A stretch of DNA of 64,000 bases from contig NOKP01000002.1 in NCBI GenBank assembly GCA_002682825.1, positions 5,190,309-5,254,308 of the forward strand, in the 5' to 3' direction. Source of the stretch: Neonectria sp. B-13 (Eukaryota; Ascomycota; Sordariomycetes; Hypocreales; Nectriaceae). Both the position numbers and the translations under genes were made by a program. The notes under the pieces were generated by a model, which worked only from the letters and a program-made list of their open reading frames with translations, was not told the DNA's origin and searched no databases. Shown here in pieces: positions 1 through 64,000 of this stretch (the stretch's first letter is position 1; each line of letters starts with the position of its first letter).

Positions 1-1180
1 TGGTAAAATCACATAATTGCTTTGCGTCCCAGTCACTTTCTTGATGAGATTTTGTGCTGTGAATAAATTGGTTTCCCACCTGGCTTTAATAGTCCTCTTA
101 TGTACTCTGTAATTCTAGGACGAAACTCGCACGACGTGTTAATCTGATCAAGACCAGATGCACTTCTCATTGCTCTAATGCACCTTGTTTTAAATATTAC
201 CATGGGCATTCTACGTGCTAGGTATCCATTAGTAAACACTATGTTAGATTGACACTCGGCTTAGATTCTATTCCCACAGTTTCTTGAAAGTAACCCTTAA
301 AGATTAGCTGGGTCTCGTCTATGTAGTCAAGAAAGAGGTACGGCGACTGCACACAATCAAATCACTTCGTGAAGATGCTGATTTCGCATTGAAAATCACC
401 AAAATATCTGTCATTTTTGCACCGTCCTTAAGCTTAATCACTGAAGATCCTGTTCTGCAAGCTGTCAGGGGCCTGGAGAGGATCGACGTCGATGGGGCCG
501 TTGTCCTTATTTAATGATATTAAAGAATCCACCACACCTGGGTACCAATACCCTCATGCTACTATAGTAAATGGTTTAATTAATTGGTCTCCACTGCGGA
601 ATGCCTTAGGGATTGTGAATGCCTTTGCTGAGATCGTAAAGATGCGGAGGCTGACAAAGGCTGGAGTGACCAGGCGGACTCAGTTACACAATCTGCCGCT
701 CCTTGACCGACACGCAGGTTAGTAATCAACGTGCTTTATTGGGAGGTTTGCGTGGCGAACTTATGCTTCGTTTTCCCACCGCTTTTCATGCGTCGTCAGG
801 CCACTTTGTTGCAAATCACGAGGTGTCGCGTTTGGCTCGCGCCCGAGATAAGGCCTAGCGGGCGTGCAGCCCTTGGTTGGACGCGTAAAAAACGTGTTCT
901 GGAGATTGTATGACTCTCTTAAGGATGGTGGAGCGGTTAGTCGTGCCATGACCCCTAGTCCTGACGACAATATGGTGAGACCTCGGACGGTTTAACTCCG
1001 CGCGGCGAACGTGAACTTGGAACGCGTCGTATTATCAACAAAACGTGCTAATAAATAGCATCTAAAGTTCCGAGAGGATTTCCAGAACTTGAAATTTGTA
1101 GACCTTGAAAACAATCAAGGCGAAGCTTTGCTGTCAATTACTTTCCCGCAATTCACACAACGCTATTCGTGACTTCTACC
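1..1180. other. Non-coding 5' flank of the reductase gene
   Basis: No open frame here has recognisable protein content, and the short open stretches look like chance. The only structured site is the 12-bp palindrome ATCGACGTCGAT at 482-493, which shares its core with two other palindromes in this window. The last part (about 1080-1180) is the 5' flank of the reductase gene. Confidence 0.6.
482..493. promoter_or_regulatory. Palindrome ATCGACGTCGAT
   Basis: This is a perfect 12-bp palindrome with an ACGT centre, of the kind bound by bZIP dimers. It lies about 690 bp upstream of the reductase start. It shares the TCGACGTCGA core with the sites at 17454 and 20193. A binding role is inference. 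Confidence 0.35.
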
Positions 1181-3688
1181 ATGTCAATGGCAGAACTACA
1201 GATTTCAAATGTGCGTCTGGTCGACGAGTACCTATCGAAAACAACATGGAAGGGCTCTGAGAATGCCAACTCGACCTACTCTCACCAGGGACTCATGCAG
1301 TACGTCTCCCAGCATGTCATTTCCGAATACTGGCTCCAGAAGATCTACACCGAGGAGATTCACAAGTTCAACAACGAGAACCGTTTTCACATCCATGATC
1401 TCGGTTTCTTGAGCGCGTACTGTTCGGGGTGGAGCCTTGAAGACATCCTCCTCCAAGGCTTTGGTGGTGTCGAGAACAAGATCCAGTGCCGACCGCCCAA
1501 GCACCTCAACACTGCCCTCAACCAGACGGTCAACTTCCTGTTCACCCTCCAAGGAGAGCTTGCTGGAGCCCAGGCACTATCGAACTTTGACACGTATCTC
1601 GCTCCTTTCATCCGAAACGATGATCTCTCATACTCTGATGTCTTCAAGTATGTGCAGAGCTTCGTCTATTCGCTCAACGTGCCCACACGGAGTGGCTTTC
1701 AGGCGCCTTTCACCAATGTTGCCTTGGACTTGATCTGTCCCAAAAACCTTCAATTCCAGCCTGTCATCATAGGTGGTGAGCCACACCCGACATGGATGTA
1801 CCGCGACTTCCAGGAGGAGATGGACCTGATCAACAGAGCCTTCGCCGAGGTCATGATTCAGGGCGACGGCAACGGCAACATCTTTTCTTTCCCCATCCCG
1901 ACCTACAACCTCTATGAAGGCATTGACTGGGAGTCACCTCGCTGGGAATCCATTTGGGAGATGACGGCTAAATATGGCGTGCCCTACTTCGCCAACTTCA
2001 TCAACAGCGACTTGGACCCCGAAGATTTTCGGTCGATGTGCTGTCGGCTCCGACTCGATCTTAGCAAGCTGCACTGTAGAGTCGGTGGTCAATACGGCGC
2101 GAGCCCGTTAACTGGCTCCATTGGAGTCGTCACACTGAACTTACCGAACCTTGCCTTCCGCGCCGACGGCAACAAGGAGTTGTTCTTCGCAGAGCTTTCC
2201 GAAACGTTGCGAGTTGCTAAGGACTCACTCGAGATCAAGCGAAAAGTGGTGAATGAGAATTCTGCCTTGTATCCCTATGCGGCTCATTATCTCTCGGCCA
2301 CCAAGCACCGCACAGGCTCCCACTGGACCAACCACTTCAGCACCATTGGTATCAACGGCATGAACGAAGCTCTCGTCGCCCTTTTCGGTGAAGGCATCGT
2401 CGAGCACAAGGATTTCGCCCTCCAGACGCTCGAGTTCATCAAGGAGCGACTTCAAGAATTCCAAACCGAAACTGGTAACCTCTATAACCTCGAGGCCAGT
2501 CCAGCAGAGAGCGCTTGCTACAAGCTTGCTCGGCGAGACAAGGAGCTTTTTCCCGATCGCAAGATCCCAACCTTCTACACCAACTCGACCATGCTCCCCG
2601 TAGACACGACCGAGGACCTCTTTGAAGCGCTTGGCCACCAAGAAGAGTTACAATGCTCTTACACAGGCGGCACTGTTTTCCACGCCTTTTTGGGTGAGCG
2701 TTTATCGAACTGGAGGATGGCACGAGACCTGGTGAAGATGTTGACAGCACGTTACCGCGTCCCTTACATTACCCTCACGCCGACTTTCAGTATCTGCAAA
2801 ACACACGGCTACCGTGCGGGGGAAGAACCACAATGCACGTTGTGCGCTGAGGAATGCCTCGTCTATTCACGCATCGTTGGCTACTTCCGTCCCACGCGAG
2901 ACTGGAACAAGGGTAAAACAGCAGAGTTTTCTCAGCGAAAGACCTACCTTAATCCAATGGACTCTCCTACTAGCGACGGAAAGAAGAAGGATAGCAAACA
3001 ACTGGACCTAGAACGACAAGTCGCCGAGATCGCTGATCTGCCCGTGGCTGGGTACACGAAGCTGACCCTCAGCGACTGGCCAGGCAAGATGCAAGCCTCT
3101 ATCATGTTTACATCTCGCTGCAACTTATCCTGCCCATGGTGTCATAATGGGCCGCTCGTTCTTGGCGAGCGTGACGAATACACAGTCCTGGACGTCTTTC
3201 GTCACATCACGTCAACACCGCATAAATCACTCGTCATCTCGGGCGGCGAGCCGACCATCCATAAAGGCTTGATCCCTTTCATGCAGCTTCTCAGACAGGC
3301 GGGTGTGAGTATAAAGCTCGACAGCAACGGCACATCGCCCGCTATCTTGCGCCGCGTATTTGCCGAGAAGCTTGTTGACTTCGTGGCAATGGACATCAAG
3401 TGCGCGCTAGAGAACTACAAGAAAGTGACAGGCAAAAAGGTATCACCGAAGGTGCTGGAGTCTAGCATTGCCCTTATCAAAGAGAGCGGGGTTCCTCACG
3501 AGTTCCGCACCACAGTTGTGCCGGAGCTGGTGGATGTTGAGGATCTGTTTGAGGCGAAACGTTTGGCTGGTGGGAAGCTGACGATGCAACGCTTCCGCAA
3601 GGGTGACAGCAATTTGCACGAAAAGTTTCGTGAGTGCCAAGAGCACACTGAACAGGAATTCAAGGCGATGGTTACTCAAGTAGCATAG
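1181..3688 (+). CDS. nrdDG: Fused anaerobic ribonucleotide reductase (NrdD) and its radical-SAM activase (NrdG)
   Basis: This intronless gene encodes 835 aa. The start is ATG 1181 (context CTACCATGT); an in-frame GTG at 1169 is not usable in a nuclear gene. Residues 1 to about 585 are the class III glycyl-radical ribonucleotide reductase, which makes deoxyribonucleotides without oxygen. They begin directly at the barrel domain with no ATP-cone. Visible marks are the Cys287-Cys288 pair, a zinc site C539/H542/C552/C555/C559, and the C-terminal radical motif RIVGY with Gly567, followed by the usual WN-GK-E-RK-Y stretch. A linker of about 40 residues (lysine-rich near 590-597) leads to the activase. 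This has the LSDWPGK lead-in, the radical-SAM cluster motif C647-x3-C651-x2-C654 followed by HNGP, and the SAM-binding GGEP motif. In bacteria these are two adjacent genes. Codon use looks like that of the neighbours. Function is clear; transfer from a bacterium is inference. Confidence 0.93.
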   Translation: MSMAELQISNVRLVDEYLSKTTWKGSENANSTYSHQGLMQYVSQHVISEYWLQKIYTEEIHKFNNENRFHIHDLGFLSAYCSGWSLEDILLQGFGGVENKIQCRPPKHLNTALNQTVNFLFTLQGELAGAQALSNFDTYLAPFIRNDDLSYSDVFKYVQSFVYSLNVPTRSGFQAPFTNVALDLICPKNLQFQPVIIGGEPHPTWMYRDFQEEMDLINRAFAEVMIQGDGNGNIFSFPIPTYNLYEGIDWESPRWESIWEMTAKYGVPYFANFINSDLDPEDFRSMCCRLRLDLSKLHCRVGGQYGASPLTGSIGVVTLNLPNLAFRADGNKELFFAELSETLRVAKDSLEIKRKVVNENSALYPYAAHYLSATKHRTGSHWTNHFSTIGINGMNEALVALFGEGIVEHKDFALQTLEFIKERLQEFQTETGNLYNLEASPAESACYKLARRDKELFPDRKIPTFYTNSTMLPVDTTEDLFEALGHQEELQCSYTGGTVFHAFLGERLSNWRMARDLVKMLTARYRVPYITLTPTFSICKTHGYRAGEEPQCTLCAEECLVYSRIVGYFRPTRDWNKGKTAEFSQRKTYLNPMDSPTSDGKKKDSKQLDLERQVAEIADLPVAGYTKLTLSDWPGKMQASIMFTSRCNLSCPWCHNGPLVLGERDEYTVLDVFRHITSTPHKSLVISGGEPTIHKGLIPFMQLLRQAGVSIKLDSNGTSPAILRRVFAEKLVDFVAMDIKCALENYKKVTGKKVSPKVLESSIALIKESGVPHEFRTTVVPELVDVEDLFEAKRLAGGKLTMQRFRKGDSNLHEKFRECQEHTEQEFKAMVTQVA

Positions 3689-4410
3689 AGAGAACAGAGT
3701 AGCGTTCAGAGGATGGAATTGGAATATTTGGTTTTCTGCTTCCTTGGTTCTGCCAACTTGCAGTAGTGGCTGGCTGGCCTATGGGTATGTTGTATTAGGA
3801 CGTCTTTGTAAGTAGGTCACACCGTAAAGTCGATGCTTTAAATTAGCTGCCACCCACCGCCGCCTTCTAGGGAAGTCCTGAAGAGCAGTGACTATATACT
3901 GTAGTGGTTTTTATAGACTCACCGTAGTGAGGGGAACTTTAGAGACACGGCCACTGTCTGCTTAGTTCTGAGTGGAACTTCAGGTTGTGGCAGAAGCTGG
4001 CGGCGTCTTACGGGACAATAAAAGTGAAGCTTTGCTCCGTGGGGCAGGTACATCAAGAGGGAAATAGTAGACTTAAAGTATGCAAAACAGACCAGAAGCT
4101 AGTTGTTCATGTATGTTGCTTCGTCTAAACATGCTATATAGCAGCCCGGAGTTAAAGCTATATAAGAATAAAAAGCACAAGGTGTCTGTTGTAACGGTTG
4201 TGCTAGACCGTTGTACCATGAGGCAAAAGACTAGTCAATAATTGCTATTGCGGCAATTATTGGTCACACTAGCTGTCTTTTAAGACCATCGTCATTCCGG
4301 AGGACCAGGCCGCAACATCTGTTTGGAAACGCCTGCACCAGATCAAACACCTAGCACATAACGCTCTCCACAAGATGAGTTCACTGTCATCCGACTTCCC
4401 TCAACTCAAT
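3689..4410. other. Convergent intergenic region with one hairpin
   Basis: This region lies between the 3' ends of the reductase gene and the convergent BYS1 gene. It holds the 3' untranslated regions and an inverted repeat at 4236-4262: CAATAATTGC, a 7-nt loop, then GCAATTATTG. I see no gene. Confidence 0.5.
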
Positions 4411-5042
4411 CTAAGCGCAGAGCGTTGTCTGCAGGTTAACAGGCTGCGGGCAACCGAATACCTTCTTGTGAGCGGGAGTGCTGTAGCAGTCAGCCTTGCC
4501 AGCAGGACAGTCGAAGATTTCACAGCCTTCGCCGGGAGTCAAGATGTTGTGAGACTTGGCAAAGGGGTTGCCCCATTCACTGTAGGATGTTAGTAAATAA
4601 GCACCAACAGATGTTGACTCGAACTTACGTGCTGAGCTCATCTAAGAAATATCGTGTCAGCTTAGTTTCCCCGTATTTCGGATTAGATCAGATGCACTCA
4701 CAATAAGCATAGTCAGGTTTCGAGGAGAATGAGTATCCGAGAAAGAGCGGGGTGCTGAGGGTCTTGGTAGTCGCGATCTTAATGGTCTGCACATGCTGTT
4801 AGCTTGCTTTATCTTAGGGCGCCGAGTCAAGTCGAGATGGGACGTACGGAGCCGGACTTGCGGAAGTTCTCGGAGAAAGACTTTCCGGTCGTGAGCGTCG
4901 TCAGGGGGCCTTTGGCGCTGCCGTCGTAAGGAAACGACTGGACATAGACAGTAGCCTTGCAGTTGTTCTTGACGACAGCCTTCTGGGCGGAGACGCCGCT
5001 GGCGATGAGGGCGATGCCCATAATAGCGGTGAAAAACTGCAT
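4411..5042 (-). CDS. BYS1-family (thaumatin-like antigen) small secreted protein
   Basis: A 153-aa secreted protein is encoded by four exons: 5042-4848, 4786-4702, 4641-4629 and 4579-4411. Residues 1-19 form a signal peptide (MQFFTAIMGIALIASGVSA). The mature part fits the fungal BYS1/antigenic thaumatin-like family: a VVKNNC start, a GPLTTL-TTGKSFSENFR segment, a hydrophobic GYSFSS-PDYAYYELS segment leading into EWGNPF, paired cysteines, and a terminal TTLCA. Biochemical function is unknown; members are abundant surface or secreted antigens. All introns have GT-AG borders and the joined frame is open to TAA. Exon 3 is only 13 nt. TATA-like stretches at about 5158-5175 lie 115-130 bp upstream of the ATG. 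The gene is convergent with the reductase. Confidence 0.85.
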
Positions 5043-7309
5043 CTTAAGTAGGAGGGGGAGATAAAGATCTGAGTATGAAGCGTTGGTCGGAGGTGATTGA
5101 CAGTAAGGATACAGGGATGAGCTGGAGAGGACTGAGAGCGAGCCGGAAGTCGACTCCTTATATAGTCTTATATAGCTAGCTTCAGCTCAGGTGGGGAGGA
5201 CCAAAATAGCTTGTACATAGTACATAGTAGTCATGTGCTGGCAGAGTCCTGACGGCATCGTAGCACATGATGTCATTGGGGAGAGCGTTGCATCGGCAAG
5301 AGCATGGCTCTCATGTCATCTTACCCTAGCCCAAAAGCAATACGAGACTCAACAATTCGTATCGGGGCACAAATGCGGGGGTCGGGCATCTCGGTTCCAA
5401 TCGGAATCGTCTTGGCCCCGTATCCAGAATACAGTAGTCTAACCGTACCGTGTCTACGAGATGCCTGGTACGAAAGAGAGTTAAGTTGGCGAATCACAAC
5501 GACGGCTTCAATGTAAGGTCTCCGCTGATAGCCCTCTCAGCCGACCAGCCCGGTCCCCATTACATGAACAACTCACCGCAACATACCAAAGACATTAATT
5601 TAGCCGGATCGGGGCTAATTCAAGGGAAGCAAGTGCCTTCTCCCTTGCATTTGGTCATGAGACAATGTTGTTTAGGAGCAACAACCATTATACTGGCCAA
5701 TATACGCTGTCCAAAACACAGGTGCTAACACTCTAAAGTTATCAAAACTTGGCTTTGAGAGTGTTCTTGGTCTCAATGATCGCTTGATACCATCCGACAG
5801 CTGTATCTTCTTGGGGAAAGGGGCTGAATGACCTGAAATGTATTACTACATGGTTGTGAAGATGAGGCACATCTGGAGTCAATCTTGCCCTTGTCCTCAG
5901 ACTCGCTACCGTATTTGAGGCCAGGTACAATTGCCACACCCACGAGGGAGCCTCTGGTCCTAGAACCAGAGCCAGATATCCATCTACTTTTTATCGTTTT
6001 GTTGCTTCGGGCAGCCAAGCGCGACGGCGCCGTCGGAGACCCAGAAGAGGCCGGAGGATTAGGTGCACCAACCAGGGCAAGCTATTCAGGTCCAGACCGC
6101 TTGTTGTCATATTTGCTAGTAGAATAAACGGTGTAGTTGACAGCGCTGACAACGAATGCTTTGAATCGTCGTGCGGTACCAAAGACGCCTGTCGGGAGAC
6201 AGCCCGGGTCGTGACGTTGGACAGGGTTTCTCGTCAAGGAACTACGAATAGAGAAGAAGACATTTAGGAATGCTGACATAAAAGGCCCGTCCGATCTTGA
6301 AGAAGCTAATGATTATGGCATTCCCGTACTTCAGTCGGATCTACGGCTCCGAAGGAGTACTCTAGAGATCATAATACCCTACAGGTTTCTGAAGATATAT
6401 CTGGCAGGTAACGAAGGCGTGGTCACAATTTACTAACAAGGGGGCGGGGTCAGCGCCTCGGTACCGCCGGGAAAATGGCCCCCAAAAGCGGCGCTATGAG
6501 CATCCGCGAAATGCATGCTCAACTACCAGAAATAAAGTTCAATTGCCCGGCAACCTGTATTTCTGGTGTAAATGGCCCTAATAATCCCTAGCGCTTTGGA
6601 AGAGCTTAATCGACGAACTAGTGCTCAGTCTTCTAAGTCTTGTGGTTTTTGCATCATAGGAAAGCCATGATTTGATCCAATTGATAACGCTCATTATTAT
6701 ATTCTAACATGAAATGACTTCAAGACCAGCAATTTAGAGTCGTGCCCAAAAGTTCCTGGGTCAGACGGTATTTGAGTTTGAAGGAGGGAATCTTAAAAAG
6801 CACGCTGTATTCTCAACGCATTCCTTTCCAACTTGGCGGAGAAAGCGAACGTACAAGTTCACTGTAGCCTGTTGGTCTCTGGTGGCCTAGACGGAGAATT
6901 TGATTAACTCGAAGAATTGTTTCGCAACTGGATTGGATACATCTGCTTAGGGAATCCCTCTGCAGGTATTTCTGCGGGGTATAAAGTGGGCGAGATGCCG
7001 TGGGTGTCGCATTGCATCATCGGCTGCCACAAGGTTCCCCCACATGACAAACTTCCTAGGCCCGCTAGCCTTTAGAGGTCGATCAATTTGACCTCCCTCA
7101 ACGAACCTTGATGCCCTCAATAACGTAGTCACCCTAGATGACACGTTTCCTATCCCTTCCTACGGACTAAATCATGTATTTAATGTCCTTCCTTTCCCGC
7201 TAGGATAGATATAAATCAAGAGATATCCTATTGATCCCTGCCATTAGATGTGATAGTGGGGCCTGGTAAAGAGAGGCTCGTTTAGAAGACGAGTGAAGTT
7301 CGAGATATC
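5043..7309. other. Gene-poor stretch
   Basis: The first 150 bases are the BYS1 promoter. The rest carries only short open frames on both strands without recognisable motifs, splice-compatible chains or repeats. Overlapping minus-strand frames between 5742 and 6279 might be remnants of something, but I could not connect them to a family. Confidence 0.5.
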
Positions 7310-8000
7310 GATGTCTTTGAGTGCTTAACAACGAGAATACTGCCCTCGCCCCCGCTGATGATCTTGCGACAACTCTTCGCCCAATGCTTGTTCCGTGTGC
7401 ATGGGGACAATCTTTGAGAAGCAACACACCGGGATACTTCCGAAGGATAGCCAGAATGGCCGGCATATCACACGGTATACCCCACATATGAGTGACCATA
7501 ACCCCCTTAGTGCTGAAGGTCGAGGACGTCCCTAGAGCCACTGCTGATATATTACCTTGGTCGGCGACGTCAACAAAGAAAGGGCCTTGTCCAAAATGAC
7601 TGGCCAGCGATGCTGTGGCATGGAACCCATTGAAAGGGAAGAGGACCTTCCCATGAAGGGTTAGTGAAAATGCAGCAACAATTTTACAAGAGACGTACCT
7701 CATTACCTGGTTCGAGACCCCAGACATATCAAAACGTACTCGGGGCGTCAGATCCGGGGTAGTGGAGCAATGCAAGCCGTTCTGGATTTCCTAAAACAAC
7801 TTTGAACTCGCTTTCGAACTCAGCGAAGACTCCATCGTTGTCATAAATTGATATAAAAGTCCCAAGTCGTTCGATCACGCCAGCTCGTACATCAGCTGTG
7901 TTCAGTGGCCAAACAAACGCTTCGCTGGTGGTTGCAGAGCCTGGCTTGTTAAACACCGCGCTCTTTCGGTCATTGACGACTACTGGCCTGCCAATCGAAT
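7310..8000 (-). pseudogene. DegT/DnrJ/EryC1/StrS aminotransferase pseudogene
   Basis: Reading from about 8000 down, the frame gives an N-terminal segment (RPVVVNDRKSAVF, SEAFVWPLNT, EFESEFKVVLGNPERLALLH) typical of fungal PLP-dependent DegT/StrS sugar-aminotransferase-like proteins. An in-frame TGA at 7731-7729 interrupts the region matching the substrate loop. After a plausible intron with a GTACGT donor, the chain continues as VLFPFNGFHATAS, FVDVADQGNISAV and THMWGIPCDMPAI, ending LLLKDCPHAHG. The frame then shifts: the stretch before the PLP-lysine is deleted, and the lysine motif KIISGGEG appears in another frame near 7360-7335. The C-terminal half is missing. Damage of three kinds argues for a true relic rather than a sequencing error. 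Confidence 0.75.
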
Positions 8001-9215
8001 GGTGATTGCATTGATTGTTGGATTTGTTGAATGTTGTACATCCCCAATAAAGGGCACCCATTCTTTGAGTTGATAAATTCGGCTATGGCTTCGGCGTCGG
8101 CGTTGCAGTCTTCTCGTGACGCTGAGCAGTACGTCGGAAAGAAAATTGAGATCCGTCCTTCAATAGGATGTGGTATCAGTGAAATTTTGAAGTGGGTAGC
8201 TAGCATGCCAACTCCTCGCTTTACAGTTGAGCAGGTCTGAATTCATATACCTGAAACCATCTCACTTAAGTTTCAGGAAGTGGATCAATCGGTAAAAAGG
8301 CGATGACTCTTTTCCGGTTCAGGTCATTTGCTAGGCCGATTGGGCTTCGTAAGGTTTGCGAAATTACTGTGGCATGCTCTTTTGTCTTACAATCATTGTG
8401 ACCGTATGATTCAAGATGCGCTGGCAAAAATGATTATGTTGGACTTTCTCATGAACCACATAGGAAGAAAGTACAGGACATCATGGCTTTGTTGTCAACG
8501 GCACCACCCAGAATCCCTGGAAGTTAGGCATGCTGTAGTTGGGGCGCACTGTATGAGAAGCTTTTGCTCCTGATTTCCTGGTCACAGGGAAAACGAGAGA
8601 TAAAGACATAGATTCTTGTTCGCCTTTAGAACTCCTGCCTCCGCTCAATATCCTTCTACTAAGTATTCTCAGACATAAATCGTTAAGAATGTAGTGGTAG
8701 ATACTAAAATGCCCTTATAATGTCTAACAGAACCTAATGCCTAAGCCCCAGACTCTAGCATATCACGTATCTATTTACTCCTAGATCTTTCTAGAATGTA
8801 TTTCCTAAAACGACTTATTTAGGGGTTACTTTGTTAGAGAGTACGCAGGCGGTGCGACTGTGTTGATAACATTTGGAAAGATGAAGGCCATGTGATTTCA
8901 GTGCCATGTGACTTTAGGGTCATGTGAAAATTGTGAAGAAGTATACTTGATATTTGCAGGTACCCGTGCAACGAACCTTGTTGGTGTGAAAAGTTGGATA
9001 ATGAGTAGAAAACTCTGATGCACCAACCCGGAAGGTGACACCGCATAAAGTTCTTCAGCCACGGACGGGGCTTCAACTTTCCATCCCTTCTCCTTGAAAA
9101 CATTGGCAGATCTCTTGCATCGCCCGGTAGTCTACAGCACCAAGACTCCCCAGGTTTTAATCTTGGCATCAGACTCATTTATTGCACAACAAATCCCACG
9201 ATCCATCCAACAGAG
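8001..9215. other. Non-coding stretch
   Basis: This region separates the aminotransferase relic from the Nudix gene. Open frames are short and without recognisable content. The last 50-100 bases are the Nudix promoter and leader. Confidence 0.5.
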
Positions 9216-9746
9216 ATGGATTTCCTCAGCATGACTCGTGATGCCTTCCAGGCTCACATCAATTCCACGAGCTCTTCACCCATAGATAAAGTCACAGTCG
9301 GCGCGGCCATCTTAAGAAAAGATGCTACCCAACAGCAGCAAATCCTGCTCCTCAAAAGAAATGAAGACGAACCATACTATCCGAACGTCTTTGAGATTCC
9401 AGGCGGAAAGGTCGACGAGACCGACAATTCCATCCGAGAAGCGATCGCTCGAGAGGTTGTCGAGGAAACACAGCTGACGGTATCGGATATCATATTATCC
9501 CTCCCGCAAATGAAATACACCACGGAGAAGACAGTCCTCGACTCAGAAAGAGAAACTGTCGTTCGACGGCATGCTATACAACTAAGCTATGTAGTTGTCG
9601 TCGAGGGTGATGGTATGGTGTTTACTGTCAATAAGAAGGAGCATTCAATGGGCGTTTGGGCTGGTGCTCAAGACTTGGCTTCTATCCCTATGACAGAGGA
9701 GATGCGAGGACTCGCCCAAGAGGCTCTAGCTATGATGGAGAAATAA
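9216..9746 (+). CDS. Nudix hydrolase
   Basis: This intronless gene encodes 176 aa. Nudix enzymes hydrolyse nucleoside diphosphates linked to another moiety. The core lies at about residues 24-150. It starts with a VTVGAAILR strand and runs through LLLKRNEDEPYYPNVFEIPGG into the Nudix helix, GGKVDETDNSIREA followed by AREVVEET. The metal-binding REVVEE glutamates are present. The spacing between the first glycine pair and the REVVEE helix is one residue longer than in MutT, which is common in fungal members. No signal peptide is visible, so it is probably cytosolic. Substrate cannot be predicted. The start has ATG in a good context (CAGAGATGG). Confidence 0.85.
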   Translation: MDFLSMTRDAFQAHINSTSSSPIDKVTVGAAILRKDATQQQQILLLKRNEDEPYYPNVFEIPGGKVDETDNSIREAIAREVVEETQLTVSDIILSLPQMKYTTEKTVLDSERETVVRRHAIQLSYVVVVEGDGMVFTVNKKEHSMGVWAGAQDLASIPMTEEMRGLAQEALAMMEK

Positions 9747-10257
9747 GGATGAGTGATTTTCATGTAGGATACATCAAACCTAGAAATGATTCTTGAAACA
9801 ATCAGGGATGTTTCCTCTCAATTACTGTAGATTGTTCGTGAGTGGTACGTTCGAGTGACCTCAGCAAATGAAGGTGGTCATCAGCTTAAGAACTAATACT
9901 AATATTTATACTAACTGAGACGAAATCTCTTTGTACTGAAATAAGTAATATTATTTAGCGGAAATGGCGCGGTCTGGGCAAGAATTATTCGAAGGAGAGG
10001 AATAAGGGAGCAAGGCAGCAACACGTAGCAATCGCGCTGCAACCAACAGACACAAAAGTACCAATAAATTGGGCCAATAAATTTCGTAAATATAGTCTCA
10101 ATGCACAAAATGGCGTGGCAGTATTTAGAGATGCCGAAGAACAACCGTTTAGAAGATTCCGAGGTGCTGGCGATGATCACTCGAGGACAGACGTCCACTG
10201 TGAAAAGGGTTGATACCCACCTGTATACACAGTAAAGCTGCAAGAAAATGACTGTAT
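9747..10257. other. Convergent intergenic region
   Basis: This is the 3' flank of the Nudix gene and of the glucosyltransferase gene, which point towards each other. It is AT-rich and no gene is seen. Confidence 0.5.
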
Positions 10258-13200
10258 CTAGGCACTGAATTGCTTATTGAAAGCTTCAATGATAGTATTT
10301 TCTTGGAAGTCAGTAGTTTGTGAGTTCCTCAAGTCGTTCAACAACTGAGAAGCCTCTTGGCGTCTTGCCGCCATGATTGACGCCCGAGTTTTAGTTTTCA
10401 CAGCAGTGCGGATGCTCTTATAGATACCAAGACTGGGATATGCCACGATCCCGAAGGCGGCTAGAATCCTGGAAGTTAGAGATATTTCCTCTACCATCGG
10501 GGTTTGAATTAGTTAAAAGTTAGATGCTTACCTGATGACACCTTTGTAGAGAAGCCCACAAAGCCCTTTGCCACTCCCAAAACACCCCCTACTACACCGT
10601 CCTCGATGATACCTTGAACTGGTTTGACTGCCAGATCGGCAAAGCCCTCACCAACACCTAGCAAGCTCTTGCCAGACACTTTGAGGCCAGACTTCCAGTC
10701 CGTTATCTGACCGTAATCTCGCACCTTTTCGCCGTAAAGCTTCGGAATAGCTCGTGACCCTTCTGCAAAGGCTAGTGGCATATCGACGAGGACGCCTTTG
10801 GAATAATGCTTGAAGAAATCTCCGACACCAGAAGCAGATGCAAGGGTCATTGAAGACACTAATTTGAAATCCTCGGAAGCCTTTTTGCTGCGTGTCGAAC
10901 CGTTGAGCGACATGCTTCCCGTGGTGCGAGGCGTGAGATTGTTTGTGGACGATGCTGTGCGTAGCGTCCTCACGGTAGTTGGTGATGAATCCACGACGGA
11001 AAGTGTCTGGAAAGACGAGTCATGTGTTGATGTCGTCGATACAGCGTCGCTTGCTGCTTGCGAAGTGGCCTTGGCCGCAACTGCTGCGCGATGGACTTCG
11101 ATAGGTCTCGAAACAATACTAGCGACGGAGGAAAACATGCCATAATAAGTACCCACCGCAGCAGACGCCGTTCCCGTGAATGGATCCCATCGTTTGTTTT
11201 CGATGACAATCCCCAAAGTGTCATGCCTAAATGAACATCAATTATTGTTAGCCCAGTTGGTCATTAGTGTGAGTCTATAGCATGACAGAAGCTCGTGCCG
11301 ATTTGAACGGAGGAGTCTACACTCACAGTTTGAGATGTTTCTTGTCGATTTTCAAATGGTCGAAAAGAACTTCAGCGGCAAGGCCGGATAGCTTTATAAC
11401 TTTGCCTTTCCGGTGAAACGTCCAGGCGGCTGGTCGATCCTTGAGAATGTCGCAAGGCAGGCCAACCATAGGCAGGTTTGCATGGAACGACTGTGCTGCT
11501 CTTTTCACGCCCGATTCGTTTTCCATCTTCAAAGCAATTGTTCGAGCGGACGCAACCACGTCCTCCTTGAGACAAAATCGAATAGCTTCAGCAAGCTTTT
11601 CGGAATTTAGGGCTTTGTAGGGAATCGGCTTTGGTCCCGCATTCGCCGCTGCGGCCATATCACCCCAGAACTGTTGGCTGCACTTAAGTCAGTACTCCTG
11701 ATGGACTGTGTTTGAGAGGGGTTGATGAACTCGCCGAAGAATGGAACAATGATCGTTGGCCGCCCGAACTTCAGACCACAAGCAGTAGTACCTGCTCCGC
11801 CATGATGGACAACAGCTGCTACATGCTGGAACAGCCACTCATGCGGGCAGTCATCACTGTAGTAAATGTTTTCGTCTGAGTTCTCTGCCTCCCCGAGTTT
11901 GCACCAGCCTCTTGATATGATGGCGCGCACCCCTGTCAACTTGATGGCAGACAACAAGATGGTTGTGACCTTTTCTGGATCATCAATCACCACGCTGCCG
12001 AAACCGATGTAAATCGGCGCGGGACCCCGATCTAGGAAGGCAGCTAAGTCGGCAGGCGGATTGTATGAGGGAGGTTCCCTGAAGAAGAACCCACAAACAT
12101 CTATTGCAAGTTAGCTTCTAGGCAAGGATACTAGTATCGTCTCGTTACCTATGTGGCTGTCCCAGTCAGCAGGTTTTGGTATCAGTGCTGGCGACCAACA
12201 GTATGTGAAAGGAATCTGTAGGGTTTCTAGGAGACCTGGACCCTCTGATAGTGGCACAGGTTCCAAGTCCAGGGTCTTTCTCCAATCGTTGATGACATCT
12301 CCGAGTCTAGCCCAATTGTCAGCCAGATGAGACAACATGGGAAATGTCGCCTACCCTTGCCATGTCATCCATTCGACCATAGAATATGAGACAAAGTTAG
12401 ATGTCCCTTCGCTCACCGAAGTCGTCTTTGACTTTTTCAGGTTTGCTAGAGGATGTGGGAATGACTTTGTACTTGACCAAGGCATCGTGAACATCAAGTG
12501 CACAGGGATGCCAAGGGCCTGCGAACAGTGAACGTGTGCGAAGCTGGGTGGATTCGCGATGATGGCATCTGCAACGAATGGTTTATTAGACCTTGGGTCA
12601 GGGTCAAGACACGAACGCCAGCAGCCATTCAGCATCTCTGCAACCATCTTCCGCTTCTTCTTGATCTCTTTCACCTTGAGTGACTTCATGTTCGGAATCA
12701 ACCCTGGGTTCTTCACCATGTAGGCCATGAGCTCGGATGGGTCCCCACCGATGGGAAAGAATTCCAAGCCATGTTCAGTTACAAACTGCTCAAAGACGTT
12801 GTGTGTTGCTAAGCGGACTCTGTGACCGCATTTCTGTAATTCGTTGCCCAGTGCGATGAAAGGTTGTACATCTCCCCGACTACCAACGATTTGGATGACA
12901 ATGTTAAGGCGAATGACCCAGTGCTTCGGCTCAATCTTTGGAGGCTCTGGTCGGTTCTCCCAGTATTCGGGTGGGTGGCTCGATTGTGACGAACCAAATT
13001 GCTCGGGGGCGGAGGTGCGTGCAACTGGAACAAACCGTGAGAGGGTTCGGAAAAACCTGGAATCGGGGTCCACGATGACGCGGCCGTCATCTTAATTATA
13101 TCAGAATCACTATACTGTAGAAACCCCGTCGTGTTGTCTGCCGGGATAGTCATACCTGCCACCCTTGTGTCCCCTTGGTGAAAGGTTGATTCGAGGGCGT

Positions 13201-13276
13201 GTTCGTAAGAAGGTAGCTGCTCCACCACCTCCAGTCCCCCGAAGTCACGAAGGGCCTCCTGTTCTTTAGTTTCCAT
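10258..13276 (-). CDS. Sterol 3-beta-glucosyltransferase-like UDP-glycosyltransferase
   Basis: Seven exons (13276-13156, 13090-12355, 12306-12149, 12100-11731, 11677-11327, 11226-10532, 10460-10258) give 877 aa. The likely reaction is transfer of glucose from UDP-glucose to a sterol or similar lipid. Residues from about 102 form the GT28-type N-terminal fold (LNIVIQIVGSRGDVQPFIALG). The donor-binding half has a DVCGFFF start at 339, YIGFGSVV, and the conserved HHGGAGTT at 437-444 leading to PFFGDQQFWG. There are no PH or GRAM domains, unlike the long Atg26 type. About 350 C-terminal residues are Ser/Thr-rich with hydrophobic glycine-rich stretches, perhaps for membrane attachment. The last acceptor is uncertain: TAG at 10491 would instead give a 41-nt intron and 887 aa. 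The acceptor used here gives a 71-nt intron with a better-placed branch site. Confidence 0.85.
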
Positions 13277-14262
13277 TGCGTTGGTTGGATAGTAGAGTGC
13301 TGATGCCTGTATGGGAAAGTCTAATAAATTATGTGGCAAAGGGCAAGGCGGATGGTTCGGCTTGGACTTCGGAAAGGCAGTAGTCGCAAGAATATGGAAG
13401 AATGAATGCCAAGAAGGGCTCACAGAAGAGAATACGGACGTATGTACTATTACTTATCAATTGGGTGCCACTGTGGTCCATGTCATGGCTCGGTCTCGCA
13501 AACGCCCCTGCCTCGCTCTAGCATTCGGACTCGGTTTATGTTTTGGTTGGCCCATCGATGGCATGGTTTCATCGCTCTAGTGTGCCGGGAGCCATGCCTG
13601 TCCCACCTTTCATTCATGTGTAACCAATGGGGGGTACCAAAGGCCGACGTGTAGGTTTTACCATTTGTCCTACCGCAAACCTTGCAGCTATCCGTGAGCG
13701 AGTACGCGTATAGCTTCTAATTTGGTAAAGCGCAATTTCAACAAGTCTTTAGTGTCAGCTTATCAGAGTGCATGTGGGCGGGTGGATAAGCCCACAAAGG
13801 CATTGCCGTGAAATCCCCTATTGCTGTTCGATGACGTCAACTGAACTGGCTCTTCGGAGCCTCATATCTGAAAGAGGTATACATTCTACTTGTAGATCAC
13901 TTGTAACCTACATGTCTACATGTAATCGTACTGTTTGTGGTTGTACACAGCTGTGTCATTCTAACAGAACGTGGGGGAGACGTATGTGCGGTTGGTCAGT
14001 TGTTGCGACGGTGTTGGGCTCACAGAAAGGCCTGGTGCCAATGTAGTTCTGGGACAGGGAAAGTTGCTCCCAACTAACTACCTGTCTGTCGCAAATACGC
14101 ACGAGAGAAACGTCATGCTAGTGGAGTTGCGGTCACTGGACAAGTATGTCAACCTAGGCAACGGAGGACAGAAGTCGTGGCATTCCTGGACAAGAAGTAA
14201 GCACACCACAGCGACATGACCTTGGCTTTGAACATTAAATTGTATTTGCTCTCCGAAGTTAT
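13277..14262. other. Intergenic region upstream of the glucosyltransferase
   Basis: The part next to 13276 is the promoter of the glucosyltransferase; the part near 14262 is the 3' flank of the receptor-like gene. Open frames in between lack recognisable content. Confidence 0.5.
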
Positions 14263-15569
14263 TCACCCCGCCAACCCAATACCATCGTTAATAGCTAATG
14301 ATTTGCATTTAGATGTAGCCAGTAATCTATCTTCACTGTCGGAGTGACAACCTCCGCTAGAAGAGATGGATGTATGTTGACTTGCTTTTTTTTTGTGAGA
14401 GGTAAAAGATTCATGATTTTTAGGGGCTGTGTTCTGAACAGAAATAACCACCATTGTGGTTGAAGACCGAGAAGATATCCGCTGGCGAAGTCTCGGTAAG
14501 CTCGAGGCGATGATGGCGAGACAAATCTCAAACTGGCTGCAGTATGCAATCCACGACGCGATGAATGTCAGGTCGGCAGATTTTGAGTAAAGGACGGCGA
14601 AAGCTGCCCTGAGAACAGAGCATGAGGCTGCAAGAAAGCCGATGGAAGCAAGTAGGATAGCAGTAACCTTCTTACGCTTTGGAACCTGCAGCCTCAGAAC
14701 CAAGAGGATGGGGACTGCTAGAATGGCGAAATCGACAAGAATGTGGACGCTTGCGACGATTAAGTATACAGGGACATAGCCCTTGCACTTAGTCTCGGAA
14801 TCGAATCGCATACTGAGGTTGTAGTTGGATTGTATAGGAAGACACTGGGTGAGGAACACTGACAGTGTTGTTGGCAGCCAAATGACCCAGTGCCAGAAGC
14901 CCAGGCGTACGAGCCAGAGTAACCAAGGAAAAGAAGTGTGATTGACAATACGATATGCGCAAGCGAGAATAGACAATTGAGTAAAGAATGTCGAAAGGAT
15001 GTAAGTCGGCATGTGGGCGTATATTACCTAAGTAGCTGTTAGCCCTGGTTCCTGAACCTAGGTTCTGCGAGCAAACTGACTGGCAACACTCGAACAGCTT
15101 CTTCATATGTCAGTTGCCAGATGTGCTTTCCAAGACCTGCTGTGGCAATACCCACGGCCGTGTTTGCTGTAAGGCAACACAGGAATATGGCCGCAGGCGC
15201 CATCAGCCAATCCTCTAGGATGAGGCGGCCATGGTACCGCCAGCTGACCCACCACCGTAGCATCAGCACCACTAATGCTACCATGGTGAAAGAGACAACA
15301 ACAATTAACATGCCGAGACTGTGGGGGTAGACCTTGTCGTAGTTGTCAAGCCGTTTGTGAATGTCTTCGGGGCTCAAAGCACGGATGCCCTCAGCTTTGC
15401 CGTTGGCGATTGCCACGAGCGCGGCGAAGCCCATGGGAGCCGGTGTCTGGTTATCCAAAGGCATAACGGCACCTGAAGAATAATTCGATGAAATATGAAG
15501 AGCCAGAAGCTTCTCACTGAGATGCAACCGTTTCAGGTACAGTGGGTCATCACCTATACTTATCGTCAT
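14263..15569 (-). CDS. Pth11/SAT4-like seven-TM rhodopsin-domain membrane protein
   Basis: Two exons (15569-15081 and 15027-14263; 53-nt intron with GTCAGT donor and GCTAAC branch) encode 417 aa. The protein fits the fungal rhodopsin-domain (SAT4/Pth11-like) family of orphan plasma-membrane receptors. Visible features are a first TM (LGMLIVVVSFTMVALVVLML), the LILEDWLM loop, the GLGKHIW motif, and the MPTYILSTFFTQLSIL helix that the splice restores. An extracellular Cys-containing loop (CKGY) and further helices follow up to CLAIIASSLPRL. The cytosolic tail of about 110 residues is Ser/Thr-rich. ATG 15464 (MPLDNQTP) is an alternative start that would remove 35 poorly conserved residues. The ligand is unknown. 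Confidence 0.82.
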
Positions 15570-16195
15570 AAAAGATTATACGCTTTTCGACCTCCTGGAC
15601 ATTGCATCCATACTGCACTTGCCTCGGAAACACTTTGTGAGACTAAGTTGGAGGCTGATCCATAATTTTGCATGTGAGATCGATGTTGGCTGACTGGTAG
15701 GGAATGAATCTCTGTAGCATAAGCAAGAGGGTGTCGTCCTAGCCAAACGTGGGCAAGTGAGGTGATCAACGTGCAGCCCCGACGCCCCGTGAGGAGGCGG
15801 GGAACCCTCCCCAGAATTACCTCCGAGGTCTAATTACACACAAGCCCTATTATCAGGAACTCACTCGGGCGAATATTGCTTTCGCCAGACCTCGTGTCAC
15901 TGCTTTGACAGAAATCTTCCAGATCCTACTACTAGACGCGCTCAGTGAATGGAGGCCATGTTGGTTATTAATAAAGGGTTGTAGAAATTATAGAAATAGC
16001 TGGCATCGAATCCTGTTCCCTTTGCAATACATTGTGTAGCTAGAGGGATCACATGTGATGTATAAAATCCTCTTCGTCCTCCCAGGCACATGGAATACCT
16101 GCCGAGCTTACTTTGATGAGAATTGTCGACTTCGCCACATGTATCCTGTCTCCCGTCGACCGATAGGCGGACATCGTACTGCAGCTGCCCACAAA
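15570..16195. other. Intergenic region
   Basis: Promoter region of the receptor-like gene and 3' flank of the bZIP gene, which are both on the minus strand. No gene or repeat recognised. Confidence 0.5.
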
Positions 16196-17349
16196 TCATG
16201 GGTGAATAAGTGACACTAGTCTAGGAAACGCATCCGCCCAAGGAGAACCTAAATCCCAGTTCCGAAGATCAAACACAGCAGCCTCAAACTCTGGGCTGAC
16301 GGAGACTTGTCCTCCGTTGTCAACAGCCAGCAGCGGGCAACCGGCTTGCCATCGGAAACGAAGCGACTCCAAGTACATTTTAGCTGAATGACGGGATTTC
16401 ATCTTGGGGTGCGCACATAGAAAGTCGCGCAGATCAGGCCACGGGATGTAATCGATGCTCACTGGATGCGGATAGGTGTGTTGCACCTCAGTTGGAAGTA
16501 GCCAAGAAGGGACGTCCTGAAGCGTGACGGGATCTGGGTTCAAGCGCCACTGCACCAAATGAATCAAGTCAGCAAGGAGATGAGCCCGTGTTTCAGGGGA
16601 GGACAACATACGCGCATGAGCCGGTATGCGAAGAAATAGACACCAAACAATGTTTCCACGCTGGTCATTGTAAACCCTTTGAGAAACGACGTGAGGAAGC
16701 ATGTAACCACATTGTCACCGTAAGAGTGGAGTGTCAGATTCGGCAGGGTAGGGTTCAGGGGGAGGGAGCGCGCCTGGTGCGGATCCTGGGGAAAAGCAGC
16801 ATGGGTCTCGTAGAGGATTGTGAAGCTGCAGTATTCGAGACAGTTGGATTGGGAGAAGTGTTGAACACCACACCAACAGTTGACGGGCGGCGCTGTGGGT
16901 AACATGGCCGGGATCAAGTTCGCTCCCGGCGTTGGTAGGGATTCTCCAACCAGGCCTGGACAGAAAGCCGGAGGACCAACTGCTCCGCCTAGAGATCCTA
17001 GCGACCATGCCGTCGGGAAGGCTGGGTTCGAGACTAGGGAATCGACGTCATGTGCCTCGCCGGGGGCGGATGATGCCACGGGACACATATTGACAGTCAA
17101 CCGTTGTAACCATCTTTGCTGCGATGCGACCAGATCGGCTCCGAGTTGAGGCAAGGCACGCAGCTGTGCATGAATGCCCTCCAGGTCTTTGCAGATGTGC
17201 GCAATGTCCGCTTCCATGCGCTCCATCCGCAGCTTGTGCTCTTGGCGGTTCTCCTTGTGCTTAAGCTGGTCGGCTCGTCTCTTCCGGTCCAGTTGCGCTT
17301 CGGTTCGGACCCGTCGGTTGGCAGATGCCGGTGTTGGAGACTTGGGCAT
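16196..17349 (-). CDS. bZIP transcription factor with DUF3425 domain
   Basis: Two exons (17349-16612 and 16549-16196) encode 363 aa. The N-terminus carries a basic stretch (about residues 12-45, RRVRTEAQLDRKRR, then QLKHKENRQEHKLRMERMEA) running into a coiled coil that ends near residue 65: the fungal basic-zipper type found in front of DUF3425. A Gly/Pro-rich middle follows. The C-terminal DUF3425 region contains LFGVYFFAYRLMR joined by the splice to WRLNPDPVTLQDVPSW, then PHPVSIDYIPWPDLRDFLC, which are hallmark segments. It should act in the nucleus as a sequence-specific regulator, a type common beside secondary-metabolite and stress genes. A 14-bp palindrome with an ACGT centre lies 105 bp upstream of its ATG, which suggests self-control (inference). 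Confidence 0.85.
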
Positions 17350-17956
17350 GGTGTACGGCTAGACGCGCGATGCCAGCGCTCAGAGGCTGTTGTCCGTTGG
17401 CAGGCGAATGCATGAATAGTTGAGGTAATTAAGCTCAGATGGCGACTGAAATGGGTCGACGTCGACCAGCTAGTTAAATAGCCCGGGCCGTATCCGCGTT
17501 GAGCAGCGGCCGCTGCTTACGAGCCTACACGCTTTGGCAGATGCGTACATCCTCATGTATGCCAAGACCTTGGCACCGTCGGCAACGAACCTAGGATAGC
17601 CTGAACACGGGAGGGAAAAGGCGGGGTAAGTGTGACAAAGGGAAAGATGGACATGAATCTATTCCCAGATGGTCTTAGCAAAACGGTGATGGAGAGCCAA
17701 GCATGGGGGGAACCTTGTCTGTTGGGAATCCTACAAACCCCGAAAAGAGCAATAAAAAGTCGCGACTGGTCGAATAGTATCGGAAATGAAAGGCACAAGG
17801 ACGAACTAACGCGGCTAAAATTACGATCGATTCATAGTTGATGATGTGTTGAAATCATTGTCTGAGCTCCGGCCCACGCGGGTAATGCCACATAGCCTTG
17901 AAATTCCGTCCGATGTGAGAACCACCATTTCACTAATAGTTCACATACGATTTCAA
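17350..17956. other. bZIP promoter region
   Basis: This region lies between the bZIP start and the 3' end of the oxidase gene. It holds the palindrome at 17454-17467 and otherwise no recognisable gene. Confidence 0.5.
17454..17467. promoter_or_regulatory. Palindrome GGTCGACGTCGACC upstream of the bZIP gene
   Basis: This is a perfect 14-bp palindrome 105 bp upstream of the bZIP ATG. Its centre, GACGTC, resembles ATF/CREB-type bZIP sites. The identical 14 bases recur at 20195-20208, between the oxidase and esterase genes. Binding by the adjacent bZIP protein is a proposal. Confidence 0.5.
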
Positions 17957-19756
17957 TCAATACTTGAAACCACCAGTCCTTGTCCTGAGAATCCCTTCGG
18001 GGTCTGCCTGGAGCTGGAGAGACTTGAGCTTAGCGTAGTCACGGTAGCTGCCCGTGACGTTTTGATCTGCCATAGCATCGTTCATGAACAATGGAAGATA
18101 AGCCTCTTTCGAGTACCCCTGCTCTTTAAGCCAAACAGGGATTCTGCGCTCAACCCAGGCCGTCAGATCCCTTGAAAACTGGTGCATGATCTCGTCGTCT
18201 TTCTTATCAGACCATGAGCACTGAATTTCGAGGATAACCCGATCGGGGTCTGTCCCGGTCAAGCCCATGGCATTTCCACCACGGGCCTCCGTATGTTTTC
18301 CTACAACGGAGGATAGTGGCTGGAAATCGACTGAACACTGTGAGCTCAGGTGCAGAGGGGATTTCAAGTAATCCTTCGTAATATTTTGCATTTTATTCGA
18401 GATTTCGGCGTAGATGGTAGGCATACTTGAAATGTACGGAATTGTAACAGTCTACCACAGGTTAGTCGGGTGCCGCAAGCATATGGATGCGCGCGGAGAT
18501 TTGGAGTTCAAGACTCACCCTGAAGGAGACTCTGGCGTTCAACAAAGACGCACCAGCGCCATTGGACTGGAGCTAATCCATTCAGTCAGCATTTGAAAGC
18601 TTGTTTTGTTGTCGTTGGCGACTTACTAGCTCGGGGTAAGTCTGCGTTTTGGTGATATCAATCAAGGAGTCAATTTCAAGAAAGTCTGCGAAGGGCCCCG
18701 ATGTCGGTGGCTTCTCCCCGTCGTAAAAGTAGAAGATGATGAAGGCCTTTGTGTTTCCAACAGCGAAGATGTTAGTAATAATGATGGCAGCTTTTTGGTC
18801 CTTGCTGTTGCTCGGGACGAATTCGTGGAGTGTTTTGAAGATCTCGTCAGTTTTCGAATCGTCGTAGATGCGAAGACCACCCCAAACCTTGCCAATTGGA
18901 TGGGCTTCAATGGTGAACTGCGTTACAATTCCTTCGAAGTGTCAGCTCTTATTTCGCCTCACGTTTTTGACAAGGTGACGAACCAAATTGACTGCCGCTT
19001 CCTCGCAAAGCGACGGCAAGTTCAGGTTGATCGCGAGCATCGACATGGACGATGGTGCCGTTCGCTGTCACTAGTTCCCAGCCAACAATGCTCTGGTGTT
19101 TGTGATCAGCTCAAACTCTTTTGCGATCTAGAGCCAGACTCACATCGGCAGCCAGTCCGTATTGCGAGCTCAAGAAGGATATTCCTCCCTGAAGAAGGTA
19201 TCCACCAATCCCAACAATGCCTATTGTTCGTCAGCACTAGGAAGAATGAGAATACTTGGCAATTATCTTCGGACTTACCTAGTCGACCTCCAACCACAGT
19301 CACACCTTCTTTGTCCAGAGTGGAAATAACATCGTTCCATTCTCCGCCGGGCTTGACATACGCGAGGTTATTGCTCCTGTCATATGCAGTTCCGGAGATT
19401 TCGCTCAGTGAAATAAGTACGCCGTCGCGAACAGTTGCATGGCCAGGGTTTGGGTCGTGTCCTCCACTCTTCGCAGTGAATTCGACGTCTGGATATTTGT
19501 TCAAGACTTTCACGGCTGTTGCGACTTCCAAGGCGGACACCGGAAGAACCACACATGCTGGCTTGATGTCTTTCAGCACGGTAGACCAGTACTCGGAAAC
19601 TTCCTGGTAGTAGTCTATGCTCAAGGGAAGGGAAACTCGACCTGGCAGAGCTTTAGACAATTCTTTGCAAGCTTTCAGAGTGGAGGCTCCCGGTGCCGCA
19701 AAGGTGGGTTGGCCCAAAAGGCACACAGACAACAACACCGAACTGGAGAGATGCAT
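17957..19756 (-). CDS. Secreted FAD-linked oxidase (PCMH/BBE type)
   Basis: Six exons (19756-19279, 19220-19144, 19092-18984, 18931-18627, 18572-18519, 18451-17957) encode 505 aa. A signal peptide covers about residues 1-20. The PCMH FAD-binding domain follows: CVVLPVSALEVATAV, then KSGGHDPNPG with His100 as the probable covalent flavin attachment, VKPGGEWNDV, and a GIVGIGGYLLQGG loop restored by splicing. That loop lacks the second attachment cysteine of bicovalent enzymes. The C-terminal berberine-bridge-type region ends in the usual DPEGI and GGFKY elements. Such enzymes oxidise sugars, alcohols or metabolite intermediates with oxygen; the substrate is unknown. The donor of intron 3 (GTTCGT) is weak but keeps the frame. 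It is divergent from the carboxylesterase. Confidence 0.87.
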
Positions 19757-20812
19757 GATGTTCGAGTAGATACTAGAAATGGATGTCTCAAATTATTTTG
19801 AAGTTGTCATATCAACTGATCTGAGTTTGATCTTGATTTAAATACCCTGAGATTCAACAACTTTCGGCGACACATGTTTGAACTCCAACACCCGTCCATT
19901 GATACCCGTCGATCACTCGAAGCGTGAAGAATCAAGGCTAAAGTCTCTTCCATGACCATGATATTGAAAGTATCAATCGTGGGCATATAAACCGCACGTG
20001 CAGATGCGGAACGCCGAGGTTTCTACCATGAAGGTGATTGTCATTCCTAATGAACCCAAGCCCTTCAATATTAACCATGAACGTGAGAAACTAGCTTGAA
20101 TAACTTGCATATGAGAACCAAGCACTATTCCAATTGGGTCTGATGCTAGTCGTGACCAATATGCCTTACCAAGCATTTTGATGATCCCCGCGCTGGTCGA
20201 CGTCGACCAGACTGCCCCGCAAGCTGCTGATGGATGCATCTGATAATCCTGGCACCCTAGGCGAACTCCAAAGCTGCAGTTGAAATACCAATCACAGTGG
20301 ACGGCCCCGCAAGGCCATTCGAGGCCCGCGACTTTAGCTCAATTAAGATCTTCATGACCCGCCTCATATCCGGATTGCATGCTGACATGCGGGGTAGCTC
20401 AGCATACCTTTCATGAACTAACCTGAGTTGAAGCAATATCGAATGACTTTCTCCGCTTGGAACCAAGGCAGTCCTAGATGAGTACTGCTTCTCCCCTGCA
20501 TTGCCGGAGGACAGCTCCCCGCCCAGTTTCCCCGTGGGGAATGAGTGGGGTATTTTCGTTGAGTTGAAGCGATCGCCGCAGTACTACCTACTAGGGAGCT
20601 AAGTCACGGGTGCAATTGCAGTTGAAGACTTCTCTCACATGTCTTCGAATGTTGTGGACCGAGGAAATGTCTGTTTGGAGTCTAGTCTATTCATTGGAAA
20701 TGATATATGATTCAGGAAAGCCTTGCGTTGATCATGAATAGTTAGGCCTCGCTTTCTACATCCTGGACTGATTCGAAGTATCTACCTTCGCGCAATCTCT
20801 GAGCCATTCGTT
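19757..20812. other. Bidirectional promoter between oxidase and carboxylesterase
   Basis: About 1.06 kb separates two divergent secreted-enzyme genes. It contains the 18-bp palindrome at 20193-20210. No gene is seen. Confidence 0.55.
20193..20210. promoter_or_regulatory. Palindrome CTGGTCGACGTCGACCAG
   Basis: This perfect 18-bp palindrome contains the full 14-bp palindrome found upstream of the bZIP gene. It lies about 440 bp from the oxidase ATG and 600 bp from the esterase ATG. It is a candidate bZIP-dimer site serving both divergent genes (inference). Confidence 0.5.
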
Positions 20813-22588
20813 ATGCTCCCACGCCTTTCAGGACTTTTGTTTCTCTTCGGGGCTTCTCTGGCTCTCTCCGAGCCAACGGAGCCCCTTGAAGAGCGTGCTG
20901 CTGGGACCGCTACCGTGATTCTTCCCTCTGCCACTATCCTAGGCAACGTGAAGAACAAGGTGGAGTCCTTTGGCGGTATTCCCTATGCTGAGGCGCCTGA
21001 AGGAAAACTGCGACTGAGACCACCCAAGCGCTTGGAAAGATCCCTCGGCGTGTTCGATGGCACTGGCCCCGCTGGAGCCTGCCCACAAATGGTGTCAAGC
21101 ACAGAGAGCGCAGACGTGTTGTTTGATCTTCTCGGCACCATCGGCAACCTCCCGTTCGTGCAAAAAGCGACTGGACAGAGCGAGGATTGTCTCACCATTA
21201 CGGTGGCTAGACCCGAGGGAACTAAGGCTGGTGCAAAGCTTCCAGTGCTCTATTGGACTTTTGGTGGCGGCTTCCAGGTACATCAAGCTTCAATCCCAAT
21301 TGACTCCTAAATAGGTTTACTAATGCGTTTGCTGCTATAGCTTGGATGGTCATCAATGTACGATGGAACCGGCCTTGTCAATTACGGCGTCGATATCAAC
21401 CAACCCTTCATCTTCGTCGCTGTCAACTACAGAGTGGCTGGGTTCGGTTTCATGCCCGGAAAAGAGATCCTGGAGGATGGGGCAGGCAACATTGGCCTTC
21501 TTGATCAGCGCATGGGCCTTGAATGGGTTGCAGACAACATTGCAACATTCGGCGGCGATCCCAGCAAGGTCACAATCTGGGGTGAATCAGCCGGCGCCAT
21601 TTCAGTCTTCAACCAACTGGCCCTCTTCGACGGCGACCATACCTACAAAGGCAAACCGCTATTCCGTGGGGGGATTATGAACTCTGGAGGCGTCGTTCCA
21701 TCTGACCCGTTGGATTCGAAGAAGGGTCAGGCGGTCTACGATAAGGTTGTCGAGACTGCGGGATGCACTGGTACTGATTCCCTGAATTGCCTGCGCGAGC
21801 TCGACTACAGCGATTTCCTCGACGCAGTTACTTCAGTTCCTGGGATTCTATCCTACAGCTCCTTGGCGCTTTCCTATCTACCGCGACCGGACGGCCGGAC
21901 TCTCACGGCCTCTCCTGACTCATTGGTCCTTAGCGGGAAGTACGCGGCCGTCCCAATGATTATTGGAAACCAGGAAGACGAAGGTGCCCTTTTCAGTCTC
22001 TTTCAGGCAAATCTCACGTCAAACGACAAATTGGCAGACTACCTGCAGAAATTCTATTTCAACTCAGCAACCAAGGTCCAATTGAAAGAGTTGATCGGTA
22101 CGTACGGAGACGGCCTCAGCGCTGTTACCGAAGGAAGCCCCTTCCGCTCCGGAATCTGGAACGAAATCTTTCCCGGCTTCAAGAAACGTGCCGCCCTGCT
22201 TGGAGATCTTGTCTTTACCCTGAGCCGTCGGCTGTTTCTTCAGGTGGCTACTGGGGTCAACGGAGACGTCCCTTCGTGGGCTTACATGGCTTCCTACAAT
22301 CAGGGAACACCAATCCTTGGAACGTTCCACGGGTCCGATCTCATTCAGGTCTTCTTTGGAATCAAGGACAACTACGCCGCGCGCAGCATTCGCTCCTACT
22401 ATCTCAATTTTGTCACCTCGCTTGATCCTAACATTGGAGCTAGCGGCAAGTATCCGAACTGGCCGCAATGGAAGAATGGACACAAGCTGATCCAGTTCTT
22501 TGCGGACAAGGCGACCATCATCAACGATGACTTCAGAACAGATTCTTATGAATGGATTGCTAAGAACATCGGCTCTCTCAAATTTTAA
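20813..22588 (+). CDS. Secreted type-B carboxylesterase/lipase
   Basis: Two exons (20813-21277, 21341-22588) encode 570 aa. A signal peptide covers about residues 1-18 (MLPRLSGLLFLFGASLAL). The alpha/beta-hydrolase fold of the Candida rugosa lipase/cholinesterase type is clear. It shows GIPYAEAPEGKLRLRPP, the SEDCLTITVARP cysteine motif, and the oxyanion FGGGFQ at the exon border. The nucleophile elbow is WGESAGA with Ser238, the acid lies in the QEDEG segment (Glu367 or Glu369), and the base is His485 in GTFHGSDL. It should hydrolyse carboxylic esters outside the cell. The intron has a GTACAT donor and TACTAA-like branch and keeps phase 0. It is divergent from the FAD oxidase. Confidence 0.92.
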
Positions 22589-22910
22589 CTGGACGAGAAG
22601 ATAGTCTGTTGACCTGGCTTGGATCTTGTTTTACAAAATAGCCAATTACTCATACACTCCAAAAGTTTAAATTCGTTGCTCGAAGATGAGATGCTGTTCT
22701 CATGTTGTTCGTCCATGTGACCCAAACTCTAACTTTGAGGAAATTGTTGCAAAAGAGCTTGGTCGGCATGTTGACCACGGGACAATATCCAGTCAAAGTA
22801 GTTCATAAAGCTTCTCCCTTTCCCTGCATACTATTGTACAAAAGTATGGCCAGCTTCCAACTCATCCTGCTCAGCAAGGATAATGACATGCGAATTCTCG
22901 GCTCTAATTT
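22589..22910. other. Short convergent intergenic region
   Basis: 3' flanks of the carboxylesterase and of the SGNH hydrolase. Nothing else recognised. Confidence 0.5.
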
Positions 22911-24745
22911 TCACTTATTAGCACCATTCTTCATGAAAGTGTTGCAAAGAGAGCCTAAAGGGGGAGAAGGGGGGTCAAAACTTACTACAGAAGCAGAAGG
23001 GCAGCCTCCTGGACCTTCTGCGGGCCAGTTATCACCAACGAGGTTACAGAGAGCGGCACCCTCGGTATCCAAAGTTGTCCAGGCAGTTTCACCATAGGAA
23101 AATTGGATGTAGTCGTTGACGTGTTCGCCGGTGACCACAAGCTCCTGGGCCATACCGGCCTCTTTGATGTGCCATGCCGCCTGGTCGTTGATAGGCACAC
23201 CGGGCGAGGTGGTAGACCGGGGGGTCTCGTACAGCACGTCGCCAGAGGGGTTCGTAATCCTGATGTTTCCGTACAGGTTTTTGTCCACGTCGTCGCAAGT
23301 CCAGACTTCTGTGATATCGAAATTGCATGTGCCCGGAATGCCGTCCTGTACAGAGTTGATGCTGTCAATGATGGCGTCGCGGTAGGCAACCATACCTGGG
23401 CTTCGGGGGTGGAAGGTCTTGATCTGCCGGGTCGGAACCCAGGCGCTGATTTCTTCGACGCTTACATCACCCCGGGCCAAGGCATCGTTCGCGACCTTGA
23501 GTGACTCGGCAAGAGGACCATTCGGAATATCACGAATGGTCTCAGCAGCACGACACATCCAGTGGTCCCAAGGGTCAGGGTCAGATCCAAGGTTGCCGTT
23601 ACAAGATGCCGCATCTGGGAGCTGAACTCCGCCGCTTTCAATCAGGACTTGTCGTTCCTCTTCTTCCTGGGCAGCTTCAATAGCACTGCAGGATGGGCTG
23701 AGACCATTGCCCGTGCCGCAAGTACCACTGATATCCTCAATGGAAACATCGGGCCATGCACTGAGGAAGAACCAGGTGTCCTGGCGACTGGGATCGGGCT
23801 CGTGGAAGTTACCTGCCTCGCACCAGCGATGGTAATCATATCGCGGGTTGACATCGACGAAGTGAACACGGTTTTGGCCGGTGTCACTGTTGGTCTCTTC
23901 AACAGCAGCATTGATGACTGAGTTGAGGCGACTGACAAGCTCGTTGAGCTCTCCGCGCAGTTCCTTCTTAAGTAGCACTATACGCCTTGTTGGCCAATCC
24001 AATGGAGGGTCGTACCCGGCCCACTCATAGTGGAAGGTAGTCTTGTCGCAATCAGGGTCCTCTTGGTTGAAGAACCACACGTAGCTTGTGGCGTAGATAT
24101 GGAAGTCCTATGAAGAGGTCAACACTCCGTTTTAACAGTTGCACAATGGTGTTGTTGCATGCTCACATTCCTGCCGGATTTGTCAAGGATCTTCTTGTAA
24201 GCACTCTTGAACTTGGCCTTCAAGCCGTTGTCTCCGTGGTCGTCGAGAAATTGTCTTGCCTTGGCCTGAGTCTCAACACAGAGCTTTCGGTTGGTGGAGC
24301 CCCATCTGACGATGTTTGGCGTAATGACACAGTACCAAACCAAGTCGCTGAAGAATACGTCATTGCCGCCAACAGAGACAGTAGCGAGGTCAGCCTTGCT
24401 AGGGTTGCTCCACTCGTCGATCTGCCGGTTCAAACCCACGGTGGTATCGCCAGAGCAGACCTTACGCTGAAAATCAACGTTGGGATCGTCGGTCCAGCGA
24501 TTGATTAGGTCGCCAAAGTTATTGGAACCGACACGGCACTTGTCAGTGCTGGTAGTCCCAGTCCCCATGCCGGCACCATAGGAGTCTCCAAAGGCAACGT
24601 AGCCGCTCTTGATCGGCCATCCATCGGGGGCTCGCTTCAACAAACTGCGATGGGAGCCATGGGAGGGTAGGACGTTTCGAGCCGCAGTCACGGGGGTGAC
24701 TTGGCTAAGGGCAAGCGAGGCCAGCAGAAAAGAAAGAGAAGCCAT
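22911..24745 (-). CDS. Secreted SGNH/GDSL hydrolase with insertion and C-terminal extension
   Basis: Two exons (24745-24167, 24107-22911; 59-nt intron) encode 591 aa. Residues 1 to about 21 are a signal peptide, and KR at 37-38 is a likely Kex2 processing site. The catalytic domain shows block I (FGDSYGAG, Ser55), block III (SVGGNDVFF), and the C-terminal HPRSPG block with His426. The H-block therefore lies far downstream: about 110 residues, acidic and cysteine-containing, are inserted after the WFFLSAWPD segment. A further C-terminal module of about 150 residues contains several cysteines. The enzyme should act outside the cell on ester substrates, perhaps lipids or acylated polysaccharides. 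A 31-nt intron-like stretch near the end is too short to be real, so the frame was read through to the TGA at 22911. Confidence 0.85.
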
Positions 24746-26392
24746 GGTGAGCTGCCTTGAGTGCCTGTTTCGAAGCTGAATGCTGTGAGCTTGGAATATA
24801 AAAACTTTTGAAAAGCCCAGGAGTGGGTTTTATATCATATTTCAATGTCTAATATACAGCCAGGTTAGGATACTTGAGTTCCACACATATGAAAGGCACA
24901 AGGACCGGTAAGGCTAGCCTGAATTGCTTCAGCTTCTCGGACTCGTTCTTCACCCAGCTCACCGGACTCGTTGTGAACTGCAACGGTATGTGCTCAGTCG
25001 AAGGAGTTTGCAAAGGGCAGGAAACCCCTGCAGCCCGGCCGATATGTCTCCATCAAAGTCTATATCGGTCTCTTTGTCTCCTGTAGATATAGTGATTTCA
25101 AGCCTTGGGGGCAGGGCATTTGTTGGATACATGCGGGCACTTAATCCTAGTCCGTTTGATCATCCGATTACTGAGTGCTGTTGCACCTGAATTGGAAAGT
25201 TAGCATGGCGTAGGGGCAGCATAAGCAGGGCTCCTTTGTAGACTTGATTTACCAGCCAGTCTCCACTGATAGCCGGCTGGAAATATACAATTATTAATCT
25301 TGACAAGTAACCGGAGATCCAAAGATCAGAAGTAGCTTGCGCCAGAACCAGTCATATTCTGTGGCTAAGTGTAACTGGCCTTACGGCCCCCTAATTGTGA
25401 TGCTCTTAATTTGCAAAAGGAAACAGGTCTCTGGAAGAAGGACGTAAGTTTCTACCCTGCGATGGTGAGGAAAACAATAGCCATGCTACTGCAGCATGCG
25501 AATAAGATTGGAGATAAAAGCTGCATAGCAGTGGATCAGACATAGCGGTCTTGTGGATCTTACGTTGCAGTGACAATGCGGGTAGTTCGTATTCCTCAGT
25601 TTACGTCTAATTATTATTGTCCATAGTAGGATTTTCCAGCTACGCCTGGATGTTGATCCTATGGAAATATCCTGTAGGTACGGAAGTGGCGCCGAATCAT
25701 TGACGCCTCGGATTCGGAGACGCTTCTCCTTCGCACGTTAATGCGGGCGTATACGGGTAAGCTCGCCGTAGTCTCTCAACATTGGGGGCCGTTCAGTACT
25801 TCATCTGAAACAACAGGCAGGGAATGTCTCGCTGGACTGAGTTAGCGTCATAGTAGGATCCAACAGGGGCGATCTGCTTATTCTTTCTCCACCTTGCGGC
25901 GTCGATGCGGCGATCTTCCCGTAATGCTTCGATGCGCTACTTTGAACGTCGCACTCGCACTCGGAGCCACACAAACGAAGCTCACGCCATGCGAGACTCA
26001 GCCAAATTTCCGAGGCTTAGGCGGCCGGCTTGATTTGTTTCCTCGCAGCCCTGAGGTCCCTAACTTTAGACAGGTTCGGTTACAACAATCCCGATTTTTC
26101 AGCCGCACGGCTTTCTCGGATTCCATCTCAGTTACTTGTTGCAAAGCGAGGTGCAGCCAAGCTCGAGTCCGCATTACGTATGCTCCAACAGGCTGCCGCA
26201 GCTTTGGACAACTACATCTGAACCGTTCCGCCCGCGAAAGTCCCTCTATCTTGCTAGGCCAAACGGATCATTCTTCAATTCAAAGCGATTATTCAGCAAT
26301 CGTTTCTGCGTTGGATTTCTTCCCGTAGCTTATCATCGATTCTACCATCCTCACTTCTCCATCAACATCAACATCAGCCTCCACAGCACGAG
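24746..26392. other. Divergent intergenic region
   Basis: About 1.6 kb lies between the SGNH hydrolase and the PQ-loop gene. A TATA-like stretch (24795-24803) lies about 50 bp upstream of the hydrolase ATG. A plus-strand open frame at 25894-26328 shows no family features and lies in the leader of the PQ-loop gene. No repeat is recognised. Confidence 0.5.
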
Positions 26393-27354
26393 ATGGGCGC
26401 CCCAAACGCGATCAGGGTGTACGTTCCGCTCCGAGAATACGATCTGTCCCTCAACGATTACCGAGTACTAATCGTCGCTTTCAGCATCTTGTTCCTCCTT
26501 AGCGCAGCTTCTTTCGTTCCACAGTACAGTCGGGTTCTTTCACGGGGAGACTGCGAGGGCCTCGCTCCCAAGTACATACTCTTCAACCTCATTGTTGCAA
26601 CGCAGCAGTTCTCCCTTGGGCTCTATTACATCGTCGCCAATGACGAGGTTGACTTGGTAGTGCATTCGCCCCCGACGGCTGGTGACTGGCTCAACTTAGC
26701 CCAGTTCGCCGTCGTCTGGATCGGCCACCTGATCCTGTCAGTCAAGTCTAATCCTCGTCCACAATATCCATTCCGGCATCGTCTTCGTCTCATTTTTTGC
26801 GTCAATGGCTAATTTCGGGTGCTTTCTACAATAGCTTCGGTGCATATTTATTCTACCCTCCTTCACGCCCAGGCCAGAAGGCCGCCATTGTCTCCATCTA
26901 CGCCGCCTTCCTCCTCATCTCCGTCGTACCCGTTATTATTATCGCCAGCCTCCCACCCACCGGTACCGACACCTATAACGATCGGCGATGGATCAGCGCC
27001 ATCTTCGCCAACACATCCAGCCTGCTGACGAATCCCATCGTCACAATCCTCGCCATCGCCGCCTACTTCCCACAGGCCCGCGAGCTGCGGTCACGCTCGG
27101 ACGTTGGTGCGCTCAGCACTCTTGGGCTTGCTCTTCAAGCCGGCATCTTCCTTGTTGTGGCCCTGTTCTGGCCGTTGCGTATGGAATTACCTCGCGGCTT
27201 GAGCTTTTTCACGTGGTACCAGTTTGCTGGGTGGGCTACGGTGGATAATTTGGTATTCGCCTTCGTTCAAGCGGTGCTCTGGTGGGCCGCACGGCGGTTT
27301 AACGGCGCGGGCTCGGAACCGACTGGTGAGACTACTCCCCTAATTGGACCGTAA
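26393..27354 (+). CDS. PQ-loop repeat seven-TM membrane protein
   Basis: Two exons (26393-26736, 26835-27354; 98-nt intron with GTCAGT donor and GCTAAT branch) encode 287 aa. Two PQ-loop motifs are visible: FVPQYSRVLSRGDCEGLAPKY near residue 42, and AYFPQARELRSRSDVGALS near residue 215. This is the arrangement of PQ-loop/SWEET-like transporters, with about seven hydrophobic helices. Members include vacuolar or lysosomal amino-acid exporters, but the substrate of this one is not predictable. The splice gives the smooth helix WIGHLILFGAYLFYPPS. The C-terminus ends in TTPLIGP. Confidence 0.85.
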
Positions 27355-29153
27355 AGGACGGTGGACACATCGGAGCTTGGAGACGATTTTATTCTTTTGG
27401 AACAGAGGCTTATAGAAATAGGGCAAAGCCAAGATCAGCCTCAACAGTTCCGCAAGGCGAGTCGAACTATACATATTCTCGGTCCTTCTGCAAGAACGGA
27501 GTGGAACCCCTGGGGTTTATCTCTAGGAAGTCAATTGTGTTCGTTTTACAGGTATAGTGCCGTTCACGAGGTTTCGCCGTCGGAAATTGTGTAGGCATGT
27601 CTTTCATAACGGAGTTGGAATCATATTTGCGCCTTGTGCGTCAGGTGTGCCTGGTAGCAGGAGCCTTGATGATCCAATGTATACCAACTACTAGTATACA
27701 AGACCTCATAGACGCTCCTTAGCTATCAATAACACTTGCCGTGAAAGTGCCTTACAGGTATAACTAAGTATCTAATCCTCGCCTCTCTCATAAAGTTTAA
27801 GAGAATCAAGAGGCAACTGCTTCTATGTTCTTAAACTGCTTTTATAGCGTTGTTCCCTTGCACCCCTTGCCATTAACCAAACCCCCCTGTGACCGAGGCA
27901 AGAAAGCACTGATAGTTAGTGTATCATTCATCATCAGCCTATTAGTCACATTGCAGTGCAAACATCATTATCTCCAAGATTGAACGTGGTGTTCAGCCCC
28001 AAGGGCGCTACCGAGTCGACTGGGGGGGATGTTCCTCATTGCCTCACTAGGGTCGCACCACGGCAACTTTTTTGCACAGCGTAGTTCTAGGAATTTACCG
28101 TTCTTGAAAAAAGTGACAGAGATAACCCCCTCTAGTGTATTTCCTTTGATGGGCTCAAGAACATCCGAAAATACGACTTGAGTATGGCCCGATGCGCGCG
28201 TGGCCTCAGTTCGTGTGCTTCAAATAGTCAACGAATAATGAGAGGCCCCAGTTTGCCCATAATAGCCAAGCCTGGTAAAGTATACCGGCGTGTCATGTAC
28301 GATAAGATTTACGGCGACATCTGCGTCGGGGACCGCGTTGGCTCAAGCAACGTTGCTGAAGGTGATCTCGTTGGTACCAGGGACGTCGGGGCCGCAATTG
28401 TATCATGAAGGAGCACGCTGAGGGCAGATATTAACTCTTGAACTTAGCGCATTGCCATATTTACGCATTCCCCAAGAGCGGGCATCCTATTATTCAATGC
28501 CTAAACTCGCTTGGTAAGACTCACCGAGTGTATATTAACATTGCCGAACACACTAGTTTTGGGAGAGTCAATGATAGTCTCATAGACTATATTTAGCCGT
28601 GAAACATTCATCCCGTAGAAGCTGGCCCCGATTCCCTTCCAGTCCCCTGTCAAGCTTTCTTGTACTCGATGCTTACTGCTCCAAGAGTTGCAGGCACCTG
28701 GTAAGAAAAGATCGAGCCGTTCTTAAACCTCCGGATATCTCAACAGTCGGGGGACCATCAAAGCATCCTCAGGAGAAGCCTTCAGAGCCAGCATTGTAGA
28801 AAGAGATATTGACGGATTTGTTTCTCGAGGAGGTCGAGACAACATCAAAGGTCCATCTTTAGAATGAATTAGGGCTAAAAAGTGTCGACTGTGTAGAAGA
28901 AAATTTCCAATTTGTAACTCTCAACGTGGCTAATGAACACGCATTTGTGTTCGTGTCTTCAGTAGACCCGGACACGGATAGCAATAGATTTCCGAATGAA
29001 AGGCCATAAACCACGTGGATATCCTGTCCTGTCTCGGATGACATAGTTAACATCCCATCAACTCACTGCACATCCTAGATATAACACACACGCTTTTGGA
29101 GTACATCAGGCCTCCATTTTATCATCATAGAGAACTGGCTGCTATTTAACCAC
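27355..29153. other. Gene-poor convergent stretch
   Basis: About 1.8 kb lies between the PQ-loop gene and the ankyrin gene, which converge. Short open frames on both strands (for example 28178-28408 plus, 28859-29053 minus) have no recognisable content. I found no clear repeat or transposon protein. Confidence 0.5.
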
Positions 29154-32100
29154 TTATGCATCGCTCTTAGCAATGCTTAGCCCAAACCCATTCGAAAGTT
29201 GGGTTATCAGAGGCAGCCGGCTTGAGAATTTGTCGCCCCTAGCATGACGCAACACCTCAACAAATTCGTCGAAAAAAGGCTTTGTCTTGGGTTTTTCTGG
29301 AAACTTGAAACAGCCTGAACCTATCATGGAAATCAGTTGGTTAAGGGCTGTTTCTTCAGCGGAATACATCGTGTCCTTTTCATAGTTGATCTGAAATCTC
29401 CCCGCGTCGTGGTGCTCAAGGTCCTAGAATATATCAACTCATCAGTATTCGGAGGTTAATCTGTGTTTTGAGGAGATGCCAAGGTCAATGTGAGTACTTA
29501 CGGTCATTTTATCTCTTATGTTCGGACTCTTCCCCTGCATCTCTGTTGGGGATTCGATCTCAGCCTCCCTTGCGAATTGGCGTTGTTGCAGATGAACCAT
29601 CAACCCGAGCTTGATCTCCCGATAATCCTTTTGCATCCAATCTTGCATCTTGTCGTTTAATTTGTCGAGCTCAACTTTTTCTTCAACGTCCCAGAATTTG
29701 TCTTCTCTGTCACCAATCTCACCAGTTTGACAACACGTATGTTCGAAGCCAGCCTCCTCGAAATACGTGCGACGGAAGACCGACAGAGAAAAGTCCTTAG
29801 CTTCCGCTAGAAGATCTCGCTCTTCTAGCATCTGAAGCCATTCAAAGACCCAGAAAGCGTTATGAATTCTCGTACCAAAAAAACCCTTAAGTTCGAGTGG
29901 GTCTCTCGAACCGGGCAGACAACCATCTAAGGAACAGTTGCAGGAACAGTGGTCTGCGGTGGTGGCGTCAGCTCCGCTATCAAGGAGAAGATCCAAGATT
30001 GCAAGCAAATCTTCTTTGCTCTCGTTCCACCCTGAGATGTATAGACGATCGATCAGCTCGTGAAGGATTGTATGACCCTCGTTGTTCTGTAGGTTGACGT
30101 CGCCCCCCTTTTCGATGAATAGTCGAAACAACGATGGGTCAAGGAACCGAGCAATCGAAAACATCGAGTGCTCCCCCAGATGGTTCCTCTGGTTGAATTT
30201 GATGAAGTCTAACTGGACAAGGACTCGTGCCATGGCAGGGTTGTCGATAACGTGCATCAGCGTTCCTCCATCCTCAAAACAGACATTTATGTCCGTTACC
30301 TTGGAGAAGACTTTCAGCCAATATTCCTCCCAGCCCCTTTTACTATCATTTGGGTCATGCGCAAAGACACACCAAGGCCCTGCGTTAGCAAAAATGCTGG
30401 GAAATATTCGAGGGAGAAGACTAGAGTCCCTCGACTCAATCAAGTCAACAGCACCCCATACCAAAGACCAATGATCCCTGACTGCGGCGTACATGATAAA
30501 GTCGTAGTCTTCCAATTTGTCACGCATGAATAGGTCTGCGTCATGATCGATGAGGATTGTGACCGCCTCCGGTAGGTTCATGGCCGCAGCGTACATCAAG
30601 GGAGTGATCCCGTTTTTATCACGCACGCAGACATTGTGGCCAGCAGCTAGGAGGAAGCTTAGGCGTGACGGATAGCGAACGGCCAGGTGAAGGGGTGATT
30701 GCCCAAGGAAGTTGACATGTCTCTCGAGAGGCCGGGACTCCTGGACAAGCATCTCAAAATATCCTTGAGATCCATGGATTATCGCGTTGTGAAGGGGCGG
30801 GCTATCCCCAAAGTCTAGCAAAATCTAAGTTAGAGGGCTGAACGTCATACTAGCAGTGAAATAAGTAGTCTCACCAGGGTTGGCTTGAAAGATGATCCCG
30901 AGATATTCCATATAAAACGGGTCTTCCGGTATATTGCGGTGGTATATTGCGTCCCCTAGGTCGTGTATGCATGGTTCCGGCCATGAGTCGAAAGTCGGAG
31001 AAGCAGTGTTGCTGAAATCCAAGCCCAGAGCAACGAAGGTGTCAATGACGTCGAGGTGACGATTTTCAGAGCTCAAAGAGGCACAACCGTACATCAAACT
31101 AAAGAAGGACTTTTAACAATTGTCGACGGGGGGGGGGGCGAGGGATGAGCATAAATGTGGACGCACCCCGAACTATCAACTCCCTTGGTCAAATGAAATT
31201 CTTCGACAAAGAGCCGGAACAATTGCTTTAGGTTCTCGATATTCACCCCAGCGAAGCCCCAAGCTCCGCCAGATAAAGCTTTCTTAAACATGTCTTGATT
31301 AGCAATGACTGCCGCAAGACGTCGAATGGGATACCAACCTCTAGAAAGCCGCATCCCTGCGGATCCACGTGATTAACAAATGCTGGATCTGATTTGTAAA
31401 GCTCTCTGAACTGGAGCTCTGCATCTGGCCACTGCAAGGCGTCTCTGGATAGCTTCCTCAAAATAACGAAGCCAGGTGCCGTGTAGTTTACAATGCTTTC
31501 TACCTGTAAGACCGGCTGAAGCCAATATTTTCCAGGTTCAGCAGTCAAGTCAAGTCCGAAGACGACTGCCCATGATACGCCAAGACGAGAAAGCGCAACT
31601 CGCATGTCGAGTCGGTAGCGTTGCGCCGTACACATTGCGTTGTCGCAAGCCTTGAACATATCAGCGAATGGGGTATATTGTAGGCGCCAAAATCTGCCAC
31701 CCATGACATGCGTTTTGTGGCATGAGCAATGGCAATTTCGAACAATGCAGTGGGTAATTCGGAGGCGACGAAAGTTTGGAATCGTTGGCGGTGTGTCGTT
31801 ACTTGGATCACAGGTTGGTGAGACGAGGTTTTGTGCACTCTCTATTACAGTGCTCACGGGATTCTTCGTCCGTGACTCGTGCCTGGTGACGTTTTGATGT
31901 GTAACACAAAGCCTGCATAAATTAGCACTGTAGACCTAAGAAGCATATTATGTAGTCTATGAGCTGAGGCGGGAAGACTGTACAAAATAATGTCTCGCAT
32001 GAGACCTGTGACTGCGCTCTTCAGCTCTTCAAGCTCGGTCTTCCACCTTTTGGATTGAAGAATAGCTTGAAACATGTGTCTCTTTGACAATCTGGCTGGG

Positions 32101-32390
32101 ATGGATTCTGTAAGACGGTCCAGTCGATCCGCTACGCTCGTGGAAGATGTGTGGCAATTCGCCAACAAAATCGGCCCCATCTGTTGTTGTAGAATACCCT
32201 GGGCTCCAGCTTCGAGGTCTTGTATTAACATTTTCATCAATTCAAGATTCTCAACCAAAGCTGTGATGTCGGGGTGGATCCTCGCTGCATCCTCGTAACG
32301 TTGTCGGAGCTTCTGAGCCCCTTTGGTCAGCTCCAGCGCCAGGGACACAAGGCCCGCGACACTGGCGACGACGGCTAAGACTTCTGCCAT
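29154..32390 (-). CDS. STAND-like ankyrin-repeat protein with one internal frameshift
   Basis: Five exons (32390-31984, 31912-31167, 31098-30875, 30814-29502, 29423-29154) give about 986 aa if one base is allowed for. The N-terminus (MAEVLAVVASVAGLVSLALEL) is the usual fungal N-terminal helical domain of STAND/HET proteins. A central region of about 300 aa includes a Cys/His segment CIVRNCHCSCHKTH. Ankyrin repeats follow, for example GQSPLHLAVRYPSRLSFLLAAG and GITPLMYAAAMNLPEAVTIL. All four splice joins keep phase, but inside exon 2 the frame must change by one base near 31335-31345, where FLE is followed out of frame by WYPIRRLAAV. Either a base was lost in the genome, making a recent pseudogene, or in the assembly. 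Proteins of this kind serve in non-self recognition and heterokaryon incompatibility; the role here is inferred. Confidence 0.72.
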
Positions 32391-32715
32391 ACGCGGCGCC
32401 AAATTCCTGAAGACACACGAGTGCGATCGGTAGAAGATGTAAAGTAGAAGTTCGGCTGCATTGATGGGGGGTACCAGAGGCATTTTATGGAGAGTGGTAA
32501 GGCTCTCACGTCCATTACGCGAGGCTCTCCCCATGCGGGCACCTATGAGAGCTGCAGATAAGTCAGACCGCAGTCGATTTCGTTTGAAGGCAGAACAGGC
32601 ACAGAGCGGTCAGGCTTGGAAATGTGCGTTGACTGTATGGCTATTGCCTGATTTACTCCTTTACGTGTATATCTCGCCTGTTTGCCGACTAAACCTAGCC
32701 AGCGTCTTATCTATA
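32391..32715. other. Intergenic region upstream of the ankyrin gene
   Basis: Promoter region of the ankyrin gene. An in-frame extension upstream of ATG 32390 exists but looks like leader sequence. No other feature recognised. Confidence 0.45.
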
Positions 32716-34080
32716 AGTTAACACCGAAATATGTCATATCAACGACCTTCGCCTTGAATTCCAAAGCCACGTCCAGGTCGCCAGTTCCCTGAAAGCCTTC
32801 CCTCAAGCATGGCATCACTGCCGCAGCGTAGTTACAGCCTATTTCTCACGGCAACTCTTCCTCGGCCATCTGTATTAGCTCTCCAACCAGGTTCCCGTGA
32901 CAAGTAGTTCACCACGGATGCTCTGAGAAAATAGCCGAGGCATGGTGCGCCAGAGGCAGATCTCGCGGAGCACGACTCCGAGGGCGTAAGTGTCATGTCA
33001 CCAAACGAAAGTCCGCGTCGGGGTGCCTTGTCGATGTGGGTGCCGGTATAGATTTGCTTCGGCGTCGTAAGCAGCGGCAAGGCCCGACATTTCAAGTGCC
33101 CGGCGTGCATAGCCCCAATTACAGAGAAACGCTAGAAGTTGAGGCTTTTCGTCTTTGACCTCTGAATTATCCCACAATTGACGAATGCTGGCATCGTGTT
33201 TCTCGGAAAGAAGGATACCGCGGCTCCAGACTCTCTGTGTACCCATTGCGAGGCGTGAATACTCGGCACTGTCAGTGCTAGAGAGTGTGCAATGCTAAAG
33301 CGGTCTGCCAGTAGTGGCGTGAGCAACTTCTCGGCTCCCAAGGCATTGGAATTCGTGGTCAGGCCGTGAAGAGTCACGAGGCGTGGCTGAGTGTCGAGGC
33401 CTTGTCGAGGCAAACATGGAGGTGGCAGAAGCTTGGAGATAAAGACCACGCGCATCTTGGCGACATGGTCTTGATATCTAAGATACTATAACGAGTATAT
33501 TGTTGGTTTCTCGCCCATATTTCTATCGCCGATGTCATCTGGAATCCCGAGTTTCGAAGCATCTATGAGAGGTTGCGGACAGGCAACGTATAATCTTTCA
33601 CTTCTTTCTCTATCAAATAGTCCCCAATGAAGCCTTGTTGTAATATTTCCGCCCACTTTTATGGTACTCACAACAAGGATACAGGCGTCCTCGAGAACCC
33701 AGCGGCCAATCTGAAAGTCGTCCAAACGTAGTCAATCTTCAATGATCTCACCCTTGATCTCTTCAAAGTCGGGGTGCTTTGAGAAAATCCAATTTCTGTC
33801 TCTTTACGACAGGCTCTTGTCCAGTCCCTTGTAATCTACCTTTACGAGTCTATAGACTGCTTCCTGAGAATGATGCTGTATCACCTCTCGGGTGCTACTG
33901 GCGTAAGTTTTACACTCGTCCAAGACGTCGAGGAGCTTCTTCTCGTCGAAGATGGCCTAGTCATAGCCCTCTTTTTGCGGGTTTTGAACTTTGTAGCCGT
34001 GCGGTCCATGAAGGACTATTTTCCTGCATTCCCCTCGAGAATCTTATTCACGGCTGCCCGTTCATCTAGCATGTCGTATT
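32716..34080 (-). pseudogene. Decayed protein-kinase-like gene of the fungal HeLo/DUF7580 type
   Basis: Kinase-like segments follow in order on the minus strand but in different frames. They are: an N-terminal coding-like part (34080-33760, interrupted by TAG and TAA), a linker (GRWVLEDACILV, TRLHWGLFDRERSE), a catalytic-loop-like stretch (RFSIAHSLALTVPSIHASQWVHRES), then LYRHPHRQGTPTRTF. After a frame change come HDTYALGVVLREICLWR near 33000-32950 and a C-terminal segment ending GVNL at a TAG near 32716, itself broken by a TGA. The LYRHPxRQG and HDxYALGVVLLEI motifs are hallmarks of fungal kinase-like proteins linked to prion-type and incompatibility genes. Several stops and frame changes show a true relic. 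Boundaries are approximate. Confidence 0.65.
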
Positions 34081-34407
34081 TTCCCAGACGTCTCATAGTC
34101 GGACACTACATGATTCAAATCGCAACGTGACTATAAAAGAGTATGCCAATTTTAGCTATCCCGCTAGTAACAATATGAATACATTGCTGATGCCGATTTC
34201 AGATTATCCATCGCTTCACTGCATGATGAAAACCCCCTCGGCTATAATTTAGACCTTAAAACAACTGGACGTTGTGGTGCCCATGGTCTTCCGCTGGTAA
34301 CGACAGCCTTAAAAAATGCTTCATATTACAAAAGAAAAATGAGGATATCGGTGTATAGTGCTTGAGTCAAAACGAAGTCCTAGTGTCTCAATCGGAGCCT
34401 TGCTTCA
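34081..34407. other. Intergenic stretch
   Basis: AT-rich stretch between the kinase relic and the small membrane-protein gene. Nothing recognised. Confidence 0.45.
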
Positions 34408-35064
34408 TCACTCAAATTGGCTGTTGACTCGAGTATTCGGCTGCCTCTTTTGGAGAGAATAAACCGACCTGGTATCGTATCCATCGTCAAGAGCTGAAAA
34501 GTCTCTTGGTTTTCCGTGTTTGTGAGCGTTCCGAATGTCCATGAATGAGATTATCGTCGCGCACAAGGATAGGCCACTATTTCGGTCGGGTGTCAGTAAG
34601 TGTAGAATGTCGACGTGAGCAAGAGGAACGTACCTTAGGAGGACTGCGAGCGAAACTACAACCCAGCTGAGAGTACAGGTTATACCCTCGCACTGGGCTG
34701 AGTTTGACTGGATCGTCATGTATGCCACAGCGGCCCAGAATACAATCTCCAGAAAGTTGAGAATTAGATTTGCCTTGAAGCTTTGGAACCGTCGTAGTCG
34801 TCGAACATGCTCGGTGAGAACTTGGTAGGAAAGAATGAGGAGAGATTTAGCGCCCTTGATAGATTTTACTGTCAGTCTTGTTCTGGTCGTCGAAGTAAAC
34901 TGTGATTATGCTATTACCATTCCCAGTGACATTGTGACCGACCTGGCCATCGGCCCGTCGCTCAAGAACATGCGCGCACACGAAAGTCCAATGATGGATA
35001 CCGCCACAATGGCCTGCAAGATGTGTATGACCATTTTGGACTTGTCATTGAATATCGACGACAT
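34408..35064 (-). CDS. Small four-TM (MARVEL-like) membrane protein
   Basis: Three exons (35064-34918, 34854-34634, 34576-34408) encode 178 aa. The start is ATG 35064 in a strong context (ATCACCATGT). Four hydrophobic helices are visible: MVIHILQAIVAVSIIGLSCA near the start, SLGMGAKSLLILSYQV across the first splice, LNFLEIVFWAAVAYMTI, and SWVVVSLAVLL continuing after the second splice as SGLSLCATIISFM. A tail of about 45 residues follows, polar and Ser/Arg-rich. A Cys pair (QCEGITC) sits in the last extracellular loop. The layout resembles fungal MARVEL-type proteins, but I do not recognise a named family, and function is unknown. Confidence 0.72.
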
Positions 35065-36033
35065 GGTGATTGAAGTTCGCTTGGATTTGCTGATGTTATC
35101 TGGCACCTTGGGTTGTAGGTCTGTTCTGATGGGCGGATCGAATTGTCAATGAGTATAGGGATCGCGAATGGCATGTTTAATAGCGGCTACATTCTCTTTA
35201 TATATTAGCTTAAACTTTCTGAGGGAGCTGTAAATAGACGTATACGCCTCCTTATTGGAGTCCTTAACTTCTCCGCGTATAGTCAAGTTTCTACTGAGCC
35301 CTTTCCTTGCCAAGCTGTGCATAACACGAACGACGTATCAGATTCGTCTCAGCTCTTTGTCACTATCGTTACTTTATGAACCAGGTAATGCAAAACGACC
35401 AAGTTCAGCGCCTTACTTAAGAGAGGTAGTCTTGGCAAGGAGTCGAGCGCGGAGGACAGCTGTGTCTCCCACCCTGTAAATCTATTTTCGAACGGGCATC
35501 TCCATCATAATCGCGTCTAATTTTAAGCTTACACAGTTCCAAGCGTATCAAACGTTGTGCAGCTTGCAAGGGAGAGATTCGGAAGGCCGGAAATTACCAT
35601 ATCCCTGTTGATCTCGATAACCCATGGCAGCTGGCGGGGTTCAAGCTCATGGATTAATTGACTATACGCGTATAACTTCATCACTGTAATCTTAAAGCTT
35701 TGTACGCAGGTACGCAGCGATCTTTCCGCAAGTTTGCCGGCAACCTAGGTGAAGGTCCCTTCATGCCTCGCCCAACACGATTCACTTCGTGGGGTGGCAT
35801 ATTCAGCTCAATCCCCACTTTGCGAACATGATTAAGGAACTGCGCCATGCGAATGAGTCAGACCGGGCGCAATCGATAGCAGTCGGAGAAACACTAGTCC
35901 GAAGTGCTGGAGCCTATTAATGAGACATCTCATTCATCATAATCTCGATTCTCGGATGTGTGCTCATATCCCAGCTACACCATTACGTTCAGTCGACAAG
36001 AAAAGAATTCGCTATTCCACTACTTTAGCATCA
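35065..36033. other. Divergent intergenic region
   Basis: This is the shared upstream region of the small membrane-protein gene and the unknown gene at 36034. An in-frame upstream ATG of the latter lies at 35920. No repeat or gene recognised. Confidence 0.45.
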
Positions 36034-36681
36034 ATGGCTACACCCGAGATCGAGGGTCTCAAAGAGAACGATGCGATTGAAGACTCTTCGGATTCAGATG
36101 AATATAGCATGGCCGAAAAATGGCATGGCGTGGTTAGCGCAATCGAGACAACTACTCGTGAAGCCTTTCCAAACAGCCCGTCATTCGATTCATCGCCTGT
36201 TGCCTTCAACTCCTATTGGCATGGGATCTTCAACAGCCTCCATGATTCTGTCATCTCAAACCCAAAGATTCCCGAGTTCTTGACAACCCCTCCTGTTAAG
36301 AAGTTCACAATGACGCTGTTCGACGAGCGCGATGCCGGGGGTTGCCCTTGCTGTCTCCCGGATGTCGATCCCAACATTTCTCTAGAAAATAACACCGGCG
36401 TTACTAAGGGAGATCTCATAAGGGGCTTCAATGAATACATGTATGGAGAGCTAGCACCAAAGATCCATGAAGCGGATGACACAACAACAGCACAAAGCGC
36501 AGGAGGCGCGTTGGTGTACGCAACTGATTGGATGAGCACTGGATTTGATGAAGAGAGCGGGGATAGAGGTGTATTCCAGAAGGAGGAACCCAACATTGTC
36601 ATGTATTGTTGTAGGCCAGAACTATTTGAGAAGAAGCGCGAGGCCGAAGAAGAAAAACGCCAACTCCAAGGAAATACCTGA
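36034..36681 (+). CDS. Unknown acidic fungal protein with CPCCLPD motif
   Basis: This intronless open frame encodes 215 aa from ATG 36034 (MATPEIEG); an in-frame ATG at 35920 would add 38 residues rich in His, Arg and Ser. The N-terminus is acidic and serine-rich (DSSDSDEYS). The centre has FLTTPPVKKFTMTLFDERD followed by GGCPCCLPD, then a GVTKGDLIRGFNEYMYG helix. The C-terminus has MYCCRPELFEKKREAEEEKRQ, a charged helix. There is no signal peptide or TM segment. The clustered cysteines could bind metal, but this is speculation. I do not recognise the family. Confidence 0.65.
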   Translation: MATPEIEGLKENDAIEDSSDSDEYSMAEKWHGVVSAIETTTREAFPNSPSFDSSPVAFNSYWHGIFNSLHDSVISNPKIPEFLTTPPVKKFTMTLFDERDAGGCPCCLPDVDPNISLENNTGVTKGDLIRGFNEYMYGELAPKIHEADDTTTAQSAGGALVYATDWMSTGFDEESGDRGVFQKEEPNIVMYCCRPELFEKKREAEEEKRQLQGNT

Positions 36682-38319
36682 GTAGTTTTATGGCCTGAAG
36701 GACGAGTGCTTTTTGGCAATACCTGGGCTTCAATGTTACAGATAGCTACTTCGGGATTATTGAGATTTAACCCATACTTCTCCTAGGTTCTGGGACGGAG
36801 AAAACGCTTCTAATAGCCGAAACACCGTCATTTACGGGGGAAATTATCGTGAGAAGAGATCTGAGCATAACCAAAAGTGGCTTACTGAAGATATGAGATA
36901 TGCGGGACGTAGCTTCCCCAATTGAGGCCAACTTCTGAGAATTTTCTCATCTTCCCCAGTCCCAAAACCATGTATTGTTGCTACAATAAGTGATAACGGG
37001 CTGACAGTAGTATTTCAGGTCAGGACAAGAACTATCCTATTTCAAATAAATCTTTATTGAGTGGAGTGGCTATTTACGGTCTTGGAGTAGTTGGCCTTGA
37101 GCCAGAGCGTTACAATACTTTCCCCCTCTTGTTTTAGATCTGGGTTGGAGTTGTGCATGCACTGGACGTCTTCATTCGTAAGTGACTGCATCATGAAAAT
37201 TATTAAGCTTAGTGAGCCCTAATAATCAGCTGTTTTATCCATGTCTCTGATTCAGGAGTTTCTCGCCTTTGAATAGAGTTGCCGTGACTGAGGTATATAA
37301 AGTACACTTCTTCCTATGCCAGCAATCCGAAATATCTCTTGAGACTAAGTTGCCATTTTATTCATCGCCGAAGGTCGGCGCGGCGAACAGCTCAACGAAT
37401 TGGTCGACAAGTACGGATCTGAGAAAGTAGTTACCGGAATAATCGACGTGCTAGGCTTGGGCAATCTGCCGACTGCGTTATAAATAAGCTGTTAATCATA
37501 CAAATATCAAGGTAACACCCTGCAGGTGATGAGATTGGCCAAGTTCAAAGGGGCCGAAGATCCAGACGACTCTTCAAACTGATCGCAATCCCTGCTTAAA
37601 GCTTGTTTCCAGCTCCCTTACAGAAAAAGACACCCGGTGATATCTTACCTGTCGACATCACGTATGGCAAGTACCGCTCCAGGTAAACGTGCCTACCTTG
37701 AATTAGAGAAGCAAATTCAGCCGCTCAAGAAGGGTCAGAAACATAGGCTTTTACGAGTCACAATTGGAAGAATTAACTACATCGACGGGAAGCTGCGACC
37801 GATGTATAGGCCCTAAGTCCCAAGGCAGTCTTGAAATAGTGATATCGCCTTGGTTCACAGTAGCAGATCAGAACAACCGTGTATATATAGGGGTTTCTCT
37901 GAGGACTTGGCCGCAAGTGCTGCACATGCAGAGGTAGTTAGTGAAGGAGAGGTATCCCGTGTCTCTGTCAACAAGGCTGCAGAACTAGCAACAAAGTCTT
38001 TTTTTCGTGGCCAAGTAAGTAAATTGGCATCGTACTTACAAGATATGATAAAACCGATGCCTTAAAGTCCACCAGATTCGCTAAGATCGCTATGCTGGTG
38101 AAAGGCGTATCAAAATCGTTGGTAAACCTCCGTTGGTAAACTATATCATGGGCCGTACCAAGGAGTCTAGGAATGTCATTTCTTGAGAGATTAACCGTCC
38201 TAAGCTAGCCGGTCCTGGCACATTTTCAGACTTATAATAGTCTTAGTCTTAGGAAGCTATCTTCTTGAGGTACTCTGGGTCCTGAGGAGCCCTGATATTA
38301 CTGTATGTCTAAAGTACAG
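36682..38319. other. Intergenic stretch with coding-like relics
   Basis: No intact gene is present. Coding-like pieces on the plus strand at about 37350-37490 and 37670-37816 are listed separately. A TATA-like stretch (GTATATAAAG) occurs near 37293. Confidence 0.4.
37350..37816 (+). pseudogene. Coding-like relic of unknown family
   Basis: Two short open pieces have natural-looking protein composition but are broken by stops. The first is IAEGRRGEQLNELVDKYGS then EKVVTGIIDVLGLGNLP, ending at TAA. The second is GKRAYLELEKQIQPLKKGQ then HRLLRVTIGRINYIDGKL. They may be remains of one gene. No family is recognised, and chance cannot be excluded. Confidence 0.25.
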
Positions 38320-41300
38320 CTACCCTTGCCCTGGCACATTCTCCAGGTTTACTTGTATACCAGCAGCAAGAGCTGATAACCTTTGTAGAGAGTTTATCAC
38401 TGCATAGTACCACGGATGATTAGGTTGACCGTTCCAATAATTTACAGCCTCCTCAATCCATTCAAAAGCCCACGTCTGCATGTTTAATGCAATGGTAGCA
38501 AAGTGGTCTGCAACCCATTCGTCGAATCTAGCGACAGCATATACTGCAGCTGCAGCACCATGAATAGACTGATGCAACTGGTCGGCCAATCCCAACTCAT
38601 AGCGGATATTGCCAATGATATTGGCAAGTAGGGCGTTCACAACGGGCTGATTGAGATATACAAAGGTTCCGAGGGCCTGGGGAGAGCATTAGCCAAGCAC
38701 TGGATATCTCGGGGGTATGCTAGATTAGTATATGTGAAGACCAAGTGGCACGTATTTGTGTCAGGCTTCATTTGGGGTTGAACGGAAAAAGATGGTACTT
38801 GCCAATTTGATTTCATCCATGAAATCAGATACTCTGGCGGGGTCGTTAACAAGACCTGTCATTACTGTCTCAACAGTAGGGTCCTTATAACCCCAGAGTC
38901 TCGACTTGGCGCCGTTGATTCCTTCTCCGGCAAGTACAAATACCGTCCGATAAAAGTCAGCGCCGAGACGTGTCATGATGCGGCGGTTGATAACCGTTTC
39001 GCCAGCGCCAATACTCGCGATCCCTGCAAGAGGCATGAAGCCTGTCACTGTCCAGAAAGCAGGGTCTATGGGACTAAAGGATGACAATGCTTCGCTCGGA
39101 AGTTGACCTGAAATGGTACTTCTAATAAAATTGAGAATGCCCTGTTTCTCAAAGATGTGCTCGGCTAGAAAATGTATGTTAGTTGCGGTTCCTAATCGGT
39201 GATGACGAGTAGATGAAACACGGTTACTGCTTACTGACGAGACCGACGTTGTTCCCGGGTATTCGATAGATGATATCAACAAATGCGTCACTACACGAGG
39301 ATGAAGTGAGGTCTAGGACTCTAGTCCAAATTGACTCTGAGTCGACCCATTCGCCACTGGTTGGGTACTGATCCACCAATAGGGTTAGAGGCGACGAAGT
39401 AAGGTAAGGAAGTTTAGTAGGGAATGAATGGGCTGATTGGGATGTTCTGCTTGTGATCAAACAGGGGAAAGGAGGCGCAGGTAAGACAGGACTAAGAAAC
39501 GCCAGCGACGTACACTTATTCCCCAGATGCCAAACTCCACCACGGCTCCTATAAAAGGCGAGAAGGTAGAGATCCCGTATTCTTGGTCTCGCTTTTGTAG
39601 GTCTCTAGAAGACATGTGAGAGAGATCCTGTCCATCATGGTCCCTAACATGGAGATTAGGGTCGAAAAAAAGGGCGAGCGATCTTTTTGGGTGGTCTGAA
39701 GTCCCCACGTAGCAACTCAATATATCATCACCACCAATCAGACTGTTGTAGTAGGAAAATTGGCAAACGATTGATTCGGGCAGCTTGACCGAGCCAACTT
39801 CAAAGGCGTATTCGTCGGACTGGGCCCACTCCCGAAGGGTCTTGTACTTGAGGTTCTCATACTTGCCACCGACTTGGCTGTCCCAGGTGTTTATCGTGCT
39901 CAAGGAGACAGAGGCGTATAGGATTTTAGAGAGACGGGCAATGATAATTTCTTGGCTGTCGTAGCGGTAGGACTGGGTGTCGTTGGTGCAAACGGGATTA
40001 TCGAGGAACACATCGAGGGCATCATCGAGTTCCTCATCCTCGCTTGGGGCCCGCTTTGTGACGGTAGAATATGCTGGGGTGCAACACTTGGACCTAGCAC
40101 CCCGCGTGCACTCCTCGGTGTTGTGATCCATAGCGACGCGAACCTTGTTGTCGGGGCATCCGCTGAGGCAGTATCCCTTGGAGCCGGCCCAGTCACTGGG
40201 GAACAGACCCAAATGGCTGTGCCACTCGCAGTCGGTCCACTTCTGGTCCTCGAGGTCGTCGCGGCAGCAGTACTTGCGCTCTTCGCGGGGCTGCTTGGCG
40301 TTGCTGAAAGGATCTTGGTTGCTTTTCTGACTGCAAAACGCGCCGCCGCTGCCTGTCATGGAGCTGGCAAGCTCAACGTTGTCGCTTTCACATGTCCCAC
40401 TGTCGCAGTGCGGGAAGTCTGCGCTCCAGCTGCAACTGTTGTGGAGGTGCATCGATGTGCTCGTGCCGAAACAACAGGCCGGCTGATAGCTTTTGCTGCA
40501 GTACATGTTGTTGGATCCCATCTCGAACATGCCCACGGGACACTTGCTGCCACCGCACTTCCCGTTGTTGTGATAGTACCAGCCGCACGTGGGAACGTCC
40601 TCATCGGGTGGGCAGCAGAGTTGGTGGTGGCCGATGCCATTGCAGCCCTGCTCGTCGATCATGTACTCATCCTTTCGCTCGCCTCCGTCGCGACGAGGGA
40701 CCCGAAGCCACCCAGAGGGGCATTCTGCGGTTGAGAGAATTAGTTTCAATAACTATTATTCTTTATCATTCATGAAACAGTTAAAATAGAACTCACGTTC
40801 TCCGCAGTTGGTCCACTTGCACTGCGCGTGCTTGTCCCTGGTTGTTGAAACACTGTCATCGGTGGCTGGAAGCGCGGCCACGAATTTCCTGTTTGCCGCT
40901 TCTGCTAGGGCAGCCGTGTACTTGGCGTCCTTGGTATCGTGGGACACAGCCCAGACCATCAGGCCTCCCAGGCACTGCCCTCTCGCGAAGTCGGCCTTGA
41001 GCTTGAATGTCTCCTTGTCGTCGTACGCCACCCACTGGTTCCCCTCGTAGTTTAACACCTTGACCGCTTCTTCTTCGTATAGAATTGGCTTGGCCCCCGT
41101 GGATGCCACGACCTGGTCAATTTCCGAGTTGAGGATGACGCTGACCTCGCCGCTGCAGGACCGTTTCTTGCCGCCGGATGCGTACGTGCAGCCTGGTTTC
41201 GTGCAGCTAGGGTTGGAAACCGTAAAGGCTCTGCCATAAAAGGCCATGCCGAGAACGACCTTGTCTGAGGAAATATTATTTCTCCACAGCAAGTCAAGGG

Positions 41301-42596
41301 CCTCGGTGATTTCTGTGAGGTTGGTGTGGGCATTCAAGTAGGGGCCAACCCAGTCGTTCCCTTTGTCCCATGTGCCGTGCAAGTCATATGACATTCTACA
41401 AAATTAGAATGAGTATTATTGAGGGACTTGAGAGTTGGTAAAGCTTACATGTTGAGAAAGTCGACGTATTTTTGAATGGCCTCAATGTCGAAATGTTGTA
41501 GGTACCCTGTTAATATTGTTAACACTACCCGCGGTATTCGCCAACTTATTGGAGCAAATGAAGAAAATCGTTGCAACATACAATACGATGCAGGGATTGT
41601 GATGCTAAGCCCGTCTCGGCCGCCGCTAGTCTTCATCGCTGCCTTGAGCCTACGCAAAAAGACGGGGAAGTTTTCAAAATCCTCGTCTCGCCCGCTTCTG
41701 TCCTCGGCAGCGGGGTACTCCCAATCGAGGTCGACACCATCAAAGTTATAGGTTGACATGAAGCTAACGAGCGACTTGGCAAACTTCTTAGTACTCGCTT
41801 CTGACCTTGCAATGTCAGAAAAGGTCGTGGCCGTAGGACCTGGATCGTTGAAGGTCCAGCCGCCGATTGCGATGAAGACCTTCAAGTCCGGGTCAGCCTT
41901 TTTCAAGTTCGTCAAGCGCTTGTACATGTCCACATCAGAAGTTGACGAGGGGACCACTTCAAAGGTGTCGGGATTAATGGACGCAAAGGCAAAGTTGAGG
42001 TGCGTGTAAACGCCAACGGGAAGCTGCTCTGGGTAGAACTTATTGCAAGGCCTGGACCGGGACCAACCCTCGTAGTAGCCTACGACTCGGTCAAAGCCTT
42101 GATCGTTGACGGAGCATTTCGGTCGACGAGGGCTTTTTCCATTGCAAAACTCGTCAGTGGTGCCACAAAAGCCGTGTCTGCTGCAGCACACTGCCAGCGA
42201 AATATAGATATCATGTTAGCCATTTCCCTTTACATCAGCTACCTGATGTAGGAACAAACGGAGTGCTTGACAAGCAAGAGAGTCGTTCCAACTCACCGTT
42301 CAACGGACACTTTGTATTTTCAACATATCCTTTTCCGAAATCACCTGGATCACATTCTGCCTTCCTTTCGCAGTTGTTCACACAAATATCTTCGCTGCAG
42401 ACTAAAACGAATCATTCGTCAATTTCTTAAACGTAGTGGAAGGGTCAGAGAAAAGCTAACAATCGGGACCAAGGCCACAGAAACCATATTCAGAGCAGCA
42501 ACCGATGGCGCATGGACTGGATTCACTGCACTCCTGGGCCACGGCGAGAGTGACCAAGAACAAGAGTTGAACGAGTACTTTAAGGAGGGGTGGCAT
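38320..42596 (-). CDS. Killer-toxin-type (subgroup C) chitinase, ChtBD1-GH18
   Basis: Nine exons (42596-42461, 42401-42297, 42190-41582, 41506-41449, 41395-40797, 40724-39514, 39367-39235, 39164-38803, 38676-38320) encode 1189 aa. After the signal peptide (to about residue 20) come two chitin-binding type 1 modules with CCSEYGFCG and CCSRHGFCG cores. GH18 begins at VVGYYEGWS; the catalytic motif is DGVDLDWE with Glu238, then WYLQHFDI and MSYDLHG restored by splicing. A Cys-rich middle (CGEQCPSGW, CCPPDEDVPTCGWY) and a C-terminal region of about 300 aa (VTEHIFEKQ, GEGINGAKSRLWG, FDEWVADHFA) match fungal zymocin alpha/beta-subunit-like chitinases. It is secreted and should cleave chitin. Intron 8 appears to be GC-AG (GCAAGT donor). 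Exon 6 joins exon 7 through a 146-nt GTACGT intron. No gamma-type RNase subunit gene is seen nearby. Confidence 0.87.
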
Positions 42597-44112
42597 CTTA
42601 GCAGCATGAAGGGCCAATAAAGAGAGAGATGGGGATGAGACAAAGAGTTGATAATAAATATGAATACTTGTAGGTGACGGAAGGTAAAGATGAAGCAGTA
42701 TGGTATCTAGGCTGTCGGGGTACTAAAAGGTGCAGACGAGGACTGAACGTGGCGGCCTCCAGATCCGTGTCCGCCTTGATTTCACTTTTGTTCCGTCCCG
42801 TCCGGGATTGATCCTGCACTCCTTAATCATAATCCTGGCAACCAAAGGCCCGCGTTTGCTATTCTAGGACTCATGAGAAGTAGAGTTGGGGCAACTAATC
42901 TCCGTGGATGTAACCAAGCCGACCAGCGGAGTGATGAGGTGGGATGGCGGTGAGAGTTGCAACTGATCTGGAATGATATGAGGTAATGGTGTCAGTATGA
43001 GGGAATATATTGATTAGATTATCCGAGCACACCGTCAGGTCTTGCTTGAATGTTGCTAAGTAGAGTAACATTAGCAATTCACTGATGGGGCCTGTTGGTT
43101 ACCTTTGCATGGGATCTAGCCATTTGTAACTCATTAGGCTGTAGGTCTGAGCAAGGTACTAACTGGACCTAAGAAATGTTTTTGCCAAGGGAATGACTGA
43201 GCACCTGACTCTGGTGGCCTGTAAATGATCGGCCGACTACCTGGACTACCGGTACTACCTGCTCTGGTTGTACTATACATGCTGAAAATGAAGAGACAAG
43301 AAGGGAACGAGCGCGGATTGTAAGATACACAGACAAAATTTTGGCGACAGATATGTGCCGACGATCTACAATTGACATTACGTTGAAGTATTAATTTTAT
43401 AACAGAAACGGGAGGGCGGCCCGTCCCGTTTTGACATATCGGATACTCGTGGAAGGTCTCCACCGGCATCTCAAGATTTTCCACTTATCAAACTTAGAGA
43501 GGCGGAGACGTATTTCCGTTCAAGACCCCTCCCTGTTCCGCTCTTAAGCCGTAGAGTGGACCTAACGCCGATATAACTGTTGGTTCCAGGTTTAACTTAC
43601 CCCTGTATCAAGGTTCTGTTGGTTCCGGGATTAACTGAAAGATAACCTTAGAACCTTATTCGTAGACTAGGCTAGACCCTTGCTTTTTTGCCGGTTCCAG
43701 GTTCAACCTAACCATGTATCAAGGTTCTGTTGGTTCCGGGATTGACTGAAAAATAGGCTAGAAACCTCAGTTCCAAGCCGGATGCACGGCAATTAGGCCG
43801 AACCAGCCCATACTTCATGTCTTGGATCCATTTTGACAGTGACGGGTCCTATGAGAAGTACTTTCTAACCGCCTACTTTACGTCATTCTCGAGCGGCCGG
43901 AGATGAGGCACGGTAAGTTGCCGTTTTGCGGCCTAGACGAAACTCATGCATCGGCAAAACATAGTCACCCTTCGTGGCCCGTTGTGATTTCTGATAATGA
44001 TAAACATTGCCTCTATCCTTCTGCGCTATGATATGACTTCTTGAATCCTGCTACTGCAACGGCAAGTCGCAACTCGCTGCTTTTCGTTCTGTCCCGTGTC
44101 GCTCTTTCCACT
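42597..44112. promoter_or_regulatory. Bidirectional promoter of chitinase and GH55-LysM genes
   Basis: This is the 1.5-kb divergent region shared by two secreted wall-active enzymes. It contains a 111-bp-spaced direct repeat (43582-43767). Open frames inside have no recognisable content. Confidence 0.6.
43582..43767. repeat. Direct repeat, about 75 bp, period 111 bp
   Basis: Two copies, 43582-43656 and 43693-43767, start with GGTTCCAGGTT. They share CTGT/ATGTATCAAGGTTCTG and TTGGTTCCGGGATT, end near GAACC/AAACC, and differ by scattered substitutions. The GGTTCC word recurs inside each copy. They lie about 350 bp upstream of the GH55 ATG and could be duplicated control elements (inference). 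Confidence 0.7.
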
Positions 44113-47100
44113 ATGAAACCCGGTATGCTGAGCCTGGACCGTATAGTCTGGGGTCTGTCGCTTCTCTGTTCATTTGCTCTAGGCCACTCCGGCCATCACC
44201 ACCACGATCAACATCACCACCACCACCACCAAGGTCACCATGGCTTGGCAGCTCGTGACAACGCTACCTTAGGTGAAGCTGCTTCTCTTGTCGAACAAGC
44301 CCTGACCATGCTGTCCAAGGTGAACAAGGCCCGTGTGGAACAGCCTACGCTCAACAAATATCAGTTGATGAATGGTTCTGAGCTCGCCACCCATTCTCTT
44401 GCCGACCCGCTCGACTACTCTGTTAATTCGACTGAGAGGAGACGCGACGTTGATGAGGAAGATGCCCCTAGCAGTAATTCCACAGAAACCGCTGCCCCAT
44501 ACATCATCCCTTCGGAACTGGTCCAGGCAGCCCGAATCGTCGCTGAGTCTCAGTCACAGAAGCCTACCGGAGATCAAGCCGAAGTTGCGGCAAAGATACA
44601 GGCAAAGTACGACCACAAGCTCAGTGACACAAATGCACCGAGACCTCTAGCTCGCCCATATGGCCTCCTGGGCACATTTGGCCCAGAAGCCAAGACCAAG
44701 AGAGCTTCCGGATACTGGATGGCGGAGATGTCCCAACTGGGATCTGCTCCCTTTGCGCCCAGTGGATACAAGGTACGTCAGTTGCTGGTTACCTTGCTAT
44801 TACACTTAAATAGGTGTGCGTCATCTAACTTCCAAACCCAGGTGTGGAGAAACGTCAAGGACTATGGCGCAAAAGGTGATGGCAAAACTGACGATACGGC
44901 TGCCATCAACCTTGCTATTTCCGACGGTGACAGATGTGGCCCAGAATGCGGCGCTAGCACAAAGGTCCCTGCCGTTGTATTCTTTCCATCGGGCACTTAC
45001 CTAGTCAGCTCTTCCATTATCCAGTATTACAATACGCAGTTATTGGGAGATGTGAGTAGAACTGACGAGATGACCGGTTCCTAAGCTACTAACGTATTTC
45101 TATCTAGCCTCATGATATCCCAATCATTCTAGCCGCATCTAGCTTTGTCGGTCTAGGCGTTATCACGAGCGATGTCTACATCAGTGACAGCGAGCAATGG
45201 TGAGCTTTCCCGGGTCATTACAGCGTGCTAGTTCGACGACGTATTGAGGACAAACTGGCTGAATTGCGACTTAGGTATCTCAATACGGCCAACTTCCTCC
45301 GCAGCATCCGAAACTTCAAGATGGATATTCGCCTTACAGATCCGTATGCGTACATCTGTGCCATCCACTGGCAGGTAGCTCAGGCGACATCGCTGGAGAA
45401 TATTGAATTTTACATGCTATACAACTCGGAGGTGCCCGGCAACACGCAGCAGGTAACTCGTCACAGCCACTCTAAACCAAGATGAGCAAGTTATCTTACA
45501 CGTTCCTCAAACTTAGGGTATCTACATGGAAAATGGGTCTGGTGGCTTCATGGCAGATTTGACCTTTGTCGGAGGTAATTTTGGGTATGTTCCCTCTGTA
45601 GTGGTGCCTGTTACCTCACAATCATCATCAATACTTTCATGCTGGTTCTCTAACAGCATCGTCAGAGCATATTTCGGAAACCAGCAGTTTACGACTAGCC
45701 ACTTGGTCTTTACCAATTGCAACACGGCGGTTCAAGTCCACTGGGACTGGGCTTGGACCATGCACGACTACATTATCGAGAGCTGCGGAAGTGGTCTCGT
45801 TGTTGTCGGTGGCGTAAGTACAAATCATCATGATGATCTAACGATTCAAGATAACACCTGCTGATTTTATTTTCTTCTCACAGGCTGGCGGTGCTATGTC
45901 TAGTGGTCAAGGTGTTGGTTCTCTGATCTTAGCTGACACTATTATTGCCAACACTCCCAAGGGCATCGTGAGCTCCTTGGTCGGAGAGAACTCGACGTCG
46001 TTCTTGCTGCAGAATGTCGGTTTCTTCAACGTGGAGCAGGCCGTCGTTGAATCTAGCAAGGATCAAGTGCTCGTGCAGGGAGGTGATCAAGTGGTGCTTG
46101 AAAGTTGGGGCTTCGGCCAGATCAACAACGCCACGTCTGGTACTGGCTTCTTCATCAATGGTGACGAAATCCCGGCCATGAACCGCTCCAAGGCCCTCCT
46201 AGGTGCCCAGTACGACCAGCTTCAGCCGAACCTGTTTACACGACGCCGGCCAAAGTACTATGACGAACCACAGAGCAACATCATGAACGTCAAGGCCCTC
46301 GGGGCCAAGGGTGATGGTGTTACCGATGACACCATTGTACTCAACTCGATCCTGTCCGGCGCAGCAAACACATCATCTATCGTGTATTTTCCTCACGGCA
46401 TTTATATAGTCACTGACACGCTTCGCGTACCCATCGGCTCCCGTATCATTGGTCAGGCCTGGTCCCAGATCATGGGCAAGGGGTCCAAGTTTCAGGACGA
46501 GCTCAAGCCGCGGCCAGTTGTCCAAGTGGCCAGACGAGGCGACGTGGGCATTATCGAAATCCAGGACATCATGTTTACAGTATCTGGCGCCACAGCTGGA
46601 GCAATCGTCGTTGAATGGAACGCCAAGGAGGCTACACAAGGGTCTGTTGGGCTTTGGGGTATGACTATCAATCTCCTACCACCTTCGAATTATCTGTCTT
46701 AGAAGTGTTCAGAGTTTCCTTGCTGATGCTGATTGTCTGATCCAAAATAGATTCCCACATTCGTGTTGGTGGCGCTGCAGGCTCCAATCTACAGTACACA
46801 GACTGTCCCAAGCTATCGGGCTCTGTCAACTCCAAATGCAAGGCGGCATCGATACTCTTCCACCTTACCCCCGGCTCGACGGCCTACCTGGAAAACGCAT
46901 GGAACTGGGTTGGCGATCACGACTTAGACCGAAAGACAAGGGACCAAATCGACGTCTACGCTGCACGAGGCATGCTCATCGAGAGCGACCTGGCCTACCT
47001 CTGGGGCACGGCTTCTGAGCACTGCGTTTTCTACCAGTACCAGCTGTCGAATGCGAGCAACATTCTCATGGCCATGATCCAGACTGAATCGCCCTACTAC

Positions 47101-48902
47101 CAACCGACACCCAAAGCCCCCAAGCCATTTGAGGCCAGTGTTGGTCTCTTCACTGACGACCCGACCTTTGAGGCTTGTACTGAAGACCGCTGCCATACAT
47201 CTTGGGGTGTCCGTATTCTCGACTCAACCGCTGTCTACATTCTAGGCAGTGGCTTATACAGCTGGTTCTATAACTACGATCAGGACTGCCTCGACACTGA
47301 AGACTGCCAGAGTAGAGTCTTCGAGGTGCAGGAGAGCTATGACCTTTGGGTCTATAACCTCTGCACTAAGGGCATCGTCGAGATGGTTTCGCCCCGGAAT
47401 AGCACACCCACCTATGCCCGCGACAACGTCAACGGGTTCCTGTCATCCATTCTCGCGTGGCTCCAGGGTGCCGAAGAAATCTCAGGAAAGCGGGAGTTTC
47501 CGGGATTTCTCGTACACGACCCAGACGATGTTGCCTATCTCGACGTGTCAGATGTTTGCCGTACGGCGCTGACACAACGCATACTGTGTGACGCCCTCGT
47601 CGATGGCTTTGCTGATCGTAGGTATCGCGGCCCTCTCGACGACATGGAGCAAACGGACTCGGTGTGCAACTCAGGCTGTGGCGAGAGCTTGCGCAGTTGG
47701 TTTAACAACGTAGCCGCGGCGTGCGATGGTTATACCATCGGCGGTGTTGTGCCAATGCTCTTAGGCGGTAACATGTGGGCGGGCTATAACGAAACGTGCC
47801 TTGTCAACGAGGCTGGCGAGTATTGCAATGGTATGTCCTCTGCCTGATATCCCCAAGATGCTTCAGAATACTATATATTCTGTTTGATGTCTAGGATGAA
47901 ATTCATAGCTAACGAAATCTTTCCTACGCGGCAGATATCATCGACACATTCACCGAAGTATCAGACTACACCGAAATGCCCCAAGAAGAAATTTGTTCGA
48001 CCTGCTACGTCAAGCGCCTCGCTATAATGCAGGCCTCATCCTACTCGATCTACAACGATGCCTATAAGGAGGAGCTTGAGTATGTCTACTCTAAGTGCGG
48101 TGACACCGGTCCCACTAGCATCCCACCATCCCTTATGCCGTCGGCAGAAGACAGTTCACTCGACTGTGGCACCGACGAGTGGTATACGACCAGCGAGGCC
48201 GGCGAGACATGCAACTCAGTGGCGCTCAATCACGGTGTGTCGTCAGCGTCGCTCTTCATAACCAACCAATACCGGCTGGCCAACTGCAGCATCGATGCCG
48301 CCATCGAGCTCGGTACGAAGCTCTGCTTGCCCACGCAGTGCCACCGCACCTATACGCTCGGTCCCGACGACGAGTGCGCTACTCTTGAGGCCAACGCAAC
48401 CAATGGACTGCAAGAAGGCGACGTGATGCTCTACAATCCCTGGGTTGGCTTTGAGTGCATTAACTTGCACTCAGTGAGCGCCGTCTATGGCACCGTGCTA
48501 TGTCTCGGGCCGCATTACGAGCAACACAACGCCTCCTTTCCTAACGAGGACACCACAACGCCCGTGATACAGAGCGCATACACCTACGATAGCGTCGATC
48601 CTCCCGAGGGCGCCACAGTCCCAGAGGGCACGACGAAGCGCTGCGGCCGATGGTACGTCGCCACCGAGGATGACTCGTGCGCCACTATTTGCGGAACGTC
48701 GTCCATCGACATTGAACTGTTCCTTAAGGTTAACACTGCCCTGGGCACTGACGCTGAGGCGTGTTCGGACAAGCTCGTGGTCGGCAACGCGTACTGTGTG
48801 GGACCCAATCATGACTGGTTGATTCCCTTTCCACACAGAACGGCAGTGACAACGACGATTGCATTCACCGACGGTTATGAGTGGCCTGCAGAGACGGCTT
48901 AG
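44113..48902 (+). CDS. Secreted GH55 beta-1,3-glucanase fused to three LysM modules
   Basis: Nine exons (44113-44772, 44842-45051, 45108-45199, 45275-45452, 45517-45584, 45657-45813, 45884-46658, 46751-47830, 47935-48902) encode 1395 aa. After the signal peptide (to about residue 24) comes a His-rich tract, 13 His in residues 24-44. The two right-handed beta-helix halves of GH55 start at VWRNVKDYGAKGDGKTDD (residue 221) and NVKALGAKGDGVTDD (about 590). Conserved GH55 segments such as ANFLRSIRNFKMDIR, WDWAWTMHDY and WGTASEHCVFYQYQ are intact. The C-terminus holds three fungal LysM-like modules (about 1153-1205, 1205-1265, 1300-1360) with paired cysteines, which normally bind chitin oligomers. 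The enzyme should release glucose or short products from beta-1,3-glucan while anchored to chitin. It is divergent from the chitinase. Confidence 0.9.
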
Positions 48903-49056
48903 GTTCTTTGTTGACAATAACTACTACACAAGATGGGGAGGGGGTAAATGCGGGATGGTAATGATGCGCGTGGGCATTCTGCGTTCTAGAGCCATCGCAA
49001 TATATCTCTCCTTCTCTCATAATAACACTCCCGTCCCAAAATGCATTCCGAACCAG

Positions 49057-49872
49057 TCAAGGCCCCGGGGGGAATATCTGGTTGCGTGGCGGAGACCCAA
49101 AGTACCATATCCCCGGGTACTCAGGGTCCCTGTTGTGAATCAATTCAATAGCCGACCGCCGGCCGTAGTTCCGTTTGAACCAGTATTCAACAAGATCATA
49201 CTGCCCAAAGACGCGGACGCGGAAGGTGTCCTCAGGCTGGGGCTCTGCCTCAACCATCTTGACCCAGTATGGTGATGTAAACCCAGTGTTTCCAGGCGGA
49301 GGGAAGTCATCCGGCACCGTAGAAAGTTGATCCAGCGTCTCGGCATCGAGCAGGATGCAAGTTGCGAAGCGCATGTCTCCGGAAATTGAAGTGCCATCCT
49401 TGGTCGCGATCCAGTTGATGAAATACTCGCGGACCGTGGCCACCGAGGCACCCTCCAACTGCGACGCATCTTCCAGCACGTCGTTCTCATAGCGGCGCAC
49501 CATCTCCTTGCTAGGCCGTAAGTCAACCTCTATGGGAATGTCGGCGAGCTCAATAGGGTTATTCCTTTTCTTCCGCTCAAGGCTACTCTTGGAGGCGGCG
49601 GCCTCAGCATCGGTGTACACCTGTGCTACGCGACCGATTAAAGCGAGGGCGTGTTGGAACTGCTCATCTGAACCGGGGCCGTAAGCAGTGCGCACAATAG
49701 CGAATCCCCATCGCTTTGGTCGGTGGCCATATTTAAGTAACAACACTTGGCGCAGTTGTGAGAGAACTTCACGATTGCATCGAGGATCTCGAACGAAGCG
49801 CGGTCGCAGAAAAGCGTCCTCGTTGATCCATGAGGGGTCATCACTGATATCTGCAGCGGACTGAGCCATCAT
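49057..49872 (-). CDS. Conserved-looking fungal protein of unknown function
   Basis: This intronless gene encodes 271 aa from ATG 49872 (a second ATG follows directly). There is no signal peptide and no TM helix. Notable segments are KYGHRPKRWGFAIVRTAYG near residue 50, an acidic and charged middle (KSSLERKKRN), VATVREYFINWIA, and MRFATCILLDAETLDQL. The C-terminus has SPYWVKMVEA and FRVRVFGQYDLVEYWF, ending in a Pro-rich tail. Composition and phrasing look like a real, expressed cytosolic protein. I recall similar proteins as uncharacterised in moulds but cannot name a domain. It is convergent with the GH55-LysM gene, leaving about 155 bp between stops. Confidence 0.75.
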   Translation of the reverse strand: MMAQSAADISDDPSWINEDAFLRPRFVRDPRCNREVLSQLRQVLLLKYGHRPKRWGFAIVRTAYGPGSDEQFQHALALIGRVAQVYTDAEAAASKSSLERKKRNNPIELADIPIEVDLRPSKEMVRRYENDVLEDASQLEGASVATVREYFINWIATKDGTSISGDMRFATCILLDAETLDQLSTVPDDFPPPGNTGFTSPYWVKMVEAEPQPEDTFRVRVFGQYDLVEYWFKRNYGRRSAIELIHNRDPEYPGIWYFGSPPRNQIFPPGP

Positions 49873-50157
49873 GAGAAAACCTGCCTCCTAGAGTGAGAGG
49901 ATGGATGAAAGAAGGGAAAGTAATTTACGGTGTAAGGGTAATGTCTTGCAGGGTTAAGTAGTGGGCTGAGTGCTCGGTAGTTGACTAAGCAGGCTTCTGA
50001 GGTCGTCTCCCCTAGGGTTACCCGGAACCAGAGAAGCATGTACGCACAATGTTGATTTGTCGGTGGCTGAACCGAGACGAAACCAACCCATACATTGTTG
50101 TCTATCTGAGAGGATACCGGCTGAAGCTATAAACATAAACCAAAACAGATACCAGTA

Positions 50158-53100
50158 CTACCTGGTTGTAAAAGCAGGGAAATATTGCTTTATAGCATGA
50201 TCCAGCACGTTTATGCTGACAGGCTTCACAAAGTAATCATTGGCGCCCGCACTATCCGCAGCTGTCCTATCCGCCGCACTGTCTTGGCCTGTTACAATAA
50301 ACAAGGAGCTCTCTCCCCACTGCTTTTGTTTCTCCAGTAGACGTATTTGCCGGGTAGCTTCAATGCCATCGCAAACTGGCATTTGCAAGTCCATAAGGAT
50401 CAGCTGGATCGGAGATCCCTCGCCAGTGAAAGCCAATGACTGATGTTTCGAGAACATCTCAACGGCTTGCATGCCATCAACCGCGGAACAGTATGGCAAT
50501 CCTCGTTTGCGACAGTACATTTGTAGGATGCGCAAGTTGACAATATTATCGTCAACCAGCAGTGCTGTGGGTATAGGTGTACTTGCGAGAGCAGAGAATA
50601 TCGGAATAACTACTCTTGATTCTACAGGAGCTGCTGGCTCAGGTTGAGATATCGATAGTGGCAGAACGGTGTCTAAGTTGGGATCGGCTGGGGGTTTTGT
50701 GGGTAGCTGAGCTGCCCGGCCCGTTGAATGAGATGAATCAGCTAAAGTTTCGGCACTGTTGTCAATGCTCGGGCTTTCGGGGTTGTTCAGGGCTGTAGGT
50801 AAGTCTTCATCAAGTTTAGTTGCACACGTCCGGGAGGCTTTGATGACTGAGAGACGCCTGTCTGCTTCGTCGAGCGCCGAGCTCATCCTCGAGGCCGAAA
50901 ACACTCCACTCAGGTAAACCACGTTATTGGCAGTCTGATCAGAGAAAGTCCCCCCCTCTGATGCTGGAACCAGACATATTGCAACCTGGTCTGATGGAAT
51001 CTGTGATGTAGATGTGCGACGCTGTTCCAGGTCGGGCACATAATCGAGAAGGATGAAGCTGTCTTCCGTACTGTCCGAAGAAGTAAAGCCATGTGAGCTT
51101 AGAAATCTAGCAAAGTAATCGCATAATGATACGCCACCCGAGGCAGATGCCATATTGTAGAATTTCGAAGGCATATTCTTGAACTTCAGAGTCAATGCCT
51201 GTGAAGGAAGAACTGAATGTGCACATTCAACTTCCCGGAACGTCGCTCTGAAATGCGAACCACGGTCCATTCCTGAGGATATTAAGTCGACTGATCCGTG
51301 GAGAAGCGTTGCAAATTTGGAGGCGAGAGTGAGGCCCAACCCAGCACCCGTCGAGTATTCACCAACCTTTTCGTATGGCTCAAAGATGCGTTGGTGGTAA
51401 TCGGAGTGTATACCACGGCCTGTATCCTCAATGTCGACGATAAGCTCCTTGGATTCAGAACGTAATGATGTGGTTACGATTATGATTCCTTCCGTGGTGT
51501 GCTGGATTGCGTTGATGACAAGCGGCAGCAAGCTATCCCGAAGTAGATTGAGATCTGTTCGAAACTGATCACAATCCGGCGGCAGGTTATTGTTGAAGAA
51601 GATAGAGGCTTTGTAGCGGGTGTCTCCCGCCAACACCTTGGTTATCTCGTTTGCCAACTCCGCCTCGAGCTCGTCAATTGTATGCATTATGTGGCACCGA
51701 TCTGTCATGGCAACGTCAGCCCATCTGTCCAACGTTATCATGCTATTGACGATCGAAATGAGATCTCGCCCCGATCTCTGAATGGTGTCCAGGTAAATGT
51801 TCGGGCCGCCAGAATTGACCGCATTTGCTACGTCCAATAGCGCTGATACCGACGAGTAGGAACTTTCGCGGAAGTTGGGCGACTTCAACTCTTCGGCCAG
51901 TAATTCCGCGGAACCAAGAATTCCATGAATAGGGGTTCGGAGCTGGTGAGAAATTCCACGTAGAAACTTCTCCTTTGCTCTCATTACTTCTGCTAGAAGC
52001 TGCCTTTGCCACATCTGAGAGAGCATGGTCGCACAAGTCTGGACAAACCAGGAATCAATGTCATCAAACACTAGTCGAAAGTCCCTGGATGCAACGGCAA
52101 GCAGAGAGGGTCCCGATATGCCCTCACATTGAGCAGAAATGACGCGCACTACCCTGGTGTTTGGAAGGACCTGATGGTTCGAATTGGTGATGAAGTCGTC
52201 AATGTAGTCAGTGTCCTCCCACAAGCCGTCTTCGAGGTCAGACAACAACATTGGGCTTCGCCCTTCAATGTCGAGATGGTCTGCTTTGGACGATGTCAGG
52301 CTGACGACTGCGTCTGGATACGTAGTTCTCAGTATTCGGAGGACCGGCTCCTCAGAGTCAGCATTGCCAGTTTCCGCTTGCGCCACAGCGATGAGCTCAG
52401 ACATTCGATGCCGATCTCGCTGGCGCCTTGCTCTAGCGCATTGAACCATATCGGAGACGACCCAGTCGGCCAGATGGGCAAGCGTGTGCTGCTGGGTTTT
52501 GGTCAAAGGTTCTTGGCTTGTGCTTGAGGCCACGCAAAGCGATCCAAGCCCAACGCATTCACCGGATGCGTCTTGCAAGCGAAGTGGTGCACCAGCATAA
52601 GCCCGGAGCCCGCCAGACTCAACGTATGGTGACTCTTGAAATCTCCAATCCTCCATCATGTTTGGCAACATAAACACACTCTAGTACGAAGGGTTAGCGA
52701 GGCCCTTCAAGGTGTTAAGGACGCTCAACATACACCCGGTGGTTGAGTAACAATGTGCGCGCATATAGTTTCACCACGCGGAAGAATGCCTAGGGGAAGT
52801 CCTATTGTGGCGAGGCGGATATAGAAATTGACATCCTGAATGCCGATGACGACAAACTCCCATTCTGCCGAGTCCTTGGCAAGCCGTACTTTCTCCTGAA
52901 GTCCAGAGAGAAACTCGGTTTCTTTGAAGATGTCGCGGGTATAGTACCAAAGCATGGACAGCCTAAGTCTTTCGTTCTTGGCTAGGGAGGCACGCAGATA
53001 CCGATCACTGAGACACGAGAGCTTTTTTGGAATTGACGAGGGCGCATAGGGCTCCCTCTTCGGCGGGTAGACGGACTCTTCTACGTCCAGGTTCCATGGC

Positions 53101-53315
53101 TCAAGCGGTTTATCGACATTATCAGGATCGTAGATGGGCCCAACGGTCTGAGGATAAGACTTCGGAGATGCCTGCTTTGGGCACAGGACAGCGGCGTCTG
53201 CTTTCGGGAAGAACGTCATCCGCCGTCTGCCAACTGAGGCCGTCGCCATGGCTTTGGCGTGAAACTGTCGGGATTCTGAAGCAGGAGGGGAGGCATATTC
53301 CGCTGAGGATTGCAT
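50158..53315 (-). CDS. Hybrid histidine kinase (GAF-HisKA-HATPase-receiver)
   Basis: Two exons (53315-52734, 52680-50158; 53-nt intron) encode 1034 aa. The N-terminal 350 residues contain a GAF-like sensor (from about 115 to 270, with CAHIVTQPPG and YAGAPLRL). The HisKA helix is KFLRGISHQLRTPIHG with phosphorylatable His at about 439. The ATPase domain has INAIQHT (N-box), DTGRGI, YEKVG and GAGLGLTLASKFA. A receiver follows near the C-terminus: LLVDDNIVNL, the acceptor Asp at about 958 in LILMDLQMPVCDG, and Lys at about 1013 in YFVKPVS. No TM helix is seen, so it is a cytosolic phosphorelay sensor feeding an Ypd1-type phosphotransfer protein. The HATPase-receiver linker is long and Ser/Pro-rich. 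The signal sensed is unknown. Confidence 0.93.
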
Positions 53316-53894
53316 CGAGATTCATAACTTGCACGAGACCCTCCCCCCCTACCCTTGCCCCATTTAAATTCCGAGAGAATCAGGTTTGTAGTTAGGCCGT
53401 AGACCAAAATCAGGTGATTATGACGGCATCGTGGTCCGCGCCTACATGTGATTCCTACAGGGGTACACGACTAGATCGATATCTAGTGTGCTAGTCTAAT
53501 ATAGTTAACAGGTAATAGACTACAGAGTAAGGTGAATTTCAATGGTACACTAAATGTTAGAGGCAGCAATCTGAAAGAAAAAAAACACCGCACATCAAAT
53601 CAGCCCACACCCTTTTCGGCGTCCACAACCACTCTATTTATTTTACAGCCAATTTACTAGCAATTAAGCCAGATTGAAGAATACCACCCGCCGGTCATTT
53701 TGCCACCTAAAGACGGAATACCTCCAGCTGCTTAGAGATGTCATGGACAAGAAGCTTTCCGGGTCCGACTCTTTCAACTATGCGGTGAATATTGTCCTTC
53801 ATGGAGCACCGAGTAGGTCGCTAACAACTTAATCGCGATGGTGAAACCGGAAATCCTAGAGCTTGAAGAAATGCGATTACCCCAGAACGTCTTA
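53316..53894. other. Promoter region of the histidine kinase gene
   Basis: This region is the upstream side of the kinase gene, up to the left flank of the solo LTR. A pyrimidine-rich run lies at about 53338-53361. No gene recognised. Confidence 0.5.
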
Positions 53895-54240
53895 TGTCAC
53901 GGCCCAGGTTGAGACCAGGCGGTCACAACCGGCAGAACCATGACGTACCCATTTTTTCCTCCCTATCACAGGTGGAGCGCGCCGCTGAGGATCGTACCCA
54001 CGATCCCACACGCCTCACGATCCAGCACGACACGCAGAGTATATATACAATCATTTAGCACATTAGACAAGAGCTTTAAGCTCCTTAGCTATCAACATCA
54101 CAACTTGGTTACACAATAACTTACCTTTGCACATTACCATCGTGACCTCCATTGCTTACTATGACGTCCTGATCCACTCGATCATTAAACCACACGCCTT
54201 GGACCTACCCTAGACCCCTAGGTTAGACCCGACCGTCACA
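53895..54240. mobile_element. Solo LTR of an LTR retrotransposon
   Basis: The 346-bp element begins TGTCACGG and ends CCGTCACA, so its tips form a near-perfect TG..CA inverted repeat. It is flanked on both sides by the same 5 bases, TCTTA (53890-53894 and 54241-54245), a target-site duplication. A TATA-like box lies at 54041-54048. No internal region, primer-binding site or polymerase gene is present, so it is a solo LTR left by recombination. The tip sequence fits fungal Gypsy-type LTRs. Confidence 0.85.
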
Positions 54241-55302
54241 TCTTAGCCAAATTCAGTTACGCCAAACTGGACGCTGGCCTCTCTCTGTTTGTTGGATACA
54301 TGAACGCTGTTACAGACGACCGCTGTACCGAATATCTTCGCCTGTATGTTGGCGAGTCGAAGAAGCTCTCTTGTGGTTTACTTCGAGGACATATCCGGCA
54401 GGTTCCACTTAACAGTTACGCTCCGCTTCATTACTTTGTCCTCTGGCTTGGAAATGGCCATAGGGATGCAAACTTCCTGATTCTCTGGTCTGCATCGCCC
54501 CGATGCTATATGAGATGACTCGTGAAGCGTCCGTTTCAACCTAGGTAGAAGAGCGCAAGCAGCCACCGAAGAGGATGTCTGTCGTTGTCTCAGTTTCCGA
54601 ATCATCGACAGGAAACTATGAGGAATCCCCGAAGATTTCTTTACCTTTGAAAGTAATGTCCAATTGAACTTTAAATATTCACAGGTAAGACTCATAGGTA
54701 AGATAGGTAAGATCCATAGGTGGCAGGTTGTAAGGGTTAGTGTAGTGTGACTAACCTTACAATAGACCAATTCAGTCGTTAGGCTAAAAATATCAACCAA
54801 TCCTAGTAAGCTGCGTTACTGAATCGCATTATACAATAGGTTATAAGGAGTTAGATCTTATAGTAATTGTACAATGAGCCTGCAGCGCGCTCTTGCTAAA
54901 CCCGCGGCTAGCTCCTTACACAGGTATACTTCAAATGTTCATAAGCCTAAAAGGGAAGATTCTAAGGATCTGATCTAGTTATGTTCACTGTACACGAGAA
55001 GAAATCAAAATGCACTGCAATAACAAGATAATTGCATTGAATATCAGGTTTCAACCAGCTATAATAAACCTTAGAACTTTCAAAAGATGTTGTAAAACCA
55101 GCTAGAACAAATCCTACGCAAGGGATTGGGTTTCCAGTCGTTTAAGGTTCTACAGTTGAAAGTTTTATGCGGGCGGAGGCTCTGATCGGGATTTTGTCCC
55201 TAGACTGGGACCTGGACTGGGACTGCAATTTTCTCTTCAAAGTATACGCCTCTATGCCCGTGTAATGTATAGGCTCCTATACCAAAGAAAGGTTTATCTA
55301 AT
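54241..55302. other. Intergenic region between LTR and tRNA genes
   Basis: No gene is recognised. A short run of ATAGGTAAG-like units (about 54683-54720) forms a small imperfect repeat. The open frames at 54300-54518 and 54378-54800 have no family features. Confidence 0.5.
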
Positions 55303-55417
55303 GGCCAGATGGCCGAGTGGTTAAGGCGGTAGACTCAAGCTGTAACTAGCTTGCTTACTAAAAGTAATAATTATTCTACTGGAGCAATCCGCGTGGGTTC
55401 GAGTCCCACTCTGGTCA
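55303..55417 (+). tRNA. tRNA-Leu(CAA) with intron
   Basis: The acceptor stem GGCCAGA pairs with TCTGGTC (one G-U), and the discriminator is A (55417). The D-arm is TGGCCGAGTGGTTAAGGCG. The anticodon stem GTAGA/TCTAC encloses loop CTCAAGT with anticodon CAA at 55336-55338. The 34-nt intron (55340-55373) sits one base after the anticodon, as in other fungal CAA-Leu genes. The variable arm and T-arm (GGGTTCGAGTCCC) are normal. A T-run at 55444-55451 should terminate RNA polymerase III. Confidence 0.93.
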
Positions 55418-55532
55418 GAATCTTGTCAGACTCGTGTCAGATTTCTTTTTTTGCACGATAAAACTTCTTCGCATATCGGCATGACGGACACTGCCTTCAT
55501 CGATCGTGGTCGATACAAATGCCTTCATCAAG

Positions 55533-55638
55533 GACAAGGTGGCCGAGCGTTCTAAGGCGTAATGTTCAAGAAAATTAAATTATTTTCTAGGAAACCATTA
55601 TATCGAAAGATGCCAGGGTTCGAGTCCCTGTCTTGTCA
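55533..55638 (+). tRNA. Second tRNA-Leu(CAA) with intron
   Basis: The acceptor stem GACAAGG pairs with TCTTGTC, discriminator A (55638). The D-arm is TGGCCGAGCGTTCTAAGGCG. The anticodon stem TAATG/CATTA encloses loop TTCAAGC with anticodon CAA at 55567-55569. A 24-nt AT-rich intron lies at 55571-55594. The long variable arm (ATCGAAAGAT) and T-arm (GGGTTCGAGTCCC) are intact. It reads the same codon (UUG) as the gene 115 bp upstream but differs in stems, intron and variable arm, so it is not a simple recent copy. Confidence 0.88.
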
Positions 55639-56199
55639 ACACTTTTGCCGTCTTCTGCTCCGTTTGTTGAAGCGCTCTATGTATGGATGGACAAAACAGA
55701 GAAAGCCAAACGAGAGTCTCTTGCCATGCGCGGCACCTTGGCCCGCCACTAAAGTCCTGTCCGCCTAGTGTGGCAGCGAGCGTTGCACCGATATAGTACA
55801 TGGAAGCGTTTGCATAATATGCCCAGTACGTCCAAAACTTAGCAACGCACTCTATGGTCAGAAAACGCCATCCAACAAGCCAAACAGACACAAAAAAAAA
55901 AGGCAGTGTGTCGGAAAACATGGTGAAACCCAAAGGCATACAAGCACTGTCCCCAGCTGTTAAGGAGCAGGCACGAGTATCGTCATTAGTAAGGTCTAGC
56001 CAAAAATCGAGTTTGCCGTGGGCAGTCCAGTGGGCTGGTACAAGTACAGGAACTCGGATGATTAGGCCTATGTTGATACGGCAAACATACTGAGGGCCTT
56101 GAAGTTCCTGGCAGTGGCCACTTGTTTACTGGCATCGTGACTGATCCAAGCTCTCGATTTTCTCAAGGACTTGATTAGTCTTATGGCTCTCCACCCATT
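55639..56199. other. Stretch with possible ABC-transporter remnants
   Basis: A minus-strand open frame (55598-55939) contains hydrophobic stretches such as FWTYWAYYANASMYYIGATL. These resemble a PDR-transporter membrane segment and may belong with the relic at 56200-56440. No intact gene. Confidence 0.35.
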
Positions 56200-56440
56200 C
56201 TTGATTCAGTCACCCTTGGTGCCATCTGATCGTCTGTGGGTGGGCAGCGGTCTCGAGAAGTTGGCTCTAAGGAAGCGCAGCAAAGACGGCTTGGCGGCGA
56301 GCTCAACACCGATCATAAGTTTCTTGCGTTGCTCTACTCTGAGTGACTTGATGATGACATCCTGCAAGTCATTGAGCTCTAGCAGGTTGATTATCTTATC
56401 GACCGAAGCTGGCTTCCTGACGTGGTTGATCAGTGTCAAG
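56200..56440 (-). pseudogene. Fragment of a PDR-type ABC transporter
   Basis: The minus-strand frame reads [19 protein letters not shown], then [19 protein letters not shown]. This corresponds to the segment around the degenerate signature of the second nucleotide-binding domain of fungal PDR multidrug pumps, which usually reads [19 protein letters not shown]. The following Walker B/D-loop (usually LLFLDEPTSGLDS) is already lost: the frame gives [10 protein letters not shown] and ends. No Walker A is found upstream. It is a short relic without function. Confidence 0.7.
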
Positions 56441-56617
56441 TAATATATGCTTCTTGACGGAGCAGAACAGAAAGCTCGATGGCCCCGTGGATGGTTTGAA
56501 TATTGCCGTGAAGGTCACGTTGGAGGCAGAGCCCAGTTAGAGGTTTCCTTCAATCTACCGGGTTGTTAACGTGAGTTAATTATATAGATACTCTGGGGAT
56601 GCACATACCGCTTGTAT

Positions 56618-57595
56618 CTACACAGTTACGAAGGTGAACGGCGATGGCCTAGGAAGACCACGACTGCCCGTGCGTGACGACTCGTTGGTGAGAGTTGCCG
56701 AGATGTCATGTAGCTGGATTTCTTCCTCGTTGAATCTCCGAGGTTGAAGAGTCTGCACAGATGAACCATTGGGAATGCTGGGGAAGGATGGCCGAGAAGC
56801 GATGTGACTAGATTCGTCCACAGCATTTAAACAATTGCATTCGTGATGTTGGACGAGCAACAGCAGTTTGTTGAGAGCGATGAATTCCATCTTGAGTTTA
56901 ATACTGTAGACCACCGGCTTGTATGTCGTTTGGATCTGGAAATGGCTGAGGTACTGGGTGGCGAGAAGGCTGATGTCGAGGAGGATGACCAGGATATTGA
57001 CGATGATGAGATGTCTGATGAGATTGCGCCCCATGGGCCCCTTGACTGCGAATATTGGTTTGAGATCGCGAGCCGTTTCCCAGATGTAAAGACCTGAAAT
57101 GATGGACTCTTGTACGAAGAAGCCGGCAAGTTGTATACGCTCATAGATGTTGAATGCGGGAAGATAGCGTTGGGAATCTCGCGTGTTGCTGCCGAGAAAC
57201 AGGACGGTAACCGGAATGTGAAGGATGCAGAAATTCGTTATGATCATGATTAGGACCCAGCGGGTCTTTGCCCTATCCAGGATGATAAGATGCAGGCGAG
57301 AGTAGAGGACGACAGACTGGCCGGTGACCATGCCATACCAGCCGATGCATGTCAAGACGCAGAGCAAGAAGTTCGGCCCCAGACTGTAATAGCGCAGTAA
57401 AACTACAACCGAGTGAAGCACGATGCCCAATGTCGCCGTCAGCATGCTCCAGAAATACAAGCCATCGTGCCTCTTGAAGCGATTGAGAAGCGAGATGAGG
57501 ATTTCGACGCAGTTGTAACAAGCAACGGCGAAAAGGCCGGCAATGGTCATGTGTATCGGCAATGAGGCTGAGATTGGGCCCGTTTCTCCACTCAT
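56618..57595 (-). CDS. Seven-TM integral membrane protein (DUF7703-like)
   Basis: This intronless gene encodes 325 aa from ATG 57595. Seven hydrophobic helices are visible, for example MTIAGLFAVACYNCVEILI, LTATLGIVLHSVVVLLRYY, VLTCIGWYGMVTGQSVVLYS, WVLIMIITNFCILHIPVTVL, LAGFFVQESIISGLYIWE and LIIVNILVILLDISLL. Between helices 3 and 4 the loop RLHLIILDRAKTRW, and the LGSNTR after helix 4, match the fungal orphan-receptor-like family now called DUF7703. The C-terminal tail is Ser/Arg-rich and cytosolic. The ligand and role are unknown. Confidence 0.82.
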   Translation of the reverse strand: MSGETGPISASLPIHMTIAGLFAVACYNCVEILISLLNRFKRHDGLYFWSMLTATLGIVLHSVVVLLRYYSLGPNFLLCVLTCIGWYGMVTGQSVVLYSRLHLIILDRAKTRWVLIMIITNFCILHIPVTVLFLGSNTRDSQRYLPAFNIYERIQLAGFFVQESIISGLYIWETARDLKPIFAVKGPMGRNLIRHLIIVNILVILLDISLLATQYLSHFQIQTTYKPVVYSIKLKMEFIALNKLLLLVQHHECNCLNAVDESSHIASRPSFPSIPNGSSVQTLQPRRFNEEEIQLHDISATLTNESSRTGSRGLPRPSPFTFVTV

Positions 57596-58534
57596 GTTGG
57601 GTGCCGACGGACCGGAAAGTCTAGGCGGATCATGACAAGACGGGGAAGTGAAAAGTGGGAGAATGTTAAAACAGGAATTTACTTCGGACGTGCGACGGTG
57701 TAGACAACCCCCTTAAAATTGGCGATCGTTCCGCAAGGGCTGCATGATGCAGGGATTCTTGTATTTAGTCTCAATATGCAGTGCGCTCTATCGAGGAAAT
57801 CATTGGCCCAGTAAAGTTCGTCTTGTGTCACAGCTTTGCTTTTGAAGTCAGAAGGGGCCTAGTCCTGGTGAATGTCGGCCGGACCGAGGGTTGGCGCGAC
57901 TCATGGCAGATGTCGCAAGGATACAGAGTTTGGTTGTGCATTCGCCAAAGCGCGCTAAAGAACAAGATGCTGGACGATTGAAGAGGTCCGTGTCATGGCT
58001 CTAATTAAAAGTGACAAGCCAGTTGTATAATTGTACATTTAATGTAAACAAATTGGAGTCGTAGCTTAGTTCTGGAAACTTGGTAGAAAATAACCACTGC
58101 GCGGTTCGTTGTTGAATAAAATGGGTTGAGTCTATTAAACATTGTTGTGCTGATATTTCAGCTGGCTAGGAGTGAGTAGGCGTCCTCGAAATTAAATTTC
58201 TATGCTTTTACAACCACATGGACCAATATGAGCTACGATACTCAATTTACTAAGCCAACCACGTTGTAAAATTCAAGCTTGTGGGGAAGTATAGGGGGCC
58301 ATACGATGTCTGATGCGTATCTCGAATTTCCCGATTCGACAGGAACTGAATTGGGTGGTGCTGTAATAGCGCAAAGCAGGTTAGGTTCCTGCATCATAAT
58401 GGAAAGCCACTCTTTGTTAGGTAGTAGCACTTATTGAATGGCCCTGATATTAACGATCCACTGCACCGCATGTCAACACAATGAGATATCGCTGGAATGG
58501 CTCCGTACTTACTAGCCGTTGCCAAATCTGCTAC
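57596..58534. other. Intergenic region
   Basis: Upstream side of the seven-TM gene and 3' flank of the small secreted protein gene. No gene or repeat recognised. Confidence 0.5.
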
Positions 58535-59169
58535 CTAAGGCAGGGGTGGGGGAACAACGCCTGCGACCGCCGTCTCGGTGGCAACGAGAGTAGACACGTC
58601 AGTCTGCGTGATAGTGACCGCAGTAGTTTGAGTAATTGCCTGTGCTGTTACAGTATTGCTGACCACAGACACAGGGATTCTGAGACAGCTGCAAGCAGAT
58701 GACACCCGGTTCTCTAGGTATGATTGAGGCAGCCATTCTGGATAAGGGAGGGATTCGTCGCGCTTGGCTGGTGGCGCCGAAACATGAGTAACAGTGATAG
58801 TGTTGACCTGTGTAGTCACAGCGGTGATGTGATCTGTCTCAGTAATCGTTGCAAAGCTGCCGTATCGAGACACTGTCAGCATATCAATCATTCCGAATGT
58901 GACGGGAAAGAAAGGGAAGATGCGGTCGCGACATACACCGTAGGGGTGACGGTAGCTTCTTCAGTTGAAGCAGCGAGGCCAATATAGGCGCTGCAAAACG
59001 AAACAGCCTCGGGCAAATTGTCCTCTGACGAGAACAGTCGAACCAGCTCGTCGTCGCTGCTGCAAGATCCACTGCACCTGCCCCGGCTCGGTACAGTCAA
59101 GCCAAGGCCGACCGCGATGAGCGACGCTCCTTGCAGCAAGAAAAGGCCGCTGATCTTGGTTGAAAACAT
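58535..59169 (-). CDS. Small Ser/Thr-rich secreted protein
   Basis: Two exons (59169-58937, 58856-58535; 80-nt intron with GTATGT donor and GGCAG acceptor) encode 184 aa. A signal peptide covers about residues 1-23. The mature part has an N-terminal segment with spaced cysteines (CSGSCSSDDELVRLFS, AVSFCSAYIG). A Thr/Val-rich repeat-like region follows (VTPTVFATITETDHITAVTT, VNTITVTHVS), then PYPEWLPQSYLENRVSSACSCL, a segment typical of small secreted Thr-rich mould proteins. A final Thr/Val-rich tail ends in VVPPPLP. It probably carries many O-glycans and belongs to the wall or secretome. Function is unknown. Confidence 0.75.
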
Positions 59170-61316
59170 TGCACGTAGGATTCAGAAACACCAAAAGCAT
59201 GAATTGAGTGAGTGAAAGAAAGGTGTTACGGAAAGCAAGAGTGTTGATCGTGCTGCTCAGCATGCTTATGTACGAAGTTAACATCCTCGTCTCTATGAAG
59301 ACTATTGCCTTGGTCATGCCGCTAATTTTGTTCAGAGCGGGATGTGGAAATGAGGTAGCGTTAGGCAAGGTAGGTGGGCAGCACCGTTATCGCCAACGGA
59401 GACGGTGCATGGCCAATATGAAATAACGCCTGCTGCTACTTGTGAAAGGGCTTGACGAAGTAGTCTAGACCCGCGGGCTACTTGTAAATCTCATGTTTCC
59501 CCACATTAGCGCTGATAGTGCCAAGGCTGAGCGGGTAGTAGTGACCTAATTACCCCTGATTCTTTTCACATCCCTTTGAGTGACAGCGATAAATATCATT
59601 AAAATTTCTGGAGCAAGATTGGCCTGGAGACGAAAAGCTAGGTTGTTTTGAGAACAAACATAGAAATATTCCGAGGATAATGGGTAACCCCTGTTCGCGG
59701 GCCGTGCATGGCCTGCGTTAGCACAAAGGCCCGACCCGACCCAACGGATGCAGGAGACGCCCTACAGCCCAAGTTGATGGGTAGGTAACAGTTGTTACAC
59801 GGGCAAGCTAAAACGCCTCTACTGCGGTCGAGCTACGGAGATATCAATAGTCTGAACTTGGAAAGGGAGACATAATAATGATGACGTGCATCCGGGGTTC
59901 AAGTATTTTAACGATAAGACGCAGTTTATATGTACACTTAGCAAGAGACCAAACGTTTGCCAGTAACACTGTGTGATAACAAGTTTATCATGATTTGCCA
60001 GTAGGGTCAGACCTGGTGCCCTTGATCTGGGGAATGGATGTGGTGAATACATGCTTTGACCAACTGTTTACTTTGTCCCACTAATCTATATACAACGATA
60101 TTATTACAGCGAAAACACAGTTCGAAACTTCATGATGTCTGATGAACAATGAGAACTGCAACGATTGAATGGAAACACTGAGAGTTCTGCAGGATTGCTT
60201 GCGCTTGTCAATGAGCTGGATTAAAGGGGCGCTGCCAGCTGACTGCACTAAGCTAAAATTAGGATAATTGGCGTTATTGCCGTCACCAAAGAAGCAAGGT
60301 AGATTTGCAGGTGCGCTAGGAAGACCATGGACAAAACTATTGGAAGATTAACGATTCAGCTCAGCCAACGATCACGCATCCGAGCTACGGGTACTCCAAG
60401 AAGACGCATTAAGCTTCATTCTACGCCTTCTCCGCCCTAGCCTCCCCCTTTGAGAGTAAGGCATCACCCCATGGCGTTTCGTTCTGATGCCTAATTTAGT
60501 GGCAGTTGCAGGTTCATGAAGATCAACGTCTGCTAGTTTGAAGCAAATGGTTGGTTTGGTAATTAAGTGATGCATTTGTTGCTGTGCCTGACACTAGGTT
60601 TGCGTCAAAGGATTCGGTATGGGGGTTTAGCTTGCTACCAGAAACATGTCATCTAGGTATCAGAAAAGTAGGGAGAGAGTGTCACTTGACGTTGACGGTT
60701 TGTCGCTCTGATGATCGTCACACCTCACTCAAGACAACCATCCTCCAATCTCAATTTGGTTGGTGAAGATGGTGTTCATAAATTCGATCGTACATGTTAC
60801 CAATGTACAATGCAAACCATACGCCTGAAGTACAATCACTATTGACATGTTGGTGGGCGTCTATCTGACGTGATCACGAGCGTGGGAGTGTCACCATCAT
60901 AATATCATATTCACGCCCCGCGTTTGATGACTACCTTCTCATTCCAATGACTTATCCTACCACGCATTCGGTGAGTCTTTTTAGAGACTAAATTACTACA
61001 GTTACGACACCCTGAAACCATTGATATTGCAAAGTAAGTTAAAGAGGATATTGGAGTGTTTAATTAAGTACCCCAATCTACCAACACAAGCACCTGCCGA
61101 CAATGTGATGAGATACGCGTGCACGCTATGAAGAGTGAATGACAAAGTAACTATTGCGAAGTTATTACAAAGAAAATGGATTTGTTAATCGAACGCTTGA
61201 TCCTCGAAACATCTCAACGCCTATTGACTGCTTTATCTTGGAGTCTCCGTCCACCTGGACCATGACTATTCCACACTTAGTAAAGAGCTCTGATTCATCG
61301 CGCTCCTTCGGCTGAA
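59170..61316. other. Gene-poor stretch
   Basis: About 2.1 kb without a supported gene. Short open frames (for example 60372-60575 minus, 60584-60766 plus) have no recognisable content. The last part is the 3' flank of the RTA1 gene. Confidence 0.5.
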
Positions 61317-62201
61317 TCAGCTTCTCGACTGAAGCGGAATGATTCCATCCTTCCAACCACGAAGCTGGCCTGGAGCTGGGTACCGAACAAAGAAGATAAC
61401 CATGACGGTGAACATCAAAACTGCATCGAAAACGTAGAGCGGCCATTCGTTGAGGAGTAAGTATCCATCGTGGCCCATGATGAACTCGATGACTCGAAAC
61501 GTTGACCGCACCATGATGAGAGCACTGACGGCGTGGAGCATGTAGATGCTCGACTCCCAAGAGAAAGTAGGATCCTCGGTCTCGGGTGTTGGGGCTTTTC
61601 GCATTCGAATCTGGAAGATGACGGTGGTGACCATGAAAAATCCGAAGATAATGATCTGTATGAAAAGACCTCCGATGATGATGTTCTGCCCCAGTTCGGC
61701 CTTGTCACCGGTTGCCATCAGGCCTGCCGCACCTCCCTGGACCATGAAGGAGAACAGATCTCCGAGGACGAAGATCTTGGTCAACCATTTGACGGGGATA
61801 ATCGAGTGGGCTTCGCCATGGACTTGCATAATGACTCGGCGGAGGACCATGTAGATAGATGCGGCGAAGAGGACAGGCGCAAGGAGGATGAACGAGTTCT
61901 GGATGACGAATGGCATGAGTTTGTCCGTTTTATCGTATGCGTTGGCTCGACCGGCATATCCTATAACTTCGACTGCAGTGATTGCTGTTAGACTTTGAAA
62001 TGGCAAGGAGTAAAGTAGGGAAGACTTACACATGCCACCGGCGACAAAGACGGAGCAGTACCATGTCCGGGTCTTGTACATGCGCCACGCGACAGCAGCT
62101 GTGGCGATGAGGAATAGGATAAGAAATATGATGGCAGCGGCTCTGCTGGGGAGATAGTTCCAGAGGTAGTATCCTCCTCGGTACGGTTTGAGTTCGGCCA
62201 T
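61317..62201 (-). CDS. RTA1-family seven-TM protein
   Basis: Two exons (62201-62030, 61972-61317; 57-nt intron with GTAAGT donor) encode 275 aa. The RTA1 signature is clear: YYLWNYLPSRAAAIIF at the start, then VFVAGGMFEVIGYAGRA across the splice, QNSFILLAPVLFAASIYMVL, KIFVLGDLFSFMVQGGAAGL, GQNIIIGGLFIQIIIFGFFM, and VRSTFRVIEFIMGHDGYLL. Seven helices are expected in the plasma membrane. RTA1/RSB1 proteins are linked to resistance to toxic lipids, sphingoid bases and sterol-pathway drugs. It is divergent from a UPC2-like regulator across 650 bp, which fits a joint response to membrane or sterol stress (inference). Confidence 0.9.
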   Translation of the reverse strand: MAELKPYRGGYYLWNYLPSRAAAIIFLILFLIATAAVAWRMYKTRTWYCSVFVAGGMCKSSLLYSLPFQSLTAITAVEVIGYAGRANAYDKTDKLMPFVIQNSFILLAPVLFAASIYMVLRRVIMQVHGEAHSIIPVKWLTKIFVLGDLFSFMVQGGAAGLMATGDKAELGQNIIIGGLFIQIIIFGFFMVTTVIFQIRMRKAPTPETEDPTFSWESSIYMLHAVSALIMVRSTFRVIEFIMGHDGYLLLNEWPLYVFDAVLMFTVMVIFFVRYPAPGQLRGWKDGIIPLQSRS

Positions 62202-62853
62202 GGTGGTTTAGGTTCGGGGTCGGGTTTCGCTTCGACGGGAGGTTGTGGGGCTGCGAGCGCGAGTTGTCCAAACTTTGGGGGAGGATGTTTGAAGCGCAGA
62301 GTGAACTGAGGATGACTTGAGAATATTTGAATCATGATGGAAGTGTACTCTATATATTCTTCAGACACGGAGGTGGCTCCGTTGATCTGGCGATGGCCGA
62401 TGCATCTCATGGTCCCACTGAAGCATGTTCCCCGTATCTGTGATCCCTGCCCCACGGACTCGTCGCATCCCGATTGGTTGCGGGACTGGGAGGATGAGTT
62501 CCACCTCAGTCCGCGGGTCCAGAGGCTTGTGATAGGTTGAAAACAGAAAGGTGGAGACTGAAATACGATGCGAACGATGGTCTCAGTACTTGACTCAAGG
62601 CGGCACAGTTCGCCTGTGTCCCTTTTGACTCCGCCATGCACCGGTGACGACGACGCCCTAGATGCTAATTTTGAACTTTTCCCCTGGAACTCGGGCCTCC
62701 TTTCCCAGAACGTTTGATCGAGAAGAGACCGAACCAGCTGGTTCGCCGTCGAATTTAAGGTCCAACTAGAATACTAGAGTGCGCGGACACGCGGATTGCT
62801 GCTTACCCTCGCCTCCCACTCTGGCCTTGCCTTGTCTGCCTCCACCACCCAAG
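62202..62853. promoter_or_regulatory. Bidirectional promoter of RTA1 and Zn2Cys6 genes
   Basis: A 650-bp region separates two divergent genes. Open frames inside lack family features. No specific operator could be assigned. Confidence 0.5.
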
Positions 62854-64000
62854 ATGATCGCTCGACGCACCCACCGCAAGTCTCGTCTCGGGTGCTCCGA
62901 GTGCAAGAAACGTCACATTAAGGTACGTGTCCACTTGCGCCCAATCCATCCCTCTAGTTCCCTGCAGTCCTGGCCCTTGTCATTCCTGAAGAGTCTGGAG
63001 TCTGGAGTCTGGAGTATTCCTCCCCCTGACTTGCTGTCTTGCATAGTGCGACGAGTCCCGCCCGGTCTGTCTGAACTGTTCCAGGACCGATAGGCAATGC
63101 TCTTTTGTGCATCTGACCGCCAGCGTTCCTGTGCAGTCTCCAACGCCGTCCAGCCCTGCATCCCAGATTCGCTCCGAGGCAACGTCTGACTACACCGATG
63201 CCCCGGCCGCCAACATGGTCCAAATGGAGCTGCTGTTTCATTTCATCTCGTGCCACTCTATTGGCTTTACCGAGATCCTACCGAAAATTGATCTCATATC
63301 ATCTAGTAAATTGATGGAAGAGGCCCTCGGTTGTGACTATCTCATGAACGAAGTCTTGGCCTTTTCCGCCCGCCATCTTGCCACAACCCGACCAGAGAAG
63401 GGCCCCTTCTATCTTTATCATGCCAGCAACCTACAGACACATGCCCTATCGCTTTTCACAAGTGCACACGTCGAGCCAACGAAGGATAACTGCATGCACG
63501 TCATCTTCTTCAGCTGGTTGCTTGGCATTCACTTGTTGTGCGATGTGCCGACCGGGAGCCACGATGACATCCTAGAACGGTTCTTGCATTACTTCGAGCT
63601 GTTTCGAGGTATTCGAGTCGTTACAATGGGCGCCTGGAAGTTCCTGCTGGAGTCTGAATACCAAGAAATCTTCAAGGAGGGTGCAGCAGCCGCCAACAAC
63701 GTCGGCGCTGGTTCGCACACTTCGTCGCTCACGGCTTTGGTGCGCGACAGTCTCGGAATGGACGAAATCCAGAAGAAAGGATGCGAAGAGGCAATAGCGA
63801 GGCTCCAATGGGTGTTCGATATCCAGGAGCAGAAAGGTCTCGAGGACTCCATCCAGCACTGTGGCCAAATCGCATTCTCCTGGCCCTTGATCGTTACCCC
63901 AGAATTCCTGCAGTGCTTGCAGGCGAGACGGCCAGAAGCCCTGCTCGTGTTGGCTCACTTTGCTGTCATTTTGTCCTGGTGTAGGTCATCTTGGATTTTC
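62854..64000 (+). CDS. Zn2Cys6 transcription factor, UPC2-like (partial, runs off the end)
   Basis: Exon 1 is 62854-62922; exon 2 runs from 63047 to the window end. At least 341 aa are encoded. The binuclear zinc cluster spans the splice: CSECKKRHIK joins CDESRPVCLNC, followed by SRTDRQCSF. This gives the six cysteines of a C6 DNA-binding domain preceded by a basic RTHRKSRLG arm. The body then has QMELLFHFISCHSIGF, FSARHLATTRPEKG, a ligand-binding-like helical region, and LLVLAHFAVILSWCRSSWIF at the edge. This order is that of fungal sterol-uptake-control (UPC2/ECM22-like) regulators. The intron (124 nt) is GT-AG in phase 0. The 3' end is missing because of the window, not because of damage. 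Confidence 0.88.

What the first reader, a model, noticed from the sequence alone, without database searches (positions are those of the whole stretch)
1181..3688. Class III ribonucleotide reductase fused to its activase in a fungal genome
Both catalytic parts look intact: Gly567 radical motif, zinc cysteines, radical-SAM C-x3-C-x2-C and GGEP. They are normally two bacterial proteins; here they are one 835-aa chain with a linker of about 40 residues. The gene has no intron, while most multi-domain neighbours have 1-8. Class III enzymes are essentially bacterial, archaeal and phage proteins, so bacterial origin plus fusion is likely. The host could make DNA precursors without oxygen, and covalent linkage would hold activase and reductase together.
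Basis: partly seen in the sequence, partly recalled or inferred. Interest (0 to 1): 0.92.

Follow-up and report, generated by a model that had tools for sequence, protein, structure and literature searches.

The report
Fungal one-piece anaerobic DNA-precursor enzyme
This fungal gene joins an oxygen-free DNA-building-block enzyme to the protein that switches it on, and would likely let the mould copy DNA without oxygen; such fused fungal genes have been in print since 2010, so this one is a new example of a known kind.

Summary
Window 1181-3688 (+) is one uninterrupted 835-codon frame: a complete class III ribonucleotide reductase (NrdD, residues 27-589) followed by a radical-SAM activase (NrdG2, 622-794), catalytic motifs present, in a 6.28 Mb fungal contig. 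It is not new in kind: Lundin et al. 2010 (PMC3019208) described this single-frame fusion in Fusarium, Nectria haematococca, Schizosaccharomyces japonicus and Phytophthora as a bacterial acquisition. Of the 67 closest listed proteins 62 carry an activase half; the 32 with an organism name are all eukaryotic. Beyond the 2010 section: (1) no genuine fusion in 79 prokaryotic loci holding both halves; nrdG is a neighbour, in 16 directly after the nrdD stop in the same frame. (2) The ATP-cone is absent (0 of 67, against 51 of 53 relatives listed below them), and the active site has the extra cysteine and Glu of the thioredoxin-using subtype, so thioredoxin rather than formate is the predicted reductant. 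(3) A tree of 29 rows rejects Nectriaceae as one clade (AU p = 1.3e-5; Grosmannia, Apiospora, a Xylariaceae species, Clonostachys and a Pleurotus record nest inside), suggesting repeated fungus-to-fungus transfer. Activity and anoxic function are predicted, not shown.

The parts
1181..3688 (+). CDS of the NrdD-NrdG fusion, 835 aa (833 aa if translation starts at the second ATG, 1187)
1259..2947 (+). NrdD reductase domain, residues 27-589; no ATP-cone in front of it
   Evidence: Pfam NRDD; PRK08270 matched from profile position 98 on
1421..1423 (+). Cys81, conserved active-site cysteine (role inferred)
   Evidence: C in 175 of 175 rows
2036..2047 (+). MCCR motif, Cys287/Cys288: predicted thiyl-radical cysteine and extra redox cysteine
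   Evidence: alignment to solved NrdD chains; PMC4493059
2492..2494 (+). Glu438, predicted active-site base
   Evidence: E in 175 of 175 rows; aligned with T. maritima NIE
2795..2845 (+). predicted zinc site, Cys539 ... Cys552-x2-Cys555 (His542 near)
2879..2881 (+). Gly567, predicted glycyl-radical residue in RIVGY
2948..3043 (+). linker between the two matched domains, residues 590-621
   Evidence: low model confidence 591-603
3044..3685 (+). NrdG2 activase half, residues 622-835 (profile match 622-794)
   Evidence: TIGR02495; Radical_SAM
3119..3142 (+). radical-SAM motif Cys647-x3-Cys651-x2-Cys654
   Evidence: 57 of 57 rows
3242..3253 (+). GGEP motif, residues 688-691
   Evidence: GGE in 57 of 57, P in 55 of 57

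Best explanation
The gene encodes a member of the eukaryotic NrdD-NrdG fusion family, described in 2010, that was likely acquired from bacteria and is predicted to make deoxyribonucleotides without oxygen. Predicted cycle: the C-terminal activase uses its [4Fe-4S] cluster to cleave S-adenosylmethionine, and the 5'-deoxyadenosyl radical takes a hydrogen from Gly567 of a reductase domain, in the same or a partner chain (not resolved). The stored glycyl radical then makes a thiyl radical on one cysteine of the C287/C288 pair, which starts reduction of a ribonucleoside triphosphate; C81 and the other cysteine of the pair supply electrons and Glu438 acts as base. A thioredoxin-like protein rather than formate is the likely terminal reductant. 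With no ATP-cone, the usual dATP off-switch is predicted to be missing. Shown: one frame, both domains, motif conservation, grouping with other fused proteins, no cone, fungal contig. Inferred: the chemistry, the reductant, the bacterial source, the anoxic role.
For: Both domains over cut-off. Catalytic residues conserved. 62 of 67 closest listed proteins carry an activase half and the 32 with organism names are eukaryotic. The NrdD tree puts window plus 67 hits on one side of a branch, SH-aLRT 99. Published precedent with the same architecture and origin. The model matches class III reductases and, at the C-terminal part, pyruvate formate-lyase activase. No second activase of this family was sought as such, but the genome's other Radical_SAM matches are listed. 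Subtype residues as in the thioredoxin-using group.
Against: No activity, transcript or growth evidence for this gene. The aerobic class I enzyme is present, so the gene may be dispensable. In the NrdG tree the branch that holds all fused rows has no support (62 of 63 group at 88). The bacterial donor is unresolved. P0056 and other rows lack the glycyl region, so not every fungal copy looks functional. E. coli thioredoxin did not serve the T. maritima enzyme (PMC4493059), so the reductant is not settled even in relatives.
Confidence: 0.88

Rival explanations
1. Bacterial contamination or a chimeric assembly placed the gene in the contig.
For: The closest unfused relatives are bacterial; no reads could be checked.
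Against: 6.28 Mb contig with more than 1 Mb on either side; flanking GMC oxidoreductase, carboxylesterase, RTA1 and other frames; GC 52.7% and GC3 65.7%, near the neighbours; 97% identical fused protein in N. punicea and others in 30 more named fungal records; no genuine bacterial fusion found.
Confidence: 0.02
2. The fusion arose in bacteria and was transferred ready-made.
For: 62 of the 67 closest listed proteins carry the fusion, including deep-branching unnamed metagenome rows; donors may be unsampled.
Against: No genuine fusion in 79 prokaryotic loci with both halves, nor in 19 such viral loci. The one run-through frame, L029, has its glycyl motif in another frame. Limits: only the 80 best loci per collection were kept, found by motif patterns.
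Confidence: 0.12
3. The fungal gene is a vertically inherited relic with patchy loss, not passed between fungi.
For: Present in many Nectriaceae and in distant fungi; loss alone can make patchy distributions.
Against: Nectriaceae as one clade is rejected, AU p = 1.3e-5, with Grosmannia beside Neonectria (97/95) and Apiospora beside F. nematophilum (98/92). I had seen the pattern before naming the group.
Confidence: 0.2
4. The protein is a decayed or repurposed glycyl-radical enzyme without reductase activity.
For: An aerobic reductase is present; some fungal rows lack the glycyl region.
Against: In this protein C81, C287, C288, E438, G567 and the radical-SAM motif are intact and conserved across 57 fused rows at 48-97% identity, as expected under selection for function.
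Confidence: 0.07

Closest known systems
Eukaryotic NrdDG fusions of Fusarium, Gibberella, Nectria haematococca, S. japonicus and Phytophthora (Lundin et al. 2010, PMC3019208, section 9)
   Same: Single open frame, reductase then activase, one clade, bacterial origin proposed
   Different: Only the species; ATP-cone loss, active-site subtype and lack of prokaryotic fusions are not discussed in the section I read
Bacterial NrdD of NCBIfam PRK08270 with a neighbouring NrdG2 gene (e.g. Desulfobacterales, Bacteroidales and Moorella loci)
   Same: Same reductase family (window scores 841 bits, cut-off 548) and same activase family; 51 to 55% identical in the reductase half
   Different: Two genes, and an N-terminal ATP-cone in 51 of 53 listed relatives
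Thermotoga maritima / Neisseria bacilliformis class III reductases (NrdD2 subtype; PMC4493059)
   Same: CC pair in the SCCR/MCCR motif, Glu in NxE; predicted protein reductant
   Different: About 20% identical to the T. maritima chains in the fold alignment; unfused; T. maritima has Ile at the finger-loop tip
E. coli / T4 / L. lactis formate-dependent class III reductases (NrdD1 subtype)
   Same: Glycyl radical and the same fold (T4 chains 1h78-1hk8 matched)
   Different: Lack the third cysteine and the Glu (PMC4493059); unfused

Membership tests
Class III ribonucleotide reductase (NrdD) | NrdD domain over the family cut-off and NrdD fold | tested here: met
Class III ribonucleotide reductase (NrdD) | C-terminal glycyl-radical glycine | tested here: met
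   Gly567 in RIVGY; 57 of 57 fused rows, 65 of 68 overall with 3 gaps
Class III ribonucleotide reductase (NrdD) | radical detected and NTP reduction under anoxia | not testable with these tools
   bench work
NrdG2-type radical-SAM activase | CxxxCxxC and family profile over cut-off | tested here: met
   TIGR02495 149.3 bits against 131.15; motif 57 of 57
Eukaryotic NrdDG fusion family (Lundin 2010) | both halves in one open frame | tested here: met
Eukaryotic NrdDG fusion family (Lundin 2010) | reductase half in the eukaryotic clade | tested here: met
   SH-aLRT 99
Eukaryotic NrdDG fusion family (Lundin 2010) | activase half in the same clade | tested here: inconclusive
   fused rows on one side but branch unsupported; 62 of 63 group at 88
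Cone-regulated class III reductase | N-terminal ATP-cone (PF03477) | tested here: not met
   not among the matches; PRK08270 match starts at profile position 98
NrdD2 (thioredoxin-using) subtype | third active-site cysteine and active-site Glu | tested here: met
   C287/C288 and E438; definition from PMC4493059. Mapping of the Glu is my reading
NrdD2 (thioredoxin-using) subtype | use of thioredoxin as reductant | not testable with these tools
   bench assay needed

The most novel reading that the evidence does not exclude
In eukaryotes the class III reductase became a one-gene, self-activating, brake-free module for making DNA precursors without oxygen: fused once after transfer from bacteria, stripped of its dATP switch, run on the host's thioredoxin, and then passed repeatedly from fungus to fungus as a portable trait for airless niches.
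Probability: 0.4. Interest if true: 0.6.

Novelty: new member of a known kind. Interest (0 to 1): 0.35.

Why it matters
Class I reductase, the normal eukaryotic enzyme, needs oxygen to make its radical (PMC3019208), so how a fungus makes DNA precursors in airless places is an open question. A conserved class III enzyme carried by many moulds and some yeasts makes that testable with a deletion. The missing ATP-cone, the thioredoxin-type active site and the apparent fungus-to-fungus transfers are concrete questions that the 2010 section left open.

Tried and rejected
Contamination: rejected on contig length, flanks, composition and relatives. Reads were not available.

A prokaryotic origin of the fusion: one candidate (L029, Anaeromyxobacter terrae) rejected, because its glycyl motif lies in another frame.

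Naming a bacterial donor: failed. The fused clade sits beside the sampled prokaryotes; in the NrdG-half search P0121-P0125 (57-76%) look like eukaryotic or unnamed pieces, and P0126-P0240 are 34-46% identical.

A mobile vehicle: Starship-type captain matches (PF11917) occur in the genome (15, the search says a lower bound), none on contig C39. In the first 8 kb of the window and the 10 kb before it no repeat longer than 34 bases was found.

A wider anaerobic gene set: no pyruvate formate-lyase match. One squalene/oxidosqualene cyclase locus, 549 bits to the general cyclase model and 152 to the hopene-cyclase model (cut-off 431). One quinone-type dihydroorotate dehydrogenase over its cut-off and one homologue best matching a class 1A-type model below its cut-off.

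Placing the activase against Gly567 in the model: not attempted; the tool gives pLDDT and pTM (84.7, 0.67), no coordinates.

Published function: ten paper searches listed no paper that I recognised as an experiment on a eukaryotic NrdDG. Lists were cut (20 of 63; 20 of 760), and subscription journals are mostly missing.

Full report
What is there. The window lies at bases 5,190,309-5,254,308 of contig C39 (6,281,238 bases) of an unnamed 60.9 Mb genome in 123 contigs. From 1181 to 3688 on the plus strand runs one open frame of 835 codons. It matches Pfam NRDD over the whole model at residues 27-589 and Radical_SAM at 642-785, and NCBIfam models for the reductase (PRK08270) and the activase (NrdG2) above their cut-offs. 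It is the only NrdD match in the genome, beside one class I large-subunit locus and one small-subunit locus. The closest listed relative is a hypothetical protein of Neonectria punicea (97%), so the host is probably a Neonectria or close kin (inference).

It belongs to the host. More than a megabase of contig lies on either side. Two adjacent upstream frames match the N- and C-terminal GMC oxidoreductase domains and end about 1.3 kb before the gene; frames further downstream match a glycosyltransferase, a carboxylesterase, a GH18 chitinase, a hybrid histidine kinase, DUF7703 and RTA1. GC is 52.7% and GC3 65.7%, against 50.5-52.4% and 52-64% for four long frames of the window and 56.4% and 74.3% for the class I large subunit. 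No reads were available.

It is a known kind. The protein search scored 8000 candidates and listed the best 120. Hits 1-67 are 44-97% identical over 54-100% of the query; 62 of them carry an activase half (P0053, P0060, P0063 and P0066 have none, P0052 only a 41-residue piece). Of the 67, 32 bear an organism name: 31 fungi and one oomycete, none bacterial. Lundin et al. 2010 (PMC3019208; section 9 read in full, other passages) already reported the single-frame fusion in Fusarium, Gibberella, Nectria haematococca, S. japonicus and Phytophthora, as a bacterial-to-eukaryote transfer with later spread among eukaryotes. PMC8520639 (passages) counts anaerobic deoxynucleotide synthesis by an acquired reductase, which it calls Class-I, among the traits of S. 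japonicus.

Trees. NrdD tree (quick method): window + 67 hits + 18 of the 53 listed bacterial proteins + 80 prokaryotic loci + 9 of 80 viral loci = 175 rows, none dropped. The window and the 67 hits are one side of a branch, SH-aLRT 99. That group was set by rank, not by proven taxonomy. NrdG tree (quick method): 63 fused + 97 unfused = 160 rows (one short viral row left out). The fused rows again sit on one side, but that branch has no support; 62 of the 63 (all but the long row P0065) group at 88. The two halves agree, the activase half weakly. The donor is not resolved.

Was the donor fused? Of 80 prokaryotic loci, 79 hold both halves. One, L029, runs both through one frame, but its RIVGY motif is in another frame, so it is a frameshift artefact or a broken gene. 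The other 78 have two frames; in 16 the activase frame follows the nrdD stop directly in the same frame. Of 80 viral loci 19 hold both halves and none is fused. Only the 80 best loci of each collection were kept, and they were found by motif patterns, so this is a strong tendency rather than a proof. Fusion at or after transfer, by loss of a stop between neighbours, is the simplest path (inference).

Lost switch. The ATP-cone (PF03477) is annotated in 0 of 67 hits of the fused group and in 51 of the 53 relatives listed below them (P0083 and P0093 lack it). Cones are often gained and lost (PMC4390871, passages), so the loss is notable but not unique. A missing dATP off-switch is the prediction.

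Active site. C81 and E438 are the same in 175 of 175 rows; C287 and C288 in 174, with one gap. The 80 prokaryotic loci were found by patterns including MCCRLRLD, and the viral ones by RSMCCRLR, so C287/C288 is partly by construction there; the 67 hits and the 18 bacterial proteins are free of that. PMC4493059 (sections 13 and 15 and passages) gives the definition of NrdD2 as a third cysteine and a Glu, reports thioredoxin as a reductant for the N. bacilliformis enzyme, reports both cysteines of SCCR as essential, and also reports that E. coli thioredoxin could not serve the T. maritima enzyme. The original N. bacilliformis paper was not seen. The Glu correspondence (E438 with the E of NIEQVPAE in T. 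maritima) is my reading. Thioredoxin is thus the predicted reductant; the lack of a pyruvate formate-lyase match is a weak further point. I do not assign which cysteine of the pair carries the thiyl radical.

Structure. The predicted model (mean pLDDT 84.7, pTM 0.67) matches class III reductases of Prevotella copri, T. maritima, S. thermophilus and T4, and then pyruvate formate-lyase activase. The join (591-603) and residues 296-309 are of low confidence.

Movement among fungi. In a careful tree of 29 rows (window plus 28 of the 32 named proteins; P0043, P0053, P0056 and P0066 left out as partial, unfused or oddly modelled), Grosmannia clavigera branches with the window and N. punicea (97/95), Apiospora with Fusarium nematophilum (98/92), the Xylariaceae row with F. 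decemcellulare (89/89), and Clonostachys beside five Fusarium rows (100/100); the Pleurotus record also falls in the window's group (96/96). Holding the 16 Nectriaceae rows together is rejected (AU p = 1.3e-5). I had seen the pattern first, and family assignments are recalled. Grosmannia, Apiospora, Xylariaceae and Clonostachys copies lie on contigs of 0.77-5.3 Mb, which speaks against stray contamination; the Pleurotus record (484 kb contig) is the least certain. No Starship captain match lies on C39.

S. japonicus. Its single NrdD (P0053, 594 aa) falls among filamentous fungi in the NrdD tree (fork support 83-86), so it may be a fused copy that lost its activase half. The fused copy reported in 2010 is not in the listing.

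Rumen fungi also carry NRDD domains (PMC6712302, passages); none of the named hits here is one, so their copies may be a separate acquisition (not tested).

Verdict. A real, intact-looking, host-encoded fused class III reductase; a new member of a family in print since 2010. What goes beyond the 2010 section I read is the lost ATP-cone, the thioredoxin-type active site, the absence of prokaryotic fusions in 79 loci, and the discordant fungal tree.

Noticed in passing
P0065 (947 aa, metagenome): A fused NrdDG with an intein-like insert of about 155 residues exactly at the MC/CRLRLD active-site motif (ends ...HN before CRLRLD).
   Followed up: partly
L029:3515-6481: Anaeromyxobacter terrae nrdD-nrdG runs through one frame, but the glycyl motif is in another frame: frameshift or broken gene.
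   Followed up: yes
P0009, Pleurotus ostreatoroseus record: A basidiomycete record 83% identical to the window and nested with Nectriaceae: transfer, mislabelled strain or contamination.
   Followed up: partly
P0121 (Fusarium oxysporum f. sp. vasinfectum) and P0122 (Ascosphaera pollenicola): Short NrdG-only fungal proteins (256 and 277 aa): split gene models or copies that lost the reductase half.
   Followed up: no
P0056, Colletotrichum musicola: The protein model lacks the zinc and glycyl-radical stretch between CRAHG and WNRGK: mis-modelled intron or decayed gene.
   Followed up: no
P0053, Schizosaccharomyces japonicus: The single, unfused NrdD branches inside filamentous fungi, which suggests secondary loss of the activase half.
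   Followed up: partly
L177:1249-2235 (G000 contig C13): A second dihydroorotate-dehydrogenase-like frame whose best model is a class 1A-type (PRK02506, 126 bits, cut-off 301); a fumarate-type enzyme would be another oxygen-independence trait.
   Followed up: partly
window 41448-48902: GH18 chitinase frame next to pectate-lyase-like frames, a secreted cell-wall-degrading neighbourhood.
   Followed up: no
G000 contigs C53, C72, C79, C42, C63, C50, C35: Fifteen matches to the Starship-captain family PF11917, several as mirrored pairs about 30-240 kb apart and some with many stops.
   Followed up: no
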